The notes beneath the pieces were generated by a model that was not told where the DNA came from, did no database searches, and was given only the letters and a program-made list of their open reading frames with translations. Of a stretch of DNA of 64,000 bases, positions 1 through 64,000 are shown one piece after another. How positions within the stretch are numbered: position 1 is the first letter of the stretch; each line of letters starts with the position of its first letter. Source of the stretch: Costertonia aggregata. Lineage in GTDB: Bacteria > Bacteroidota > Bacteroidia > Flavobacteriales > Flavobacteriaceae. The stretch is taken from NCBI RefSeq assembly GCF_013402795.1, contig NZ_CP058595.1:1833501-1897500 (forward strand), in the 5' to 3' direction. The position numbers and the translations under genes were made by a program.

Positions 1-2
1 GT

Positions 3-665
3 GGTACACAGGATATATTTTTGGAAAACGACATCCAAACCACATTTCAGCCTTTGTATAAAGACGAGAAACTGTTCGTCATCTATCAGAACGGATTGGG
101 CAACTTTGAAATAAGTGTCATTGACACCGGTACCAACTCGGTCATAAAACAGTTATCATATCAAAATAGGGCGCCAAGTCTCGGCATTGATGATGCTGGC
201 GATGTTATCGTGTTGACGAGCGATAACGGGAATGACACCCAATACGACATGTATGATATAAACACATTGGAGATTAAGGAGCAGAAAAATATTTCGTTGA
301 ACCAAATTTTCTCCGCCGGCCCCTTGGAAGGCAGGGTAGTGGATGATAAACTGTATTACTCCAACGCATATTCCCAACCATCCCCGATAATTTTTGGGCC
401 TGCTTTGTTCGATTTTGATACCGATATTAAAACGGTTGTGGATATGATACGTATCGTGGACCAGATAGAAATGGAAATCGGGGAAAGGATAACCCTTATT
501 TCCCAAGGTTATGATCCGGCGACCGATTTGTTTCTTATTGGTTACGGAATTTCAAATACTACAAATTTAAGAGACGGTGGAGTTCTTATGATTTCTACTG
601 ATGGTGAGCTGGTCAAGAGAATTGAAGTGCCGTTCATACCGACCTATTTTGTTAAGATGGACTAA
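3..665 (+). CDS. C-terminal part of a beta-propeller-like protein (5' end outside window)
   Basis: The reading frame is open from the window edge, so this is the 3' part of a longer gene; the TTG at 21 is probably an internal codon. The visible residues alternate short beta-strand-like segments with turns (for example NGLGNFEISVIDTG, DDAGDVIVLTSDNG, DPATDLFLIGYG), as in repeated blades of a propeller. No catalytic motif is visible and I cannot assign a function. It converges on the endonuclease-like gene on the other strand, with a 4-base overlap of the 3' ends. Confidence 0.6.
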   Translation, partial: GTQDIFLENDIQTTFQPLYKDEKLFVIYQNGLGNFEISVIDTGTNSVIKQLSYQNRAPSLGIDDAGDVIVLTSDNGNDTQYDMYDINTLEIKEQKNISLNQIFSAGPLEGRVVDDKLYYSNAYSQPSPIIFGPALFDFDTDIKTVVDMIRIVDQIEMEIGERITLISQGYDPATDLFLIGYGISNTTNLRDGGVLMISTDGELVKRIEVPFIPTYFVKMD

Positions 666-1276
666 ACCAATCTTTTCGCCAGCCCGTTTGTCAATAAAAA
701 CTCTAACCGTAAGATGAGGTTGATGGGTTTTTCAACTTTGTTCAGGTTGGAAAAATAGAGATACCCTTCGGTTTTTGCTTTTAGTTCCCTCAATTCTATT
801 TTACCTTGTTCGCCCTCATATGTAGTTAAGTATTCATCCAATACGCTTTTGTCAATATTTCGGTTTTTTAGAAAACCAATCAACTTTTTACGGTTTACAA
901 AAGTAATTTTACATGAGGTAAATGTATTGGGCGCATCGGAATAAATACCCGTGACCAACGCATAAAAATCTGTTTTTTTGGCCGTATCAAAAAGCCATCC
1001 TTCCTTCACCTTTCCATTTTTTTGATAACATAGTTCAAAAGCAAAAGTAGGGAGGTCCTCGTTCACATAGTCCAATTGTGCCTTTTCGTCCAAATAATAG
1101 GATTGTTGGGTAGCACTGTTTTTAAAGATTACATCTATCCCTGCAAGTTGTTGTGCAATATCCGAAACCCGTTCAAAAGTATAATGGTTTAGGTTTTCCT
1201 TATAGTATGTGTCTAACAAAAGTGCCAGTTTTTGCTCTTTTTCCAAGTCTGATTTAAAACTGCTTTTATTGTCCAC
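662..1276 (-). CDS. putative type II restriction endonuclease of the PD-(D/E)XK fold
   Basis: A 204-residue protein, probably the nuclease partner of the adjacent cytosine methyltransferase. I do not recognise a named REase family. It contains a plausible PD-(D/E)XK core: Asp48 in GIDVIF, then Asp63-Glu-Lys65 in LDEKAQLDY, with Glu81 in FAFELCY. Start GTG at 1276 overlaps the methyltransferase stop in TAGTG, so translation is probably coupled and the nuclease is made after the modification enzyme, as expected for R-M control. The function is inferred from position plus the motif; an accessory protein without nuclease activity is possible. Confidence 0.55.
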   Translation of the reverse strand: MDNKSSFKSDLEKEQKLALLLDTYYKENLNHYTFERVSDIAQQLAGIDVIFKNSATQQSYYLDEKAQLDYVNEDLPTFAFELCYQKNGKVKEGWLFDTAKKTDFYALVTGIYSDAPNTFTSCKITFVNRKKLIGFLKNRNIDKSVLDEYLTTYEGEQGKIELRELKAKTEGYLYFSNLNKVEKPINLILRLEFLLTNGLAKRLV

Positions 1277-2508
1277 TAGGGTTTGGAATTGATTTTTTCA
1301 AAGAGTGATTTCCCGAGCCGCTCCACCACCCCGACTACTAGCGCATTACCCATAAAAAAGGCACGTTTGGTATCGCTTATCCCTTTGAGTTGGGTGTGGT
1401 TGTCCGGGAACATGTTAAGTCTTTCCAACTCGACCGGTGTTAATCGCCGTAGACCTTTTTTGGTCTGCACCACATGTTTGAACCTAGAGGGGCTTTTGCC
1501 CCCTTCACCTGTAATGATGGTACGCGAGGCGTTATCCAAAGCATCGGGAAAAACCATGCTACCTTCACTGTAGTTATAGGTAAATCCGTTTTTTGCCGTG
1601 CGTCTCTCTTTTTTTGCTCCCTTTAAGTACTCCCATTTGGGAAAATCGATATCAGAAATATAGAAATCATCGGTAACTTCACCGTTAAGGAGAATATCGC
1701 CCAAAACCGTTTTTTTGCCCTCATAATTTGGGCTTGTTTTTAGGGTATGTACTTTCCTGTCAATAAAAACACCTGTGTTTTCAAAGGGGGATAATTTTTT
1801 ACCGGTGTTGAATTCCTTGGAAAGTTGCACAAGGTCTTGTTCAATAGTAAAAGATGCTATTTTCGTTGATGGGTTCGCTACTGGAAACGCGTTGGCAATG
1901 GTACCCGATAAAAGCATCCAGTCCAAGGCATCATCCTTTTTTATAGATTGATATGCTTGGGTAGATTTATGATAACCCAGGAAAAAAATACGCCTTCTAC
2001 GTTGGGGCATCCCATAGTCGGCAGCATTTACAATTCGCCATTCCACGGCATAGCCGAGCTCGTCCATACTTTTGAGCATAATGGCAAAATCTCGCCCCCG
2101 CTGGTTTGATGGTGATTTGAGAAGACGGTCTACATTTTCTAAAAAGAGATATTTGGGAGGGTTCTTTTTTTGGGAAAGAATACGATGAATACTCCACCAT
2201 AACACCCCTTTTTTACCAATGAGCCCTTTTGAATTTTGAAGGGTAGTAGCGACCGAATAATCCTGACAAGGAAAACCGCCTACCAAAACATCGGCATCCG
2301 GAATTTCTGAAGTTGGTACTTCGGAAATATCTTGATTGCTGTGGTTTTCATCTCCAAACCGGGCTTCGTATACCATTGATGCATGTTGGGTCTTTGTACT
2401 TGGCTCCCATTGGTTGCTCCAAACCACTTCGTAGTCCCCGCTTTTTTCAAGCCCCAAACGAAAACCGCCAACACCCGCAAATAGTTCTATGACCTTCAGT
2501 TTTTTCAT
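1276..2508 (-). CDS. DNA (cytosine-5-)-methyltransferase
   Basis: Transfers methyl from S-adenosylmethionine to C5 of cytosine in a specific DNA site. All key motifs of the Dcm/HhaI class are present in order: motif I FAGVGGF (residues 10-16), motif IV GGFPCQ with catalytic Cys81, motif VI ENVDRL (124-129), motif VIII QRRRR (169-173), then a target-recognition region at about 200-340, motif IX (TPVELERLNMFP) and motif X (GNALVVGVV). At 410 residues the length is normal. It is the first gene of a two-gene R-M unit. The target sequence cannot be read from the protein. Confidence 0.95.
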   Translation of the reverse strand: MKKLKVIELFAGVGGFRLGLEKSGDYEVVWSNQWEPSTKTQHASMVYEARFGDENHSNQDISEVPTSEIPDADVLVGGFPCQDYSVATTLQNSKGLIGKKGVLWWSIHRILSQKKNPPKYLFLENVDRLLKSPSNQRGRDFAIMLKSMDELGYAVEWRIVNAADYGMPQRRRRIFFLGYHKSTQAYQSIKKDDALDWMLLSGTIANAFPVANPSTKIASFTIEQDLVQLSKEFNTGKKLSPFENTGVFIDRKVHTLKTSPNYEGKKTVLGDILLNGEVTDDFYISDIDFPKWEYLKGAKKERRTAKNGFTYNYSEGSMVFPDALDNASRTIITGEGGKSPSRFKHVVQTKKGLRRLTPVELERLNMFPDNHTQLKGISDTKRAFFMGNALVVGVVERLGKSLFEKINSKP

Positions 2509-2573
2509 AGCATGCTAAATTAATTAAATTTATTGGTCCTGCCGGTTTATCATCAATACCTAAAAGGATATTG

Positions 2574-2581
2574 TATTTTTA
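2574..2581 (+). promoter_or_regulatory. probable -7 promoter box TATTTTTA
   Basis: The sequence TATTTTTA lies 16 bases before the ATG of the NlpC/P60 lipoprotein. The same box, in the same position, precedes the antiporter (19469) and the M28 peptidase (28840), and it fits the Bacteroidota -7 form TAnnTTTG except for the last base. No clear -33 TTG was found. Confidence 0.4.
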
Positions 2582-2597
2582 CACAAAAGATAATCAT

Positions 2598-3785
2598 ATG
2601 AGTTTAAAGCATAGTTACCTTCTTTTACTGACATTTGCTCTTTTAGGCTGCGAAAATGGTAGTCCAAAAAAAGTGAATGTAGTACAAACCATAATAGAGC
2701 AGGTAAAAGCAGATTTTGCTCCCGATAAACGTGTTGCTGTTTTTTCTATTGATGTAGTGGAGAACGAAAAAGGGTATATTTTGAAAGGGGAAAGCGATAT
2801 GCCCAAAGCGGTAACCTTTTTGAAGGACCGGCTCTTAGCCGAAAACATATCTTTCGTAGATAGCATTCAGCTTTTACCATCAGTTGATTTAGGGGATAAA
2901 ACGAGCGGACTAATACGAATTTCAGTGGCAAATCTAAGAAGCAACCCAAAACATTCGGCAGAGTTGGCCACACAAGCTACGTTGGGGACACCTGTGAAAA
3001 TATTGAAGAAAGTAGGGGATTGGTTTTATATACAAACCCCGGATAAGTATTTAGCTTGGGTAGACGCGGGCGGCATCACTCCCATGACGGCACGACAGAT
3101 GAACGATTGGAAATCTGCCGATAAAATAATCTATACCAAAACCTATGGGCATTCGTATACCGGTCCCAATAATGATAATGTGGTATCGGATTTGGTCGCA
3201 GGAAATATTTTGTCGGTTTTAAAGTATGCCGATAAATTTTATATTGTGCAGTATCCAGATGGTCGGCAGGCCTATGTTGCCAAAGATGAATCCCAAGAAT
3301 ATGACGCATGGTTGAACAATTTGAACCCCAATCCTGATGCTTTGGTGGAAACCTCAAAAAAATTGATGGGCGTACCCTACTTGTGGGGCGGTACATCAAC
3401 CAAGGGAATGGATTGTAGCGGATATACTAAGACCGTTTATTTTTTAAACGGGATGGTTATACCTAGGGATGCTTCACAACAAGTGCATGCAGGTAAACCA
3501 ATTGATTCTACAAAGAATTTTGAAAACCTACAGCGGGGAGACCTACTCTTTTTTGGTAAAAAAGCCACAGATTCAACCAAAGAAAAAGTAGTTCATGTAG
3601 GTATGTGGATCGGTGATAATGAGTTTATACACGCATCTGAAATGGTACGTATAAGTAGCATGGACGAAAGTGCGACCAATTATGACGAATTCAACAAAAA
3701 CAGGTATTTGCGTACCAAACGCATTTTAAAGGAAGATGACGATTTGCTCATCAACCTCGCTCGAACCGCTGTTTTTAAGGATTAG
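2598..3785 (+). CDS. NlpC/P60 family lipoprotein with SH3-like domains
   Basis: A probable murein peptide hydrolase (C40 family, gamma-D-glutamyl-diamino acid endopeptidase type) anchored in the envelope. Start ATG 2598 gives a lipoprotein signal ending LLGC; the earlier TTG at 2571 would add residues before the signal and overlaps the promoter box. After about 90 unassigned residues come SH3-like segments (about 105-225), then the NlpC/P60 domain: catalytic Cys273 in DCSGY, His333 in VVHVG and a further His345. It is a single gene, divergent from the methyltransferase. Substrate is inferred from the family. Confidence 0.88.
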   Translation: MSLKHSYLLLLTFALLGCENGSPKKVNVVQTIIEQVKADFAPDKRVAVFSIDVVENEKGYILKGESDMPKAVTFLKDRLLAENISFVDSIQLLPSVDLGDKTSGLIRISVANLRSNPKHSAELATQATLGTPVKILKKVGDWFYIQTPDKYLAWVDAGGITPMTARQMNDWKSADKIIYTKTYGHSYTGPNNDNVVSDLVAGNILSVLKYADKFYIVQYPDGRQAYVAKDESQEYDAWLNNLNPNPDALVETSKKLMGVPYLWGGTSTKGMDCSGYTKTVYFLNGMVIPRDASQQVHAGKPIDSTKNFENLQRGDLLFFGKKATDSTKEKVVHVGMWIGDNEFIHASEMVRISSMDESATNYDEFNKNRYLRTKRILKEDDDLLINLARTAVFKD

Positions 3786-3935
3786 GTAATCAAGTAATAA
3801 CTTATCTTATTACTCTATAAACTATTGTTATTCAAGACATAAATATACATTTCTCGTAAATGCACTCGATTTTTACGCTACATAAAAGTTCGCTAGAAAA
3901 CACTTATAAACAGAACAGTATTACTGATTTTGAAT

Positions 3936-4655
3936 TTATCCGAAAATCCGCTGTACTATTTCCGATTTTTTATCTCTACTGACAGTAACCTTGCGATTTC
4001 CTAAATGTAGAAGATTTCCCTCTACCGATTTGACCTTGGTGACGTTTACGATGTAGGATTTATGACAGCGCATGAATTTATCTTGCGGCAATATATCCTC
4101 AAGTTCCTTGAGGCTCATAAGCGTTACAAAGCCTTCCTCTGCGGTTATGATACGCACATATTCTTTTAGACCTTCCACAAACATGATGTCCCTGTGTAGT
4201 ACTTTGATCAATTTTGAATCTGCTTTTATAGAAAGAAAACCTTCGTTTGCGTTCACGGTATTTTTACCGATGTGCGAAACTTCAAGATGATATTTTTTCA
4301 ATTGCTCCTTTGCCTTATTGACTGCTTGCAGAAACCGTTCAAAGGAAAAAGGTTTTAGCAAATAATCGACTGCATCTAGTCCAAAAGCCTCCACGGCATG
4401 TTCCGAATAGGCCGTGGTGAATATGGTCACCGGTTTGTTCTTAAGGGTCTTCAATAAATTTATACCGCTTAACGTTGGCATTTGTATGTCTAGGAACAAT
4501 AGGTCCGTTTTCCCTTGGTTCAAGATATCAATGGCAGCTAAGGGGCATTTTACCTTGTCCATTATTTCAAGGCCCGGAATTTGTTCAACATAATTCTCGA
4601 GTAGGTTCAGTGCTAAAAATTCATCGTCTACCAATAAGACTTTAATCACGCTCAT
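3936..4655 (-). CDS. LytTR family response regulator
   Basis: A 239-residue two-component regulator with an N-terminal receiver (phospho-acceptor Asp56 in LFLDIQMP, Lys in LLKPF) and a C-terminal LytTR DNA-binding domain ending in the typical RCHKSYIVN and VSRDKK segments. Its ATG overlaps the TGA of the upstream histidine kinase by 4 bases, so the two are one operon and partners. Target genes are unknown; the nearest divergent gene encodes a small lipoprotein at 5907. Confidence 0.93.
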   Translation of the reverse strand: MSVIKVLLVDDEFLALNLLENYVEQIPGLEIMDKVKCPLAAIDILNQGKTDLLFLDIQMPTLSGINLLKTLKNKPVTIFTTAYSEHAVEAFGLDAVDYLLKPFSFERFLQAVNKAKEQLKKYHLEVSHIGKNTVNANEGFLSIKADSKLIKVLHRDIMFVEGLKEYVRIITAEEGFVTLMSLKELEDILPQDKFMRCHKSYIVNVTKVKSVEGNLLHLGNRKVTVSRDKKSEIVQRIFG

Positions 4656-5665
4656 AGATTTTCCAATTTTTGGATATTAAGTAAGACCTCGAATTCGTTT
4701 CCATTGTCCATAACGCTAAAAGTGTGCCTATTGGGATATTTAAGCCCCAATCTTTTTTTAATGTTCTCCAGCCCAACACCGCCTACGGTATCTTTTTGTA
4801 CGTTGGCTTTGCTCGTTGAATTGATGGTGGTAAAACGAAGGCCATTATCCCGAACTTCTAGAATTATCTTCGCATAGGCCTCCGGATTAGTTGCAAAATC
4901 ACCGTGTTTGATACAGTTCTCAACAATAGGGAGCAACATCATAGGCTCTATTTTTTGATTCGAGATGTCACCCAACACTTCAAATTCAATCGTTATAGGT
5001 TTCTCTTGCGTTGATCGGTAGAGTTCCAAATACTTTTTTATATGTCGTATCTCATCATTGATAAAAACCTTCTCTTTTTGACCTTCATAGATACTATATC
5101 GCAGTAAATCGGCTAGATTGAGTACCATTTTTGGTGCTTTGTCCGACTTGACAACGGTGAGCGAATAAATGTTGTTCAATGCGTTGAACAAAAAATGGGG
5201 GTTGATCTGTGCTTTTAAATACATTAATTGGGCCTCGTTATGCTCGTTTAACAACAACTGTGTTCGCTTATCCCGTTCAATACGATTTTCTAGAATGTGG
5301 AAAATCGTGCTCACCAGCATTGCAAGCATAAGTGTTACGCTTACGACACGGGCTTCCTTGTTTGCGGCACTACCGGGAATCAATGCGTAGTATTTCTCAA
5401 AATCGGGCACTACGAAATACATTTTAACACTAAAAAAAAAGATAAAGAAAATGATGGATGTCACGAAAAAGTACACATATTTTTTTTTCTCCAAATATTG
5501 GTTTACGGCCAAATGTCCATAGGCATAATAATGTAGTATCAAAATGGGTGCCATGGCCAACGTATGGCGAAGGGCATACCAAAAATCAAGGTTGTTCGCC
5601 TTAAGTACCGTTGACATGGTAAAGTAAACTGTCCATAAAAGAAAATGCAGGAGTATACGGTTCAT
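4652..5665 (-). CDS. LytS-type sensor histidine kinase
   Basis: A membrane sensor kinase of the His_kinase (PF06580) type. Starting at ATG 5665 the protein begins with a hydrophobic helix; the upstream in-frame start at 5713 adds 16 unlikely residues. About four membrane segments occupy the first 140 residues, followed by a short coiled-coil and the phospho-acceptor motif NPHFLFNALNNIYSL, then the ATPase region (ENCIKHGDF and GGVGLENIKKRL). It is the first gene of a two-gene operon with the LytTR regulator. The signal it senses is unknown. Confidence 0.92.
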   Translation of the reverse strand: MNRILLHFLLWTVYFTMSTVLKANNLDFWYALRHTLAMAPILILHYYAYGHLAVNQYLEKKKYVYFFVTSIIFFIFFFSVKMYFVVPDFEKYYALIPGSAANKEARVVSVTLMLAMLVSTIFHILENRIERDKRTQLLLNEHNEAQLMYLKAQINPHFLFNALNNIYSLTVVKSDKAPKMVLNLADLLRYSIYEGQKEKVFINDEIRHIKKYLELYRSTQEKPITIEFEVLGDISNQKIEPMMLLPIVENCIKHGDFATNPEAYAKIILEVRDNGLRFTTINSTSKANVQKDTVGGVGLENIKKRLGLKYPNRHTFSVMDNGNEFEVLLNIQKLENL

Positions 5666-5906
5666 CTTAAAAATTTCTACAGGGAAAATACTTATTTTAA
5701 CTTCGACACTCAAGGTCTTTCAACAAAGGGCTCGAATACTTCAACTAATAGTCATAAACCATCAAGAATCTGTAGATGGTTTGTGGTTTTCATATTATAC
5801 TTAGATTTTGGCAACTGGTTAGAAATTATGCGCCATAGGTTGAAAAGGTTTTCGAATGCGCTTAAAAGTACACAGATTTGCTTCATAAACCTTTAAATCT
5901 TTTAAT

Positions 5907-6635
5907 ATGAAAACTTTTAGATTAAGTCCGATTCTTTTAGGAATAGCGGTTACGGTGTTCTTCTCGTGCGACAGGGAAGAGAACAATTTTGGTGACGCGG
6001 TACAGGTAACCGAAGAAGAAGCGTTGGAACTCGTACAGACTTCCCTGACGTCCGATGCTTATGGAATGAACGTTCAGGCAGAAGATGCTTTGGCCTTGAA
6101 CAATGGGGACACCTCAAAGATCAAGTACGAGTGTGGTGTCCTTAACTCAAAATCCATGGAACGCAGTAGTGCCATTAATGCCCCCGTTAGCTTTACGCAC
6201 TCCATAGAATATCTATTTACATTAGTATGCGAAGAAGGGCAATCAAAGGCGTTCGCTATTGAATTTGATGGTAACGGCACTTACAGTTCGCCAAGGTTAC
6301 AGTCCGATGACACGATAAGCTACCAAGCGGTTTTGGGCAACATCGTTTCCTCCGAAGGTCCGTATGTGTATAATAGTTCTTTTGTGCGTGAAGGCACACA
6401 AACTACTCGTATCGCTAGTAGAACAAAGAATTTCGACAGCACACTTTCAATAGAAAGTAATGCCGTAGCCATAGATAAGGACACTAGGGAACTATTAGGA
6501 GGGTCCGCTACCTTCTCATTGCAAGGAACTTTGGGTAGTGGGGAAACCTTTAGCTATGCCGGGACCATTACCTTCAAAGGGAACGGTGCGGCAACTATCA
6601 ATATCAATGGAAACACCTATAACGTTCAGATATAA
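5907..6635 (+). CDS. lipoprotein of unknown function
   Basis: A 242-residue protein with a lipoprotein signal (FFSC, lipid on Cys20) followed by an acidic linker and a beta-rich domain whose end repeats Gly/Thr-rich strands (ATFSLQGTLGSGETFSYAG). I recognise no family. It stands alone, transcribed away from the LytS/LytTR operon. An envelope location is likely. Confidence 0.8.
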   Translation: MKTFRLSPILLGIAVTVFFSCDREENNFGDAVQVTEEEALELVQTSLTSDAYGMNVQAEDALALNNGDTSKIKYECGVLNSKSMERSSAINAPVSFTHSIEYLFTLVCEEGQSKAFAIEFDGNGTYSSPRLQSDDTISYQAVLGNIVSSEGPYVYNSSFVREGTQTTRIASRTKNFDSTLSIESNAVAIDKDTRELLGGSATFSLQGTLGSGETFSYAGTITFKGNGAATININGNTYNVQI

Positions 6636-6757
6636 TAGGTTTCTTCTTCTTTAGACTGTTCAGATAAAAATATTGGGCTCGGCCGTGCGATTAGCGTTCG
6701 GCCGGACCTCAATATGGTTTGGGGCAGCATATTGTTTCATCTAAATATATTGTGATT

Positions 6758-7342
6758 ATGAAAAATTTGATTTTTACCATCACCGTACCCCTGTTCTTTT
6801 TTCTTTTTACACCGGAAAGTGAGGCACAAGTCGTTCGCAGGCACAGAGCACGAGTAGTGATGGGCAAACCAACGGTAAAAGTAGCAGGCCAACGTATGCG
6901 TACAAGAAGAAGGGTCAGACGACGGACCTATCGTAGAATCGCCAGAAGAACGCTACATACAATTCCGATCGGCACTCGTGCCCTGCTACATAAAAAAACG
7001 AAGTATTATCCAATTAACGGCTATTATTTTATAAGGAAAAATGCGGGCTATGTCAGTGTGCTCCCGCCCATAGGATTTCGAGTTGCTACCATTCCTTGGG
7101 CGTATTCCAGGATAATGGTATCTGGTCGATCCTATTTTTACGCTAACGGCATATACTATCAGCAGGTAGGAAAATACTATGAAATATCGGAGCCACCCAT
7201 CGGTGCGAGGATTACCGATTTGCCCGAAGAATACGAAGAGAAGACCATAGATGGGAAAACTTACTATGCCTTTGATGATCAGCTATACGTTTCTTCCGAG
7301 AAGGGGTACAGGCTTGTCGGATTTTTGGATGATGAATCCTGA
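6758..7342 (+). CDS. DUF6515-like secreted protein with an arginine-rich N-terminus
   Basis: Starting at ATG 6758 the protein begins with a signal peptide ending SEAQ. A strongly basic stretch follows (residues about 22-60, many Arg in RTRRRVRRRTYRRIARR), then three repeats of the pattern GxxYYxxxxxGY plus PPIGxRVxxLP typical of DUF6515 proteins of Bacteroidota. The function of the family is unknown. The Arg-rich region could bind acidic polymers or the envelope (inference). Confidence 0.8.
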   Translation: MKNLIFTITVPLFFFLFTPESEAQVVRRHRARVVMGKPTVKVAGQRMRTRRRVRRRTYRRIARRTLHTIPIGTRALLHKKTKYYPINGYYFIRKNAGYVSVLPPIGFRVATIPWAYSRIMVSGRSYFYANGIYYQQVGKYYEISEPPIGARITDLPEEYEEKTIDGKTYYAFDDQLYVSSEKGYRLVGFLDDES

Positions 7343-7412
7343 TGATGGTAATCCGACCCTGGTGAAATGGTACTCTATATGAACCTATTAAAAACCCAAT
7401 AACAAGAAAAAA

Positions 7413-7511
7413 ATGGCCGATATTTATATTTTAGGGACAATAGTGTTCGGTGGTATACTATTTTACCTGATGAGCCGAATATCCAAAAAACAAAATAACA
7501 AGAAGCCATAA
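7413..7511 (+). CDS. small membrane protein, 32 aa
   Basis: A short frame, ATG 7413 to TAA 7511, encodes one hydrophobic helix (YILGTIVFGGILFYLMS) followed by a basic tail rich in Lys and Asn, the usual look of a single-span small membrane protein. It lies 70 bases after the DUF6515 gene and 10 bases before the next ATG, so it fits a three-gene transcript. There is no homology evidence. Confidence 0.5.
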   Translation: MADIYILGTIVFGGILFYLMSRISKKQNNKKP

Positions 7512-7521
7512 TGTTATACTT

Positions 7522-8904
7522 ATGAAAAAATTCCTCCTCCTCCTGTATTTAATCTGTCATGTTGTTCAGGCACAATTTCCGCCAGAGAATCCACACCTTG
7601 TCAATTCCCCGTTTCCTGCTGTGCACAACGGTAGCTACCGTCAGGGAAACACCAGTCTACCTGCCTTTGGACCTGGCGACACTTTGAAAGTTGCGTTCGC
7701 AGAGACTCCCAAAGACCGGGTCTCACCATGGCTTTTGTATTCGGAACCATATCCCAATGGACAGTATACCATTTGGGGCAGTACAAGCACCCATATTTTC
7801 AAGGCGATTTCCACAAAAAACGAATTTAGGGTCGTTAGCGATTACCAAATTGATAAAAACCCATGGATAAATGATTTGAGCTGGTCGTTCTTAATGCTGC
7901 CCGACCATCAAGTATTGACCTATGATGATAATCACCTTTTTCTTTTCGGTGAAGAGGATATTTCCGACCCAAAATCGAAAATCGTATTGCTAAAGAAGAT
8001 GACGATGCCAAAAAGTATAAAGTCGCTTTCCAAACTATGTAGGTTGTATGACGGCAGTATAGCTTTTGCCGCTAGGGACGGATTGATAGGTGTTATAGAT
8101 GCTAAGGATTTTACATTGAAGGCTACCTATCAAATTCCGTTAAAACGTGGTGAAAAAGCATATCATAATGATTATGCCGTTGATGATAATGGGAATTTAT
8201 TTATTTCTACAACACATAAAATGATCAGCATTCAATGGAATGGAAAAACTGTAGTTCCCAAATGGGAGGTATCCATGGATTTTGGTGGTAACCGTTTTCA
8301 GGGCATTGGGACCACTCCTACATTATTGGGCTCAGGAAACGGTGACAAACTTGTTTGTGTGGTCGACAGTCAAAAGCCAGCTCGGATGCTAAGCTTTTGG
8401 AGAGACGAAATACCTACGGACTGGAAAGGTCTTAAAGATTTCGATAAACGTGTAGCTGCGGTCACTATATTACCAGGTTCTAGACCAGCGAGAAAATTTA
8501 TGGCAGCTGTAGAAAACTCGCCAACGGCATTTGGTTATGGTATTGCCTGCGCTCAGTACAATGGCTTTTTAGGACAATCATGCGATACCAAAAAAGGAGT
8601 GTACAAACTGGAGTGGAGACCAGCTACGAATACCATGGATTTAATTTGGTACAGGGATGACATAAATTTAAATAATGTTTTGGTATATAGCACTGCCTCG
8701 AATGCTATCTATGGTTCTGGAAAGGAGAATGATTGCAACTATTATTACTATTCATTGGATTGGGATACCGGTAAAACAATGGTTAGAAAGCAACTTGGCA
8801 CCGATAAACGGTTTGATGATCCAGGCGATGCGAATATTGTAGGGCCTGATCGGAGCATCACTTATAATTCCAAAAAATGCTTGGTACGAATTAGACCTGA
8901 ATAA
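7522..8904 (+). CDS. secreted propeller-like protein of unknown function
   Basis: A 460-residue protein with a signal peptide ending VQAQ. The mature part shows repeated strand-turn-strand segments (DDNHLFLFGEED, DGSIAFAARDGLIGVIDA, DDNGNLFISTTHKM) as in a PQQ- or SMP30-like propeller, with several Trp and Asp but no recognised catalytic motif. It directly follows the small membrane protein, probably in one transcript. Periplasmic or outer surface location is inferred. Confidence 0.8.
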   Translation: MKKFLLLLYLICHVVQAQFPPENPHLVNSPFPAVHNGSYRQGNTSLPAFGPGDTLKVAFAETPKDRVSPWLLYSEPYPNGQYTIWGSTSTHIFKAISTKNEFRVVSDYQIDKNPWINDLSWSFLMLPDHQVLTYDDNHLFLFGEEDISDPKSKIVLLKKMTMPKSIKSLSKLCRLYDGSIAFAARDGLIGVIDAKDFTLKATYQIPLKRGEKAYHNDYAVDDNGNLFISTTHKMISIQWNGKTVVPKWEVSMDFGGNRFQGIGTTPTLLGSGNGDKLVCVVDSQKPARMLSFWRDEIPTDWKGLKDFDKRVAAVTILPGSRPARKFMAAVENSPTAFGYGIACAQYNGFLGQSCDTKKGVYKLEWRPATNTMDLIWYRDDINLNNVLVYSTASNAIYGSGKENDCNYYYYSLDWDTGKTMVRKQLGTDKRFDDPGDANIVGPDRSITYNSKKCLVRIRPE

Positions 8905-9107
8905 CTATTCTTTAAATTAAAAAAACAAATCATTAAAAACTAGACATTTATATACATATAGTCTAAGCGTACGATATATAAACAATGGGAAAAACATACA
9001 TTCAGTTTTCGTACTGATTTCGTTTCTAAATCACCCTTTGTTCACAATTAAGTAGTTTTATAGGCGACCCTCGCAAAGCTGACCATTTTGCGACAGTAAA
9101 AGAATAA

Positions 9108-10313
9108 TCAGTTGTTTTTGGGGGATGTAGCCTTCAAGAGTTCGATTATTTTTCTGCTATAACGCAATTGTGCTTTGTTAACCTCAGTAGCGAGGCTCGT
9201 ATTTGCCCTGCTATATAAATAGGCGAAGACTTTAAACCGTAAGCGATGAATCATTTTTTGTATTTCTTCGTCCCCAGAAAAGTATTTCTTTTTTAGTTTT
9301 TCCAACTCTTTCGCCCACCATTTTAGGTTGTTTTCGTTGAGTTCGTCTAAATCTGACGAAATACGATCTACATACTTTTGGGTCAAGGCTTTTTCAGCTT
9401 CCAAGGCTTTTTCCAATGAGTTTAAGGTCGCTTTGTATAACTTATTTTTCTTGATTTTCGTGAGTAGTTCCTGAATGCTATCGGTCTCGTATAAATCTTT
9501 GTAGGTAGATTGTATTCGTTCAAAATCTTCTACCGACTGTAAAACGTTTGTATCGTTTTTCGCCTTAATTGCTGTGGTGTATTCTTTCCCGTAATATTCT
9601 TTTAATCCTTCTGGCGTAAGGGGTATTTTACCTTTTTTATGTAGTTGTACCGTCAACCAGTCAAATGCCTTTACAATTTCTTCCGACGGCGGCCAAGTAT
9701 GGTCACCATCATAGGTAAATATGGTATACGGCTGCCCTATGGACTTTAAAAAAGGATGAAGATTCATCATTTCAGAATAGTTCATATCCCTATTGCCACA
9801 GATACCGGCATAGAGAAATTTGGAAGTACGGGGCATAAACCCAACATCATTGGGGAATCCTGCCCCACAGGCGACCACACCCGTTATATCATCACTCAAC
9901 AGGGCAATTCTTGACGCTAATCGGGAGCCTCCGGAAAATCCGCTTAAAAAAACCTGTTGACTATCAACTTTAAAATTAGAAAATACATGGTCGAACAATC
10001 TAACTGCTACTTCGATATTTTTGTCATACGGGCCATTTTTGGTGGTGTTGGAACCTATTAATATGTATCCATATTTTTCCGATGCTTTTAAAAACGAAAT
10101 AAGCCCTGCTTTACCCCTAGCTGATGGGTCAAAAATGAACACTACGGGCGATGGCTTGTTGATTTCATATTTAGCAGGAAGATATAAAGCAAAGGTTTCA
10201 CTTGTATTGTTTGAGATAGGGATTGAATCCAAAATGACACTTTTTGCATATTCAATCTGGCCCCGTGATACAGAAAAAATAAACAGCGCCAGAATAAAGT
10301 GTAGTCCCTTCAT
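9108..10313 (-). CDS. secreted alpha/beta hydrolase (esterase-like)
   Basis: A 401-residue protein with a signal peptide (cleavage near SRGQ). The first 220 residues form an alpha/beta hydrolase of the PHB-depolymerase/feruloyl esterase type: nucleophile Ser in GFSGGS and the catalytic His in YDGDHTWP. The remaining about 170 residues are helical and charged (SLEKALEAEKALTQ), a coiled-coil-like extension not needed for catalysis. It follows two genes on the same strand with a 48-base gap. The substrate is unknown. Confidence 0.78.
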   Translation of the reverse strand: MKGLHFILALFIFSVSRGQIEYAKSVILDSIPISNNTSETFALYLPAKYEINKPSPVVFIFDPSARGKAGLISFLKASEKYGYILIGSNTTKNGPYDKNIEVAVRLFDHVFSNFKVDSQQVFLSGFSGGSRLASRIALLSDDITGVVACGAGFPNDVGFMPRTSKFLYAGICGNRDMNYSEMMNLHPFLKSIGQPYTIFTYDGDHTWPPSEEIVKAFDWLTVQLHKKGKIPLTPEGLKEYYGKEYTTAIKAKNDTNVLQSVEDFERIQSTYKDLYETDSIQELLTKIKKNKLYKATLNSLEKALEAEKALTQKYVDRISSDLDELNENNLKWWAKELEKLKKKYFSGDEEIQKMIHRLRFKVFAYLYSRANTSLATEVNKAQLRYSRKIIELLKATSPKNN

Positions 10314-10361
10314 AAGTTTAAAAATATGAAGTTAAATAAAAAACTTATAAATAGATGTGAG

Positions 10362-11264
10362 TCAACAAACAGCCAATAAAAACGGGAACGCTTTTAAAAA
10401 ATCATGCAAGGTTTGATGTTGAGACTGGTTTTTGATTTTTTCCTTAATGAAAAAACGTCCCGTTTTACGGTTCCAGCCCAAAACAACGGATTTGTATTCT
10501 ATGTTTTTTGAAAGATTATAGTATTGCTCCAATTGTTTAAAGATGGTAGATAAAATTTCAAAGCTTTGATATGCTTTTTCTTCACCAATAACTTTGTAAA
10601 TTAATTGTTGATCGGCCGTATTGATTTTTTCGATCTCTCCAGAGATTATATGGTTCAACGTTTTGGTATCGGTTACGTTGTAGATTAAATATCTAAGATC
10701 TCCATGATATTTTTGACCCTCTGAATTGGTTAGGTCATATCCTTCAAGAGATATCGACGTGTCGTAGGCCTTGATTTTTATACCAAACGGAATAAATGTG
10801 AGGTCAAGTTTAGTGTCGGTTCCCTTTTTAGGGATTTCTGCTTCTAGATAAAAGGTTTTGAACTGCTTTTCAAGATGTAAGGTGTTGGCTTTTGGTATAA
10901 AATCGGCCAATCCAAAATCTTTTGGGAGCACATTTTTGAGATTTCTGCTCGCACTAAAAACCTTTTGCCAGCCACAAGCATCACAATATTTTTTTAGTAC
11001 GGTATAGCCACCATCATATTGTTTGTATGCCGCTACCGTAGTTTCGTAATAGCAACCACAACCTTCTTCGACACTTTCTATTTTTAGATAACCGTTATTG
11101 GTTTCATCTATAATTTTGGTTTCATAGCCTTCTTGATTTATATTTAATTTGCTCACTCCTGATATGTTCCAGAGCAAATCTTCTAATGCTACTTTATTTT
11201 GTCCGAAAACATGTGACACAAAAAAAGAGCAAAATAAAACTAGAAGGATTTGTTTATTTTTCAT
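10362..11264 (-). CDS. secreted protein of unknown function with a cysteine cluster
   Basis: A 300-residue protein with signal peptide ending VFGQ. Near residues 70-100 are two Cys groups, EEGCGCYY and KKYCDACGW, suggesting a metal site or disulphides. I recognise no family. Its ATG overlaps the stop of the PqqB-like gene by 4 bases, so it is co-translated with that gene. Confidence 0.75.
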   Translation of the reverse strand: MKNKQILLVLFCSFFVSHVFGQNKVALEDLLWNISGVSKLNINQEGYETKIIDETNNGYLKIESVEEGCGCYYETTVAAYKQYDGGYTVLKKYCDACGWQKVFSASRNLKNVLPKDFGLADFIPKANTLHLEKQFKTFYLEAEIPKKGTDTKLDLTFIPFGIKIKAYDTSISLEGYDLTNSEGQKYHGDLRYLIYNVTDTKTLNHIISGEIEKINTADQQLIYKVIGEEKAYQSFEILSTIFKQLEQYYNLSKNIEYKSVVLGWNRKTGRFFIKEKIKNQSQHQTLHDFLKAFPFLLAVC

Positions 11265-12241
11265 AGTTCGATAGAGTACCCCTGGCGGGGGATTTTGTAT
11301 CCCTTTTCCAAAACTGTTTTTGATTGCTCGCTTTCTGGGTTCAACAAAGGATTTGTATGGTTAAAATGAATAAAATGAATTTTTTGTTTTTCGGTAAGTG
11401 ATAAATTTTCAAAAAGCCTCATACTCTCAATTACAAAAGGATGGGGTATCTGCGAAATATCTCGAGTATTGATTTCTTTTCCGTCAAAAAAAGTAGCATC
11501 CAAAAACGCATAGTCAACAGTCTTGACTACATCCATAATCGAAGTTTTCCAAACAGACCATTTATCAATGTCCGGGATGAATAAAGCACTTTTTGCAGGC
11601 CCTATTATTTTATAACCAACCGTTTCGGAATACTCGTCCCTATGTGGTATTTGAAAAGGTATAATCTTCAAATTAGGTGTTAAATGAACCTCGATTTCAT
11701 TTGTCAAAATACCTATCTCAATATTATTCTCAGATACAAGCTGACTCCACGGACCATTGTTTTGTATGAAATCTTTCATTTTTGGCATTACAAACACGGG
11801 AACCTTATTTGCGTTGGTCGCTTCTTTGCCTAAGTACATCAAACCAGTGTAATGACCTATGTGGGCATGGGTCAGAATGATGCCATTAGGTAATTCTGGG
11901 CTATCCCAAGAGGTTTCCTTTTTCAACAATTTTAATTGCATCGTAATATCTGGAGTAGCTTCAAACAAATATGTTTTTTCATTTTGATGATCAATTACGC
12001 CTAGAGATACTACCTTCCTAGAACTATCAGAATTGACGAACAAATTTGCGCAACATTCTTTTTTACAAGTAATATGGGGAGAGCCGGCATCTTGAACCGT
12101 CCCTAAAACAATGAGGGATACGCCATGCGGGTTAATAGTTTTTTGGGATAGATCATACTGAATTTCCCCCTTTTTGATAGACTGATTACAACCCAACAAA
12201 CATAAAATTGTCAATGCCCAAAAGTGTTTTTGTTGTAACAA
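11261..12241 (-). CDS. PqqB-like metallo-beta-lactamase-fold lipoprotein
   Basis: A 326-residue metallo-hydrolase with a lipoprotein signal (LLGC). It opens like PqqB relatives (LGTVQDAGSPHITC, then KKECC) and has the metal motif THAHIGHYTG, in which the usual Asp of HxHxDH is Gly; further His residues are in IPHRDE and FIHFNHTNP. No other PQQ genes are near, so a role in PQQ synthesis is not supported. It leads an operon with the cysteine-cluster protein and probably the esterase. Substrate unknown. Confidence 0.8.
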   Translation of the reverse strand: MLQQKHFWALTILCLLGCNQSIKKGEIQYDLSQKTINPHGVSLIVLGTVQDAGSPHITCKKECCANLFVNSDSSRKVVSLGVIDHQNEKTYLFEATPDITMQLKLLKKETSWDSPELPNGIILTHAHIGHYTGLMYLGKEATNANKVPVFVMPKMKDFIQNNGPWSQLVSENNIEIGILTNEIEVHLTPNLKIIPFQIPHRDEYSETVGYKIIGPAKSALFIPDIDKWSVWKTSIMDVVKTVDYAFLDATFFDGKEINTRDISQIPHPFVIESMRLFENLSLTEKQKIHFIHFNHTNPLLNPESEQSKTVLEKGYKIPRQGYSIEL

Positions 12242-12256
12242 AAAATGGTGTTTATC

Positions 12257-13885
12257 TTATTTCAGAATTCCCTCATATTTTTCCGGATTGCCCAAAAGTT
12301 CGGTAGCTACAAGTATGGCGTCGTCATTTTTCAAGTAATAGTCAAAAAGACCTTCACGATAAAAATAACGTTTTACGATTTCATCCTCCAGTTTTTGTTG
12401 AATCTCTTTTTGATAGTTTTCAAGGGCTACGGTCTTACTTTTTTCAATATCCAACAGAAGCCTATCAAAGTCATCCTCAATAGCTTTATTAAAGATGACC
12501 TCTTCGCGATCGGTCATGGCCTGTTTTAATACTTTTTCTGTTTTTGTCTCATACGAAAACTCGCTTTTTGAGACAAAGGCCTTGAAATCTTGAAAATCTT
12601 GCTCGGTAAACTTAAAGTTGGTTACATCTTTTAACTCGTTTTTGTAATAATAATCCGTAGCATAGTCAAAAACAATGTTATTGTTCAATAATGCCGTGGT
12701 AAGTTCGTTGGCCTTTTGGGCAGCGATTTCAACATCTGGCAAAACCCCGCCACCATCTTGTACTTTTCGCCCATTACGGGTCTTGAACTCATTAAAAGTC
12801 GTATTGCGTACAGCATTGTTGTTTTTATCCCTGTTCCAGTAATCCAAAGACTGAATGCATCTGCCGGAAGGGGTGTAATAACGGCTTATGGTCACTTTGA
12901 GCTGTGTGCCGTAAGTTAACTTTAATGGCCGTTGTACCAGACCCTTTCCAAAACTACGGGCGCCGACGACAACGGCACGGTCCAAGTCCTGCAAACTGCC
13001 CGAAACTATTTCACTGGCCGACGCACTACTGCCATTTACCAAAACTACCAATGGGATACCAGTGTCAACTGCCTTGTTCTTGGTCTTGTATTCCCTATTG
13101 AATTTTTTGACCTTGGATTTGGTGGTGACGATAAGCTCCCCTTTATCTATGAACAGGTTGGTTACGTTTATAGCTTCGGATAGCAGCCCACCGGGATTGC
13201 CGCGTAAATCCAAAATAATTTTTTCTGCGCCTTTTCCTTTTAAATCTATCAATGCAGCTTTGGTCTGCCCGGATGCTTTTGCATTGAATTTTGCAAGCAC
13301 AATGTATCCGGTTTTGTCATCTACCATTTTATAAAATGGTACTGCGTCTACTTCTATGGCCTCTCTTTGGATAGTGGTAGTGCTTGTTTTGCCCTGTCTC
13401 CTATACGTAACGTCCACAGAGGTGTTATTGGCTCCCTTTAACAGCTCACTGGCGTTGTCATCAAAATCGGAAACATTGATATCACCTATTTTGACGATTT
13501 CATCGCCCGCTTTGAGTCCCGCTTTATCGGCAGGATAATCTTTATAGGGTTCAATGATCAAAAGCTTATCCTTGTACGAGCGTACCGTAGCACCTATGCC
13601 GGAGTATTCTCCGGCATTGTTTATTTTGTAGGCCTCAACATCTTGCTCGTTTAAAAATCGGGTATAGGGGTCAAGGTCTTGCAACATGTTTTTTATAGCG
13701 GTATCCATCAATTCTGCCGGATTGGTCTCGTCTACATAGTTCATGTTCAGTTCCTTAAAAAGTGTTGTGAAGATTTCTATCTGTTTGGCAATTTCAAAAA
13801 AATCACTTTTAAAACTACTCCCTACGATAAGAAGTACTACTGCAAAAAATGGAACGAGAATCTTCTTTTTCATCAGTTTATTCAT
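12257..13885 (-). CDS. S41 family C-terminal processing peptidase
   Basis: A 542-residue envelope protease. It has an N-terminal membrane/signal segment, a PDZ domain (about residues 95-170, containing GIGATVRSYKDKLLI), then the S41 catalytic core with Ser in NGSSASASEIVSG and Lys in SFGKGLVQ, and a long helical C-terminal part. The start overlaps the end of rnpA by 8 bases; this gene order is common in Flavobacteriia. It degrades or trims periplasmic proteins (family knowledge). Confidence 0.92.
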   Translation of the reverse strand: MNKLMKKKILVPFFAVVLLIVGSSFKSDFFEIAKQIEIFTTLFKELNMNYVDETNPAELMDTAIKNMLQDLDPYTRFLNEQDVEAYKINNAGEYSGIGATVRSYKDKLLIIEPYKDYPADKAGLKAGDEIVKIGDINVSDFDDNASELLKGANNTSVDVTYRRQGKTSTTTIQREAIEVDAVPFYKMVDDKTGYIVLAKFNAKASGQTKAALIDLKGKGAEKIILDLRGNPGGLLSEAINVTNLFIDKGELIVTTKSKVKKFNREYKTKNKAVDTGIPLVVLVNGSSASASEIVSGSLQDLDRAVVVGARSFGKGLVQRPLKLTYGTQLKVTISRYYTPSGRCIQSLDYWNRDKNNNAVRNTTFNEFKTRNGRKVQDGGGVLPDVEIAAQKANELTTALLNNNIVFDYATDYYYKNELKDVTNFKFTEQDFQDFKAFVSKSEFSYETKTEKVLKQAMTDREEVIFNKAIEDDFDRLLLDIEKSKTVALENYQKEIQQKLEDEIVKRYFYREGLFDYYLKNDDAILVATELLGNPEKYEGILK

Positions 13886-14255
13886 AACTTATTTTCTTTT
13901 CAAGGTTCTTCAGAACATTTACCATATGGTGTTCAATGATTGAATACGAGGGCATATTCTTTCCAATATATAAAAATAGAAACGCAAAGTTGTCCTCACT
14001 ATTGTTAAAACCTGTGGGTTTGTTAAGGCGATAGCTTTCGCGCAGTAAGCGCTTTATCCTATTTCGGTGTACCGCGCTCTTAAAGTTTTTTTTGGGAACG
14101 GCAACCCCCGACCTAAAACGAACGGTGCCCGGCAATGTTGTTTTAAGATAAATGAGTTTTATGGGATAGCTAGATACACTGCTACCTTCAGCAAATAGCC
14201 TTTGCATCAGCTTTTTGCTTTTTAATTTTTCATTTTTTGAAAAAGTAAATGTCAT
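13878..14255 (-). CDS. rnpA: ribonuclease P protein component
   Basis: The protein subunit of RNase P, which matures tRNA 5' ends. The diagnostic motif FKSAVHRNRIKRLLRESYR is present in the middle. I chose ATG 14255 (MTFTFSKNEKL), which matches the usual start of the family; in-frame ATGs lie at 14261 and 14273. Length is 125 residues, normal for the family. It is the first gene of a unit with the S41 protease. Confidence 0.93.
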   Translation of the reverse strand: MTFTFSKNEKLKSKKLMQRLFAEGSSVSSYPIKLIYLKTTLPGTVRFRSGVAVPKKNFKSAVHRNRIKRLLRESYRLNKPTGFNNSEDNFAFLFLYIGKNMPSYSIIEHHMVNVLKNLEKKISYE

Positions 14256-14395
14256 GGGCATAAAAATAACCATTACGCCACAGTTTTACGGTACGAGCGT
14301 TAGTATAGTTCTTAATCGTATTGATGGATATTGAGATGTGAAGATAAAAACGCCAATCACAATAGTAAACCCAGACAGACTTTAGGGAAACCTAC

Positions 14396-16264
14396 TTAGT
14401 CTTTTGGCATTTGCCCAGGTTCCCATGTGTTGTTCGTTGCATTGACATCTGCCATCAACTGTGAAGGGTCTATCATAATCCCCTTGATATCCTCGATAGG
14501 CCTATCGACCAAAAATTCATACGTGGGCATGGCCCAAGGCCAATCATCCAATACGGTTCTTTTTAGTTGTGGGTACGGATTTTCTTTCTCGCCACGCATC
14601 ATTCGCAAGGGTGCATAAAAGGTTTCTTGGCTGCCATCGTTATACACCACTACAAGGTCTATGGGCATGGGCATCAACCCAATACGCTCAAGACTTACTT
14701 TGGTTTTTTGGCCGTCGGCAGAAACTTCATTAATGCCATAGTCGATGGTGTTCGTGGTCTGGGTCCAATCTGTCAGGTACCAGTCTAACTCCATACCCGA
14801 AACTTTTTCGGCCGTTCGCTTTATATCATTAGGTACGGGATGCTTGAACTTAAAATCTTCATAATATTTTCTAATGGTTTGCATTAACTTGTCCTGACCT
14901 ATGACATAGCCCAATTGCGATAAAAAGATAGACCCTTTGCTGTAGGCAGAGATGCCGTAAGGAGTGTTGGAGTCATACCTGTCCGCATGAGTGGTCTGCG
15001 GTTGTTCTTTTCCCGAATTTGCCAAATAGTAGTAGCCTTTGTATGAACCTTCGAATGGATTTTCTTTTTTGGAATCCATGATCTCGTTCATACAAAGCGA
15101 TGAAATAAACGAGGTAAAACCCTCGTCCATCCATTCGTGTTTGGCCTCGTTGGTCGCTAAAATATGCTGAAACCAGGAATGTGCCATTTCGTGTACGGTA
15201 ACGCCCACCAAGCTACCGAATTTTCGTTTTCCGGTAATCAAGGTACTCATGGCATATTCCATACCCCCGTCACCCCCTTGGATCACGGAGTATTGTTTGT
15301 AAGGATATTTACCAATGTTCTTACTGAAAAATTTCATGGTTTCGGCAGTTTTGGGCTGAAGTTTCTTCCAGTTTTCAATAATGTCCGCATCGTTTTTGTA
15401 TAAGAAATGAAGTATGGGTCCATCCTCTACCTGCAACGTATCATGAATATAATCGGGATCTGCGGCCCACATAAAATCATGTACCATGGGAGCCTTAAAA
15501 TGCCAGGTCAAAGTCTTTCCCTTGGACTTTTTGACCTTGGATCCAGGGGCTTCATACCCGTGACCGATTTCCTGCGGATTTTGCAAATAACCACTGCCGC
15601 CGACTACATAATCCTTATCAATGGTAAGTTTAACATCAAAATCTCCCCAAACACCATGAAATTCACGAGCTATGTAGGGATGTGCATGCCATCCCTCAAA
15701 ATCGTATTCCGCCAGTTTTGGATACCATTGGCTCATAGAAAGTGCCACACCTTCGGCATTATTACGACCCGAACGGCGAATTTGTACAGGTACCTGCCCA
15801 TTGAACTCCATTTCAAAAGTGGTTTTCCCGCCCGAAGGTATCGGTTTTGCCAAATCCACGACCAAAATAGTACCTTCTTCGGAGAAAGATACTTTTTGAC
15901 CGTCCTGCGTTAAAGAAGTAGTATGCAAGTAACCCATTTCCGAAGGAGACAGATCGGCAATTCTACTTTTCCCATCCTTGAACATTCTACCATCGGGATC
16001 GGCTATGTTCTGTAACCTCATATCCATTTCGCTGCCCGGTTGAAACGCATTAAAATATAAATGATAGTACACCCTATTTAGCTCATCCGGAGAGTTGTTG
16101 GTATACACTAACTTTTGGGTACCGGAATACTGATAGTTCTCTACGTTCATATCAACATTCATGGTATAATCTACATGCTGTTGCCAATATGAGTTGTTTT
16201 GAGCTTGTAGACCTGTGACCGTAGTCAATAATGCGATTAAGGTAGTCGATAAAAATTTCTTCAT
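14396..16264 (-). CDS. M1 family metallopeptidase (secreted)
   Basis: A 622-residue zinc aminopeptidase-type enzyme with a signal peptide ending LQAQ. The zinc motif is complete: HEMAH followed 18 residues later by Glu in MDEG; the exopeptidase motif is GGMEY rather than GAMEN. A conserved Tyr lies in YSKGSIF. It lies head to tail with the S8 protease, 4 bases apart, so the two are probably co-transcribed. Role: breakdown of extracellular or periplasmic peptides (inference). Confidence 0.92.
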   Translation of the reverse strand: MKKFLSTTLIALLTTVTGLQAQNNSYWQQHVDYTMNVDMNVENYQYSGTQKLVYTNNSPDELNRVYYHLYFNAFQPGSEMDMRLQNIADPDGRMFKDGKSRIADLSPSEMGYLHTTSLTQDGQKVSFSEEGTILVVDLAKPIPSGGKTTFEMEFNGQVPVQIRRSGRNNAEGVALSMSQWYPKLAEYDFEGWHAHPYIAREFHGVWGDFDVKLTIDKDYVVGGSGYLQNPQEIGHGYEAPGSKVKKSKGKTLTWHFKAPMVHDFMWAADPDYIHDTLQVEDGPILHFLYKNDADIIENWKKLQPKTAETMKFFSKNIGKYPYKQYSVIQGGDGGMEYAMSTLITGKRKFGSLVGVTVHEMAHSWFQHILATNEAKHEWMDEGFTSFISSLCMNEIMDSKKENPFEGSYKGYYYLANSGKEQPQTTHADRYDSNTPYGISAYSKGSIFLSQLGYVIGQDKLMQTIRKYYEDFKFKHPVPNDIKRTAEKVSGMELDWYLTDWTQTTNTIDYGINEVSADGQKTKVSLERIGLMPMPIDLVVVYNDGSQETFYAPLRMMRGEKENPYPQLKRTVLDDWPWAMPTYEFLVDRPIEDIKGIMIDPSQLMADVNATNNTWEPGQMPKD

Positions 16265-16268
16265 TTTC

Positions 16269-17900
16269 TTATAATTTTATTTTTCCTCTAGATACACCAT
16301 CGGCCATGATGAGGGCGTTGTAAGCGTTCACTATTTTTCCCGAAGTGGAAACCTTGTCCAAGGTACTGTTCTTTGATGCGTCACCTCCTAAAATCACGCT
16401 TGTCTTTACGGTAAGTCCAGATTGCATCAAGATTTTCTTCACCTGAGCTGCGCTCAACTTTGGGTAGTAAGAACGAATTAATGCCGCAACGCCAGCAACG
16501 GCAGGAGCTGCCATTGAAGTTCCACCCTGAAAGTCATATTCGTTATTGGGCATTGTTGAGTACACTTTATCACCGGGTGCAAAAACATCAACATTTATAT
16601 CCCCATAATTTGAAAAAGAAGCTACTATTTCCGACCCATATTTTGGTGCCAGTGCACCGACCGTGATTACATTGTCGGCGAACTCGGCACCGTTGTTAAT
16701 TTGATCATTGGGAAAGTTGGGATGGTTAGGGTCGTCCAAATCGGCACCGTCGTTCCCGGCCGCATGTACAAAAAGCACATCTTTTTTGGCTGCATATTTT
16801 AAAGCTTCGTATACCCATTCGGCATTTGGAGAGAACGATTTTCCAAAACTGGCATTAATGATTTTCGCCCCGTTATCGACCGCATAACGTATGCCTAAAG
16901 CAATATCTTTATCGTATTCGTCCCCATTGGGAACAGCTCTTATACTCATTAGGGCTACATTGTTCGCCACGCCGTTTACCCCTTTTCCGTTATTTCTTTC
17001 TGCGGCAATAATACCAGCTACATGGGTGCCATGGCTTTCATCCTCGACTCGGTTTTGAGGATTACCGTCACCGTAATCGGTATCGTTTATGTCATAGGGG
17101 TCATCACCAACGATCTCTCGCCCGTTGAAATCCTTGTTGAGGTTATAGTTTAATCTCTCGGCCACACTTTTGGTGTCTCCTTCAATAGATTCGATAACTT
17201 CATCAATAGAGTCGCCATACGTGAGCATTTGCATGATGATAGACTTGTTTCTACCTAAAGTTTCGTCATCGGGTTTAATAGCGGCTACCTCCTTTTTTGT
17301 GTAATCCTCTTTTCCCAAATGTGCCGCAATTGCCTTATCGGCCTCTTTGACCACCGGGAGCATTTGCTCCATTTGGTTTTTGTAGCCCAAGAATTTTTGA
17401 TACTCCTTATCCAATTCAGCTTTGGCTTTGGCCTGTGTGGCAGCGTCGCCCAATCCTAAACGCAGCATTCTTGTATATTCCAATTGTTCATTGTAGGAGT
17501 CGCCCAAAAAATTATAACCGTGAATATCGTCTATATAGCCATTGTTGTCATCATCTTTGCCGTTACCTGGTTTTTCATCTGTATTTGTCCAAAGTACATC
17601 GTCCAAATCTTCGTGTTTTAGGTCCATTCCGGAGTCAAGGACCGCTACGATTACTTTCTCCCCTTTTTTTGTTCCGATTATTTCGGTATAGGCCTTGTCC
17701 ACACTCATTCCCGGAATGGTATCGGTAATCAGATCTTTGTGCCCCCAGGTTTTTTTTTCGGTTTCGGTCAGGTCCGAAACCTTTAAAGGAGTGTCATCTA
17801 TGTTTTCAATGGGGGTAGAAACCAAAGTAGTAGCTCCACATCCCATTAAAATGATAGAAGCCGATAATCCTAAAACGGATTTAGAAAAAATACGTGTCAT
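16269..17900 (-). CDS. S8 family subtilisin-like lipoprotein protease
   Basis: A 543-residue serine protease with lipoprotein signal LMGC. The catalytic triad is complete: Asp in VLDSGMDLKHEDL, His in ESHGTHVAGI, Ser in GGTSMAAPAVAG. A long insertion (about 150 residues, helical, Lys/Glu-rich) lies between the Asp and His blocks; a Ca-binding-like Asp/Asn stretch (GNGKDDDNNGYIDD) follows the Asp. It is co-directional with, and close to, the M1 peptidase. Confidence 0.93.
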   Translation of the reverse strand: MTRIFSKSVLGLSASIILMGCGATTLVSTPIENIDDTPLKVSDLTETEKKTWGHKDLITDTIPGMSVDKAYTEIIGTKKGEKVIVAVLDSGMDLKHEDLDDVLWTNTDEKPGNGKDDDNNGYIDDIHGYNFLGDSYNEQLEYTRMLRLGLGDAATQAKAKAELDKEYQKFLGYKNQMEQMLPVVKEADKAIAAHLGKEDYTKKEVAAIKPDDETLGRNKSIIMQMLTYGDSIDEVIESIEGDTKSVAERLNYNLNKDFNGREIVGDDPYDINDTDYGDGNPQNRVEDESHGTHVAGIIAAERNNGKGVNGVANNVALMSIRAVPNGDEYDKDIALGIRYAVDNGAKIINASFGKSFSPNAEWVYEALKYAAKKDVLFVHAAGNDGADLDDPNHPNFPNDQINNGAEFADNVITVGALAPKYGSEIVASFSNYGDINVDVFAPGDKVYSTMPNNEYDFQGGTSMAAPAVAGVAALIRSYYPKLSAAQVKKILMQSGLTVKTSVILGGDASKNSTLDKVSTSGKIVNAYNALIMADGVSRGKIKL

Positions 17901-17920
17901 ATGATTTTTATTAGTGTTTT

Positions 17921-18781
17921 TTAATTAAAAATTTCATCAAAAGTATGTATTTCATTTAGTCTTACTCCTTTATCCGTTTTTTGTAAGGTGCATACTTCAT
18001 TATAGGCATCGTGCTCAAAGAAAAGAAAGTACTCTTTTTCCACGGCAGTATTCAAAAACAGCTCCTTTTCGGACAAGGTCAACAAAGGTCGGGTGTCATA
18101 TCCCATTACATAAGGCAAGGGAATATGCCCCACCGTAGGAATCAAATCTGCTATGAACACCATTTTTTTGTCTTTGTATTCCACAATGGGCAACATTTGT
18201 TTTTCGGTATGGCCGTCTACAAACAAAATATCAAAGCCCAGTTCGGAATCTTGCAGGAGAGTTTCGTTGCCCTTTTTTATAAATTTTAACTGACCACTTT
18301 CCTGCATCGGGATGAGGTTTTCCCGTAAAAATGAGGCTTTCTCACGTGCATTGGGTTGGGTGGCCCACTGCCAATGCTCTTTGTTGCTCCAGAACGTGGC
18401 GTTTTTAAAAGCGGGCTCGTATCCGGTTTTGTCTTTGTTCCATTGTATGCTTCCGCCACAATGGTCAAAATGTAAATGGGTCATGAACACATCAGTGATG
18501 TCATCTCTGTGAAAACCGATTTTTTTCAATGAGGAATCCAACGAATAATCACCCCACAAATGATAGTAACCAAAGAATTTTGGGGACTGTTTGTCGCCCA
18601 TACCGGTATCGATTAAAATTAGGCGATCACCATCTTCGACAAGAAGACTTCGAGTAGCTAAATCAATTAAATTATTGGCATCTGCCGGATTGGTTTTTTG
18701 CCAAATCGTTTTGGGAACCGAACCGAACATTGCACCTCCATCCAATTTTAAATTTCCTAATTCTACGGGGTATAACTTCAT
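17921..18781 (-). CDS. MBL-fold hydrolase, lactonase-like
   Basis: A 286-residue cytoplasmic metallo-beta-lactamase-fold enzyme with the complete metal motif THLHFDHCGG and a later FVDGHTEKQMLP. Overall shape resembles the AttM/AiiA-like lactonase branch, but substrate cannot be told from sequence. It ends the upstream side of the protease cluster, 20 bases before the S8 gene, so co-transcription is likely. Confidence 0.85.
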   Translation of the reverse strand: MKLYPVELGNLKLDGGAMFGSVPKTIWQKTNPADANNLIDLATRSLLVEDGDRLILIDTGMGDKQSPKFFGYYHLWGDYSLDSSLKKIGFHRDDITDVFMTHLHFDHCGGSIQWNKDKTGYEPAFKNATFWSNKEHWQWATQPNAREKASFLRENLIPMQESGQLKFIKKGNETLLQDSELGFDILFVDGHTEKQMLPIVEYKDKKMVFIADLIPTVGHIPLPYVMGYDTRPLLTLSEKELFLNTAVEKEYFLFFEHDAYNEVCTLQKTDKGVRLNEIHTFDEIFN

Positions 18782-19018
18782 TAAAACAATTGTAAACGCA
18801 AAATAAGAAAAGCTTTTGCGCTATCTATTTTACTTTTATCTTTTTTAACAATTTATTGTGCGATACCTTATACTTTGAAAAAGGTTTTTACTTGTTTCTG
18901 CAATTAGGGCATTGTCTTGATTTCTTAAACGGCCGACAGTTTTTCTTTTTCAAACCCCAATATTTAACAAGTTATAACGTTGAATAAAAAGATAAAAACC
19001 AATCATTAAAACTTATTT

Positions 19019-19264
19019 ATGAAAAAAGCAGTATTACTTTTTGCATTGGCATTATCATTTGCGGCATGTTCCAAGGATGATGATAAGAACAATTGTGAAT
19101 CTTGCACCTTACAAGGAGAAAAAATCGAAATTTGCGATAACGGCGATGGGACGTATACCTTAAATGCAGGTGGGGAATCGGAAACATTTACTGAAGAAGA
19201 CCTTGATGGATTGACCCCTAAGCAGTTTACTGATGCCCTTTGCGCGCTTGGAGCGTTGAATTAA
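19019..19264 (+). CDS. small lipoprotein of unknown function, 81 aa
   Basis: Lipoprotein signal ending FAAC, then an acidic 60-residue domain with two Cys (CESC) and two more (EICDN, ALCAL), probably disulphide bonded outside the membrane. I recognise no family. It is a single-gene unit with a strong terminator directly after it. Confidence 0.75.
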   Translation: MKKAVLLFALALSFAACSKDDDKNNCESCTLQGEKIEICDNGDGTYTLNAGGESETFTEEDLDGLTPKQFTDALCALGALN

Positions 19265-19284
19265 GTAAGCAAAAAGATATGTAG

Positions 19285-19322
19285 AAACCGGCTTTTCCCT
19301 TTTCTGGGAAAGCCGGTTTTTT
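19285..19322 (+). terminator. rho-independent terminator
   Basis: A hairpin of AAACCGGCTTT...CCC with GGG...AAAGCCGGTTT (arms 19285-19299 and 19306-19319) and a T run follows the small lipoprotein gene by 20 bases. Confidence 0.85.
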
Positions 19323-19468
19323 AATTTTACCTTCATTGGTAGGGTGGTTACCCGTTATTTTTACCGATGATTCTCTATAAACCGTTCTTTATCAAGTGAT
19401 TCACGCAAAAGTGTTAATTATTCTTGTTGCAATTGATGTATTGCATATCCTCTCTATGGTTTAATTAG

Positions 19469-19476
19469 TATTTTTA
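19469..19476 (+). promoter_or_regulatory. probable -7 promoter box TATTTTTA
   Basis: Box TATTTTTA followed by CG, 15 bases before the antiporter ATG; the same motif and spacing are seen before 2598. Confidence 0.4.
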
Positions 19477-19491
19477 CGAAAAACCGAATTT

Positions 19492-21330
19492 ATGCTTGAG
19501 CTTGCCGGAATAATCATATTGGGAATTATTGCACAATGGGTAGCGTGGCGGTTAAAATTGCCTGCGATTTTACCTCTGATATTGATCGGTTTGCTGGTAG
19601 GCCCTATTGCAACCCTTTTTACCGAGAATGGTGAAAAATTGATAGAACCTATTTGGAACGGCAAAAAAGGACTCTTCCCGGGCGAGGGCCTATATTACTT
19701 TGTTTCGTTGGCCATAAGCATTATTCTTTTCGAGGGCGGACTTACCTTAAAACGTTCTGAAATACGAAATGTAGGCCCCGTTATCACTAAATTGATAACC
19801 TTGGGGAGTATTACCACATTTTTTGCAGGGGCCATCGCCGCTCATTTTATATTCGGTTTGTCATGGCAGATTTCTTTCTTGTTCTCCGCGTTGATCATAG
19901 TCACCGGCCCTACCGTAATCACACCCATTTTACGCAATATCCCGTTAAAGAAAGATATATCGGCCATACTTAAATGGGAAGGTATTCTCATAGATCCCAT
20001 AGGAGCGCTAGCTGCGGTTTTGGTATTCGAATTTATAAGTGTGGGCGAAGGGGAAGCGTATACGCAAACCGCTTTGATCGAGTTTGGTAAGATTTTACTT
20101 TTTGGTTTCACTTTTGGTTTCACTTTTGCCCACGGGTTGGCTTTTGCCATTAAACGAAATTTTATTCCACATTATCTTTTGAACGTCGTCTCACTTTCAG
20201 TAGTGCTTTTGGTTTTTGTTGAATCGGATATCTTCGCCCATGAATCCGGTCTTTTGGCCGTAGTGGTCATGGGGATGGTTTTGGGCAATATGGATCTTCC
20301 CAATATCAAGGAGCTACTTTATTTTAAGGAATCTTTGAGCGTACTCTTGATTTCTATCCTCTTTATACTGTTGGCGGCCAACATTAACATAAGCGATCTA
20401 CAACTTATCCTAAATTGGAAAACCGCTGCCCTGTTTGCTGTAATCGTTTTTGTAATACGGCCATTAGGTGTTTTTCTAAGTTCTTTAGGGTCTAACTTAA
20501 AGCTTAATGAAAAGTTATTTATCAGCTGGGTAGGGCCCAGAGGTATTGTTGCTGCCGGTATTGCATCACTGTTCGGATCTAAACTTTTGTCCAAAGGCGA
20601 ACCGGGTGCCGAATATATCACTCCGTTGGTATTTATGATTGTTTTGGGAACCGTTTTATTGAATGCCACTACGGCGCGTTTGTTCGCAAAGACTGTGGGA
20701 GTATTTCTTAAAAAGTCAGAAGGCATTCTTATCGTGGGGGCTTCAAAAGTATCGCGTTTGATTGGGGAATATTTACAAAAAAACAAGCGGCATGTAGTCT
20801 TGATCGATAATAACCAAACCAATATAAACAAGGCGAAAAAATTGGGACTAGAGGCTTTTTCAGCCAATATTTACTCCGATTCATTGACCGATAATATTGA
20901 GCTCAACGATGTTGGTTATCTCATGGCACTTACAGGTAATTCGGATATCAATAAATTTGCCATCAACAAATTCAGAAAGCAATTCGGGGAAAACGGGTCT
21001 TTTCGTTTGGTCAATACCGATGAAATGAACGACCCCGAAAACAACCCTAAAGAAGGTCTGTTCTCCCATACCGACGATTTTATAAAATTGATGGAAGCCA
21101 CAAGAAAACATCCTGTCATACATGAAATTGATTTAAAGGATACCGAGCATTATGAAGGTTTGATCGAAATTACAAAAGCGGACCAAGACATTGTACCATT
21201 GTTTCTTAAATCGCCTGAGGGTGAAATAAAAATCATTTCCTCGTTCAGTACAGAATTCAATGATGTTACCGAAGGGTACAAGCTCGTATACTTAGGGAAA
21301 ATATTTGATATAGAGCCAGAAGGGGCTTAA
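19492..21330 (+). CDS. CPA-type cation:proton antiporter with a TrkA-N domain
   Basis: A 612-residue inner membrane antiporter. Residues 1-400 form about 12 membrane helices of the Na+/H+ exchanger fold (TGPTVITPILR, WVGPRGIVAAGIASLFG). Residues about 410-530 form a Rossmann TrkA-N domain (ILIVGASKVSRLIGEYL, VVLIDNN) that probably senses nucleotide and gates transport. Exchanges Na+ or K+ for H+ (ion not determined). It is a single gene, converging on a small hypothetical with a 4-base overlap. Confidence 0.93.
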   Translation: MLELAGIIILGIIAQWVAWRLKLPAILPLILIGLLVGPIATLFTENGEKLIEPIWNGKKGLFPGEGLYYFVSLAISIILFEGGLTLKRSEIRNVGPVITKLITLGSITTFFAGAIAAHFIFGLSWQISFLFSALIIVTGPTVITPILRNIPLKKDISAILKWEGILIDPIGALAAVLVFEFISVGEGEAYTQTALIEFGKILLFGFTFGFTFAHGLAFAIKRNFIPHYLLNVVSLSVVLLVFVESDIFAHESGLLAVVVMGMVLGNMDLPNIKELLYFKESLSVLLISILFILLAANINISDLQLILNWKTAALFAVIVFVIRPLGVFLSSLGSNLKLNEKLFISWVGPRGIVAAGIASLFGSKLLSKGEPGAEYITPLVFMIVLGTVLLNATTARLFAKTVGVFLKKSEGILIVGASKVSRLIGEYLQKNKRHVVLIDNNQTNINKAKKLGLEAFSANIYSDSLTDNIELNDVGYLMALTGNSDINKFAINKFRKQFGENGSFRLVNTDEMNDPENNPKEGLFSHTDDFIKLMEATRKHPVIHEIDLKDTEHYEGLIEITKADQDIVPLFLKSPEGEIKIISSFSTEFNDVTEGYKLVYLGKIFDIEPEGA

Positions 21331-21560
21331 CCATCAAAGGGCTCTGCCTTTAGTATTTTGATTACGATATCATCTGATGATACGGGATAATTTTTACCGG
21401 CGACTAGCCTAAAAAAGTGAACGGTATTCTCTCTTAGGATTTTATCTTTCAATAACTCAACATCTATTTCTCCACTTTCTTGTTTCCAGGTAAAAATGGA
21501 ATTCTGTTCTATTTGAATAATCTTATGCTTGGCACAAAAATGGGCAATATGTGTAGTCAT
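21327..21560 (-). CDS. hypothetical protein, 77 aa
   Basis: A small soluble protein without signal or membrane segment, of mixed alpha/beta character. I recognise no family. It could share a transcript with nothing else: lepA is downstream on the same strand only in the sense of position (its 3' end lies toward 21642). Support is an intact frame filling the gap between two convergent housekeeping genes. Confidence 0.5.
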   Translation of the reverse strand: MTTHIAHFCAKHKIIQIEQNSIFTWKQESGEIDVELLKDKILRENTVHFFRLVAGKNYPVSSDDIVIKILKAEPFDG

Positions 21561-21641
21561 CTGTCGGGGAACAAATAATTAAGGGTTAGATGTTTTAAAA
21601 CAAGAAATGTAAGAATTTATTGTAAAAGGTGTTCAAAAGCT

Positions 21642-23438
21642 TTAATCGTTCAGTTTCAAAACGGCCATAAACGCTTCTTGGGGCACTTCTACATTACCTA
21701 CTTGGCGCATACGTTTTTTTCCTTTTTTCTGTTTTTCAAGCAATTTACGCTTACGTGAAATATCACCGCCGTAACATTTTGCGGTAACGTCCTTTCGCAG
21801 GGCCTTAGTAGTTTCCCTAGAAATAATCTTAGCGCCGATAGCTGCCTGTATGGGAATGTCAAACTGCTGTCGGGGAATAAGCTCTTTTAATTTTTCGCAC
21901 ATCTTTTTGCCTATGGTCGTGGCGTTATCGGCATGTATCAAGGCAGAGAGGGCATCAACGGGTTGCGAATTCAATAAAATATCCACACGTACCAGTTTGG
22001 ACGTTCGCATACCGATAGGGGTGTAATCAAATGAGGCATAGCCTTTGGAAACCGTTTTTAAGCGATCATAAAAATCGAACACGATTTCTGCCAGCGGCAT
22101 ATCAAAAGTGAGTTCTACCCTATCGGTAGTCAGATACGTTTGGTTGGTAATCAAACCTCTTTTATCGATACAAAGTGACATAACATTGCCCACAAAATCG
22201 GCTTTGGTAATAATGGTCGCCTTAATATACGGTTCTTCTACACGATCTATGGTAGATGGGTCGGGAAGGTCGCTAGGGTTGTTTACGATTAAAGGGGTTT
22301 CCGGGTCTTTTCGGGTAAAGGCATGATAGCTAACGTTGGGTACGGTGGTTATCACGGTCATGTCAAATTCTCGCTCCAAACGTTCTTGTATAATCTCCAT
22401 ATGAAGCATACCCAAAAAACCACAACGAAAACCAAAACCTAGTGCCGCACTGCTCTCTGGAGCAAATACCAACGAAGCATCGTTCAACTGTAATTTTTCC
22501 ATTGAGGAACGTAGCTCTTCAAAATCTTCGGTATCAACGGGGTAAATACCGGCAAATACCATTGGTTTAACATCTTCGAAACCTGCAATGGCATTTTTTG
22601 TAGGGCTGGCGGCATCGGTTATGGTATCGCCCACTTTTACCTCACGTGCATCTTTTATACCCGTGATCAAATACCCTACATCACCTGATTTTATGCTTTG
22701 TTTGGGTTGTTGTGTTAATTTGAGCGTACCCACCTCATCGGCGAAGTAGTCTTTGTCAGTAGCTACGAATTTAATTTTTTGCCCTTTTTTTATCTCTCCG
22801 TTAATGACCCTAAAATAGGTCTCCACACCACGAAACGGGTTGTAAACCGAATCGAATACCAAAGCCTGTAACGATTCATCGGGATTACCAACGGGAGCGG
22901 GAATACGTTCTATGATAGCAGTTAAGATTTCCTCGATACCAATACCGGTTTTTGCACTGGCAGGTATTACTTCTTCCGCATCACAACCTAAAAGGTCTAC
23001 GATATCATCGGTTACTTCTTCGGGGCTTGCACTGGGCAAGTCAACTTTGTTGAGTACCGGAATAATCTCCAAGTCGTTTTCCAGGGCCAGGTATAGGTTG
23101 GATATTGTTTGCGCCTGTATGCTTTGCGCAGCGTCTACGACCAAAAGTGCGCCTTCACATGCGGCAATGGACCGTGAAACTTCGTATGAAAAATCAACAT
23201 GTCCAGGGGTGTCAATGAGATTAAGGATGTATTGCTCGCCCTTATGGGTATACTCCATTTGTATGGCATGGCTTTTAATGGTGATACCACGTTCACGTTC
23301 CAGATCCATGTTGTCCAAGAGCTGTTCTTTCTTTTCGCGATCGGTGACCGATCCGGTAAAATCCAACAAGCGGTCTGCCAAGGTACTTTTACCATGGTCT
23401 ATATGGGCAATGATACAGAAATTTCTAATATTCTTCAT
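21642..23438 (-). CDS. lepA: elongation factor 4
   Basis: A ribosome-associated GTPase that back-translocates or rescues stalled ribosomes. Start ATG 23438 gives [19 protein letters not shown], the normal beginning; the upstream start at 23468 adds 10 residues. G1 AHIDHGKS, G3 DTPGH and G4 NKVD motifs are all present, and the protein ends with the LepA C-terminal domain ([18 protein letters not shown]). 598 residues, full length. Confidence 0.97.
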
Positions 23439-23519
23439 AGCAATAAGAAGAGTGTTTTTGGAAGGCAAAGATACGTCATTTTCCCACTATTCAGCGCATA
23501 AAACCGTTGCGTTTGTTTT

Positions 23520-24689
23520 TTAGCCAGAAGAATCACTATTCAAATTAGAATGGTATGTTTTGGGGGTACAGCCATGAATTTTTTTAAATGCCCGATAAAA
23601 TGCATTCTTTGAATTGAATCCCGAGGTTTTTGACAATGCATCTACCGAGAATTGGGAAAGATACCCCTCTTGAATTTCCGAGGCGGCATATTTTATGCGC
23701 ATTTGATTGATATAGTCGTTAAAATTGCTGTAATCCGACAGACTTATAATTTGTGATATTCTTCTAGGGGATATTTGGGTGGCCTTTGATAATTCGTGCA
23801 CTGTGAGTTCAGGATTTAAAAAGGCCTCTTTTTCCCTCAAAAAAATATCGAGCACATTAAAATCGGATTCCAATTCCGTTTTTAAGGAAAGTAAATCGGT
23901 TCCGGGCGGTTTTAAGGGCAGGTTGGGCAATCCTATAAGTAATTTTGGGTTCCACAATAAATAGGCCGACACCAATAAAAAGCTGCTACTTACCAAAAAC
24001 CCTAACGGAAGATAAATATAACCCACATTGGGGATTATCCCAAAGAACAGTAAAGCATTACTCACATACAAGACCAACAAGGCCAAACTGTATATGGTTT
24101 GTATCGTGGTAAAATCGTAAATCCACTTTTTGACCAACTTGTACTGTTTTGAGACTACGGTATTGTTTTTTGTAAAGAACAAATGAATCATGCGCCATTG
24201 AAACGCCAAGTAAATTAACGAGATCAAAGCCCTGCAAAAAATATTTACCCATTCTGGCAAATGCCCATCTTGACCTGTAAAGGTTTTGCTAAAGTTTTGG
24301 CTTACCTCGTAGACCATCCTACTTTTTTCGTCCATATCCATCATGTAAAACGGAAAGTAGTTTACAGTAAAGAACAAGAAGGGGATTAGGTGTAAAACAT
24401 CTGTTTTTTTGAATGAACTCTTACCGTACAATACCGCCCTAACATATAAATATGCCAACGGGAAAATAAGGTAGGTTATAGGAGCGGGAACTTTGTATAA
24501 ATATGGGAAATGGTTTATAAGGCCATAAACTATAAAAAGATAAAAACTGTTACATAATGCATTTAAGAATAGTACCGCAGCCAGTAGATGGCCAGAAAAA
24601 CTATTGTTCTTGTTGAAACGAAATCGAATAAGAAAAGCAGTGAGAAGGCAGAAGATAACCCCCATCAAATGCAGGATGTCTATGAGCAT
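23520..24689 (-). CDS. AraC family regulator with membrane sensor domain
   Basis: A 389-residue protein. The first about 240 residues make seven or so membrane helices; the last about 100 are an AraC-type double helix-turn-helix (LTVHELSKATQISPRRISQII and FNSKNAFYRAFKKIHGCTP). This membrane-anchored architecture is common in Flavobacteriia. It stands alone and its targets are unknown. A second gene of the same architecture is at 56207. Confidence 0.88.
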   Translation of the reverse strand: MLIDILHLMGVIFCLLTAFLIRFRFNKNNSFSGHLLAAVLFLNALCNSFYLFIVYGLINHFPYLYKVPAPITYLIFPLAYLYVRAVLYGKSSFKKTDVLHLIPFLFFTVNYFPFYMMDMDEKSRMVYEVSQNFSKTFTGQDGHLPEWVNIFCRALISLIYLAFQWRMIHLFFTKNNTVVSKQYKLVKKWIYDFTTIQTIYSLALLVLYVSNALLFFGIIPNVGYIYLPLGFLVSSSFLLVSAYLLWNPKLLIGLPNLPLKPPGTDLLSLKTELESDFNVLDIFLREKEAFLNPELTVHELSKATQISPRRISQIISLSDYSNFNDYINQMRIKYAASEIQEGYLSQFSVDALSKTSGFNSKNAFYRAFKKIHGCTPKTYHSNLNSDSSG

Positions 24690-24799
24690 ACGGTCAAGTT
24701 CGGCTATTTATTTTTGGTTACAATTCCTGTAATGGTAACTACTAACGGTTCCCATATACCTAAAAATAGCGTTAATTTAAATGTTAAACAATCAGCCTG

Positions 24800-25168
24800 A
24801 TGCTAAACTTGGATTATGACAGTAACAAATTCTTGTACAAGATTCAAAAATGGGGTGCTCTAAACCAAGAGGTCAGATTTTTGTTGTTTACCGACCATAA
24901 CCTTCAAGACAAAAATAATTCCGAATTTGATTTCACGTTCATCATTATCGTGAACGACTGTTACGATTTTATACAGAAGCAGGAGTGGCTCAAATACTTT
25001 GGTACGATCGAAGAAAGTGATACAGAAGAGAATGAAGAAAATACGGTCATTACGGCGAAGTATAACAAGGGGCCGTATGTGAAATTTTCACTTTTTGATG
25101 CCGACGTCAAAAAAAAACCGAAAATTTTCGAAAAAGCTAAAATATTGGTTGAAAAGGATATTACATGA
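24800..25168 (+). CDS. short protein resembling the N-terminus of ANT(6)-type adenylyltransferases
   Basis: A 122-residue protein. Its pattern (VRFLLFTDHN, EFDFTFIIIVND, QEWLKYFGTI) follows the start of aminoglycoside 6-adenylyltransferases, where the segments read roughly xxGSR, DYDxxFFVTD and xxWxxxFG. The Gly-Ser of the catalytic loop is missing and the first Asp of the D-x-D pair is Glu, and the long C-terminal domain is absent. An inactive or re-purposed nucleotidyltransferase-fold domain is the best guess; resistance activity is not supported. It converges on a small membrane protein gene. Confidence 0.55.
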   Translation: MLNLDYDSNKFLYKIQKWGALNQEVRFLLFTDHNLQDKNNSEFDFTFIIIVNDCYDFIQKQEWLKYFGTIEESDTEENEENTVITAKYNKGPYVKFSLFDADVKKKPKIFEKAKILVEKDIT

Positions 25169-25176
25169 ACAGTTTT

Positions 25177-25386
25177 TCAATATCCGCTCATAAGCCCTCC
25201 ACAGACCCCTAAACTCACCAATAAATATACCCCTGCCAAAATATAAAATACTTTGGCCGCTTTTGGGTTCTTTTTTCTGATCAGCAAGCCAATGATAGCA
25301 AACAATAAAGCGGGACCGAACATGATCACCGCAAAGAAATATATCAAACCGTCCAAATTTCCTACTTCCAAGGGTATCGTTGTCAT
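25177..25386 (-). CDS. small two-helix membrane protein (paralogue of 27507-27713)
   Basis: 69 residues with two hydrophobic helices separated by a basic loop (RKKNPKAAKVF). It aligns with the protein at 27507-27713 across the loop and second helix (KAAKVFYILAGVYLLVS against KIGKVFFYLGLAYILFV). It is the last gene of the radical SAM operon; its ATG overlaps the stop of the radical SAM gene by 4 bases. Confidence 0.65.
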   Translation of the reverse strand: MTTIPLEVGNLDGLIYFFAVIMFGPALLFAIIGLLIRKKNPKAAKVFYILAGVYLLVSLGVCGGLMSGY

Positions 25387-26777
25387 ATAACTTCGTTTTG
25401 TAATTCTTTTAGCCTTTCAATCTTATCATCCCTATAAAATAGGTTCATGGTCTCAAATGGAATAATCTTGTAATCTTTGTTCACAATGTGTACACATGAT
25501 TTTTTAATCGCACGTACATCAAAGTTATGGGCATCGATAAATTGCATGATTATGATGCGGAAAAGATTGTCATATCCCAATTCCGGTGCATCGATTTCAG
25601 GGAGGCAGCACATGATGCTTTTTAGGTTTTCAGATGCTTTTTCAACTGAGTTACCGGTACTGAACAATTCAATCATCTTACCATGCAGTTGTTCGTCTTG
25701 CTCGTAAATAATAGTGTTTTTCCCTTCGTTCAATAAATCATCGGGATTGATGTAACGCGTTAACGGACTCACCTCGTCGCCCAATTTTAGGGCGTATGCC
25801 ATGACCAAAGCATCGGGATTACAGGGTACTGGAATCAAATCGTCCGCTTCAAAAATGGGAGATTGTTCCAAAATCTTTCGGCGTACCTCGGTAAGGGTAA
25901 TCCTATTTTCATCGACCTCAAAATTTTCCAAACGACCAGCAATTTGGGTAGGTTGAAAGGTAACACCGCGTACACATTTTTGCTTCAACGCAAAATCTAT
26001 GGTCTGGCCCATTTCATGGTCGTTCAATCCTTTTTGTAGGGTTACGACCAGGGTTGTCGATAAGTTTAGTTTGTTCAAGTGTTCCAAGGCCATTGAGCGT
26101 ATTTCGGCCAAATTTGCACCGCGTAGGGTTTGCAGCACATGATTATCCAAAGAATCAAACTGAAGGTATATTTCAAAATCAGGGGCGTAGGTTGCCAATT
26201 TTTCGGCAAAAGCAAAATCCTTGGCAATTTTTATACCGTTGGTATTCAACATTAAATGGCGAATGGGCAACGTTTTGGCATAATCCATAATCTCAAAAAA
26301 CTGCGGGTGAACCGTAGGCTCGCCGCCACTGAGTTGCACAACATCGGGTTCGCCTTCGTTCTTGACGATGACATCCAGCATTTTTTTGATTTCTTCCAAC
26401 GTTCTATGTCTGCCATAGGTAGGCGAAGACCCTGCATAACATGTAGGGCAGGTAAGGTTACAACGATCGGTTACTTCGATAACGGTCAGGCAAGAGTGCT
26501 GTTCATGGTCAGGACAAAGACCACAATCATAAGGGCATCCATAATGGGTCTTGGTATTAAAGGTTTTTGGGTACTCCGACACCTTGTTATAGTTGCGAAT
26601 GTTCTTGTAATATTCAATATCGTCAGCAATTAATACTTGGGAGCGCCCATGTTCCTTACAGTTTTTAAGCATATAGACCTTATGGTTCTCAAAGATTATC
26701 TTGGCATCCACACGCCTTAAACAATCGGGACATAGGCTGAGCGTAAAATCATAATAGGTGTAATTTCTTTCCGGCAT
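25383..26777 (-). CDS. Tes-like radical SAM protein
   Basis: A 464-residue iron-sulphur enzyme. The radical SAM cluster motif CNLTCPTC is at residues 106-113. Before it are an N-terminal Cys pair (CPDC, 16-19, with Cys40 in NCKEHG) and a second Cys group, CPYDCGLC (81-88) plus Cys96. This order matches the family of the archaeal tetraether synthase Tes (MJ0619 type), which joins lipid tails. It overlaps the Lgt-like gene upstream by 29 bases. A lipid-tail or lipid-headgroup reaction is inferred from family and neighbours; the true substrate is unknown. Confidence 0.8.
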   Translation of the reverse strand: MPERNYTYYDFTLSLCPDCLRRVDAKIIFENHKVYMLKNCKEHGRSQVLIADDIEYYKNIRNYNKVSEYPKTFNTKTHYGCPYDCGLCPDHEQHSCLTVIEVTDRCNLTCPTCYAGSSPTYGRHRTLEEIKKMLDVIVKNEGEPDVVQLSGGEPTVHPQFFEIMDYAKTLPIRHLMLNTNGIKIAKDFAFAEKLATYAPDFEIYLQFDSLDNHVLQTLRGANLAEIRSMALEHLNKLNLSTTLVVTLQKGLNDHEMGQTIDFALKQKCVRGVTFQPTQIAGRLENFEVDENRITLTEVRRKILEQSPIFEADDLIPVPCNPDALVMAYALKLGDEVSPLTRYINPDDLLNEGKNTIIYEQDEQLHGKMIELFSTGNSVEKASENLKSIMCCLPEIDAPELGYDNLFRIIIMQFIDAHNFDVRAIKKSCVHIVNKDYKIIPFETMNLFYRDDKIERLKELQNEVI

Positions 26778-27510
26778 AAAAAATTGATTTTACGATGAAT
26801 CTATGATAATATACAAAACAAATTAAGCATAAATATTGAATGCTGCTGAGGCCGAGAATCAAAAAGGTATTGGGTTTAATAAATTCAATACAAAACCGAA
26901 AGAAAAAATAAACGACCATAAAGAACTTAAAATAAGTGCCGCTTTCTGGTTGGTCAGGTCGCTTTTTAAGCCTTTTTATGAGTAGGAACAGCCCTATTAG
27001 AAACACAATTTCATACAGCGCGATAGGATGCCGATATAGGCCATCACCTAGATTTATACCTAAAATTGAAGGAGTTTCAATACCATATGTAAATTCACTT
27101 GTACCGGCAAAGAAGCAACCGACACGACCTATGCAAATGCCCAATATTATTGGCAAAGTAAACAAGTCTCCCGACGATTTTTTTTCACCTATTATTTTTT
27201 TTGAGAGTTCAACACCCAATAACCCTCCAAAAAGACCGCCCATTATCGTTTTGTTGTTCAAAATAGATACCCAGCCCTGGGCATCGTATAAAGTGGGATT
27301 TTCCAAAAAAGCGATAAGTCTAGAGAACAACAATGCTCCAAAAACAGCTCCAATAATAATGGATAACCGGCGGGTTGAAGAAATGGGATCTTCACTGCGT
27401 TTTCGTAGATATACGTAATACCGAAATGCCAAAAAGAAGGCAAGATATTCCAACACCAAATGCACGTTCAATTTTATACCGAACAGTATGGGCTCGAAGG
27501 GGATAGTCAT
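26749..27510 (-). CDS. Lgt-family membrane protein (paralogue of prolipoprotein diacylglyceryl transferase)
   Basis: 253 residues, about seven membrane helices. Lgt-family features are GRVGCFFAG (about 125-133), HPIALYE and the late FFRFCIEFIKPN segment. The position of the essential catalytic His of Lgt (SFHGG in E. coli) reads TIMGG here, so normal lipoprotein acylation is doubtful. It overlaps the Tes-like gene by 29 bases and the upstream small membrane gene by 4. It may move or bind a phosphatidylglycerol-like lipid for the radical SAM partner (inference). Confidence 0.75.
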   Translation of the reverse strand: MTIPFEPILFGIKLNVHLVLEYLAFFLAFRYYVYLRKRSEDPISSTRRLSIIIGAVFGALLFSRLIAFLENPTLYDAQGWVSILNNKTIMGGLFGGLLGVELSKKIIGEKKSSGDLFTLPIILGICIGRVGCFFAGTSEFTYGIETPSILGINLGDGLYRHPIALYEIVFLIGLFLLIKRLKKRPDQPESGTYFKFFMVVYFFFRFCIEFIKPNTFLILGLSSIQYLCLICFVYYHRFIVKSIFYAGKKLHLL

Positions 27511-27713
27511 TCCATACGTAAAATTAGAATCAAGGGAATACTAATTACGAATAGTATATAAGCCAAGCCCAAATAAAAAAACACTTTGCCGATTTTTCTT
27601 TTACCTGAAGATTTAAAGAACCAACCCAATATCAAAAAAACACCCAAAGGCGCCAGTAGTGATAGGCCTATCAAGAATAGGTCATTATCATTAAAAATAG
27701 AAATATCGGACAT
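27507..27713 (-). CDS. small two-helix membrane protein (paralogue of 25177-25386)
   Basis: 68 residues, two hydrophobic helices with a basic loop (KSSGKRKIGKVF). Its start is 8 bases from the stop of the upstream propeller lipoprotein and its stop overlaps the Lgt-like start by 4 bases, so it is inside the operon. No known family. Confidence 0.65.
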   Translation of the reverse strand: MSDISIFNDNDLFLIGLSLLAPLGVFLILGWFFKSSGKRKIGKVFFYLGLAYILFVISIPLILILRME

Positions 27714-27721
27714 AATTTAAA

Positions 27722-28831
27722 TTATTCTTGCCATTCCGCAATAAACAGATTTGTGTCTCGGGTGCCACCGTTGTTTCGGTTGCTCGAAAAAGCTAAATAT
27801 TTTCCGTCGTTAGAGAACACGGGAAAAGCGTCAAAGGTTTCGCCATGGGTAACCCGTTCTAGATTTTTACCATCGGTATCGATAAAATACAGGTTGAACG
27901 GGAATCCTTTTTCAGCTTCAAAGTTGCTGGAGAACAATATCTTCTTTCCCGAAGGATGAAAAAACGGACTCCAATTCGCATTGCCCAAAAAGGTCAATTG
28001 CCTAAGTTCGGAGCCATCGGCATTACAGATAAACAGTTCCATCTCGGTAGGTTCTACCAACCCTTCCGCTAATAAGTCCTTATATTTTTTGATTTCCTCG
28101 GGAGTTTTTGGTCGCGAAGCCCTAAAAATTAATTTTGTGCCGTCGGGAGAGAAAAAGGCACCGCCATCATATCCCAATTCGTCGGTAATTTGTTTGACAT
28201 CGGTACCGTCCAAATTCATCGTGTACAGTTCAAGGTCGCCGCTTCTATCTGAAGTGAAAACGATCTTATCACCTTTTGGGGAAACTGTGGCCTCGGCATC
28301 ATAACCCTTTTCATGGGTTAATCGGGCGGTAATGTTACCTTCCAAATCAGCTACAAAAATATCAAAGGAATCATACACCGGCCAAACGTAATTCCCGTTT
28401 TTGCGAAGCGGTACTTCAGGGCATTCTTTGTCGGCGAGGTGTGTAGAACCATAAACATAATGTTTGTTATCTGGTAAAAAATAGGCACATGTGGTACGGC
28501 CAAAACCCGTACTTATCATGGGAGGTTTTTTGCTTTTAAAATTTTCGTCAATATTCATCAAGAACATTTGGTCACATTTCATGCCCCAGTCTTCATTGTT
28601 CGATTGGAATATAATTTGCTTGTCGTCCCAACTCCAATAGGCTTCCGCATTGTCCCCGCCAAAAGTTATTTGGCGAATACTTTTAAAATGCTTTTCCTCG
28701 GGATATATCAATGTATCACTACCTGCCATCAAGGATTTTTTTTTTTCATCTTTTACGGGCTCTCGTTTTTTAGGCTCGGTTTTACAACTTTCAAAAAGAA
28801 ATAGAAGGACAAAAACAAAAAGAATTCTCAT
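27722..28831 (-). CDS. TolB-like propeller lipoprotein
   Basis: 369 residues with lipoprotein signal FESC, then about six PD40/WD40-like blades (SPKGDKIVFTSDRSGDLELY, SPDGTKLIFRAS, HPSGKKILFSSN, SNDGKYLAFSSN) as in TolB. It is probably periplasmic or surface attached and protein binding. It is the first gene of the five-gene operon that includes the Lgt-like and radical SAM genes, and shares a 32-base divergent promoter region with an M28 peptidase. Confidence 0.85.
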   Translation of the reverse strand: MRILFVFVLLFLFESCKTEPKKREPVKDEKKKSLMAGSDTLIYPEEKHFKSIRQITFGGDNAEAYWSWDDKQIIFQSNNEDWGMKCDQMFLMNIDENFKSKKPPMISTGFGRTTCAYFLPDNKHYVYGSTHLADKECPEVPLRKNGNYVWPVYDSFDIFVADLEGNITARLTHEKGYDAEATVSPKGDKIVFTSDRSGDLELYTMNLDGTDVKQITDELGYDGGAFFSPDGTKLIFRASRPKTPEEIKKYKDLLAEGLVEPTEMELFICNADGSELRQLTFLGNANWSPFFHPSGKKILFSSNFEAEKGFPFNLYFIDTDGKNLERVTHGETFDAFPVFSNDGKYLAFSSNRNNGGTRDTNLFIAEWQE

Positions 28832-28839
28832 TTGATCTG

Positions 28840-28857
28840 TATTTTTACGTAAAAATA
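28840..28857. promoter_or_regulatory. 18-bp perfect palindrome in a divergent promoter region
   Basis: TATTTTTACGTAAAAATA reads the same on both strands and fills most of the 32-base gap between the divergent TolB-like and M28 genes. Each strand carries a TATTTTTA box pointing to its own gene, as seen alone before 2598 and 19492, so the two promoters overlap face to face and only one polymerase could bind at a time (inference). Confidence 0.5.
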
Positions 28858-28863
28858 AAGGCT

Positions 28864-30090
28864 ATGCTGCGTAATTTGATGATTTTGGCTATAATTTTTA
28901 CGGGGTTGTATTCCTGTAAGATGGATAAACCTAAAAAGATTTCTCTAGAGGAAGATATTGCATTTTTGGCCAACGATAGTTTGGCCGGTAGGGAAACGGG
29001 CACTCCCGAAGAGCTTATCGCCGCCGAGTATCTGCAAAAAAGGATGCAAGCTATTGGTTTGATGCCCAAGGGAAATGCAGGAACATATTTTCAGACATTT
29101 ACCTTTACACCAAAGAGCGACCCCCATGCCGAAGTACAATTTGTTACGGGAGATAGCACAATAACAGGCACCAATGTCGTAGGCTACATTGACAACAAAG
29201 CGGAAAAAACAGTAATTATAGGTGCGCATTACGACCATTTGGGTATGGGTGGCCAAGGTTCATTGTATACAGAGGGAGCAGCCGTTCACAACGGGGCCGA
29301 TGATAATGCAAGTGGTGTTGGCATTATGTTGAAACTTGCTGAAAGCCTAAAAGATTCGATCAAGGGAAGCAATTATGTTTTTATTGCGTTTTCGGGCGAA
29401 GAAATGGGATTGCTGGGGAGCAATTACTTTTTAAAAAACCCTACGGTCAATTTGGAAAATGCGAATTATATGATCAATCTGGATATGGTAGGTAGACTTC
29501 GCGAAGACAAGACTCTCTCAATTAGCGGAGTTGGCACAGCACCTATCTGGAAACAGGTGCTAAATGCTACCAATCCCGGGTTCAAGTTAGTCTTGGGCGA
29601 ATCGGGCATAGGTCCTAGCGACCACACTTCTTTTTACTTACAGAACATTCCCGCCTTACATTTTTTCACGGGCCAACATGAAGATTACCATAAACCTTCC
29701 GATGATTTTGAAAAATTGAATTATGAAGGCATGCGAATGATAGGCGAGTATATTTTGAGTCTCATTGCAGAATTGGATGATGATAAAAAGTTGACCTTTA
29801 GAACCACGAAAAATGAAAGCGAGGACGTTCCCCGCTTTAAAGTGGCGTTGGGTGTAATGCCCGATTATCTTTTTGACGGAAAGGGTATGCGTATAGATGG
29901 CGTGACCCAAGGTCGGCCGGCCGCTGCTGCCGGTCTTCAAAAAGGGGATATTGTAGTTAAGCTAGGCGATAGTACGGTAGTTGATATGATGAGCTACATG
30001 AGGGCACTTTCCAGCTTTGAGGAAGGTAATTCCGCAAAAGTTGTGGTCGATAGAAAAGGAGAGAAAGTATCGGTCGAGGTAGTGTTTTGA
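28864..30090 (+). CDS. M28 family zinc peptidase with PDZ domain
   Basis: 408 residues with lipoprotein signal (LYSC). The M28 core has the metal-binding residues in GAHYDHLG, NGADDNASG, GEEMGLLGS, and a late His in HFFTGQHEDYH. A PDZ domain follows (about residues 310-408, GVTQGRPAAAAGLQKGDIVVKLG). It is probably an envelope aminopeptidase. Single gene, divergent from the radical SAM operon. Confidence 0.92.
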   Translation: MLRNLMILAIIFTGLYSCKMDKPKKISLEEDIAFLANDSLAGRETGTPEELIAAEYLQKRMQAIGLMPKGNAGTYFQTFTFTPKSDPHAEVQFVTGDSTITGTNVVGYIDNKAEKTVIIGAHYDHLGMGGQGSLYTEGAAVHNGADDNASGVGIMLKLAESLKDSIKGSNYVFIAFSGEEMGLLGSNYFLKNPTVNLENANYMINLDMVGRLREDKTLSISGVGTAPIWKQVLNATNPGFKLVLGESGIGPSDHTSFYLQNIPALHFFTGQHEDYHKPSDDFEKLNYEGMRMIGEYILSLIAELDDDKKLTFRTTKNESEDVPRFKVALGVMPDYLFDGKGMRIDGVTQGRPAAAAGLQKGDIVVKLGDSTVVDMMSYMRALSSFEEGNSAKVVVDRKGEKVSVEVVF

Positions 30091-30171
30091 TGTAGTATAA
30101 CAATTTCCATATCCTATAACAAGTTGTTTTTTTTGAAAGAATTTTCGTCGTGTAATATGTGATTATTTTCA

Positions 30172-30179
30172 TAGATTTG
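30172..30179 (+). promoter_or_regulatory. -7 promoter box TAGATTTG
   Basis: An exact match to the Bacteroidota -7 consensus TAnnTTTG, 18 bases before the ATG of the outer membrane receptor. Confidence 0.45.
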
Positions 30180-30197
30180 GTCATTGACCCTAAATTA

Positions 30198-32621
30198 ATG
30201 AGACCAAACTATTTTGCAGGCATATTTTTTCTACTCTTGCCTTTGCTATTGTTTTCACAAACCCATAAAATTTCAGGTTTCGTAAAAAGCAATAAGTCAT
30301 CCCCTCTGCCTTTTGCCAATGTTTTTTTACTGAATATACCGGACTCATCGTTGGTCAAAGGGAGCTCTGCGGATGAAAACGGGTATTTTGTTTTTACCGA
30401 TATCCCTAAAGGTATCTACTTGGTCAAGGCAGGCTATTTTGGTTCAGAGACCGTACCTATCGCCATAGATGTTTCAAAAGATGTAAGTATAGGTGCTTTG
30501 ATAATGGAAAAAACCGGGGAAACCTTGGACGAGGTCACCGTTGTCGCAAAACAGCCCACTTTGGAGCGAAAACCTGATCGAATCGTATTTAATGTTGAAA
30601 ACACGGCCGTATCCCAAAGCAGTTCTTGGGATATTATCAGAAATACACCAGGAGTCATTAATGCTCAAAATGGTTTACAGATCAGGGGGCAAGAAGCCAC
30701 GATTTATCTTAACGATAGAAAAATACAGTTGACATCAGATGAAGTACAATCTTTTTTGGAAGGGCTTTCGGGCGAAAACATAAAATCAATAGAAGTCATC
30801 CCCAACCCTCCTGCACGATACGAGGCAGAGGGCGGTCCCATTTTGAACATTACCACCTCAAAAAATATAACGCCCGGTTATAAAGGGAGTGTAAACGGAA
30901 ATTATGCCCAAGCTATTTTTCCAAAATATAGTTTTGGCACCAGCCATTACTATAAAACGGAAAAGTTGAGCCTTTTCGGAAATTATACCATAAACCCCCG
31001 AAAAGATTTTCAGAATACCAATAGCGATATTTTTTTCATTGATGCCAACAACACCAATTTTGCCTTTTGGGAAACAGACTTGGAAAAAACGACTAGATCT
31101 TTGGCTCAAAACGCCAATGTTATCGTGGATTATAGGATAGATGATAAAAATAATTTAAATTTTACGTCATACCTTGGGTTCTCACCGAACAAACGAACCA
31201 GTAATACCGTAGCTACCGAAATGCGTAATGCGTCGCGACAAATAGATTCTACGTTGGCTACAACGAGCAGTATCGTGAACGACAATCTCAACTTGGGCTT
31301 AGATGCCACTTATGAGCACAGGTTCAAAAAAGAAGGCAGCCAATTGATCGTTAACGTTCATTACACAAAATACACCGATGACGGCGAACAAACAGTTGCC
31401 AGTAGATACTCAAATGCTGTAGGTAATTCACTGAGCAGTCTCGATTTTTCAACGGTCTCAGACCAGGAAATCGATATTTTTACGGGCCAATTGGATGTTG
31501 TATCACCACTTGGTAAAGCTTCGTTGGAAACCGGGGCAAAAATTTCCAGCATCACTTCGTTGAACACCTATGATTTTTTTGATATCGAGGGCAATCAATC
31601 TATATTGAACACGTCGTTATCCGATAATTTTGAATATAATGAACAGGTTTATGCCGGTTACGTAAGCCTTTTGCGAAATTGGGACAAATGGGCTGTGAAA
31701 GTAGGGTTGCGTGGAGAACAAACCGATGTTAAAGGCGTGTCCTTGGCTTTGAACACGATCAACAACCAAAACTATTTTGAGCTTTTCCCCTCTTTTTATC
31801 TGTTACACAATGTTGATGATGAGAGCAGTTTTTCCTTTGATTATAGCCGTAAATTAAAAAGACCAAATTATCAAGACTTAAATCCGTTTCGGCTTTTCCT
31901 GAACGAAAACGACTTCAATGAAGGTAACCCTGACTTACGCCCCAATTTTAGTCACAATTTTAACTTGAACTACGCTTTGAAAAGCACATACTTTTTTGAT
32001 TTTTATTATCGGGATAACGGTGAGTACATCAGCACCTTGAGTTTTCAGGACAACGAATCACAAACGTTGAAACAAGTACAGCAAAATGTAGATGAGAGCA
32101 TATCCTATGGCTTGGATTTTACGGTAAGTACTTCTGTTTCAAAAATATGGTACTTATATGCCTATACTTCTTTGTTTTATGAATCGGAAACCTTTTTGGC
32201 GTTGGAGAGCAATGACCAACTGGTAAAAAACGAAGTGGAAGGCGTGTATGTTTCCCTGAACAATTATATTACATTATCCAAAGATGGTACGTTCAACGGC
32301 GAAATCAACCTAAATTACCTATCTACCTTCATAGCTGGCTCTTATGTACAGTCAGACCCGTCAACGGTTCTCAATATAGGCCTAAAAAAATCGTTGTGGA
32401 ACAAAAGAGCGGTCGTTTCTTTAACAGCGGAAGATTTACTGGGCCGGGCAAACCCTAGGTATACCTCTAGATATTTGAACCAAGATAATTCGTATAGACC
32501 TGTCCCTGAGACACAATTTGTACGATTAGGGTTCAAATATAATTTTGGAAACTTTAAACTTGGCGACAATGAAAGAGCGTTTGAAAAAAAGGAACGCGAC
32601 CGACTCAAAAGCGACGATTGA
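30198..32621 (+). CDS. outer membrane beta-barrel receptor with CarboxypepD_reg and plug domains
   Basis: 807 residues from ATG 30198, which starts a clear signal peptide (cleaved near FSQ). Order: CarboxypepD_reg-like domain (about 22-105), TonB-dependent plug (about 110-220, with IEVIPNPPARYEAEGGPILNI), then an outer membrane beta-barrel of the OMP_b-brl_3 type. No SusD partner is adjacent, so polysaccharide import is not indicated. Ligand unknown. A second gene of this type is at 50877. Confidence 0.9.
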   Translation: MRPNYFAGIFFLLLPLLLFSQTHKISGFVKSNKSSPLPFANVFLLNIPDSSLVKGSSADENGYFVFTDIPKGIYLVKAGYFGSETVPIAIDVSKDVSIGALIMEKTGETLDEVTVVAKQPTLERKPDRIVFNVENTAVSQSSSWDIIRNTPGVINAQNGLQIRGQEATIYLNDRKIQLTSDEVQSFLEGLSGENIKSIEVIPNPPARYEAEGGPILNITTSKNITPGYKGSVNGNYAQAIFPKYSFGTSHYYKTEKLSLFGNYTINPRKDFQNTNSDIFFIDANNTNFAFWETDLEKTTRSLAQNANVIVDYRIDDKNNLNFTSYLGFSPNKRTSNTVATEMRNASRQIDSTLATTSSIVNDNLNLGLDATYEHRFKKEGSQLIVNVHYTKYTDDGEQTVASRYSNAVGNSLSSLDFSTVSDQEIDIFTGQLDVVSPLGKASLETGAKISSITSLNTYDFFDIEGNQSILNTSLSDNFEYNEQVYAGYVSLLRNWDKWAVKVGLRGEQTDVKGVSLALNTINNQNYFELFPSFYLLHNVDDESSFSFDYSRKLKRPNYQDLNPFRLFLNENDFNEGNPDLRPNFSHNFNLNYALKSTYFFDFYYRDNGEYISTLSFQDNESQTLKQVQQNVDESISYGLDFTVSTSVSKIWYLYAYTSLFYESETFLALESNDQLVKNEVEGVYVSLNNYITLSKDGTFNGEINLNYLSTFIAGSYVQSDPSTVLNIGLKKSLWNKRAVVSLTAEDLLGRANPRYTSRYLNQDNSYRPVPETQFVRLGFKYNFGNFKLGDNERAFEKKERDRLKSDD

Positions 32622-32670
32622 GCTAAATGTATAAGGTTTTGATTATTTTAGCAATCTAAAACAAAGCCCT

Positions 32671-33663
32671 TTGCCCAAAATAGGAGACATACAACTACCC
32701 GATTTTCCACTATTGTTGGCACCCATGGAAGATGTGAGTGACCCACCTTTTCGTGCATTATGCAAGGAGCAGGGAGCTGATGTGGTATATACCGAATTCA
32801 TCTCTTCCGAAGGGCTCATACGCGATGCTGCCAAAAGCGTTATGAAGTTGGATATTTACGAGAAAGAACGCCCGGTAGGCATTCAAATTTTTGGGGCAAA
32901 TTTAGACTCTATGCTTCAATCTGTAGAGATAGTCGAGAAATCCAATCCGGATATCATCGATATCAATTTTGGCTGTCCCGTAAAAAAAGTAGTGTCCAAA
33001 GGTGCTGGTGCGGGAATTCTAAAAGACATTGATTTGATGGTTTCCCTGACGGAAGCTATGGTAAAGCATACCAAACTGCCCATCACGGTAAAAACACGTT
33101 TGGGTTGGGACGATGATTCGATAAAAATCGTTGAGGTCGCAGAACGCTTGCAGGATGTAGGTATAAAATCAATCGCCATACACGGCCGTACACGCGCACA
33201 AATGTACAAGGGCAATGCCAACTGGAAACCCATAGCCGAGGTAAAAAACAACCCGCGTATGCATATTCCCGTATTTGGCAATGGTGATGTAAATACCCCG
33301 GAAGCCGCTATGAAAATGCGTGACGAATATGGTTTGGACGGCGCCATGATAGGCCGTGCCAGTATTGGTTACCCATGGTTTTTTAAAGAAGTAAAGCACT
33401 ACTTTGAAACAGGTACGCATATGGCACCGCCCACAATTACCGAACGTGTGGATGCGGCTCGCAGACATTTACAAATGGCCATAGATTGGAAAGGCGAAAA
33501 ACTAGGGGTGTTTGAAACGCGCAGGCACTATACCAATTATTTTAAGGGCATACCCAATTTTAAGGAATATCGAATGAAAATGGTGACCAGTGATGCCGCT
33601 ACCGATGTTTTTAACGCTTTTGATGAGGTATTGGAAAAGTTTGGGGACTATCAATTCGCTTAA
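32671..33663 (+). CDS. dusB: tRNA-dihydrouridine synthase DusB
   Basis: An FMN enzyme that reduces uridine to dihydrouridine in the tRNA D-loop. APMEDVSDPPFR near the start and the catalytic Cys in FGCPVKKVVSKGAG identify it. The start is TTG at 32671 (MPKIGDIQLPDFP), which matches the expected N-terminus; the first ATG is internal at about residue 18 and would cut into the barrel. 330 residues, full length. Confidence 0.95.
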   Translation: MPKIGDIQLPDFPLLLAPMEDVSDPPFRALCKEQGADVVYTEFISSEGLIRDAAKSVMKLDIYEKERPVGIQIFGANLDSMLQSVEIVEKSNPDIIDINFGCPVKKVVSKGAGAGILKDIDLMVSLTEAMVKHTKLPITVKTRLGWDDDSIKIVEVAERLQDVGIKSIAIHGRTRAQMYKGNANWKPIAEVKNNPRMHIPVFGNGDVNTPEAAMKMRDEYGLDGAMIGRASIGYPWFFKEVKHYFETGTHMAPPTITERVDAARRHLQMAIDWKGEKLGVFETRRHYTNYFKGIPNFKEYRMKMVTSDAATDVFNAFDEVLEKFGDYQFA

Positions 33664-33752
33664 AGGGCATGATTTTAATATGAAAAATGTAATATTGCTA
33701 TATTACGATAACACTATTTAAAAACAAGCAAAAGACCCTTCTGAAAAAACGA

Positions 33753-34952
33753 TTACATTGAAATCAATTTTTTGGTAATTCTACTACTGGCAATTTTCGA
33801 GGCAATTACGCCCAATACCAATATGGTGGCCAAAACAATAAGAACATTAATAAATTGATACTCTACGGGATAGGCCAAAGAAGGTGTTATTTTCAACCAA
33901 CTGAACATTAATTGTGACCATATCAACAAAGACCCGATAAGCACCCCGATACAACCGCCGATACCAGTGACCAAAATGCCTTGTACGAAATAGATGCGCC
34001 TTAACTCTTTGATCGTTGTGCCTAGACTGTACAGTGTTTTGGAATTCTGCTGTTTATCCAGTATCATCATGATGATGGCTCCAACAACATTAAAAAGGGC
34101 GATGATCAAAACCAAGGTAAAAATGAGATATGTGGCCAGGTTCTCGGTATTCAACATACGATAAAATGTACTATTCAGCTCTTTTCGGGTTTTTAAAACA
34201 ATTGTATCGCCTAGGATTTTCCTGATTTTCATTTTGGTAGATGCCAAATCCATCTTTGGCCGTAACCTAAAATTTATGCCGGAAACCTGAGTGGTATCTT
34301 TTTCCAACAAGGATTGCACGAGGTTTAAATCTGCAAACACATACTTTTTGTCCAAACCTTCCTCTATGCTGTATATACCGCTAACGACCAATGATACTTG
34401 ATTGTAAGGCTTGGTCTGTTGAGAGATAGATGAGGTGCCCGATTTGGGTACCAGTACCGCTAATGGGCTCCTAAAGTTATTCGTTGTGAGCCCCAAGGGA
34501 TTTGAAATCCCGATACCTACGACACTTCTGCTTTCGTCAAGTTTCCACTCCCCTATGTAAATGGTACTGTCCACACCAGTGGCAATATTATAGTTGGCAT
34601 CGACCCCTTTAATATACGCACCCTGATTTTTTTGCTTATGGTTCAAATATACTTTTTCTTCGATTTCTTTTGAATATGAAGCGATATCGTTGATTTCGGA
34701 GAGTGCTTCTTCATTCTCCGGACTCACGGAAAAGAACTTTCCCGTCGCGGGGATCGCTTTTAAGTCGGGATCAAAAATATTGCTGAAAGAAAGGCTAAAG
34801 GTTTTTAGCCCCGCAAAACCCGAGAGCACTATAAAAAGCGCTGCAGAACCGATTACAATAACTAAAAAAGTGATAAAATTGATAATGTTTACAGCGTTTT
34901 GACTGCTTTTGGAACGTACATATCGCTTTGCGATGTAGAACGGGAAGTTCAA
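33753..34952 (-). CDS. FtsX/LolE-type ABC transporter permease
   Basis: 399 residues: one N-terminal membrane helix, a large periplasmic domain (about 60-260), then three membrane helices, as in the MacB/FtsX family and lipoprotein-releasing permeases. The start lies 3 bases from the rbfA stop, so it is the second gene of the rbfA transcript. No ATPase subunit is in the window. A lipoprotein-release role is likely from the family but not proven. Confidence 0.85.
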   Translation of the reverse strand: MNFPFYIAKRYVRSKSSQNAVNIINFITFLVIVIGSAALFIVLSGFAGLKTFSLSFSNIFDPDLKAIPATGKFFSVSPENEEALSEINDIASYSKEIEEKVYLNHKQKNQGAYIKGVDANYNIATGVDSTIYIGEWKLDESRSVVGIGISNPLGLTTNNFRSPLAVLVPKSGTSSISQQTKPYNQVSLVVSGIYSIEEGLDKKYVFADLNLVQSLLEKDTTQVSGINFRLRPKMDLASTKMKIRKILGDTIVLKTRKELNSTFYRMLNTENLATYLIFTLVLIIALFNVVGAIIMMILDKQQNSKTLYSLGTTIKELRRIYFVQGILVTGIGGCIGVLIGSLLIWSQLMFSWLKITPSLAYPVEYQFINVLIVLATILVLGVIASKIASSRITKKLISM

Positions 34953-34954
34953 TA

Positions 34955-35347
34955 TTAGATTTTTTTCCTTTTTTCCAATAGATCCCGGTTTTCGATAGGG
35001 TTTTCAGTTCTCTTTAGGGATTTCTCGATACCGTCTATATATTCCAAAGAGTCATCTATGTAAAAAGAAAGCTCTGGCATTCTACGCAGCTGGTTCTTGG
35101 TGCGTTGCGCCAATTCATGCTTGATCAAGGGCTGGTTTGAACGCATGCCCTCCAAGAGTTCATCGGCATTTTTATGCGGGAATATGCTCACATAAATTTT
35201 AGCGATGGATAAATCTGTCGTGACCGAAACTTTGGATACCGATATTAAAGTCCCTTTAAGTCCACCATCCACGGCGGCACGTTGTAAAATGTCGGCCAGA
35301 TCTTTTTGGATTACCCCAGCGATTTTTCGTTGTCTTTGCGTTTCCAT
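34955..35347 (-). CDS. rbfA: ribosome-binding factor A
   Basis: A 30S assembly factor of the KH-like fold. Start ATG 35347 gives METQRQRKIAGVIQKDLADIL; the longer in-frame start at 35467 reads through the neighbouring divergent gene and is rejected. RMPELSFYIDDSLEY near the C-terminus is typical of RbfA. 130 residues. Co-transcribed with the FtsX-type permease. Confidence 0.93.
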   Translation of the reverse strand: METQRQRKIAGVIQKDLADILQRAAVDGGLKGTLISVSKVSVTTDLSIAKIYVSIFPHKNADELLEGMRSNQPLIKHELAQRTKNQLRRMPELSFYIDDSLEYIDGIEKSLKRTENPIENRDLLEKRKKI

Positions 35348-35351
35348 GGTA

Positions 35352-35359
35352 CAAAAATA
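35352..35359 (-). promoter_or_regulatory. -7 promoter box TATTTTTG for rbfA
   Basis: Minus-strand TATTTTTG matches TAnnTTTG exactly and ends only 4 bases before the rbfA ATG, so the transcript would start at or next to the start codon (leaderless or nearly so). Confidence 0.45.
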
Positions 35360-35414
35360 CGGAGTATTAACGTATCTTCGAGATATTACATGACATACTC
35401 TAATAAAATCAAGC

Positions 35415-35819
35415 ATGCACAAGGTAGAACATATCGGAATAGCGGTGAGGAATTTGGAGGCATCCAACCTACTTTTTGAAAAATTGTTGGGTAGCCCATC
35501 CTATAAAATTGAGGAAGTAGCCACTGAAGGGGTACGGACCTCTTTTTTTGCATCCGGGCCAAATAAAATTGAATTGTTGGAAGCTACACATGAAAACAGC
35601 CCTATTCAAAAATTCTTGGATAAAAAGGGCGAAGGGGTACATCATATCGCTTTTGCCGTAGATGATATACGTGCGGAGATAAAACGACTCAAGGCCGAGG
35701 GTTTTACCGTTTTGAACGAGGCGCCCAAAAAAGGGGCCGATAATAAATTAGTGGCTTTTTTACACCCTAAAAGTACAAATGGGGTGTTGGTAGAATTATG
35801 TCAAGAAATTAAGGAATAG
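35415..35819 (+). CDS. mce: methylmalonyl-CoA epimerase
   Basis: Interconverts the (R) and (S) forms of methylmalonyl-CoA. 134 residues, a vicinal-oxygen-chelate fold with the usual metal ligands: His7 in KVEHIGIAV, His in GVHHIAFAV, and the late Glu in VLVELCQE. Divergent from rbfA, directly upstream of the tRNA gene. Confidence 0.95.
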   Translation: MHKVEHIGIAVRNLEASNLLFEKLLGSPSYKIEEVATEGVRTSFFASGPNKIELLEATHENSPIQKFLDKKGEGVHHIAFAVDDIRAEIKRLKAEGFTVLNEAPKKGADNKLVAFLHPKSTNGVLVELCQEIKE

Positions 35820-35878
35820 CCTTAACAATAGGTTGCAAGCTTTAAAAATAAATAGTAATATTGCATCCGCAATTTATA

Positions 35879-35952
35879 GGTCCTATAGCTCAGCTGGTTA
35901 GAGCACCTGACTCATAATCAGGGGGTCCATGGTTCGAGCCCATGTGGGACCA
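35879..35952 (+). tRNA. tRNA with anticodon CAT (elongator Met, or Ile-2)
   Basis: A full cloverleaf of 74 bases: acceptor GGTCCTA/TGGGACC, D-arm with AGCTCAGCTGGTTAGAGC, anticodon loop CTCATAA flanked by CCTGA/TCAGG, T-arm with GGTTCGAGCC. The G1-C72 pair excludes the initiator. CAT could be elongator Met or lysidine-modified Ile; sequence alone does not decide. No CCA is encoded. The 3' part is the left end of the integrated element. Confidence 0.93.
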
Positions 35953-35953
35953 C
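35924..35953 (+). repeat. left attachment site (attL) in the tRNA 3' end
   Basis: 30 bases from the variable loop of the tRNA to one base past the discriminator, identical to 48587-48616. The flanking bases differ on both sides (G/C before, A/C after), which fixes the core limits. Confidence 0.9.
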
Positions 35954-35962
35954 AATTTAGAA

Positions 35963-35996
35963 AATCCAATCTATTTGTTTAGGTTGGATTTTTTTG
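35963..35996 (+). terminator. terminator carried by the element behind the tRNA
   Basis: Arms AATCCAA (35963-35969) and TTGGATT (35984-35990) followed by a T run. It replaces the terminator now displaced to 48630. Confidence 0.6.
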
Positions 35997-36099
35997 GTTT
36001 TGGCCAATAGATTTAGAAGATAGGAGTGTTTTTTTGTTTTTACAACACTTCCAAATACATCCAAACTTATCGATATAATGAAATAAAAAGGCTACTAAA

Positions 36100-36131
36100 A
36101 AGGTTCCCATCATAGAATCCAAGGTTCCCAT
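36100..36131 (+). repeat. two direct repeats of AAGGTTCCCAT upstream of the integrase
   Basis: Copies at 36100-36110 and 36121-36131, 21 bases apart, which is two helical turns. They lie between attL and the integrase gene, where arm-type integrase sites or an integrase-control site would be expected. Confidence 0.5.
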
Positions 36132-36180
36132 TTTTAAAACTGAATTGTATGCCAATTGTTTAACTTAAAATCAATTGGTA

Positions 36181-37392
36181 ATGAGTCAACAAAAATTAAA
36201 AATTCGCTTTGTTATCATCAAAGCTAAGATTAACAAAAAAGGAAAATGCCCTCTTTCCTGTAGACTTACCTTAAATGGTAAAAGAAAGGTTTTTGCAACA
36301 GGTGAATTTGTCAGCCCAAATAATTGGGATGCTAAACTTCAATCAAAAGTAAATTCTTCAGATAGTACTGAAATTAATAGTCAGTTAGAGATAATATCTT
36401 CTAAAATTAGAAAAACATATCTATCACTACAGTTAGATGGTAAGAAGTTTACTGTGGATGACATATTTCAAAAATCTTTTGGAAATTCTACAAAGATCGA
36501 TAAGCTAGTTGTTGGCTATTTTAAGGAATATTTATATAAACTTGACAAGCTGATAGGAAAAGACTTAGAATTAGCTACATGGAAAAAATATAATTATTCA
36601 TGTAGGCAGCTGGAACAATTCGTCAAATGGAAATATAAAAAAAATGATTATCCAATGGATAATTTAAAACTACAGTTTTTACTGGATTTTGAGTACTATT
36701 TAAAAACAGAATTGAATCAAGTACAAGCAACTATCAATAAGACCATTCAAAGGGTAAGAAAACCTATTAAGATAGCTTTAATTGAAGGATATTTAAAAAA
36801 TGACCCCTTTGTAGCATTTAAACCAAAAAAGGTTGTAAAGGAGGTTGTTTTCTTATCAAATGAAGAGTTGTCTGTATTAGAAAATCATAAATTTACCCAG
36901 ATAAGATTGGAATTGGTAAGAGATCTTTTCGTTTTTTGTTGTTACACCGGACTTGCATATGGTGAAATGTCCAGTTTAAGGAAGGAGCACATCATCAAAG
37001 GATTTGATGGAAATAAGTGGATACAAATGAAGAGGCGAAAGACGGGTAAACTAATTTCTATTCCCATATTGCCAAAAGCAGAAAGTGTTTTTTTAAAATA
37101 TAGAAATAGCAAAGCCGATTTGATATTTCCTAAACTTAGCAATCAGAAGATAAATTCTTATTTAAAAGAAATAGCTGATATTGTTGGTATTGAAAAGAGA
37201 GTTACGCACCATACTGCGAGGAAGACTTTTGCTTCTACAGTACTTCTTTATAATGATGTTTCTATGGAAACAGTTAGCGAATTGTTGGGTCATTCTAGCA
37301 TTAAAACAACACAGGATTATTATGGTAAAGTCGTACTCAAAAAGGTTAGTAAAGAAATGATATTATTGAATAAAAAATTATCAAAAGGTTAA
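36181..37392 (+). CDS. tyrosine recombinase (integrase) of the element
   Basis: 403 residues from ATG 36181. Order: arm-binding N-terminal domain (about 1-90), SAM-like core-binding domain (about 100-205), catalytic domain. The catalytic box has HHTARKTF (His344, Arg347), LGHSSIKTTQDYYG (His371, nucleophile Tyr380 or 381). The first Arg expected in TGLR is Ala259 (TGLAYGEM), as in the IntDOT-like Bacteroidota integrases. It sits directly after attL and repeats that may be arm sites, and should catalyse integration into and excision from the tRNA gene. Confidence 0.93.
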   Translation: MSQQKLKIRFVIIKAKINKKGKCPLSCRLTLNGKRKVFATGEFVSPNNWDAKLQSKVNSSDSTEINSQLEIISSKIRKTYLSLQLDGKKFTVDDIFQKSFGNSTKIDKLVVGYFKEYLYKLDKLIGKDLELATWKKYNYSCRQLEQFVKWKYKKNDYPMDNLKLQFLLDFEYYLKTELNQVQATINKTIQRVRKPIKIALIEGYLKNDPFVAFKPKKVVKEVVFLSNEELSVLENHKFTQIRLELVRDLFVFCCYTGLAYGEMSSLRKEHIIKGFDGNKWIQMKRRKTGKLISIPILPKAESVFLKYRNSKADLIFPKLSNQKINSYLKEIADIVGIEKRVTHHTARKTFASTVLLYNDVSMETVSELLGHSSIKTTQDYYGKVVLKKVSKEMILLNKKLSKG

Positions 37393-37469
37393 TACATTCT
37401 TTTATTTTTTATATTTTAACAGAATAACCTTACAAAAAAGATATTTGCAACCAAACAACCAACTATTTT

Positions 37470-38795
37470 ATGAAGCTATTTATAGTATTTTTCGTCATTG
37501 GAAATTTCCTATGTTTTGGTCAAAGAATCCAAATTCAAAATGTCTCATCTCAGAACAAAGTGGACAATTTCGGTATTTTTTACTGTCTGCCAAAAACAAC
37601 TATCCAACTAGAGTTTGAAATCATTAAAGAGTCTTTCTTACCACCAGAAAACCTTAGTTTATGTAACAAGCTTTTTGGTGACTGTCAGACATATTTTGGA
37701 AATAAAAATGTTCCATATAAGAAGTCTAGTAAAATTATAATTCAAGATTTGAAAGTAAAAACGGATGCAATAGTTGACTCAGAACATATTTATAGAGTTA
37801 ATCCTAGCAAAAAGTGGAACAAAAACAAATCTGTTTCTTTTACACTTAATGAAAATGGGTTAATTAAGGGTGCGTCTATATCTAATATTGATAAATCTTT
37901 TGATATAATTACATCAGCAATATCTTCATTTGCAGGTTTGGGCAAATCCAATTTATTCAACAACGACATCGCAGTTAATCAACAGTTAACAGAATCAGAA
38001 ATTATTTTAAGAAACAGAATAAAGAGATTAATAGGCAGTAAGTATCAGTTAATAACTTCTGAAAATTTCTCCGGAGACAAAGAAACCTTACAATTTAAGT
38101 TGAATGAAATAGATAAAATATTATTAAAGATTCTAGAAGGTGTTATTGGCACTAAACAAGTCGAAACACAAAAATTAAGGTTCACTATTCTAAATCCTGA
38201 TATTGAAAGGGATTATACTCTATTCACAGTTTACAATTCTGAAAATAATACAGGGATTAATATACAAACGGATTTTAAGGACCAAAATTTTCTAAAACCA
38301 AATTTTAGAAATTCAAATTCTCTTGGTTCAAACAAAAAATTTGAAATATCAATCAAACCTAATGGAAAGTCAATGGGAGAAATATTGAAATCTAAAATGA
38401 ACTCAACCAATAATCTTAATGGAATGGTTTATAGAATTCCTGGCTCTGTCAATTTGAAAGCTTATTATGGTAAAGTAAGTCTTAAACCTGGTGAAAATGA
38501 AAAAATCGAAGTGTTCAAAGAAAATTATCTTATTTCACAAGTTGGAGCAGTAGCTTATTTACCATATAGGATGGATTCCGCATCTCTAGAATTATATGAG
38601 GAATTGGGTTGGTTGAAAAGTGTAAGTGTTTCTTCTAGTGCTATTACCTCTGAACAAGTCGGTAATTTGGCACAAACAATAAAGGATGCAAAAAAAGCAA
38701 TAGATGGTGAAACGGAAGTTGAAGAATTAACAAAAAAAATTGAGTTGTTAAAGTTGAGAAAAGAATATTCAGAACTCCTTAATTCTAAAGAATAG
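37470..38795 (+). CDS. DUF4831-like secreted protein
   Basis: 441 residues with a signal peptide ending CFGQ. The early segment FGIFYCLPKTTIQLEFEI and the later GAVAYLPYRM resemble DUF4831 proteins; the C-terminus is a coiled-coil (EELTKKIELLKLRKEYSELL). The family's function is unknown. The trypsin-like gene starts 10 bases after its stop, so the two are surely co-transcribed. It is AT-rich like the rest of the element. Confidence 0.65.
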   Translation: MKLFIVFFVIGNFLCFGQRIQIQNVSSQNKVDNFGIFYCLPKTTIQLEFEIIKESFLPPENLSLCNKLFGDCQTYFGNKNVPYKKSSKIIIQDLKVKTDAIVDSEHIYRVNPSKKWNKNKSVSFTLNENGLIKGASISNIDKSFDIITSAISSFAGLGKSNLFNNDIAVNQQLTESEIILRNRIKRLIGSKYQLITSENFSGDKETLQFKLNEIDKILLKILEGVIGTKQVETQKLRFTILNPDIERDYTLFTVYNSENNTGINIQTDFKDQNFLKPNFRNSNSLGSNKKFEISIKPNGKSMGEILKSKMNSTNNLNGMVYRIPGSVNLKAYYGKVSLKPGENEKIEVFKENYLISQVGAVAYLPYRMDSASLELYEELGWLKSVSVSSSAITSEQVGNLAQTIKDAKKAIDGETEVEELTKKIELLKLRKEYSELLNSKE

Positions 38796-38805
38796 CTTAT
38801 CCAAA

Positions 38806-39744
38806 ATGAAAAGGATTAATTGGGTTTCAGAGCTATTTTTGATATTTTTCTTTATTGTAGCTTTCTTTTTTGTAATTAAAAAATGTTCAGAAGATAAGCC
38901 AATTGACTCTTCAAAAAAAAATGTTCCTTTTGATATTGACTATACTACGGGCGAGAATCAATCTACCTGGGAAATTATTGGAGGAGAGCAAGCTAAGTTA
39001 GATGAAATACCTTGGCAAGTAGCATTTTTTATCAAAAACAAACCACCAAATGAAACTAATTTTTGTGGCGGTAGTATAGTTCATAAAGGTTGGATTATAA
39101 CTTCAGCTCATTGTTTCAAAAAAATGTACAATGATACTTTGAGAGTCAAAAAATTTAGCAACGTTCAGGTTTACTCCGGCTCAATAAATCTCGAGGGGAA
39201 TGGCGTGAAATCGGATATTGAAGACATAATCTTTCATCCTGATTTTGATGCAACTAGATTAATTAACGATATAGCTCTTATAAAATTAAAAAAACCTCTT
39301 GAGCTGAATAGTAAGAATCAATCATCTATCCCAATTATTAACGAAGATAAATATTTTAATCTTGTAAGAACTAATGCTATGGCTACAGCGTCGGGGTGGG
39401 GAATAATTGATGAGAAAAATACATTTCCTAAGATTTTGATGAAGGCTAGTGTTCCGATTGTTGACTTTATAACATGTAAAGAAAACTATTATTTGATCAA
39501 CAGATTAGTTTCTAAAGACATGATATGTGCAGGTTACAATGATGGAGGTATTGATTCATGTGAAGGAGATAGCGGAGGACCTCTATTTATAGAGGATAGT
39601 TTAGGGAATAAATTTTTATTTGGAGTAACAAGTTGGGGAGAAGGTTGTGCTGAGCCGGGATATTATGGTGTATATTCAAATATTATGGAACACATTGATT
39701 TCATTAATGAAAATTGTCCAGAATGTTTAAACTATAGTTTATGA
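38806..39744 (+). CDS. trypsin-like S1 serine protease, membrane anchored
   Basis: 312 residues. A membrane helix (about 10-28) leads into a chymotrypsin-fold protease starting at IIGGEQAKLDEIPWQVAFF. The triad is complete: His in TSAHC, Asp in NDIALIKL, Ser in CEGDSGGP. Asp six residues before the Ser (IDSCEGDS) predicts cleavage after Lys/Arg. There is no typical basic activation residue before IIGG (STWE), so activation may be unusual. It is a cargo gene with the DUF4831-like partner. Confidence 0.9.
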   Translation: MKRINWVSELFLIFFFIVAFFFVIKKCSEDKPIDSSKKNVPFDIDYTTGENQSTWEIIGGEQAKLDEIPWQVAFFIKNKPPNETNFCGGSIVHKGWIITSAHCFKKMYNDTLRVKKFSNVQVYSGSINLEGNGVKSDIEDIIFHPDFDATRLINDIALIKLKKPLELNSKNQSSIPIINEDKYFNLVRTNAMATASGWGIIDEKNTFPKILMKASVPIVDFITCKENYYLINRLVSKDMICAGYNDGGIDSCEGDSGGPLFIEDSLGNKFLFGVTSWGEGCAEPGYYGVYSNIMEHIDFINENCPECLNYSL

Positions 39745-39955
39745 TTTTTAATCGACATTTTCTAGATAGATTATTATAGTAGTGCGCTTTCTTAATTTAA
39801 GTCCGATTAATAAATGATAAAATTAGTATGAGCTGAACCACATTTTTGTAATAAATATTTTGTGAAACCAAAAAGAGGTTAAATTGAGTTGGAAGCTCAA
39901 TTCTATACTCTAATACTATAAGATTAAATACCCTTATTGTTCCTTAAATCTTAGC

Positions 39956-40183
39956 CTAGAGTAAGTCAAAAAGTTCAGTGATTTTAATTTTTAAAACCGA
40001 GGCAATGGAGTTTGCATTTACAATTGAGGTATTTATTATGCCTCGCTCTATTCTACTTATCTGGGAGATTTCAATATCCAATTCATTAGCAAGTTCTTCT
40101 TGGGTATAACCCTTCTCTTTTCTGAGTTTTCTAAGGTTTTTTCCAAAAGCAATTAAAAAGGCTTTATCGTCTAAATATTCCAC
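39956..40183 (-). CDS. Xre family transcriptional repressor
   Basis: 75 residues, almost entirely a helix-turn-helix domain (FGKNLRKLRKEKGYTQEELANEL, then SQISRIERG). The start is GTG at 40183. It is the only minus-strand gene in the element and lies divergently from the lipoprotein, with an 18-bp palindrome between them. Probably the control switch of the element. Confidence 0.88.
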   Translation of the reverse strand: MEYLDDKAFLIAFGKNLRKLRKEKGYTQEELANELDIEISQISRIERGIINTSIVNANSIASVLKIKITELFDLL

Positions 40184-40216
40184 TTAATAAAATTCGTGGA
40201 GCGAACTATTTATCAT

Positions 40217-40234
40217 ATAGGCATATTTGCCTAT
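40217..40234. promoter_or_regulatory. palindromic operator for the Xre regulator
   Basis: ATAGGCA-TATT-TGCCTAT is a perfect inverted repeat with 7-base arms and a 4-base spacer, placed in the 73-base gap between the divergent xre and lipoprotein genes, where an Xre dimer would control both. Confidence 0.6.
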
Positions 40235-40256
40235 TTTTAAAATTTAAATTATTAAA

Positions 40257-41081
40257 ATGAAATACATACAGCTTGTAACACTTTTGATTTGTTTCAGTTC
40301 TTGCAATAAAAAGTTGGATAAAACAGATATAGATTCCGTTCTTAAATACGGCGAACAACATATTTTGAATAGAAACTTTGATAGTCTATTAACGTTAACA
40401 GAGGATTATAGAATTTTAAATTCAATAGATATTGAAGACAAAATATCCATTCTAGTTGAAAAATCCAGAATAGAGACAAAATTTGAAAGGTTGGAACTTT
40501 TACTAAATAATGCAAATGAGAGCAAATTCTTGAAATCACAGATAAAGGAAGATGTCAAATATTTTAGTACGGGAACCCTTAGACTTCAGAATGCAGAGTA
40601 CTTTTTTCAAATAGATAAGGAATACTATAAGTTTACTTTCAATCTTGATAAATCTGATGGCCAATATTACCTAGGGTCGTTTAGAATAAATAATTTATCT
40701 AAAGAATGCAAACAACATACTTTTGTTCCAAGTACCAATATATCTATTCAGCATGAAGGTTCATATTGGTCAAGGAGCTCAAGAAATACATTTAAAGATT
40801 ATTCTCTAAGATTAAAGAACATTTCTGATTTAGACTATTCAAAATTTGAATATAGACTTATCATTAAAGATAACAAGGGAAAGCAATTTTTCAATAGAGT
40901 GTTTGATTACAAAGGGGATATAGGTGTTGATGAGATAATTGATATAAGAGTTTCTTCTTTAGAGAATTATAAAACTAATTTTTTTATAGACAATAAGAAT
41001 TTCTTTAGCGAATTTCAAATTATCTCAGTTACAACCAAATCAAATCCCAAAAGTTGTTTAGCAATAAAATCACTTCAATAG
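40257..41081 (+). CDS. lipoprotein of unknown function
   Basis: 274 residues with lipoprotein signal CFSSC, followed by a helical, charged part (about 25-110) and a beta-rich part with an aromatic, Asp-rich centre. I recognise no family. It is divergent from xre, so its expression is probably under Xre control. Confidence 0.7.
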   Translation: MKYIQLVTLLICFSSCNKKLDKTDIDSVLKYGEQHILNRNFDSLLTLTEDYRILNSIDIEDKISILVEKSRIETKFERLELLLNNANESKFLKSQIKEDVKYFSTGTLRLQNAEYFFQIDKEYYKFTFNLDKSDGQYYLGSFRINNLSKECKQHTFVPSTNISIQHEGSYWSRSSRNTFKDYSLRLKNISDLDYSKFEYRLIIKDNKGKQFFNRVFDYKGDIGVDEIIDIRVSSLENYKTNFFIDNKNFFSEFQIISVTTKSNPKSCLAIKSLQ

Positions 41082-41188
41082 GTTCCATTTTTTCAGCTTC
41101 TTCTACAGATAACCTACAAAACAGCCCATACCTTTTTATGGTTGGGGTTGGCTCCCCATGTCAAATAATAACACAAAACAAAAAACTC

Positions 41189-41533
41189 ATGGTAAAAATT
41201 ATTGATTTTAAAAGTAGAGAAAATGAGCAAGGGAAAAAATTCTTTGCATTAATTGTGCGTGGTGGTGTAGAACCACTAAAAAGTAAGGAAACAGGAAAAC
41301 TATATTTTACCTCAAAGACGGCATCAGTTCCTTCAACGTTTGATGAGGAAACCTGTAAAGAACTAATAGGAACTTCATTTGAAGGTTCTGTAAAGAGAGT
41401 TTCATGTAAACCTTACGAGTTCACAATTGAGGATACGCAGGAAATTATTGAACTTGATTATAGGTTTGAATATGTAAATGAAGCTTTGGAATTGATTGAA
41501 GAAAGAGCAATTTCATCAGAAGAGGTTTATTAA
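41189..41533 (+). CDS. small protein, possible single-strand DNA binding partner of the Sak4-like ATPase
   Basis: 114 residues from ATG 41189 (MVKIIDFKSRENEQGKKFFA). A longer frame from 41054 overlaps the preceding gene and is rejected. Alternating strands with a Gly-rich turn (ALIVRGGVEPLKS) are compatible with an OB-like fold, and the acidic end (ELIEERAISSEEVY) resembles SSB tails. Function is inferred from its place before the ATPase, the position SSBs often take; no specific family was recognised. Confidence 0.5.
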   Translation: MVKIIDFKSRENEQGKKFFALIVRGGVEPLKSKETGKLYFTSKTASVPSTFDEETCKELIGTSFEGSVKRVSCKPYEFTIEDTQEIIELDYRFEYVNEALELIEERAISSEEVY

Positions 41534-41556
41534 GAAATTTTAAAAGCAAAAATTTA

Positions 41557-41585
41557 AGAGAGCTATCACTGGCTCTCTTTTTTTA
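41557..41585 (+). terminator. rho-independent terminator
   Basis: Arms AGAGAGC (41557-41563) and GCTCTCT (41572-41578) followed by about seven T, between the SSB-like and ATPase genes. It may act as an attenuator because both genes point the same way. Confidence 0.75.
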
Positions 41586-41621
41586 TTACCTCTTATATTA
41601 ATAAACAATATATGATATAAC

Positions 41622-42320
41622 ATGAATATAAAAACAGCAGAGAAAACAAACATAAAACTAAGGATAGGTATTAGCGGAGCATCCGGATATGGAAAAACCC
41701 TTAGTTCACTTCTACTAGCCAATGGGCTTACTAAGGATTGGTCAAAAATTGTGATAATTGATACAGAAAATGGTAGTTCAAACTTATATGCCCATTTAGG
41801 CTCTTACAGGGTTTTATCCATAACCGCTCCATATACCCCAGAGAAGTATATAAGAGCTATTAAAACCTGTGAAAATGAGGATGTGCATGTAATAATTATA
41901 GACTCTATCTCTCACGAGTGGAAAGGTTTGGGTGGTTGTTTGGATATACATTCAAAAATAGGAGGCAGATTTCAGGATTGGGGAAAGGTAACTCCCAGGC
42001 ATCAAGCCTTCATTAATAGTATAATAGAGTCAAGATGTCATGTAATATCAACAATAAGAAGGAAAATCGAATATGTATTAGAAAATGACGATAAAGGAAA
42101 ATTAAAAGTGGTAAAGCATGGAACTAAAGAGGAGACTAGAAATGGATTCGAGTATGAAATGACCTTGAATTTTGAACTTATGGATGAAAATCACTTTGCT
42201 AGGGTCACTAAAGATAGAACAGGCATATTCAATCAAAATTTTAAGTTCATTATAAACACCAAAACTGGTGAAAAATTGGCTAATTGGTGTATGCCAAACA
42301 AAGCCGATACAAATCAATAG
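41622..42320 (+). CDS. Sak4-like RecA-fold ATPase (AAA_24)
   Basis: 232 residues. Walker A GASGYGKT is at residues 19-26, Walker B VHVIIIDSIS at about 87-96, with the Ser/Thr-rich start (IKLRIGISGA) typical of phage AAA_24 nucleotide-binding proteins. Sak4-type proteins are RecA-fold, strand-annealing recombinases of phages and usually pair with an SSB, which fits the neighbour. A role in element replication or recombination is likely. Confidence 0.75.
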   Translation: MNIKTAEKTNIKLRIGISGASGYGKTLSSLLLANGLTKDWSKIVIIDTENGSSNLYAHLGSYRVLSITAPYTPEKYIRAIKTCENEDVHVIIIDSISHEWKGLGGCLDIHSKIGGRFQDWGKVTPRHQAFINSIIESRCHVISTIRRKIEYVLENDDKGKLKVVKHGTKEETRNGFEYEMTLNFELMDENHFARVTKDRTGIFNQNFKFIINTKTGEKLANWCMPNKADTNQ

Positions 42321-42391
42321 GTATTTTAACTAAAAAACGTAAAGAATCTATTGAAATGATATTTAATAATCATTAATAATATATAGCGTTC

Positions 42392-42640
42392 ATGAGAAAA
42401 AAGGAATATGTTGAACTTTTAAAATACTCATCGCCGAATAGTATTTGGATTGTAGACCATATGGGTCATCTGAAACTTCTTAATTGCCCCTTTCTTGTCA
42501 TTTCTAAATATGAAATTGGCGAACTAAAAAAAGGTGATGAGTTTAGTGTTAGTAAAGTTAGGCTATCAGAAGATTTAAAGGTTGTATATATAATAGAAAA
42601 TAATCCTTTTTACTACTATCATTTTGAAATTACGATATAA
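42392..42640 (+). CDS. hypothetical protein, 82 aa
   Basis: A short soluble protein with no signal or membrane segment, mixed alpha/beta. I recognise no family. It is co-directional with the Sak4-like gene, and has the AT-rich codon use of the element. Confidence 0.45.
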   Translation: MRKKEYVELLKYSSPNSIWIVDHMGHLKLLNCPFLVISKYEIGELKKGDEFSVSKVRLSEDLKVVYIIENNPFYYYHFEITI

Positions 42641-42743
42641 AAAGCAGAGTTTTATGCTGTATTTTGATAACCAACTTTTGAGACGGTTTTTACTCTTTAA
42701 ACAAAAACCACTGAAAATGATTTGAGCTCAATAATTTAATCAC

Positions 42744-42800
42744 TGCACTATATGCAAAATGTGTGTTTTCATTAACTATGCTGTTAATGTGTATAGTGCA
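42744..42800. repeat. nested inverted repeats in a 540-base non-coding gap
   Basis: Outer arms TGCACTATA (42744-42752) and TATAGTGCA (42792-42800) enclose inner arms CATTAAC (42770-42776) and GTTAATG (42783-42789). The gap between the 82-aa gene and the polymerase-like gene (42641-43179) also holds the inverted repeat TATGGT/ACCATA at 42901-42916 and a terminator at 43017. Possible replication origin, operator or small-RNA gene. Confidence 0.5.
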
Positions 42801-43016
42801 TATTATACTTTAGCAAAACTCGTAACTATCTGATTATTATGAAAATAAAGTCTAAAAAACTTGCGTATTTCAAATATTATTTTTATTTTTAATAAATCAA
42901 TATGGTTTGTACCATAGATTAAGTTAAAATAATAGAAACCAAGGTAATATACAACAGATAAAATAAATTAAACAACAGGTTAAAAACAACGAGTTCTTAA
43001 TCTTTAAAAATTCAAG

Positions 43017-43048
43017 CCATGCTCTAAATAAGAGACATGGTTTTTTTT
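43017..43048 (+). terminator. terminator or leader hairpin before the polymerase-like gene
   Basis: Arms CCATGCTCT and AGAGACATGG (one-base bulge) followed by eight T. It ends no annotated gene, so it closes an unannotated transcript or acts as a leader attenuator. Confidence 0.65.
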
Positions 43049-43179
43049 GTTTTAAGATGAACAATTCAAAAAAACAGTGTGTAAATGTTATTTGTTTGAC
43101 CATCAAAAAAAGTTTTAAAAATAAAAGCTTCAGACCCATTATCTGAGCAAGAAACTAACATTTTTTCGTTAGTAAAATA

Positions 43180-44673
43180 ATGTATGAACGAATTGAAAAA
43201 AATTCAAATGAAGAAGACAGAATGAATGAAAGAAAAGAAAGGAGGTTGGAATCTCTGAATTCTAACTTATCAATTAAATCCAACCCAACTACTATCAATT
43301 ATGTTACTGGAAATAAAAGTTACATTAAAACTAGTAAAGAGCCTTATTTTACTGGGGAATACACCTATGCTAATGACTATTCTAAATGGAAAAGCAATGA
43401 CACTTTTCCGATATTTTTATCAGATGCTACAAGTATTGCGATTCCCAAAAAAGTGAAAAGAAATATTGAAAGGTTGCCATTAAAATTACTTAAAAAGATA
43501 GATGACAACAAAACAGTTGCTATAGAAAAATGTTTAATTATTATCTCTAATTTGACTTCAACCTTGTTTTTAGATGACAATGAATATTGGAAAAGTTTAT
43601 CATCAAAAAAATTAGACAAACAAGTTAAGAAGGGACATGATAATACTTATGTATACAAAAAAGTAATTAATGCTTTAAAATATTCTACAAATACCACAGT
43701 TCCTATTATTGAGGTTCTGAAAAATTACCATGGCACAGACACCTACGAAAACGGCGTAATCTGTAAGCAATACAGACTAACCTCTGAATATCAAAACAAA
43801 AATATAGTTAGGTACAGCTTAAAAACAACAGAATGTATTGATAAAAGGAGGAATTATGTTTACAGCAAACTAGCAAAAGTATTTGAAAACCCCATTGGCA
43901 AAAATTTAATTTCAGTTTATGCAAATATTACCCTCCCAACTGTAGGACAAATACTTATCAAAGGTAAATTACTAGCCAAAAAAAAATATAGAAACAAAAA
44001 AGGTAAACTACTTACATGCCTAAATAGTAAAGCCAAGGATTATTATTCAGATAGTTTAAATAGAACCTTTGTTGAAGAAAATATTAAACAGTTTAACTAC
44101 TTAACATCAGGTGGATATATGATTCCTATCGTTGGTAATTCCAGTTCGGGAGGAAGAGTTGTTGATAGTTTTAATTTAATGCCTTCATGGATAAGAAAAA
44201 TGTGTAAGATTGATGGTGAAGAAATTGTAGAATTAGACTATTCAGCATTACATCCAAATATTGCAATATCAATTTTTAAGGGTGAACAAAGATATTTAAC
44301 TCATAGTCAATTGGCAGAAGTGTTAGGGGTTGATGAAGCCATTGTAAAAACTGAGCATTTATCCTTTTTTAATAAACATCCAAAACATATGATTCAAAGT
44401 GATTTGTTTCATTATTATCAGAACAATGAGCCGCAAATGCTTAAACTTCTTATAGAAGACAAGAATAAAAGCGATTATAAGAATACCTCTAGATTATTTT
44501 TTGAGAAAGAAGTGGACATTATGACTTCTTGTATTAAGGTTATTAATAGTATGCACATATACGTACTATACGTTTACGATGCATTATACTGTAAGAAAAG
44601 TGATGAAAAAATAGTAAGGGATGTCATGAACAAAGTCATAATTGAAAATAATGTATTTACTCAGGTTAAGTAA
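43180..44673 (+). CDS. polymerase-like replication protein (candidate)
   Basis: 497 residues. The C-terminal third has two spaced acidic motifs: LDYSALHPNI (352-361, Asp353) and VLYVYDALYC (462-471, Asp467), with GGRVVDSF (324-331) before the first. These look like palm motifs A and C of A-family-like polymerases (DYSxxE and VHDE). The N-terminal part holds a possible winged-helix segment (about 160-205). There is no exonuclease domain. I associate this pattern with hypothetical proteins of mobile elements; polymerase activity is inferred, not established. The gene lies after a likely ori-type region and before a homing endonuclease. Confidence 0.5.
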   Translation: MYERIEKNSNEEDRMNERKERRLESLNSNLSIKSNPTTINYVTGNKSYIKTSKEPYFTGEYTYANDYSKWKSNDTFPIFLSDATSIAIPKKVKRNIERLPLKLLKKIDDNKTVAIEKCLIIISNLTSTLFLDDNEYWKSLSSKKLDKQVKKGHDNTYVYKKVINALKYSTNTTVPIIEVLKNYHGTDTYENGVICKQYRLTSEYQNKNIVRYSLKTTECIDKRRNYVYSKLAKVFENPIGKNLISVYANITLPTVGQILIKGKLLAKKKYRNKKGKLLTCLNSKAKDYYSDSLNRTFVEENIKQFNYLTSGGYMIPIVGNSSSGGRVVDSFNLMPSWIRKMCKIDGEEIVELDYSALHPNIAISIFKGEQRYLTHSQLAEVLGVDEAIVKTEHLSFFNKHPKHMIQSDLFHYYQNNEPQMLKLLIEDKNKSDYKNTSRLFFEKEVDIMTSCIKVINSMHIYVLYVYDALYCKKSDEKIVRDVMNKVIIENNVFTQVK

Positions 44674-44675
44674 TA

Positions 44676-45347
44676 ATGAAAGTGATGATGAAGGAAGAAG
44701 TGTTTAAAATTTATAAAGCAGAAAATTTAGAAAACGGATTGGTTTATATAGGAGCTACTACAAAAGAGATTGAAGAGCGCATGTATGACCATATATATAA
44801 ATCCAAAACCTGTACAGGAAGCTACTTTCAAGAAGCAATCGGAATCTGTGGTCCTGATACTTTCTCTTGGGAGCAAATAGATACAGCCAACGACATAAAT
44901 GAGCTAGCGAATAAGGAGAAAGATTACATTATTAAATACAATTCATTTTATAATGGATATAATTCAGATTCTGGTGGGGGAATCCAAAAAACAGTTTATC
45001 AATACAGTATGGGAGAAGGGCTTTTAATTAACCAATATGATTGTTTAGAAAGTGCGGGCAATGCGGTTAACGTATCCAAGAAGTCAATAGCGAATGTTTG
45101 CTTAGGCTATAATAAGACTTGTAAGGGTTTTTATTGGAGTTATAAGTTTGCAGAACCATTTACAATAGAAAAAGATTTAAGAAGAAAAGATGTTGTCAAA
45201 TTTGATTTACAAGGAAATCAAATAAGCACTTTTGAATCTGTGGCTGAAGCATCACGACAAACAGGAGTTTCAAAAACTTGTATAGCAAGATGTTGCAGGG
45301 GGGAAAGAAAATGCAGTGGAGGATTTCTATGGGAATATAGAACCTAA
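44676..45347 (+). CDS. GIY-YIG endonuclease with two NUMOD1-like repeats
   Basis: 223 residues. The N-terminal domain is GIY-YIG: KIYKAENLENG then VYIGATT, Arg in EERMYDH and Glu in NKEKDYII. Two repeats follow (about 110-160 and 170-220), each ending Gly-Phe-x-Trp (CKGFYWSYK and CSGGFLWEYR), the NUMOD1 pattern of homing endonucleases. The start is 2 bases after the stop of the polymerase-like gene. Probably a homing nuclease associated with that gene. Confidence 0.85.
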   Translation: MKVMMKEEVFKIYKAENLENGLVYIGATTKEIEERMYDHIYKSKTCTGSYFQEAIGICGPDTFSWEQIDTANDINELANKEKDYIIKYNSFYNGYNSDSGGGIQKTVYQYSMGEGLLINQYDCLESAGNAVNVSKKSIANVCLGYNKTCKGFYWSYKFAEPFTIEKDLRRKDVVKFDLQGNQISTFESVAEASRQTGVSKTCIARCCRGERKCSGGFLWEYRT

Positions 45348-45362
45348 ATAAATTTGATAAAC

Positions 45363-45388
45363 GAGAGGTTTAGAAACTGCTCTTTTTT
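45363..45388 (+). terminator. probable terminator after the GIY-YIG gene
   Basis: Imperfect arms GAGAGGTTT and AAACTGCTC followed by six T. It separates the replication module from the last cargo pair. Confidence 0.5.
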
Positions 45389-45440
45389 AATGTAAGATTT
45401 ATCTTTACAAAACAAAAGGCAAAGTAATTCAATATTTGAA

Positions 45441-46379
45441 ATGAATGAATCGGACAAAGAGATTAGCTATATTTTAGGAAAGTTAAATCATCTAGAATAT
45501 AAGGAGATAGTACCAGCCTTATTAAAAAAGGGGTTTAATAGACAAAAAGCTATTGATTTATTAGAATTTCTTGAAAAAAACAATCTTGTAGAGCTAAATT
45601 ATAGTGATAAGATAAAATTAATTTATATTAACGAATACAAGGAAAAAATCAAGTTAAAGGACTTTTCAATTAAAGCTAAAATAACACCTAAAGGGAAAAC
45701 TTTTATAAAAGAAAATACCTCTTTTTGGAATAAAGTTTTAGGTGAATGGAAAATGTATTTATTTTTTGGTCTGCCGACAGCCCTAATTTTATTTTCTCTC
45801 AAAAGCGGACTCTTCTTTCCGTTTAATAGTGAGGATTCTGATTCTATTGATTTCACAGTTTTTGTACATGGTCCAAATGGACATGATGACCTTATTTTAC
45901 GTAATCAAGGAAAAGTTTATCTAGACCTTAAAACTGACAGGAGAGAAGCATCTATTAACGAAAAAGGGGAAGCGACATTTAAGCAAGTCCCATCGAGTGT
46001 TACCGGAAGAGCTGTAAAAATCAATATAGAACATCCTGAACCCTACAGACCTGTATCTCTTGATAGTCTATACAGAATCAGCAATGGGGCAGCTATTTAT
46101 CTTCAAGTCAAGCTATATAATATAGGAAATATATATGGCAATGTTCTCGATTCGAGAACTAATAAAGGTGTAGATAGTGTTAGGGTTAGTGTTAGAGATG
46201 CTTATACATTTACCGATATATATGGATACTACAAACTTGAAATACCATCAAACTATCAGAAAAAATATCAAAATATTAGGTTTGAAAAGAATGGTTATGA
46301 TATAGTTCAAAAAAACAATATTCCAATTCACACAAAACAGTCTGTGGATGTGTTAATTAAAAAATCAAATGTTGAATAG
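45441..46379 (+). CDS. winged-helix, membrane and beta-sandwich protein (cargo)
   Basis: 312 residues. Residues 1-90 look like a winged helix (LNHLEYKEIVPALLKKGFNRQKAIDLL, then a beta hairpin). A membrane helix lies at about 103-122. The rest is a beta-sandwich (DFTVFVHGPNGHDDLILRNQGKVYLDL) followed by a CarboxypepD_reg-like domain (IYGNVLDSRTNKGVDSVRVSVRD). From memory the sandwich resembles C-terminal domains of membrane-tethered NTPase, TIR or caspase-like proteins of Bacteroidota that are suspected defence systems. No catalytic domain is present. It overlaps the TPR gene by 11 bases. Confidence 0.6.
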   Translation: MNESDKEISYILGKLNHLEYKEIVPALLKKGFNRQKAIDLLEFLEKNNLVELNYSDKIKLIYINEYKEKIKLKDFSIKAKITPKGKTFIKENTSFWNKVLGEWKMYLFFGLPTALILFSLKSGLFFPFNSEDSDSIDFTVFVHGPNGHDDLILRNQGKVYLDLKTDRREASINEKGEATFKQVPSSVTGRAVKINIEHPEPYRPVSLDSLYRISNGAAIYLQVKLYNIGNIYGNVLDSRTNKGVDSVRVSVRDAYTFTDIYGYYKLEIPSNYQKKYQNIRFEKNGYDIVQKNNIPIHTKQSVDVLIKKSNVE

Positions 46380-48522
46380 AATTTTACTTTTAGTTTTTTT
46401 TTCCTTTTTTTCCTGCTCATACGCTCAAAAAAGCAATGAAATATTTGGTTATGTAGTAATTCAAAATAGTAAAACTAATACTGGGAATTTAGAGTACGTA
46501 CCTAATGTATCGATTTCTTCTAATAATGGATATTTCAAACCCCAATTGACGGACTCTAATGGATATTTCAAGCTAATTTTTTCAAACGATTACGATAGAA
46601 CCAAAGTAAAGCTTCAAATTGAAAAGGAAGGTTATGAAGTAGTCAATTTGAAAGAGTTGGAAGCATCATCTATTATCGGTAACAAAGAATCAATAAAAAT
46701 TGTCCTTTGTAAGCAATCTGAATTAGAAAGAAATAGATTGATTTATTATGGCCTGGCTAAAGAATTTATTTCTATAGCAAGACATAGAAAAATTTACAAG
46801 GAGGGAATTTACAGGAAACAATTAGTGTTAGATTCTTTAAATTCATCTCTTTATCTGAATGAAAATCTACTTCAAAAAGTTTTCAATATTGATATTACCG
46901 CACAAAAATTAGCTAAGGAATGGGCTAATCAAAATTTAGATGACAAATCTTCAGAATATAAGAAAGCATTTGGGTTAATTAAAAAAGGGCTATTTCAAGA
47001 AGCTATAAGAATATTAGACGAAATCGATTTTAAAAATCGTTTAAAAATAAATCAACAATTTATTGATTCTGAGAACAGAAGAATCAAAAGTTCAGTTGAC
47101 AAAATTATATTAAGTAAAAAACGTCAAAGGAGCGATATAAAACAACTTGTTGAAAGAGGAGAATTAAAGATGTTGAACCATGATTTATATGGAGCAATAG
47201 CAGATTTAGAGTTAGCACTAACGTATGATGATACAAATTTAGAATTGATTCTTTCACTTGCCTTCGCCTATCAAGAAAATAATAATAAAAATTGCTTGAA
47301 TTTATATCACAAAGTTTATAAACTAACGAATGACATGTTTACTAAGACGGTTGTAAGTCATAACGTGGGTGTATTTCACTTGAGCAGAGGAGCACTAACT
47401 TTGGCTTACCCATACCTGCTTAAAGCTGAAAAAGAGAGAGAGAAACTTTATTTAAATGGAAGAGCTAAGAGTAATTACTTAGAAACTTTAGTAGCACTTG
47501 CTAGACTATATTATCTAGACCCCGATATAAGCGCTATAGAAGCCCAAACACCCTTATTAAAATTAATAGCTATTATTGACTCAGAAAAAAACCCTTCTAA
47601 ACATCGGATAGAATTATTAACTCAAGCAGAAATTGAATTTGCCAATCTTTGTTTGATGCGCGGTGATTTAATCAATGCAGAAAAGTCATATAATAAGGTT
47701 GATTCAATGTTAAAAAACAACATGAATTCTATAGTTAGGGCGGTGGCTTCATTTAGAATAGCCTCATATGAACTAAGAATTATAAAAGATACGGTTAAAG
47801 CTCGTTATAGACTTGAAAAGTCCATAATTGAATATGAAGAGTCGGTTGATGGAATATATAATCTTTATGATAATCCTATTAAAACCGAAACTGAGATTGG
47901 CTATATTAATGAAACACTCTCAAACATGTACGTTCTTTTGGCCAATTGTTATCGAGAAACTAAACAAAAAAATCTAGTAAATTTATGTTACTCAAGAGCT
48001 GCTTTGTTAAGTTTATACATAAACGATAAAAATAAAAAAACGTTACGCTTACTTTTAAATTTTATTCCTATTATGCTTGAGGTAAACTCCCATTATTTGA
48101 GCGAAGGCGACAAAGAAAACTCAGAGTACAATCTTAAGCAAATGTTTCTCGTATTAAACAAATTGAAGAAAGATAATTTTTTGTTGGATTTGAACTATTT
48201 GTATATAAATGTAAAATTAGCGGATTATTTTACAGCGGCAAATGAGTTTGAAAAGGCTATGAAACTATTAGATAATAATATTAAAATTATAGAAAAATAT
48301 TTCAACAAGAATCCAGACAAATTCGGTTTTGATTATATTTTGAGCGCCATAGACTATGGAACCACGTATTTGAAATTAAATAATAAAACAGAATATCAAA
48401 AGAGCACTTCTCTCCTAACGCTAAAGAAATCAAAAAAACATTTAAAATATTGTGAGTTTGAAAATAAATACATTTCAGATTTGAAACAAAACGTAGACAT
48501 ATTAATTAAAGAAATAAAATAA
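46369..48522 (+). CDS. secreted CarboxypepD_reg and TPR-repeat protein (cargo)
   Basis: 717 residues with a signal peptide (CSYAQ). Residues about 22-115 form a CarboxypepD_reg-like domain (GYVVIQNSKTN, GYFKLIFSND), residues about 200-700 are helical repeats of TPR type (ELKMLNHDLYGAIADLELALTYDD, LSLAFAYQENNNKNC). No enzyme motif is seen. Its start overlaps the winged-helix membrane gene by 11 bases, so the two are made together and probably act as a pair across the inner membrane and periplasm. Confidence 0.65.
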   Translation: MLNRILLLVFFSFFSCSYAQKSNEIFGYVVIQNSKTNTGNLEYVPNVSISSNNGYFKPQLTDSNGYFKLIFSNDYDRTKVKLQIEKEGYEVVNLKELEASSIIGNKESIKIVLCKQSELERNRLIYYGLAKEFISIARHRKIYKEGIYRKQLVLDSLNSSLYLNENLLQKVFNIDITAQKLAKEWANQNLDDKSSEYKKAFGLIKKGLFQEAIRILDEIDFKNRLKINQQFIDSENRRIKSSVDKIILSKKRQRSDIKQLVERGELKMLNHDLYGAIADLELALTYDDTNLELILSLAFAYQENNNKNCLNLYHKVYKLTNDMFTKTVVSHNVGVFHLSRGALTLAYPYLLKAEKEREKLYLNGRAKSNYLETLVALARLYYLDPDISAIEAQTPLLKLIAIIDSEKNPSKHRIELLTQAEIEFANLCLMRGDLINAEKSYNKVDSMLKNNMNSIVRAVASFRIASYELRIIKDTVKARYRLEKSIIEYEESVDGIYNLYDNPIKTETEIGYINETLSNMYVLLANCYRETKQKNLVNLCYSRAALLSLYINDKNKKTLRLLLNFIPIMLEVNSHYLSEGDKENSEYNLKQMFLVLNKLKKDNFLLDLNYLYINVKLADYFTAANEFEKAMKLLDNNIKIIEKYFNKNPDKFGFDYILSAIDYGTTYLKLNNKTEYQKSTSLLTLKKSKKHLKYCEFENKYISDLKQNVDILIKEIK

Positions 48523-48586
48523 GGCATGTAATTCGGATACCTTTTAAACTTTGAGGTTAATAAATAGTTGGGAATGAAAGTTTTGC

Positions 48587-48616
48587 GGTCCATGGTTCGA
48601 GCCCATGTGGGACCAC
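48587..48616 (+). repeat. right attachment site (attR), copy of the tRNA 3' end
   Basis: 30 bases identical to 35924-35953 and followed by CCA, that is, the original 3' end of the disrupted tRNA gene with encoded CCA. It is not a tRNA gene: the 5' half is absent. Confidence 0.9.
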
Positions 48617-48629
48617 CACTGTTTATAAT

Positions 48630-48656
48630 GCCACTTCTTATTGGGAGTGGCTTTTT
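48630..48656 (+). terminator. terminator of the original tRNA gene, now behind attR
   Basis: Arms GCCACT (48630-48635) and AGTGGC (48646-48651) followed by five T. It lies 13 bases past attR, where the tRNA terminator would have been before insertion. Confidence 0.7.
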
Positions 48657-48935
48657 CTTTTCCGAGGAGGCTAAGCGAGAGGCTAGCCCAGAATATTTCG
48701 ACGGCGCTCAATATAGGCTTAGTTGAAGGCATCCCAGCTACATATTAATGTTTAAGGGTTCAAATTTTAAGGCCTTTTTTATGCGAATGCCACTCACAAG
48801 CAAATGGCCAATGTTATTTTCAATCGGATTTTTATGTTCACATCTTATACTGTCCTGCGATGTAATTTTTGGGGTGTATGATACTTATCCTTTACAGCTA
48901 TTGGACAAAAGGCAAAATTATACCGACAAATTTCG

Positions 48936-48943
48936 TATATTTG
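48936..48943 (+). promoter_or_regulatory. -7 promoter box TATATTTG for the toxin-antitoxin operon
   Basis: TATATTTG exactly matches TAnnTTTG and lies 19 bases before the antitoxin ATG. No TTG at the usual -33 distance is seen; the nearest TTG (48901) is too far. Confidence 0.5.
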
Positions 48944-48962
48944 TGATGCAATTCATTTAGAT

Positions 48963-49394
48963 ATGAAAAGAACAACTTCAAGAATCGCCAATGGCGAGTT
49001 CAATGATTGGGACGATGAGTCCCAAAAATTCGATATGATAAAACTTGTCCGAGAGGGAATAGCATATGACGACTTTCTTAAGTTTTTCCGAAATGAACCG
49101 TTTACCGACAAGGAATGGGCCAATTATTTGGGCATATCTTCCAGAACACTTGACCGCTACCGGAATGGGCGCAAAAACTTTCCTGCAAAACAGTCGGAAC
49201 GTATTATTGAGATAAAGCGTCTACTTAACTATGGGGAATCGGTTTTTGAAGATTACGATAATTTTATGGAATGGTTGGAGACCAAGAATATCCCCATGGG
49301 TGGTATCGTTCCCAAAAACCTTCTTGACACTACATTGGGCATCAATATGGTACAGGATCAATTAGGCCGAATAGAACAGGGCATCCTTGCATGA
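48963..49394 (+). CDS. Xre/ParS-type antitoxin of a RES toxin system
   Basis: 143 residues: an Xre-like helix-turn-helix (about 50-75, ANYLGISSRTLDRYRNG) and a DUF2384 (MbcA/ParS) C-terminal domain (SERIIEIKRLLNYGESVFEDYDNFMEWL). The Tyr-rich DUF2384 tail blocks the RES active site in relatives. The RES gene overlaps its stop by 4 bases (ATGA), so it is a type II toxin-antitoxin operon. Composition is like the host, not like the element. Confidence 0.88.
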   Translation: MKRTTSRIANGEFNDWDDESQKFDMIKLVREGIAYDDFLKFFRNEPFTDKEWANYLGISSRTLDRYRNGRKNFPAKQSERIIEIKRLLNYGESVFEDYDNFMEWLETKNIPMGGIVPKNLLDTTLGINMVQDQLGRIEQGILA

Positions 49395-49849
49395 AGTTAT
49401 ACCGGCTCTCCAAAGAAAAATACAAGGACGACCTTTCCGGTAAGGGGGCAGAACGTTATGGAGGCCGTTGGAATACTAAGGGTATGAGAATGGTCTATAC
49501 CTCAGACTCGCGGGCACTTGCCAAATTGGAAGTGGCCGTACACGTTTCTCTGAACCGCTTGCCCCGAAACTATTACATGGTCACCATCAATATTCCCGAT
49601 AGGTTGATAAGTACCTATGAAAGTTCAATGCTCAAAGGCAAGAATTGGAAGAACAATCCCCCTATCAAGTTTACCCAATCTGAAGGGGATGGGTTTCTAA
49701 GAAACAAAGAGGGTTTGGCCCTAAGGGTCCCTTCCGCTGTTGTACAAGGGGACTATAATATTTTGATAAACCCGGAACATCCGGACATTAAAAAGACATC
49801 CGTGCTACAAGTAGAAAAGTTTGATTTTGACATAAGGTTATTTAAGTAA
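49391..49849 (+). CDS. RES domain toxin
   Basis: 152 residues, the NAD+-consuming RES fold: Arg and Tyr in RLSKEKY, GGRWN (about 24-28), Glu in LAKLEVAVH, Ser in RVPSAVV. Relatives deplete NAD+ when freed from the antitoxin (family knowledge). Translation is coupled to the antitoxin. A hairpin with competing arms follows at 49934-49956. Confidence 0.9.
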   Translation: MKLYRLSKEKYKDDLSGKGAERYGGRWNTKGMRMVYTSDSRALAKLEVAVHVSLNRLPRNYYMVTINIPDRLISTYESSMLKGKNWKNNPPIKFTQSEGDGFLRNKEGLALRVPSAVVQGDYNILINPEHPDIKKTSVLQVEKFDFDIRLFK

Positions 49850-49933
49850 TTTTATTTTCGAAAAAGAACCCTATCGCAGGCACTTGTAAAAGCCGATAAT
49901 GCTTTAAGGTATTGTAAAATAAGCTTTGGCCCT

Positions 49934-49956
49934 TTTACAAAACCGGCTTTTGTAAA
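49934..49956 (+). terminator. hairpin after the RES toxin gene
   Basis: Arms TTTACAAAA (49934-49942) and TTTTGTAAA (49948-49956) with a five-base loop. No T run follows, so termination is uncertain. Confidence 0.35.
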
Positions 49957-50202
49957 GAGCGTTGCTTTTAACCAAACTTGAGTACGTTCAACAACAATTC
50001 GGAAATATATACAAGGCGTATATTTTAAATATTGACATTAAAAGATTACAAATATTACGGTAATTTCTTATATTGTACAACCTCATTTTTTACAATCAAC
50101 TTATTTTTATGTTTTAGCTCGGCAATTTCTTTGAAGGTGGCATTCATTATAGAGCATTGTACAATTTCTTTTTCCCTATTGAATGAGTGTCACTTTTTCG
50201 GA

Positions 50203-50760
50203 TTATGTCCTGCGAGAATCTTTTAAATTATATGAGAACATTTTATTCTCTCCTTCCTTATAAATTCTAATATTACCGGCGCTACTTGCTGAGGAAAGGG
50301 AGACGACATAGAGTGCTTTCCAAATTTTACCATCTTCAGTTAGAAATAAGGGAGTTAGTTTTTGATTGATTAAGATAGACCTTCCATCACTCTGTTTTAA
50401 ATGAAAGTCATAGGAAATGATATGCTTTTTACGTTCGGAAAGTTCAATACTTTCATAAAAATCAAAGCCTACTGTATTTATAGTAAGTAATAGTTTTAAG
50501 TCATTTTCCGGAACATGTTTAAAGTAAAAATCATATCCCATTTTTTGAACATCTTCTGAAGAATGTCCACAAAGAAAAAATGGGTTTTCAGAAACATAAT
50601 CAAACCCATTAAATTGATAATCAAATATTTAGATACTTTTATTGGCAATTCTAGCAAAGGTTTTTACCGTTTCTAGATAGTCTAAGTTTTGCAGCACCGT
50701 CTCGTCCGAGACTTTGTTTACCGTATTTTTGAAAGAAAAGAAATCATCTTTACTAGCCAA
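50203..50760 (-). pseudogene. decayed PAS-LuxR family regulator
   Basis: The frame from TTG 50760 reads the N-terminus (DFFSFKNTVNK, VKTFARIANKSI), is stopped by TAA at 50629-50631, and resumes in the same frame with the PAS domain (FDYQFNGFDYVSENPFFLCG, YDFYFKHVPENDLKLLLTI, SYDFHLKQSDGRSILINQ). After the PAS domain the frame ends early; a possible remnant of the LuxR helix-turn-helix (REKEIVQ...FKEIAELK) lies shifted in frame at 50055-50189. Intact relatives have a PAS domain followed by a LuxR HTH. Confidence 0.75.
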
Positions 50761-50876
50761 CGCCTAATTGTTTTTCCCAATTTAATAATAAATCATTAAA
50801 AACTCCCTATCGATGGCATAACACAAGGATAAGGAGAATTTAAAAATACTAATCCAAATTCTTAAGAAGATATTCT

Positions 50877-53279
50877 CTACAAAAGTTTATCCGCTTTCAC
50901 GTTTTTATCTCTTTTTTTCCGCTTTATACTTTTGTTCTTTCCGCTACCAAAACGGTATGCCAAACCTAAATACACGGAACGGGAATCTGTTTTAAACTGC
51001 CCCTCCTGAATGATAGTTCTAAAGGTTTCAAAGGCGAAACGCTGTGTTCTAAAAATATCGTTGAAGTTTAGGCTTAACGTTCCCTTGCCTTTGGCAAAAT
51101 TGTAGCGTGCACCGGTATTTATAAAGAAATTATCTTTTAAATCATATTGTAAAACACTTTGCCTTCCACTGTAAAACGTAAATAATTGAAAGGTGAGGTC
51201 CTTAGTGGCTTTAAAACTGTTATTCAGCTTCGTATTCATTAACGTATTGTTCACTTCTACGCTTTCTCCCTCGATAAAACCTTTTTGGGTTCTGGAATAC
51301 ACATCAAAACTTCCGTTAAGGCTCCACCAATTGGTAGGCCGGTAACTTGCGGATAACTCCAAACCATAGGCATCATTACTATCAAAGTTATCGTAGTCAA
51401 CAATTAAGACCGTAGGATTGTCTTCATCAAAAAACCCTCGTCTATTGATTTCGTCATTAATTCTTCTATAAAAACCGCCAAATGTGAAATTGCCTTTTTG
51501 TAGTTTTCTATTATAGTTGAGTTCTACGGAATTGGTGAATTGAGGCACCAAACTTGGGTTTCCCGAAAGAATGAGTTGAGGTGTGCTTAACTGCCGTATG
51601 GGGTTAATCTGATTTAAGGAAGGGCGATCGATCCTTCGGCTAAAACTCAACTGATACGAGTTTTTACTTTCCTGACTAGGGCTATATTTTAAGAAGCCTG
51701 ATGGGTAAATATTAAAAAGCTTATCGGTAAAATTAAATGGTGCCTCTAAGACTTCATTAAACTGTGTATCCACATTATAATCTTCTAAACGTATTCCAAG
51801 ATTGTATTGCCATTTTCCCAAACTTTGGCTAAAAGTGGTGTAAAAGGAATGGATATTACGGTCATATCTAAAATCTGAATTACTAAAATCAATACGGTCT
51901 GTTGTATATGTGTTTTCTGTACGTCTCAAACGGGTTTCCAAGCCAATTTCTAAGGTTACATTATCAGAAAGTGGATTCACATAATCCAGATTTATTGTGG
52001 TGTTGGTTCGAGTATCATCGATAAACTCATCATAGTTTGCCAAGGGTGTGTTTCCAGTAAAATCAAAATCGTTATTGGTATCGCTTTTTAAGGTGTTGTA
52101 ATCAACTTCCAGCTCAATGGAATGCCCTTCTTTTGAAAAATCATGCTTAAAATCTACGTTATAAGAGGCATTTATATTATTTCTATCGGTCAAATCAAAC
52201 TGATTGAAATTGGCATCCGGGGTGTTTAAAAATGAAATGTTTCGCTCAGCATCTAAAATTGCATCAAAGAAATTCTGGTTGGTGTAGACTGATAAGGTGT
52301 TTTTGTCATTGATATAATAGTCCACTCCAAATTTGAACAAGTGCGATGTACGGTCTGCAAGACTTAAAATATCTTGTCCAGTACGTTCTACGGTTCTGTT
52401 AATGAATCCGTTAGTCACTCCTTCTCCAAATCTGTTTCCATAACTCCCGTAAAAATTCGCTTTTCCATTTCTATAGTTTAGGCTAAGGGAATTATTATAT
52501 CGCGCACGTTCTCCGTAGGTGAAACCTGTATTTATGGAGCCATTGAATCCTAAATTGGTATTCTTTTTTAACGTGATATTAATGATACCGCTCATTCCCT
52601 CAGGATTGTATTTTGCCGATGGATTGGTAATCAGTTCGATAGTTTTTATTGAGGTAGAAGGTATTTGCTGCAAAAGCTCACGAGAACTTATATTAGTAGG
52701 TTTACCATCTACGAGTACGCGTACATTTTCATTCCCTCGTAAAGACAATTCTCCATCTTGGGTAATACTGACCGATGGTATGTTCCCCATAATATCACTT
52801 GCGGAAGCACCTGCTGTGGTAAGGTCTTTACCAACATTAATGACTTTTCTATCAATCTTTTGTTCTATGGTAGAGCGTTCCGCCGTTACTTCGACAGCTT
52901 CCAATGCAACCGCATCTTCTTCAATACCTATAGCTCCTAAGCTTAGTTTTCTATGGTCTTTGTCAAGGGTCAGTGTTTGGTTCTCAGTCTTGTATCCGAT
53001 AAACTGGACTTCAAAATTATAGGTTCCAAATATGACATCGTCGATACTGAAACTACCATTTTCAGTAGTGATTCCACCTGTAACGATATTATCTCCTGAT
53101 TTCAAAATAACATTGGCATATGGAATAGGTTCTTGTGTAGTTTTATCCAATACAGAACCTGTAATAGCTCCTTTTTGGGCAAAACTGGAAAAGGAGAACA
53201 ATATGAAAATCGATATAAAAAAGAACTTTAAACTCTTTTTAGGGACTACTAAAAAACAAGAATTTAGAAAATGCTTCAT
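50877..53279 (-). CDS. outer membrane beta-barrel receptor with CarboxypepD_reg and plug domains
   Basis: 800 residues with a signal peptide ending FAQ. Order: CarboxypepD_reg domain (about 36-120), plug domain (about 135-235, TTAGASASDIMGNIPSVSI and IELITNPSAKYNPEGMSGIINI), then an OMP_b-brl_3 barrel. The C-terminus is strongly basic (KNKSIKRKKRDKNVKADK), an odd ending for a barrel. It is divergent from a LytS/LytTR operon. Ligand unknown. Confidence 0.9.
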   Translation of the reverse strand: MKHFLNSCFLVVPKKSLKFFFISIFILFSFSSFAQKGAITGSVLDKTTQEPIPYANVILKSGDNIVTGGITTENGSFSIDDVIFGTYNFEVQFIGYKTENQTLTLDKDHRKLSLGAIGIEEDAVALEAVEVTAERSTIEQKIDRKVINVGKDLTTAGASASDIMGNIPSVSITQDGELSLRGNENVRVLVDGKPTNISSRELLQQIPSTSIKTIELITNPSAKYNPEGMSGIINITLKKNTNLGFNGSINTGFTYGERARYNNSLSLNYRNGKANFYGSYGNRFGEGVTNGFINRTVERTGQDILSLADRTSHLFKFGVDYYINDKNTLSVYTNQNFFDAILDAERNISFLNTPDANFNQFDLTDRNNINASYNVDFKHDFSKEGHSIELEVDYNTLKSDTNNDFDFTGNTPLANYDEFIDDTRTNTTINLDYVNPLSDNVTLEIGLETRLRRTENTYTTDRIDFSNSDFRYDRNIHSFYTTFSQSLGKWQYNLGIRLEDYNVDTQFNEVLEAPFNFTDKLFNIYPSGFLKYSPSQESKNSYQLSFSRRIDRPSLNQINPIRQLSTPQLILSGNPSLVPQFTNSVELNYNRKLQKGNFTFGGFYRRINDEINRRGFFDEDNPTVLIVDYDNFDSNDAYGLELSASYRPTNWWSLNGSFDVYSRTQKGFIEGESVEVNNTLMNTKLNNSFKATKDLTFQLFTFYSGRQSVLQYDLKDNFFINTGARYNFAKGKGTLSLNFNDIFRTQRFAFETFRTIIQEGQFKTDSRSVYLGLAYRFGSGKNKSIKRKKRDKNVKADKLL

Positions 53280-53498
53280 CGTGAAATATTAAATTTTAAG
53301 CGAAGCTAGAAGTAGAAATGGCACCTTTTAACCTGTGAGGTTACATAGCCAGTAAAGGATGTTGAATACCACACAAATGGGCCTGAATATTTTGGTCTAC
53401 AAAAAGGAAGTCTCTGGCATCGCTTAAGTGCTATTCGTCGGTTATTTAAAAGAGCCCCTGAATAGATTTGTATCTTTAATATTTAGAAGTAATAACCC

Positions 53499-54560
53499 AT
53501 GTGGCAACGAGTGCAACATTTTTTGGAAATTTCAAAGTACAAGTACTTGGTATTTGCGATTTTGATTTTTGCTTTCTCCGCATCAACTTCAAGTTGGTAT
53601 TACACAAGTACCTATGAATTGGCTGTAACTTTTAGTATCAGGGTAGCACTTCAAATTGCAATGGCCTTCATTATTGTTGAGTTTTTAATCCCAAAACTTT
53701 TGAATAAAGGGAAAACAATCGCATTTGTCGCAGGCGTTACATTGGTGCTCTTTTCATTCTATGCGATTTGCACCCTCATTTTTATTCACTTTTTTGAGCC
53801 CTCGTTTCCGGCAACGTATGTGAATTACATCAAGCGTTTTGAAGACCCGTCTTTTTTCGGCCGCTTTATAAATTTTGGCGAATTTGTTTCCAAATCATTG
53901 TACCTGCTCTATCCTACTTTTTTGATTTTAGTATTAAAATTATATACGGAAAAGCAACAATTGCTAAAGTTGAACGAACAGAAGAAAACCGCGGAACTTG
54001 CCGCATTAAAAAATCAATTGAATCCGCATTTTTTGTTCAATACGTTGAATAATCTATATGCGTTGGCCTTGAAAAAATCAGAGGATACTCCAAAAGTAAT
54101 CCGTAAGCTATCTGAAATTTTAGACTACATTTTATATCGCTGTAACGAATCTTATGTTTCTTTGGACAAAGAGATTGAGCTGATTGAAAACTATTTGTCC
54201 TTAGAAAAAATACGCTATGCGGATAGGGTGAAAATTGAATTCAGTAAAAATGTAACAGGTCAGGAAAGAATTGCCCCACTGCTTTTGCTCACTTTTGTGG
54301 AAAATGCCTTTAAACACGGAGTTGCCAATGAGATACATCAGGCCCGCATAAATATCACCATTTCTAAAGAAGGAGAAGAACTTCTTTTCAAAGTTGAAAA
54401 TAGTAAGCCTACTATTACCGAGGAATCGGACAACAAAGAATCCATAGGGCTTCAAAATATAAAAAAGCAATTGGAACTTTTATATCCGAAAGCTTACGAC
54501 CTCATTATTGAGAATGGGAAAAGCACGTTTTCGGCCAATCTTAAACTAGCAGTGGCATGA
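53499..54560 (+). CDS. LytS-type sensor histidine kinase
   Basis: 353 residues: about four membrane helices in the first 160 residues, a short coiled-coil (EKQQLLKLNEQKKTAELAAL), then phospho-acceptor NPHFLFNTLNNLYAL and ATPase motifs (VENAFKHGV, ESIGLQNIKKQL). It is coupled to the LytTR gene by a 4-base ATGA overlap. Second such pair in the window (first at 3936-5665). Confidence 0.93.
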   Translation: MWQRVQHFLEISKYKYLVFAILIFAFSASTSSWYYTSTYELAVTFSIRVALQIAMAFIIVEFLIPKLLNKGKTIAFVAGVTLVLFSFYAICTLIFIHFFEPSFPATYVNYIKRFEDPSFFGRFINFGEFVSKSLYLLYPTFLILVLKLYTEKQQLLKLNEQKKTAELAALKNQLNPHFLFNTLNNLYALALKKSEDTPKVIRKLSEILDYILYRCNESYVSLDKEIELIENYLSLEKIRYADRVKIEFSKNVTGQERIAPLLLLTFVENAFKHGVANEIHQARINITISKEGEELLFKVENSKPTITEESDNKESIGLQNIKKQLELLYPKAYDLIIENGKSTFSANLKLAVA

Positions 54561-55267
54561 GTTACCAGTGTGTAATTATAGATGATGAACCATTGGCTAG
54601 GGAGTTACTTAAAGGCTACCTCGAAAAAATTCCAGATTTTGAACTCGTTGCTTCTTGCCCGAGCGCGATAGATGCAAGTGGAATTTTAAGCAAAAACAAG
54701 GTTGACCTTTTGTTTCTTGATATTGAAATGCCAGTACTAAAGGGCACAGATTTTTTTAAAAATCTGGTTCATAAACCCGAAGTAATTTTCACCACCGCTT
54801 ATCGAGATTATGCAGTTGACGGTTTTGAACTCAACGCTTTGGATTATCTATTAAAACCGATTTTCTTTGAACGCTTCTTTCAGGCAATCCAGAAATTTTT
54901 AAAACAGGTAGAAAAGACTGAAGTGAGTAACTCAAATAATACTATCACCAATACAAGTGACTACCTCTTTGTAAACAAGGCCAAAAAACAGATTAAGGTT
55001 GTTTTTGATACTATTTTGTATGCCGAAAGTTTAAAAGATTACATTAAAATACACTTTCAAGAAGAAGAGCCCTTAACCGTAAAAGAAAGTATCTCCGCTT
55101 TTGAAAAGCGATTGGATAATCGGTTTATTCGTTTGCACCGTTCCTATATTGTGAACAGCGAAAAAATTACCGCCTACACCAAAAATGATGTTGAAATCGG
55201 AAGAATGGAAATCCCGATTGGAAACAATTACAAAGACAATCTACTCCCTTTTTTAAAATCGATTTAA
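54557..55267 (+). CDS. LytTR family response regulator
   Basis: 236 residues: receiver with Asp in LLFLDIEMP and Lys in LLKPIFF, then a LytTR domain ending RFIRLHRSYIVNSEK. Partner of the preceding kinase. Possible targets are the divergent outer membrane receptor or the next secreted-protein gene (inference). Confidence 0.93.
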   Translation: MSYQCVIIDDEPLARELLKGYLEKIPDFELVASCPSAIDASGILSKNKVDLLFLDIEMPVLKGTDFFKNLVHKPEVIFTTAYRDYAVDGFELNALDYLLKPIFFERFFQAIQKFLKQVEKTEVSNSNNTITNTSDYLFVNKAKKQIKVVFDTILYAESLKDYIKIHFQEEEPLTVKESISAFEKRLDNRFIRLHRSYIVNSEKITAYTKNDVEIGRMEIPIGNNYKDNLLPFLKSI

Positions 55268-55457
55268 TCTCAAAATCACACTTGATTTTTCTTATTACAC
55301 TCATGCTAGACATGTACATATTTGGTCGAGAATCGCTGAAACACCCTTAAAACAAGAACGTATACTGTATGCGTACCTATACCAATTCGTTTTCTTTTGT
55401 GGGTTATGGAACGCATTCTACATTAGCCACATGAATTTTAAACTTAAAATATTTAGT

Positions 55458-56159
55458 ATGAAACAAACAAAATTGATGCTCGTATTTGCTGCTTTATTTT
55501 TAAGCGGATTAATGGTAAACGCACAGGAAGAAACGAAGAGATTGGAATTTAAAAAAGGAGAGGTATTGGACATCCTTTTATTTACTGGAAAACCCGAAAT
55601 GGCAAAACTGTTTCCAAAATATAGAAAAACCGCTTTTGTTTTTGCTTCTAAAACAGGATATCAACCCCAACAACCCATTCTTTCTGTTCAAGAAACCACA
55701 CAGGGAGGTTACCAACCGGGCACTTATGTTTTTGGCAAATGGCCCAATGTAGACGCTCGTAAGAAGTTTCTAAATGAAATTGTGGCCAATGTGCCAGATT
55801 TTCACGAGCAAAGAAGGTCTATGTGGTCTACTTTTTATGTCTCTTATTTCGAAATGGAAAAAGACATTAGTTTTGAACTAAATCCAAAAAAGGTACTTGT
55901 GTCCACACATCTTTGGAAGCAAAACGATTCGGAATTCAATTCTTACCAGAAAGAATGGCTCAAAAAAGCCAAAGCCAATGGTGGAAAGGTTATTTTAGAA
56001 TTGAAGAATTCAAGGTCAGCTATTGGCTACATGTACAAACCAGATTATGTAGTGCTAACGGAGTGGAATACCAGAGACGATTTTGATGCCTTTTTGAAAG
56101 AGGATATGAAAATAGATAAAAAGGGAATCCAGAATGTGAATCAATTTGTAATCAAATAA
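55458..56159 (+). CDS. secreted protein of unknown function
   Basis: 233 residues from ATG 55458, which starts a signal peptide (VNAQ); the in-frame ATG at 55431 adds 9 unlikely residues. Two halves look similar in outline (a strand-helix unit ending YVFGKWPNVDARKKFLNE and another ending VVLTEWNTRDDFDAFLKE), suggesting a duplicated ferredoxin-like alpha/beta barrel of the DUF1330 kind. No activity is known. A strong terminator follows. Confidence 0.75.
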   Translation: MKQTKLMLVFAALFLSGLMVNAQEETKRLEFKKGEVLDILLFTGKPEMAKLFPKYRKTAFVFASKTGYQPQQPILSVQETTQGGYQPGTYVFGKWPNVDARKKFLNEIVANVPDFHEQRRSMWSTFYVSYFEMEKDISFELNPKKVLVSTHLWKQNDSEFNSYQKEWLKKAKANGGKVILELKNSRSAIGYMYKPDYVVLTEWNTRDDFDAFLKEDMKIDKKGIQNVNQFVIK

Positions 56160-56165
56160 TAAACA

Positions 56166-56200
56166 AAGCTGGCAGGTAAACGTTGCCTGCCAGCTTATTT
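56166..56200 (+). terminator. rho-independent terminator
   Basis: A 14-bp stem, AAGCTGGCAGGTAA (56166-56179) with TTGCCTGCCAGCTT (56183-56196), a 3-base loop and a short T run, right after the secreted protein gene. Confidence 0.85.
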
Positions 56201-56206
56201 TAAAGT

Positions 56207-57313
56207 ATGCAAATATTCGTAAATCAGTTAGTATATTTTGGCTTTTTTCAAAGCCTATTCTTGTTAGGGGTTTATTTGTTTTCCGCCAAGAATCGAAAAA
56301 ATGTAAACGGATATATAGCGTTTTTGATTTTGGTTCTTTTTATAGGGTTGCTAGGCCGGGTATTATATATATCGAAGTTGTTTGGAGATAATTTCAGGTT
56401 AATCACTATCTCTGAATTTGCTATTCTACTTTTTGGGGCAACCGTTTTTCTTTTTACCAAATCATCACTTACAAACCAACGTTTTATGGTTAGGGATTTA
56501 GTTCATTATGTCCCGGGGTTGGCGTACATCTTATTTGTGGTCTTTTACTTTATGATACCTTCGGATGAAGTGATTGTCGCAAGAATACAAAGAGGGGAAT
56601 TATATGCCGTAGTAGATGTTCTAGTAGGTATTGGGCTAACATTTAATTGTGCGTATTGGTTTTTGAGTTTAAAACAATTTTTAAGTTTTAAAAATAACCT
56701 TAAAAATGAGTTTAGCTATACCATAAAAACACAGTTCTTTTTCAATTTCTTGATTGCAGTAGGCGTTTGTCTTTTGGTTTGGGCTATAATGTATTTTATA
56801 AGTCTTTTCGGACCCGAAACCTTAGAGCGAGAAGCGCGTAAATTTATTTGGCAAGGCATAGCTTTTATAATTCTTTTTATAGCCTATTATGGGATGATTG
56901 CGCCAGAATTGTATCGTATTCAATCATTGAATCTTTCTCAAAAATACAGTCAGTCTAAATTGAATTATGGGGATTTAGATATCTTAAAAACAAAGCTTGA
57001 GAATATAATGATAGCAAAGAAGCCTTATTTGAACAATAAATTGATGAAGGCAGAACTGGCAACGATGCTTGGTATTAGCAATCCAGAATTAGCACGTCTT
57101 TTGAACGAACGTATAGGGATGAATTTCTTCGATTTTGTCAACTATTATAGGATAAAGGAGTTTATCGCACTGGCCAAAACAGCTAAAGCCAAAGAACTTA
57201 CTTTTTTTGGTTTGGCACAAGAAGCGGGCTTTAACTCTAAGACCACCTTTAATAAGTCTTTTAAAAATTTAACGGGAACAGTGCCATCAAAATATTTTGG
57301 AAATGGCCCATAA
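56207..57313 (+). CDS. AraC family regulator with membrane sensor domain
   Basis: 368 residues: about seven membrane helices (1-235), then an AraC-type HTH domain (LMKAELATMLGISNPELARLL and GFNSKTTFNKSFKNLTGTVPSKYF). Same architecture as the gene at 23520. It starts 10 bases after a terminator, so it has its own promoter inside that region. Targets unknown. Confidence 0.88.
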   Translation: MQIFVNQLVYFGFFQSLFLLGVYLFSAKNRKNVNGYIAFLILVLFIGLLGRVLYISKLFGDNFRLITISEFAILLFGATVFLFTKSSLTNQRFMVRDLVHYVPGLAYILFVVFYFMIPSDEVIVARIQRGELYAVVDVLVGIGLTFNCAYWFLSLKQFLSFKNNLKNEFSYTIKTQFFFNFLIAVGVCLLVWAIMYFISLFGPETLEREARKFIWQGIAFIILFIAYYGMIAPELYRIQSLNLSQKYSQSKLNYGDLDILKTKLENIMIAKKPYLNNKLMKAELATMLGISNPELARLLNERIGMNFFDFVNYYRIKEFIALAKTAKAKELTFFGLAQEAGFNSKTTFNKSFKNLTGTVPSKYFGNGP

Positions 57314-57382
57314 CTATTGAAAAGCAAATTGCACAATACGGCAAACCTTACAAAATATTTGATTTCAATAGGATGGAACAGG

Positions 57383-57559
57383 TTAAAGTTTGGCCACACT
57401 GTTGTCTAAATGTCGTAGCGAGTTCGTTACTTTTTGACTTATCTTATTTTCAATTTCAGTATAATATTCCGAATAGGTCACATAGGCAATAAGCATAAAA
57501 CTGATGGATAGAGCGCCTAATAGAACTCTTGAGGCAAATAATTTTTCTGAACTATTCAT
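57383..57559 (-). CDS. small membrane protein, 58 aa
   Basis: A complete frame, ATG 57559 to TAA 57383, encodes one hydrophobic helix (VLLGALSISFMLIAYVTY) and then a polar, coiled-coil-like tail (SEYYTEIENKISQKV). It fills an otherwise empty 340-base gap between two real genes and uses codons like its neighbours. No family recognised. Confidence 0.5.
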   Translation of the reverse strand: MNSSEKLFASRVLLGALSISFMLIAYVTYSEYYTEIENKISQKVTNSLRHLDNSVAKL

Positions 57560-57653
57560 TGGTCAATCGTTGGTTAGTAAAGTGTTAAGATATGACCTAT
57601 TACCGAAATTAACAAATTTTTAAGAAGTTTGAATGTGAAGATACCTACTTGTT

Positions 57654-58394
57654 TTATTGGCGGAACAAAATCAATACGGCACCCAAAGCGGTCAAAACCA
57701 ATATCATTTTTCGATAAAAATCATCCTTGATTATCTTTACTAGCCGCACACCTATAAATAGGCCTACTAAAATACTCGGAACCAGTTTTAGATCAATGAA
57801 CAAGGTTTGTGGAGTAATGGTTTCCCATACATATATATGAAAAGGGAGCTTAAAAATGTTTATGATAAAAAAAAGCCAAGCAGCCGTACCTATAAACTCA
57901 TTTTTAGGCAAACGCATTGCCAAGAAAAAAATATTGCTAAAGGCTCCTGCAAGGTTTCCGATCATAGTGGTAATACCTGCCATAATACCCATAGATCCTG
58001 CAAAAGCCCAGTGTGTGGGTACTTTTTTAGATTTTTTTCTATCCCACCAATACATCATGAGCACACTTCCTAAAATAATGATGGCCATACCATAGGTAAA
58101 GGTTTCCTCATCCATATCTTTACCGATATAAACACCGAGCAAAACACCAAGAACCATCCATGGCAAAAATCTAAATATGTACTTCCACTTTGTATGTCTA
58201 TTGTAATATATTACCGCGAAAACGTCTCCTACGATAAGAAGGGGGACTATTAACCCTGTAGATTCTTTCGCTCCAAAGGCCAAGGCCATAAGGGTTACGA
58301 TGATTATGGCGATTCCCTTTATCCCGGATTTGGATACCCCCACCACAAAAGCCGCTGTTATGGCAAGTAGCCAAGATGTTAAAGAGATTTCCAT
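57654..58394 (-). CDS. TauE/SafE family anion exporter
   Basis: 246 residues from ATG 58394 (MEISLTSWLLA), about eight membrane helices, with the family pattern VVGVSKSGIKG near the start and GIMAGITTMIGNLAGAF in the middle. Moves sulphite, sulphoacetate or similar anions in characterised relatives; the substrate here is unknown. An in-frame start at 58439 would add 15 residues. Confidence 0.88.
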   Translation of the reverse strand: MEISLTSWLLAITAAFVVGVSKSGIKGIAIIIVTLMALAFGAKESTGLIVPLLIVGDVFAVIYYNRHTKWKYIFRFLPWMVLGVLLGVYIGKDMDEETFTYGMAIIILGSVLMMYWWDRKKSKKVPTHWAFAGSMGIMAGITTMIGNLAGAFSNIFFLAMRLPKNEFIGTAAWLFFIINIFKLPFHIYVWETITPQTLFIDLKLVPSILVGLFIGVRLVKIIKDDFYRKMILVLTALGAVLILFRQ

Positions 58395-58487
58395 AGTTAC
58401 TGGTATGTATCCATTTGTTGTTAAGCGAACAATAGACAAAAGTATCTTAAATTATTTTATCTTTAGCTATCAACCAACAACCAACTT

Positions 58488-60299
58488 ATGGAACTGAGTA
58501 CCCTGGATTATGGCTTTATTATCGTATTCTTCTCTATTGTTCTTGGAATAGGTATCTACGTTTCAAAAAAATCGGGAAAAAACTCGTCCGAATTTTTTCT
58601 ATCGGGCAGGACCATGCCTTGGTGGCTCTTGGGACTATCTATGGTAGCGACCACCTTTTCTACCGACACGCCCAATCTCGTAACCGATATTGTAAGGACC
58701 AACGGGGTTTCGGGGAATTGGGTTTGGTGGTGTTTTTTGATTACCGGCATGCTTACCGTTTTTGTATATGCCAAACTATGGCGAAAATCAAATGTAAATA
58801 CGGATCTTGAGTTTTATGAAATGCGCTATGGTGGCAAACCTGCCAGTTTTTTAAGAAAATTCAGGGCAATTTATCTAGGAGCGTTGTTCAATATTATTAC
58901 CATGGCATCGGTTACTTTGGCCGCTATAAAGATCGGGGGTATCATGCTTGGGCTTCAACCTTGGGAAACAGTTGTGGGAGCCGGTCTTATAACAGTAATC
59001 TTTAGTGCATTGGGAGGGTTCAAAGGTGTTGTATATACCGATTTTTTATTGTTTTTCGTAGCCATGTCCGGTGCAATAGGTGCAGCCTATTATTTGGTAA
59101 ACCTACCCGAAGTGGGCGGGGTATCGGCCATGATGTCCAACGAACTGGTCTCGAGCAAACTGAACATTCTTCCGGATTTTGACAATACTCAAGTATTGAT
59201 TATGCTATTTATTATTCCTATCGCCGTACAATGGTGGAGCTCATGGTACCCTGGTGCAGAACCGGGGGGAGGGGGGTATATTGCACAACGCATGTTGGCC
59301 GCAAAAGATGAAAACCATGCCATAGGGGCCACCTTTTTTTTCAATATCATGCATTATGCGCTACGCCCATGGCCCTGGATATTGGTCGCTTTGGCCTCTC
59401 TTGTGGTTTACCCGGATATCGCAAGTATTGCAGCGGCGTTCCCGAATATTGAGGAAAGTAAGTTAGGTCATGATTTGGCCTATTCGGCCATGTTGACCAA
59501 ACTGCCCAGTGGATTGTTGGGTGTTGTTTTGGCTTCTTTGATCGCAGCGTACATGAGTACTATTTCTACCCAATTGAATTGGGGGTCTTCATACATTGTG
59601 TTCGATTTCTACAAACGACAGATCAATCCCAAAGCGACCGAAAAACAGATGGTTGCCGTAGGTAGAATATCAACAATATTACTAATGATACTCAGCGCAT
59701 TGTTCGCTCTCACATTACAAAATGCTTTTGAGGTCTTTGATTTATTGATACAGTTTGGCGCAGGGACAGGTTTGGTTTTTATCTTACGTTGGTTTTGGTG
59801 GCGAATAAATGCATGGAGCGAAATTACCGCAATGTTCGCTTCGGGCATCATTGTTATTTTATTGGCCAAGACCCCTTTGGGAGATTTTCTCTTTGCCGTT
59901 GAAACCGGAGTTTTTCCCGAATGGGCAAATTACCCCTTTATCGTGGTAGTGACCACCGCTATCTGGATGGCGGCAACATTGCTCACAAAGCCAGAATCTG
60001 ACCAAACATTACGCTCGTTTTATAGAAAAACCCAGCCAGGCGGTCCAGGTTGGTCAAAAGTGGTCAAAAAAGCAAAAATAGATAATGAATTGATAGTAGA
60101 TACCAATGAAGGGTGGAGCGTGCCCTCGGGCATCACCGCAATGCTTTTGGGGATTATCTTAATATATTCCATCATGTTCGCAACCGGGTACTGGATATAC
60201 GGGCGAACTACATCAGCTGTAATTTTAAGTGTCGTGGCATTGATATCAGGGTTTTTACTCATTAAAACTTGGAATAAAATGAAAGGAAAACTGTTATAG
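58488..60299 (+). CDS. sodium:solute symporter family protein
   Basis: 603 residues, about 13-14 membrane helices of the SSS fold. Typical segments are GRTMPWWLLGLSMVATTFSTDTP near the start and FKGVVYTDFLLFFVAMSG. Imports a solute with Na+; the sugar specificity cannot be read. It is co-transcribed with a DUF5009 gene 1 base away, a pairing seen in amino-sugar utilisation. Confidence 0.92.
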   Translation: MELSTLDYGFIIVFFSIVLGIGIYVSKKSGKNSSEFFLSGRTMPWWLLGLSMVATTFSTDTPNLVTDIVRTNGVSGNWVWWCFLITGMLTVFVYAKLWRKSNVNTDLEFYEMRYGGKPASFLRKFRAIYLGALFNIITMASVTLAAIKIGGIMLGLQPWETVVGAGLITVIFSALGGFKGVVYTDFLLFFVAMSGAIGAAYYLVNLPEVGGVSAMMSNELVSSKLNILPDFDNTQVLIMLFIIPIAVQWWSSWYPGAEPGGGGYIAQRMLAAKDENHAIGATFFFNIMHYALRPWPWILVALASLVVYPDIASIAAAFPNIEESKLGHDLAYSAMLTKLPSGLLGVVLASLIAAYMSTISTQLNWGSSYIVFDFYKRQINPKATEKQMVAVGRISTILLMILSALFALTLQNAFEVFDLLIQFGAGTGLVFILRWFWWRINAWSEITAMFASGIIVILLAKTPLGDFLFAVETGVFPEWANYPFIVVVTTAIWMAATLLTKPESDQTLRSFYRKTQPGGPGWSKVVKKAKIDNELIVDTNEGWSVPSGITAMLLGIILIYSIMFATGYWIYGRTTSAVILSVVALISGFLLIKTWNKMKGKLL

Positions 60300-60300
60300 T

Positions 60301-61392
60301 ATGGGAATCAAAAACAGGATAGCATCCGTTGATATTTTCAGGGGCATGACCATTGTGCTCATGGTTTTGGTCAATACCCCTGGTACATGGGCCAATGTAT
60401 ATGCTCCTTTTTTGCACGCTAAATGGCACGGTTATACGCCCACTGATCTGGTTTTTCCCTTCTTTCTTTTTATTGTGGGGACATCTATTGTTTTTTCCTA
60501 CAATAACAAAACCACAAATTCGGCTACCTACAAGAAAATTACGGTAAGGTCATTGAAATTAATTGGTCTTGGCCTTTGTTTGGGAGCATTTACGATTACG
60601 TTCCCGTTTGTAAAAGATTGGGCCAATATTCGTTTTCCCGGCGTATTGCAACGTATAGGAGTGGTATTTTTTTTCGCATCCATTTTATTTATCAATTTTA
60701 GATGGAAAACCCTTTTGGGCATTGCCATATTTCTTTTGGTCGGCTACTGGTTATTAATGGGTTATGTACCGGTTGAAGGAGTAGAGTCCACCTATGACAG
60801 GGCACCCAACAATTTGGCCAATTGGTTGGATGTAAAGGTCTTCGGAACACATAATTATAAACCAGATTATGACCCGGAAGGTTTGTTGAGCACCATTCCC
60901 TCTATCGCCAGCTCATTACTGGGTATTTTTACGGGTCTTATCCTTATCTCAAAACAAAGACAAAAAGCGACCATTCTTTTTGGTATTGGGGGCGTATTGT
61001 TGATAATAGGTCACGTATGGGATTTGGTATTCCCCATTAATAAAGCTTTATGGACGAGCAGTTTCGTGTTGGTTACCGCTGGCTGGGCCAATATTGTGCT
61101 CGCCCTTATTTATTTTATGACCGATGTTAGAAAAATACAGTTTGGGAGTCTGTTCAAATACGTTGGGGCAAATGCCATTGCCGTTTATTTTCTTTCAAGT
61201 TTCATCAGCAAACTCATGGGGCAGATAAAGGTGGGCAAAACCTCGTTGCATGGTTGGCTGTTTCAAAACATATATGTGCATGATTTTATGTCTGTGGAAC
61301 TTTCGTCTCTTTTGTATGCCTTGACCGTGGTAACATTTTATGTAATAGTGGCATATTTCTTGTACAAAAAGAAGATATTCATAAAAGTTTAA
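60301..61392 (+). CDS. DUF5009 (NagX-like) membrane acyltransferase
   Basis: 363 residues, about ten membrane helices. The start (IASVDIFRGMTIVLMVLVN) and TPTDLVFPFFLFIVGTSI match the heparan-alpha-glucosaminide N-acetyltransferase-like family (NagX). Together with the SSS gene it suggests uptake and acetylation of amino sugars such as glucosamine (inference). A hypothetical gene follows with a 1-base gap. Confidence 0.9.
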   Translation: MGIKNRIASVDIFRGMTIVLMVLVNTPGTWANVYAPFLHAKWHGYTPTDLVFPFFLFIVGTSIVFSYNNKTTNSATYKKITVRSLKLIGLGLCLGAFTITFPFVKDWANIRFPGVLQRIGVVFFFASILFINFRWKTLLGIAIFLLVGYWLLMGYVPVEGVESTYDRAPNNLANWLDVKVFGTHNYKPDYDPEGLLSTIPSIASSLLGIFTGLILISKQRQKATILFGIGGVLLIIGHVWDLVFPINKALWTSSFVLVTAGWANIVLALIYFMTDVRKIQFGSLFKYVGANAIAVYFLSSFISKLMGQIKVGKTSLHGWLFQNIYVHDFMSVELSSLLYALTVVTFYVIVAYFLYKKKIFIKV

Positions 61393-61393
61393 T

Positions 61394-62002
61394 ATGTCAC
61401 GCATTACTACGGGTAAATACGGTTTCGCTTTACTTCTGTTTATTTTTCCTTTAATACTATCGGCCCAAAAAAATTACCGCGAAGGTTACGTTGTACTGAA
61501 CAACCACGATACTATTTATGGGATGGTTGCCGACCGAAAAGAAGGTGCTTTTGCAACTTTGTACGACAGGATCAGGTTTAAGGGCAAGAAAAAGAAAAGA
61601 AAATATGCCCCCAAACAAATAAGTGCTTATAAAATAGGGGAAAAGTTGTACCACAGCGTTTGGTTTGATAGATCCGACAATCCATTTAATGGAAAAGTGT
61701 ACATCGCTCCTGATAAGGGCGAAAAAGTATTTCTCTGGGTAAGGGAGACTGGTCCGGTGACACGTTACATATATGAATTGCAAGATCAGGGAGAATCTTT
61801 GATTTGGGAGGTAAATTATTTTCTTAGGGAAGGTGACACCTATATGATTAGGGCCGACCAAGGTGTATTTGGATTAAAACGAAAGCGATTGATTCGTTTT
61901 TTTAGCGACTGCCCGCCTTTGGTCCAAAAACTAAGCAACAATGAAATAAAACATGCCTCAGAGGTCGCATTGTTTTATAATGATTGGAAAATGAACCAAT
62001 AG
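61394..62002 (+). CDS. secreted protein of unknown function
   Basis: 202 residues with a signal peptide ending LSAQ, then a beta-rich domain with the repeated pattern GYVVLNNHDTIYGMV seen in many uncharacterised proteins of Flavobacteriia. A very basic patch (FKGKKKKRKYAPK) is notable. It starts 1 base after the DUF5009 stop, so it belongs to the same transcript. Confidence 0.75.
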   Translation: MSRITTGKYGFALLLFIFPLILSAQKNYREGYVVLNNHDTIYGMVADRKEGAFATLYDRIRFKGKKKKRKYAPKQISAYKIGEKLYHSVWFDRSDNPFNGKVYIAPDKGEKVFLWVRETGPVTRYIYELQDQGESLIWEVNYFLREGDTYMIRADQGVFGLKRKRLIRFFSDCPPLVQKLSNNEIKHASEVALFYNDWKMNQ

Positions 62003-62044
62003 ATATACTTCTTTTTTGTACCTTATATTTTATAATATTACGAT

Positions 62045-62287
62045 ATGGTGGACAAGAATACTTATGTGAAAATATACAGCGGCAGTCAGGTGCAGGTAAT
62101 TTTATTGAAAGGATTATTAGAGGAAAAGGGAATTGCCGTAATCGAAAAAAATGAACAACTTTCGGGTACCCTGGCAGGTTTTGTGGGAGGAACACAAACA
62201 ACGATATCCCTATCGGTTCAAAAATCTGATGAGGAAAAGGCAAAAACCATCGTTACTCAATTCAATGCTGGGAAAGAAAACGTATAG
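62045..62287 (+). CDS. DUF2007 family protein
   Basis: 80 residues with the DUF2007 pattern: a start of YVKIYSGSQVQVILLKGLLE and later ISLSVQKSDEEKAKTIV. Members are small cytoplasmic proteins called putative signal transducing proteins; the molecular role is unknown. It ends before the DUF2237 gene. Confidence 0.85.
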   Translation: MVDKNTYVKIYSGSQVQVILLKGLLEEKGIAVIEKNEQLSGTLAGFVGGTQTTISLSVQKSDEEKAKTIVTQFNAGKENV

Positions 62288-62357
62288 AAGAAGCTTTGCA
62301 TTAATACAAATATGTTGCTTTTGCCTATTGTTCATGGCAACGGCCCTTAAACCAGAT

Positions 62358-62729
62358 ATGGAAAAAAACCCGAAAAATATTCTAGGAACCAATTTACAAT
62401 CGTGCTGCTTTGAACCAAAGACCGGTTTTTATAGGGATGGTTATTGCAAGACCGGGGAAGAAGATTACGGTACACATGTAGTTTGTGCCATTATGACCAA
62501 TGATTTTTTGGAATTTACAAAATCTAAGGGCAACGACTTGTCTACCCCGAAGCCCGAGTGGCGCTTTCCGGGTCTAAAGGCAGGGGACAAATGGTGTTTG
62601 TGCATTCTACGTTGGCTACAGGCAGAAAAAGCGGGCAAGGCCCCAAAAATAGTTTTGGAGGCTACCCATGAAAAAGCTTTGGAATACACAAGTTTGGAAT
62701 TGTTGAAGTCCTACGAGTTCGTAAACTAA
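62358..62729 (+). CDS. DUF2237 family protein
   Basis: 123 residues from ATG 62358 (MEKNPKNILGTNLQSCC), close to the normal family start; in-frame ATGs at 62334 and 62265 would add hydrophobic residues unlike the family. The conserved pattern is complete: CFEPKTGFYRDGYCKTGEED, THVVCAIMT, GNDLSTP, FPGLKAGDKWCLC, EATHEKALEY. It is a conserved protein of unknown function, usually cytoplasmic, with many Cys and His. Confidence 0.88.
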   Translation: MEKNPKNILGTNLQSCCFEPKTGFYRDGYCKTGEEDYGTHVVCAIMTNDFLEFTKSKGNDLSTPKPEWRFPGLKAGDKWCLCILRWLQAEKAGKAPKIVLEATHEKALEYTSLELLKSYEFVN

Positions 62730-62753
62730 TATATATAGACTTTTCTGTGGTAA

Positions 62754-63347
62754 CTATGCAAAAGTACTTTTCATCAACTTGGCCACATATTTTCCTATAA
62801 CATCAAACTCTAGGTTAACTGTTGTACCTACTTTGTAAGTATTAAATCGTGTATGTTCATAGGTGTAGGGGATTATGGCTACGCTAAAGGTATTTTCTCC
62901 CGAATTTACAACGGTCAAACTAGTACCATCAATGGTAATAGAACCTTTCTCAATAGTGGGGTTCCCTTTTGACCCATCATATTCAAAGGAAAAGAACCAA
63001 CTACCATCTTTCTCCTCTACTGATGTGCAAATACCGGTTTGGTCTACATGACCTTGAACGATATGCCCGTCTAACCGACTGCCCAAAATCATGGCACGTT
63101 CCAAATTTATTGCCTCCCCAACCTTTAGTTCTCCCAAATTGGTCTTTTCAAGTGTTTCGGCTATTGCGGTAACGGTGTAGTTGTTGTCGTTCACAGAGAC
63201 AACGGTAAGGCACACACCGTTATGGGCAACACTTTGATCAATTTTTAGTTCTTGGGCCAGTTGGGATTGTACGGTGATATGTAGGTTTTCCTTTTCCTTT
63301 TCCAATCTGGTTATTTCCCCCAAAGTTTCGATTATTCCTGTAAACAT
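62754..63347 (-). CDS. ribE: riboflavin synthase
   Basis: Converts two 6,7-dimethyl-8-ribityllumazine into riboflavin. The start MFTGIIETLGEI, the motif HNGVCLTVVSV and the second-half counterpart DGTSLTVV identify the duplicated lumazine-binding fold. 197 residues, full length. It has a minus-strand -7 box TACCTTTG at 63472-63479 and an about 120-base leader without a recognisable FMN riboswitch. Divergent from pdxA. Confidence 0.95.
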   Translation of the reverse strand: MFTGIIETLGEITRLEKEKENLHITVQSQLAQELKIDQSVAHNGVCLTVVSVNDNNYTVTAIAETLEKTNLGELKVGEAINLERAMILGSRLDGHIVQGHVDQTGICTSVEEKDGSWFFSFEYDGSKGNPTIEKGSITIDGTSLTVVNSGENTFSVAIIPYTYEHTRFNTYKVGTTVNLEFDVIGKYVAKLMKSTFA

Positions 63348-63471
63348 GTATCGTTTTTATTACCTAGTTTTGTGTTAAATTCAGTTATATCTCAAAGTAA
63401 GTATTGAGATGAACACTTGCCCTTTTCACTTGAAAATATCAAAATCGTGAAAATGGTTTTAAGTGCAGCTA

Positions 63472-63479
63472 CAAAGGTA
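63472..63479 (-). promoter_or_regulatory. -7 promoter box TACCTTTG, probably for ribE
   Basis: Exact TAnnTTTG on the minus strand, giving a leader of about 120 bases before the ribE ATG. The leader contains a hairpin (arms ATCTCAA and TTGAGAT at 63389-63410). Confidence 0.4.
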
Positions 63480-63485
63480 AAGTAT

Positions 63486-64000
63486 ATGGTGCAGGAAAAC
63501 GAAAAAATACGATTGGGGATATCCATTGGAGATTTGAACGGGATTGGTTGCGAGGTGGCCCTCAAAACCTTTCAGGATAATCGCATGTTGGATTTTTGTA
63601 CGCCTATAATCTTTGCTTCCAACAAAACAATTTCGTTTCAAAAGAATGAGCTTGAGCTCAGTATAAATTACAATGGTGTCCCAGATGCTTCCAAAGCATT
63701 GAGTGGAAAGATCAACGTGGTCAACGTATGGAAAGAAGTACCACAAATTAAATTTGGGGAAGCCACGAAAGAAGCAGGGGATTACGCCATAAAATCGCTG
63801 AAGGCCGCTGTTGAAGCTTTAAAAAAGGATGAGATAGATGTTTTGGTAACAGCACCCATCAATAAAAATAATATTCAGGCAGAAGATTTTAATTTTCCCG
63901 GTCATACAGATTATTTAGTTCAGGAACTTGAGGGTGAGGGCCTAATGTTCATGGTCACGGATACGTTAAAAGTTGGTTTATTGACCGATCATGTTGCCGT
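63486..64000 (+). CDS. pdxA: 4-hydroxythreonine-4-phosphate dehydrogenase (3' end outside window)
   Basis: The start of PdxA, which oxidises 4-phosphohydroxy-threonine in pyridoxal phosphate synthesis. GISIGDLNGIGCEVALK and later VLVTAPINK and GHTDYLVQEL are typical. I chose ATG 63486; an in-frame ATG at 63453 adds 11 residues. Only about 171 residues are in the window. Confidence 0.93.
   Translation, partial: MVQENEKIRLGISIGDLNGIGCEVALKTFQDNRMLDFCTPIIFASNKTISFQKNELELSINYNGVPDASKALSGKINVVNVWKEVPQIKFGEATKEAGDYAIKSLKAAVEALKKDEIDVLVTAPINKNNIQAEDFNFPGHTDYLVQELEGEGLMFMVTDTLKVGLLTDHVA

Follow-up and report, generated by a model that had tools for sequence, protein, structure and literature searches.

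The locus and its conserved unit

Five genes, all on the minus strand, lie where the first-pass annotation had found them in the window, the whole 64,000-nucleotide stretch of Costertonia aggregata DNA that was analysed (Table 1). The genes for the Lgt-family paralogue (LgtL) and the radical SAM enzyme (rSAM) overlap by 29 nts, while the overlaps of rSAM with sm2 and of LgtL with sm1 are 4 nts each.

Table 1. Genes of the locus, with positions numbered within the window
Gene	Product	Position	Strand	Remarks
sm2	69-aa two-helix membrane protein	25177..25386	-	Cys62, then a 7-residue tail (LGVC-GGLMSGY); predicted substrate
rSAM	Radical SAM enzyme, Tes/TrsS-like	25383..26777	-	
LgtL	Lgt-family paralogue	26749..27510	-	
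sm1	68-aa two-helix protein	27507..27713	-	Build similar to sm2; no tail Cys
TolB-like	Beta-propeller lipoprotein	27722..28831	-	Co-directional neighbour

What is conserved is a smaller unit than was at first thought, and a more widespread one. It consists of LgtL, rSAM and 1–4 tiny membrane proteins with a near-terminal Cys, and as such is well supported. The TolB-like gene, originally counted as a member, has been dropped from it, as outside its own genome it adjoins LgtL in one locus only (L009, which shows ~0.8 kb past LgtL). Nor was sm1 seen as a conserved part of the unit; inspection by eye of upstream ORFs of at least 40 aa showed no sm1-like gene. That sm1 is a Cys-less paralogue or second copy of sm2 was considered and rejected, since an sm2 query has no second match in its own genome, where sm2 is single copy, and sm1 lacks the Cys.

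Co-occurrence of the Lgt paralogue had been proposed as a check, and it is found: LgtL is present in 32 (E <= 1e-35) and rSAM in 34 (E <= 1e-20) of 395 genomes of the window's phylum, with both in 31. The two are on different contigs in genomes G230 and G460, LgtL is present without rSAM in G215, and one locus (L115) has rSAM and a tail-Cys protein without an LGT gene. Outside the phylum the trio occurs in Bacillota, Cyanobacteriota, Actinomycetota and Elusimicrobiota, and in 82 of 90 loci a same-strand LGT gene lies no more than 5 kb away. Pairwise distances of LgtL and rSAM correlate (r 0.89 over 69 loci; maximum of 500 permutations 0.24), though this does not tell coupling from shared descent. 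Literature searches found no description of a module of LgtL, rSAM and tail-Cys protein. Both the set of Cys-tailed proteins to which sm2 belongs and the recurrence of the unit over many phyla had been missed by the first-pass annotation.

The Lgt paralogue and the radical SAM enzyme

LgtL is a member of the LGT family (PF01790, 82.9 bits against a Pfam gathering cut-off of 24.9) but scores 42 bits with the Lgt equivalog model TIGR00544, below its curated cut-off of 118.9. The best match of its AF2 model is E. coli Lgt (5azb; E 1.8e-4, TM 0.55). The earlier reading of TIMGG and a missing His103 was correct, with Met at the His103 position. Residues Y26, H103, R143, N146, G154 and R239 are essential in E. 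coli Lgt (PMC13251419); LgtL in the window keeps only Arg143 (R129), Gly154 and Arg239 (R205), Tyr26 being replaced by His (H17) and Asn146 by Cys. Among 98 LgtL sequences Arg143, Arg239, Glu202 and Tyr235 are invariant, none has His103 and 90 have His at position 26. The canonical Lgt is a separate gene elsewhere in the window's genome and its His is kept. In E. coli Lgt, H103A/N/Q/R/Y did not complement (PMC4728403), while another study found some growth retained with H103Q (PMC13251419). However, loss of His103 is no proof of a dead enzyme, because that position is Y or W in Lgt proteins from Firmicutes and Actinobacteria (PMC13251419), and with the Arg pair invariant that interpretation was abandoned. 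The His at position 26 may take the place of His103.

The sites of rSAM are a rubredoxin-type site (C16/C19/C40/H43), an N-cluster (C81/C85/C88/H91) and the radical SAM cysteines (C106/C110/C113), with further Cys at 96, 319 and 428. Its best match of solved structure is the archaeal Tes MJ0619 (7TOL, E 1.2e-70), to which it is homologous over its full length (profile E 1.3e-132); its model aligns to 7TOM with TM 0.81, and peptide maturases such as SkfB are far behind among its matches. The Tes-like Cys layout claimed for it holds in part. The N-terminal metal sites and the radical SAM motif match MJ0619 (rubredoxin-type site, N-cluster CxxxCxxC plus His, radical SAM CX3CX2C), but the C-terminal cluster region differs, the positions of Cys455, Cys456, Tyr459, Cys470 and the labile Met439 in MJ0619 being S, C, I, E and M in rSAM. 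Candidate ligands of the C-terminal cluster in rSAM are Cys319, Cys428 and Cys390/391. MJ0619 is the sole carrier of Met at position 439 among the three Tes rows compared; in rSAM sequences it is Met in 30 of 48. The loss of Tyr459 was at one time considered decisive against Tes, but by itself it says little, as MJ0619 retains activity with Y459F or Y459L (PMC9433317).

Phylogeny places rSAM outside the Tes clade, an outcome that the first-pass annotation had itself named as refuting its idea. The tree sets two Tes rows (MJ0619 and L063; three Tes rows were available overall) apart from 42 others with support of 100/98, and in a second tree that includes L065 the window's set is again separate from Tes, with haloarchaeal rows on the Tes side. 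With the NCBIfam Tes model NF045702 (cut-off 450) rSAM scores 292 bits, L063 494 and L065 442. L065, here called Tes-like, lacks the N-cluster Cys. The best-scoring curated model for rSAM is that of TrsS (NF045646, 330 bits, below the equivalog cut-off of 490); all proteins scanned with it were below 490 bits, so that no true TrsS was seen among them. In PMC13188914, the one paper found for TrsS, it is a table entry only.

Small proteins with a near-terminal cysteine

A near-terminal Cys, 2–12 residues from the C-terminus, is present in all 36 small-protein copies judged real in 24 genomes of the family, that of the window included. By eye, the small proteins differ between lineages except for the Cys and its Gly/Ser-rich setting. 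In the wider set of loci, 97 of 110 small hydrophobic operon ORFs have Cys within their last 20 residues, whereas only 36 of 90 do among hydrophobic ORFs from other parts of these loci, a control of unannotated ORFs, many surely non-genes, that makes the comparison supportive only. The same applies to [GSA]xC (84/110 versus 2/90), a motif derived from the set on which it was tested. In 82 of the 97 tail-Cys proteins the segment ahead of the last helix has a more positive charge than the tail, and in 4 the reverse holds. A PROSITE-like lipobox pattern fits 27 of the 97; sm2 (LGVC) has Val rather than a small residue at −1. Because T, I or V commonly precedes the tail Cys, signal peptidase II is unlikely to cleave there.

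No tail-Cys protein is seen in 13 of the 90 loci. Of these 13, four stop ~0.3 kb or less after the rSAM gene and four are alphaproteobacterial (two with a GC motif inside a small protein instead); the rest fall into neither group. In G230 no tail-Cys protein was found near either the LgtL or the rSAM gene. The NCBIfam family 'lipo-invert' (NF058595) was considered as the identity of sm2, but its match (E 0.04, 14.3 bits against a cut-off of 37) is noise, because the same genome has three other places with better scores, and sub-cut-off matches come up in all 14 control genomes.

Proposed function and known systems

The module is well supported; its chemistry we infer. From sequence, the reading preferred, tentatively and at slightly less than even confidence, is that LgtL would put a glycerolipid on the tail Cys of the small protein, an inverted lipoprotein, and that rSAM would alter lipid chains. 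The positive-inside rule predicts a tail Cys located where the last helix meets the periplasm; this helix would thus imitate a lipoprotein signal peptide, with a positive n-region, a hydrophobic core and Cys on the outer face. LgtL would transfer a diacylglyceryl group from phospholipid to this Cys, so that the small membrane protein carries its lipid close to the C-terminus. Less firmly, rSAM may act from the cytosolic side, as supposed for Tes too, activating an acyl-chain end and joining or otherwise altering chains, either in the anchor lipid or in adjacent membrane lipids. That a periplasmic Cys is hard to reach for a cytosolic rSAM counts against the reading.

The lipid modification proposed in the first-pass annotation survives in part, without Tes membership. 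A lipid-directed function is supported because known members of both families bind glycerolipids (MJ0619 binds two; PMC9433317) and the families stay together across many phyla. Joining of acyl chains by rSAM is possible, and the likely protein substrate, previously unrecognised, is the Cys-tailed small protein. The alternative that the small proteins are structural helpers to a change in bulk membrane lipid, as was first envisaged, with LgtL binding or splitting phospholipid and rSAM joining acyl chains, draws on glycerolipid binding in both enzyme families (PMC9433317, PMC4728403) and the frequent Met (30/48) at the Met439 position. It is unlikely, as it does not account for a tail Cys shared by proteins that have diverged in other respects, and rSAM is outside Tes with its C-terminal cluster region changed.

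Tiny proteins, variable tandem copies and an adjoining radical SAM enzyme would also suit RiPP-like modification of the small protein itself by rSAM (with the tail Cys or Gly residues as possible sites), and with LgtL lipidating or presenting it; the ordinary Lgt pathway is used in making some lipidated RiPPs (PMC12636315). This too is improbable given that the closest solved relative of rSAM is a lipid enzyme with SkfB and other peptide maturases far behind, the predicted position of the tail Cys is periplasmic, and by eye the small proteins have little in common between lineages beyond the Cys and its Gly/Ser-rich setting. Lipidation is not proven by a Cys alone, and the tail Cys could instead be a redox or metal site, the small proteins membrane partners of a redox system and LgtL a scaffold. 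Haloarchaeal and Mycolicibacterium relatives of rSAM do have redox and methyltransferase genes nearby, but their loci have no LGT gene and in the tree they are outside the LGT-associated set. With a Cys position that suits an Lgt acceptor and the Arg pair kept in 98 of 98 LgtL, a redox or metal role is very unlikely.

If C-terminal lipidation is correct, Lgt chemistry has a second acceptor geometry, and there is an unstudied way of attaching lipid at the tail end of a protein. A bolder extension, of low confidence, is a widespread inverted lipoprotein system in which LgtL lipidates the tail Cys and rSAM then couples the acyl chains of the anchor, with one another or with lipids nearby, to form a protein-linked lipid that spans the membrane; on this view the lipid-coupling family would be larger and mostly bacterial, with archaeal Tes as one of its branches. 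GDGT-MAS homologues exist in bacteria without known biphytanyl chains (PMC9433317), and a large set of these gains conserved partners and a testable substrate. A Tes-like genome match alone is no evidence of membrane-spanning lipids, a point to heed when brGDGTs are assigned to their producers.

DAG-RiPPs (PMC12636315) are likewise small gene-encoded peptides whose Cys receives diacylglycerol, but they are made by an MNIO enzyme together with the usual N-terminal lipoprotein pathway; 'radical SAM' and 'paralog' are absent from the text of that paper. TrsS radical SAM (seleno)proteins provide the top curated model for rSAM, though its score is below equivalog level. With Lgt (5AZB), the prolipoprotein diacylglyceryl transferase, which moves diacylglyceryl from PG onto a Cys, LgtL shares family, fold, Arg143, Arg239, Glu202, Tyr235, Gly154 and Glu/Asp at 243. 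It differs in lacking His103, in Asn146 to Cys and Tyr26 to His, in being additional to the canonical gene, and in a predicted acceptor Cys that is C-terminal where that of Lgt is N-terminal. Y26H and N146C, as in most LgtL here, are also features of MSMEG_5408, the second Lgt homologue of M. smegmatis, for which low Lgt activity is presumed (PMC13251419). With Tes / GDGT-MAS (MJ0619, 7TOL), the tetraether lipid synthase that links two lipid chain ends, rSAM shares the residues of the rubredoxin-type site, the N-cluster with its His and the radical SAM cluster, but it has the extra Cys96 and Cys319, changes at the positions of Cys455, Tyr459 and Cys470, a clade of its own and LGT genes as neighbours.

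A compact gene unit and its distribution in Bacteroidota

The first-pass annotation described five tightly packed genes, and these are borne out: all are on one strand at 25177-28831, their ends overlapping or almost abutting, in a genome that is a single contig of 3.9 Mb. Gene content and named relatives, Aquimarina among them, point to the Flavobacteriaceae.

The five genes, with their positions in the window
Feature	Position	Strand
TolB-like propeller lipoprotein	27722-28831	-
sm1, small membrane protein, 68 aa	27507-27713	-
LgtL, Lgt-family protein	26749-27510	-
Radical SAM protein	25383-26777	-
sm2, small membrane protein with a tail Cys, 69 aa	25177-25386	-

LgtL scores 82.9 bits against Pfam LGT, and E. 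coli Lgt is the sole match of its AF2 model (pLDDT 80.5) at E <0.001. A canonical Lgt, with SHGA and RLGN motifs kept, is encoded elsewhere in the genome. The radical SAM protein matches MJ0619, an archaeal tetraether lipid synthase (Tes; 7TOL), at 1.2e-70, and its family profile does so at 1.3e-132 with the whole length covered; its AF2 model (pLDDT 85.2, residues 369-399 below 50) gives a TM of 0.81 with both 7TOM and 7TOL. The literature searched, outside which most subscription papers fall, gave no description of tail-Cys proteins together with an Lgt paralogue and a Tes-like enzyme. Passages of Zeng et al. (PMC8941075) put the bacterial homologues of Tes at 456, with brGDGT synthesis suggested.

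[An M28 peptidase gene and lepA are close to the module (21642-30090), and many relatives have one or the other nearby; this neighbourhood is a shared chromosomal spot. On the + strand at 24800-25168, a 122-aa ORF resembles AadS-type aminoglycoside adenylyltransferases in their N-terminal part; as its score is 23 bits where the cut-off is 450, and the model length is 284, it is a short distant relative or a fragment.]

Full or nearly full radical SAM orthologues of at least 78% identity occur in 24 of 199 family genomes, this one included, with fragments in G072 and a short tail piece in G152. LgtL adjoins the orthologue wherever the family locus extends far enough (L016 shows just one end of LgtL and the L026 contig stops before it), and 1-4 small hydrophobic genes come after the pair. 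In a phylum draw of 395 genomes, at author-chosen profile limits of E <= 1e-20 (radical SAM) and E <= 1e-35 (LgtL), the former is present in 34, the latter in 32 and both in 31. LgtL is without its partner in G215. The converse holds for G291, where a diverged LGT gene adjoins the radical SAM gene, and for G261 and G489, whose radical SAM proteins are Tes-like with no LGT gene in the surrounding 15-16 kb. LgtL is inside the 1.5-kb flank in 24 of the 27 phylum loci (L034-L060); it is just past the flank in G555 and on a separate contig in G230 and G460, so the two genes are linked by more than being neighbours. Neither near LgtL nor near the radical SAM gene of G230 was a tail-Cys protein found.

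The module is decaying in some relatives. At ~5800-6200 of L170 (from G152), an intact small Cys-tail gene has beside it what remains of LgtL (residues 2-32) and of the radical SAM protein (residues 438-463); at ~5600-6050 of L169 (from G072) there are fragments of radical SAM and sm2.

Radical SAM relatives and Tes

Placement of the radical SAM gene within the Tes clade, which the first-pass reading required, is not what the trees give. In the careful tree (44 of 55 rows, leaving out L014, L064, L065, L081, L084, L090, L115, L151, L152, L161 and L162) Tes is apart with 100/98 support, 39 LGT-associated rows are one side of a branch (95/82), and haloarchaeal and Mycolicibacterium rows are in between. 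With all 55 rows, the quick tree likewise splits Tes from the LGT-associated rows, but there the haloarchaeal rows side with Tes. Both trees are unrooted and carry long-branch warnings, and they draw on three Tes rows in all (two in the careful tree), MJ0619 being partial.

The proposed Tes-like Cys layout stands for the rubredoxin-type and radical SAM residues, which are the same in LGT-associated rows and Tes, and fails at the C-terminal positions Cys455, Tyr459 and Cys470 in most rows. The comparison sets three Tes rows against 48 LGT-associated rows, the latter being what is left once Tes and the haloarchaeal/Mycolicibacterium rows are set aside; seven of the 48 are without an LGT gene seen in the locus (L081, L114, L115, L116, L121, L144, L152) and for L047 it is on another contig. 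Cys96 and Cys319 are in 48/48 LGT-associated and 0/3 Tes rows, and Tyr at the Tyr459 position in 0/48 and 3/3; Cys428 is in 48/48 and 3/3, and the N-cluster residues in 46/48 and 2/3. Among LGT-associated rows the Cys470 position is E, D or S in 45/48, the Cys455 position S, E or T in 45/48, and Met439 is Met in 30/48; Cys390 and Cys391 are each in 39/48. The four haloarchaeal/Mycolicibacterium rows combine Cys96 and Cys319 with Tes-type Cys455 and Cys470. Among the proteins scanned, none reached the NCBIfam TrsS cut-off and L063 alone reached that for Tes.

Plasmids of haloarchaea and Mycolicibacterium carry those four relatives (L157, L158, L160, L161); their loci include a methyltransferase gene, have redox genes close by and lack an LGT gene. 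LGT association extends to a more distant clade (L061, L062, L077-L080). In L062 the radical SAM gene is separated from the LGT gene by genes for an ICMT-like methyltransferase and for a DUF4395 protein (Pfam), L061 looks alike by eye, and L078-L080 have ORFs with tails resembling those of DUF4395. A further step on a lipidated Cys is a possible role for the additions in L061 and L062.

Tail-cysteine proteins across phyla

A scan (A3) of 84,980 species genomes yielded at least 587 pattern matches and at least 584 relatives; the best 80, with ten further loci, make up the 90 loci examined, many of whose records are metagenome bins. A same-strand LGT gene is within 5 kb in 82/90. It is absent from L081, L114, L115, L116, L121, L123, L144 and L152, of which L114, L121, L123 and L144 begin just ahead of the radical SAM gene. 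A small tail-Cys ORF is present in 68/90 by a filter that can admit false ORFs, some of them identified, and reading the 22 misses by eye adds L064, L103, L106, L133, L141, L143, L150, L163 and L164, giving 77/90. By neither route was one found in L081, L084, L093, L101, L114, L116, L118, L120, L132, L136, L144, L152 or L154, of which L081, L116, L118 and L152 stop within ~0.3 kb past the radical SAM gene. Four alphaproteobacterial loci (L101, L114, L120, L136) seem to be genuine exceptions to the tail-Cys rule; in L114 and L120 a GC motif is internal to a small membrane protein.

All three components (LGT gene, radical SAM gene, tail-Cys protein) are found in the same locus in, among other phyla, Bacteroidota, Bacillota (Paenibacillus, Fictibacillus), Cyanobacteriota, Elusimicrobiota, Acidobacteriota, Myxococcota and Actinomycetota, the records for the last being plasmids from Mycobacterium branderi, M. 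avium and Nonomuraea. In the Mycobacterium and Nonomuraea plasmid loci L162, L163 and L164 the small proteins end CTGLNPxxY or CTGINPxxY. [LGT-family genes are also on metagenome-bin contigs assigned to archaea, L080 and L150; these may be mis-binned. Passages of PMC13251419 describe archaea as lacking Lgt.]

Length and hydropathy filtering picked 41 family ORFs from 24 loci, five of which (L007_3291, L009_3077, L014_3425, L019_3342, L026_1682) were judged spurious from the alignment; in the remaining 36/36 a Cys is 2-12 residues from the C-terminus. This Cys is the most conserved column of the 41-row alignment, at a mean pairwise identity of 0.36. Over all loci, Cys is within the last 20 residues of 97/110 small hydrophobic ORFs at the operon position, against 36/90 hydrophobic ORFs at other places in these loci. 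Requiring also a small residue at -2 and a defined set at -1 gives 84/110 against 2/90, the motif having been derived from the ORF set on which it was scored and the control ORFs being unannotated. The tail beyond Cys has 1-15 residues (5-11 in 78/97). K/R average 3.0 in the 15 residues ahead of the last helix and 0.4 in the tail (n=97), the former being the more positive in 82/97 and the opposite holding in 4/97. With the established positive-inside rule, this charge difference would put the tail Cys at the periplasmic end of the last helix. [NCBI curators have a term in use, 'lipo-invert' (NF058595).]

LgtL and canonical Lgt

Ninety-eight LGT paralogues of these loci were aligned with E. coli Lgt, whose numbering is used. 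Gly142, Arg143, Gly154, Glu202, Tyr235 and Arg239 are each in 98/98, as are E or D at 243 and K or R at 246. Glu151 is in 0/98, as is His103, replaced by V (36), M (33), A (11), L (9), I (7) or T (2); Asn146 is Cys in 97/98 and Tyr26 is His in 90/98. As given in passages of PMC4728403, E. coli Lgt with H103, R143 or R239 changed did not complement. Passages of a 2026 study (PMC13251419) give Y, W or F for H103 in other bacteria, a milder effect of H103Q than of H103A, C for N146 in distantly related homologues, and both Y26H and N146C for MSMEG_5408.

Alongside the observed adjacency, co-occurrence, conserved Cys and residue pattern of the module, two steps can be proposed: LgtL would transfer lipid to the tail Cys, and the radical SAM enzyme may act on acyl chains. 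Two glycerolipids are bound in the solved structures of both Lgt and GDGT-MAS, according to passages of PMC4728403 and PMC9433317, and lipid is thus favoured for both steps.

The geometry predicted for the tail-Cys small proteins is that of a lipoprotein signal peptide. However, a PROSITE-like lipobox pattern fits just 27/97 of them, because their small residue is at -2 and not at -1. In Lgt the Arg pair is proposed to activate the lipid and the HGGL region to bind the acceptor peptide; retention of the former in LgtL with alteration of the latter fits a new acceptor, which these residues suggest LgtL may have.
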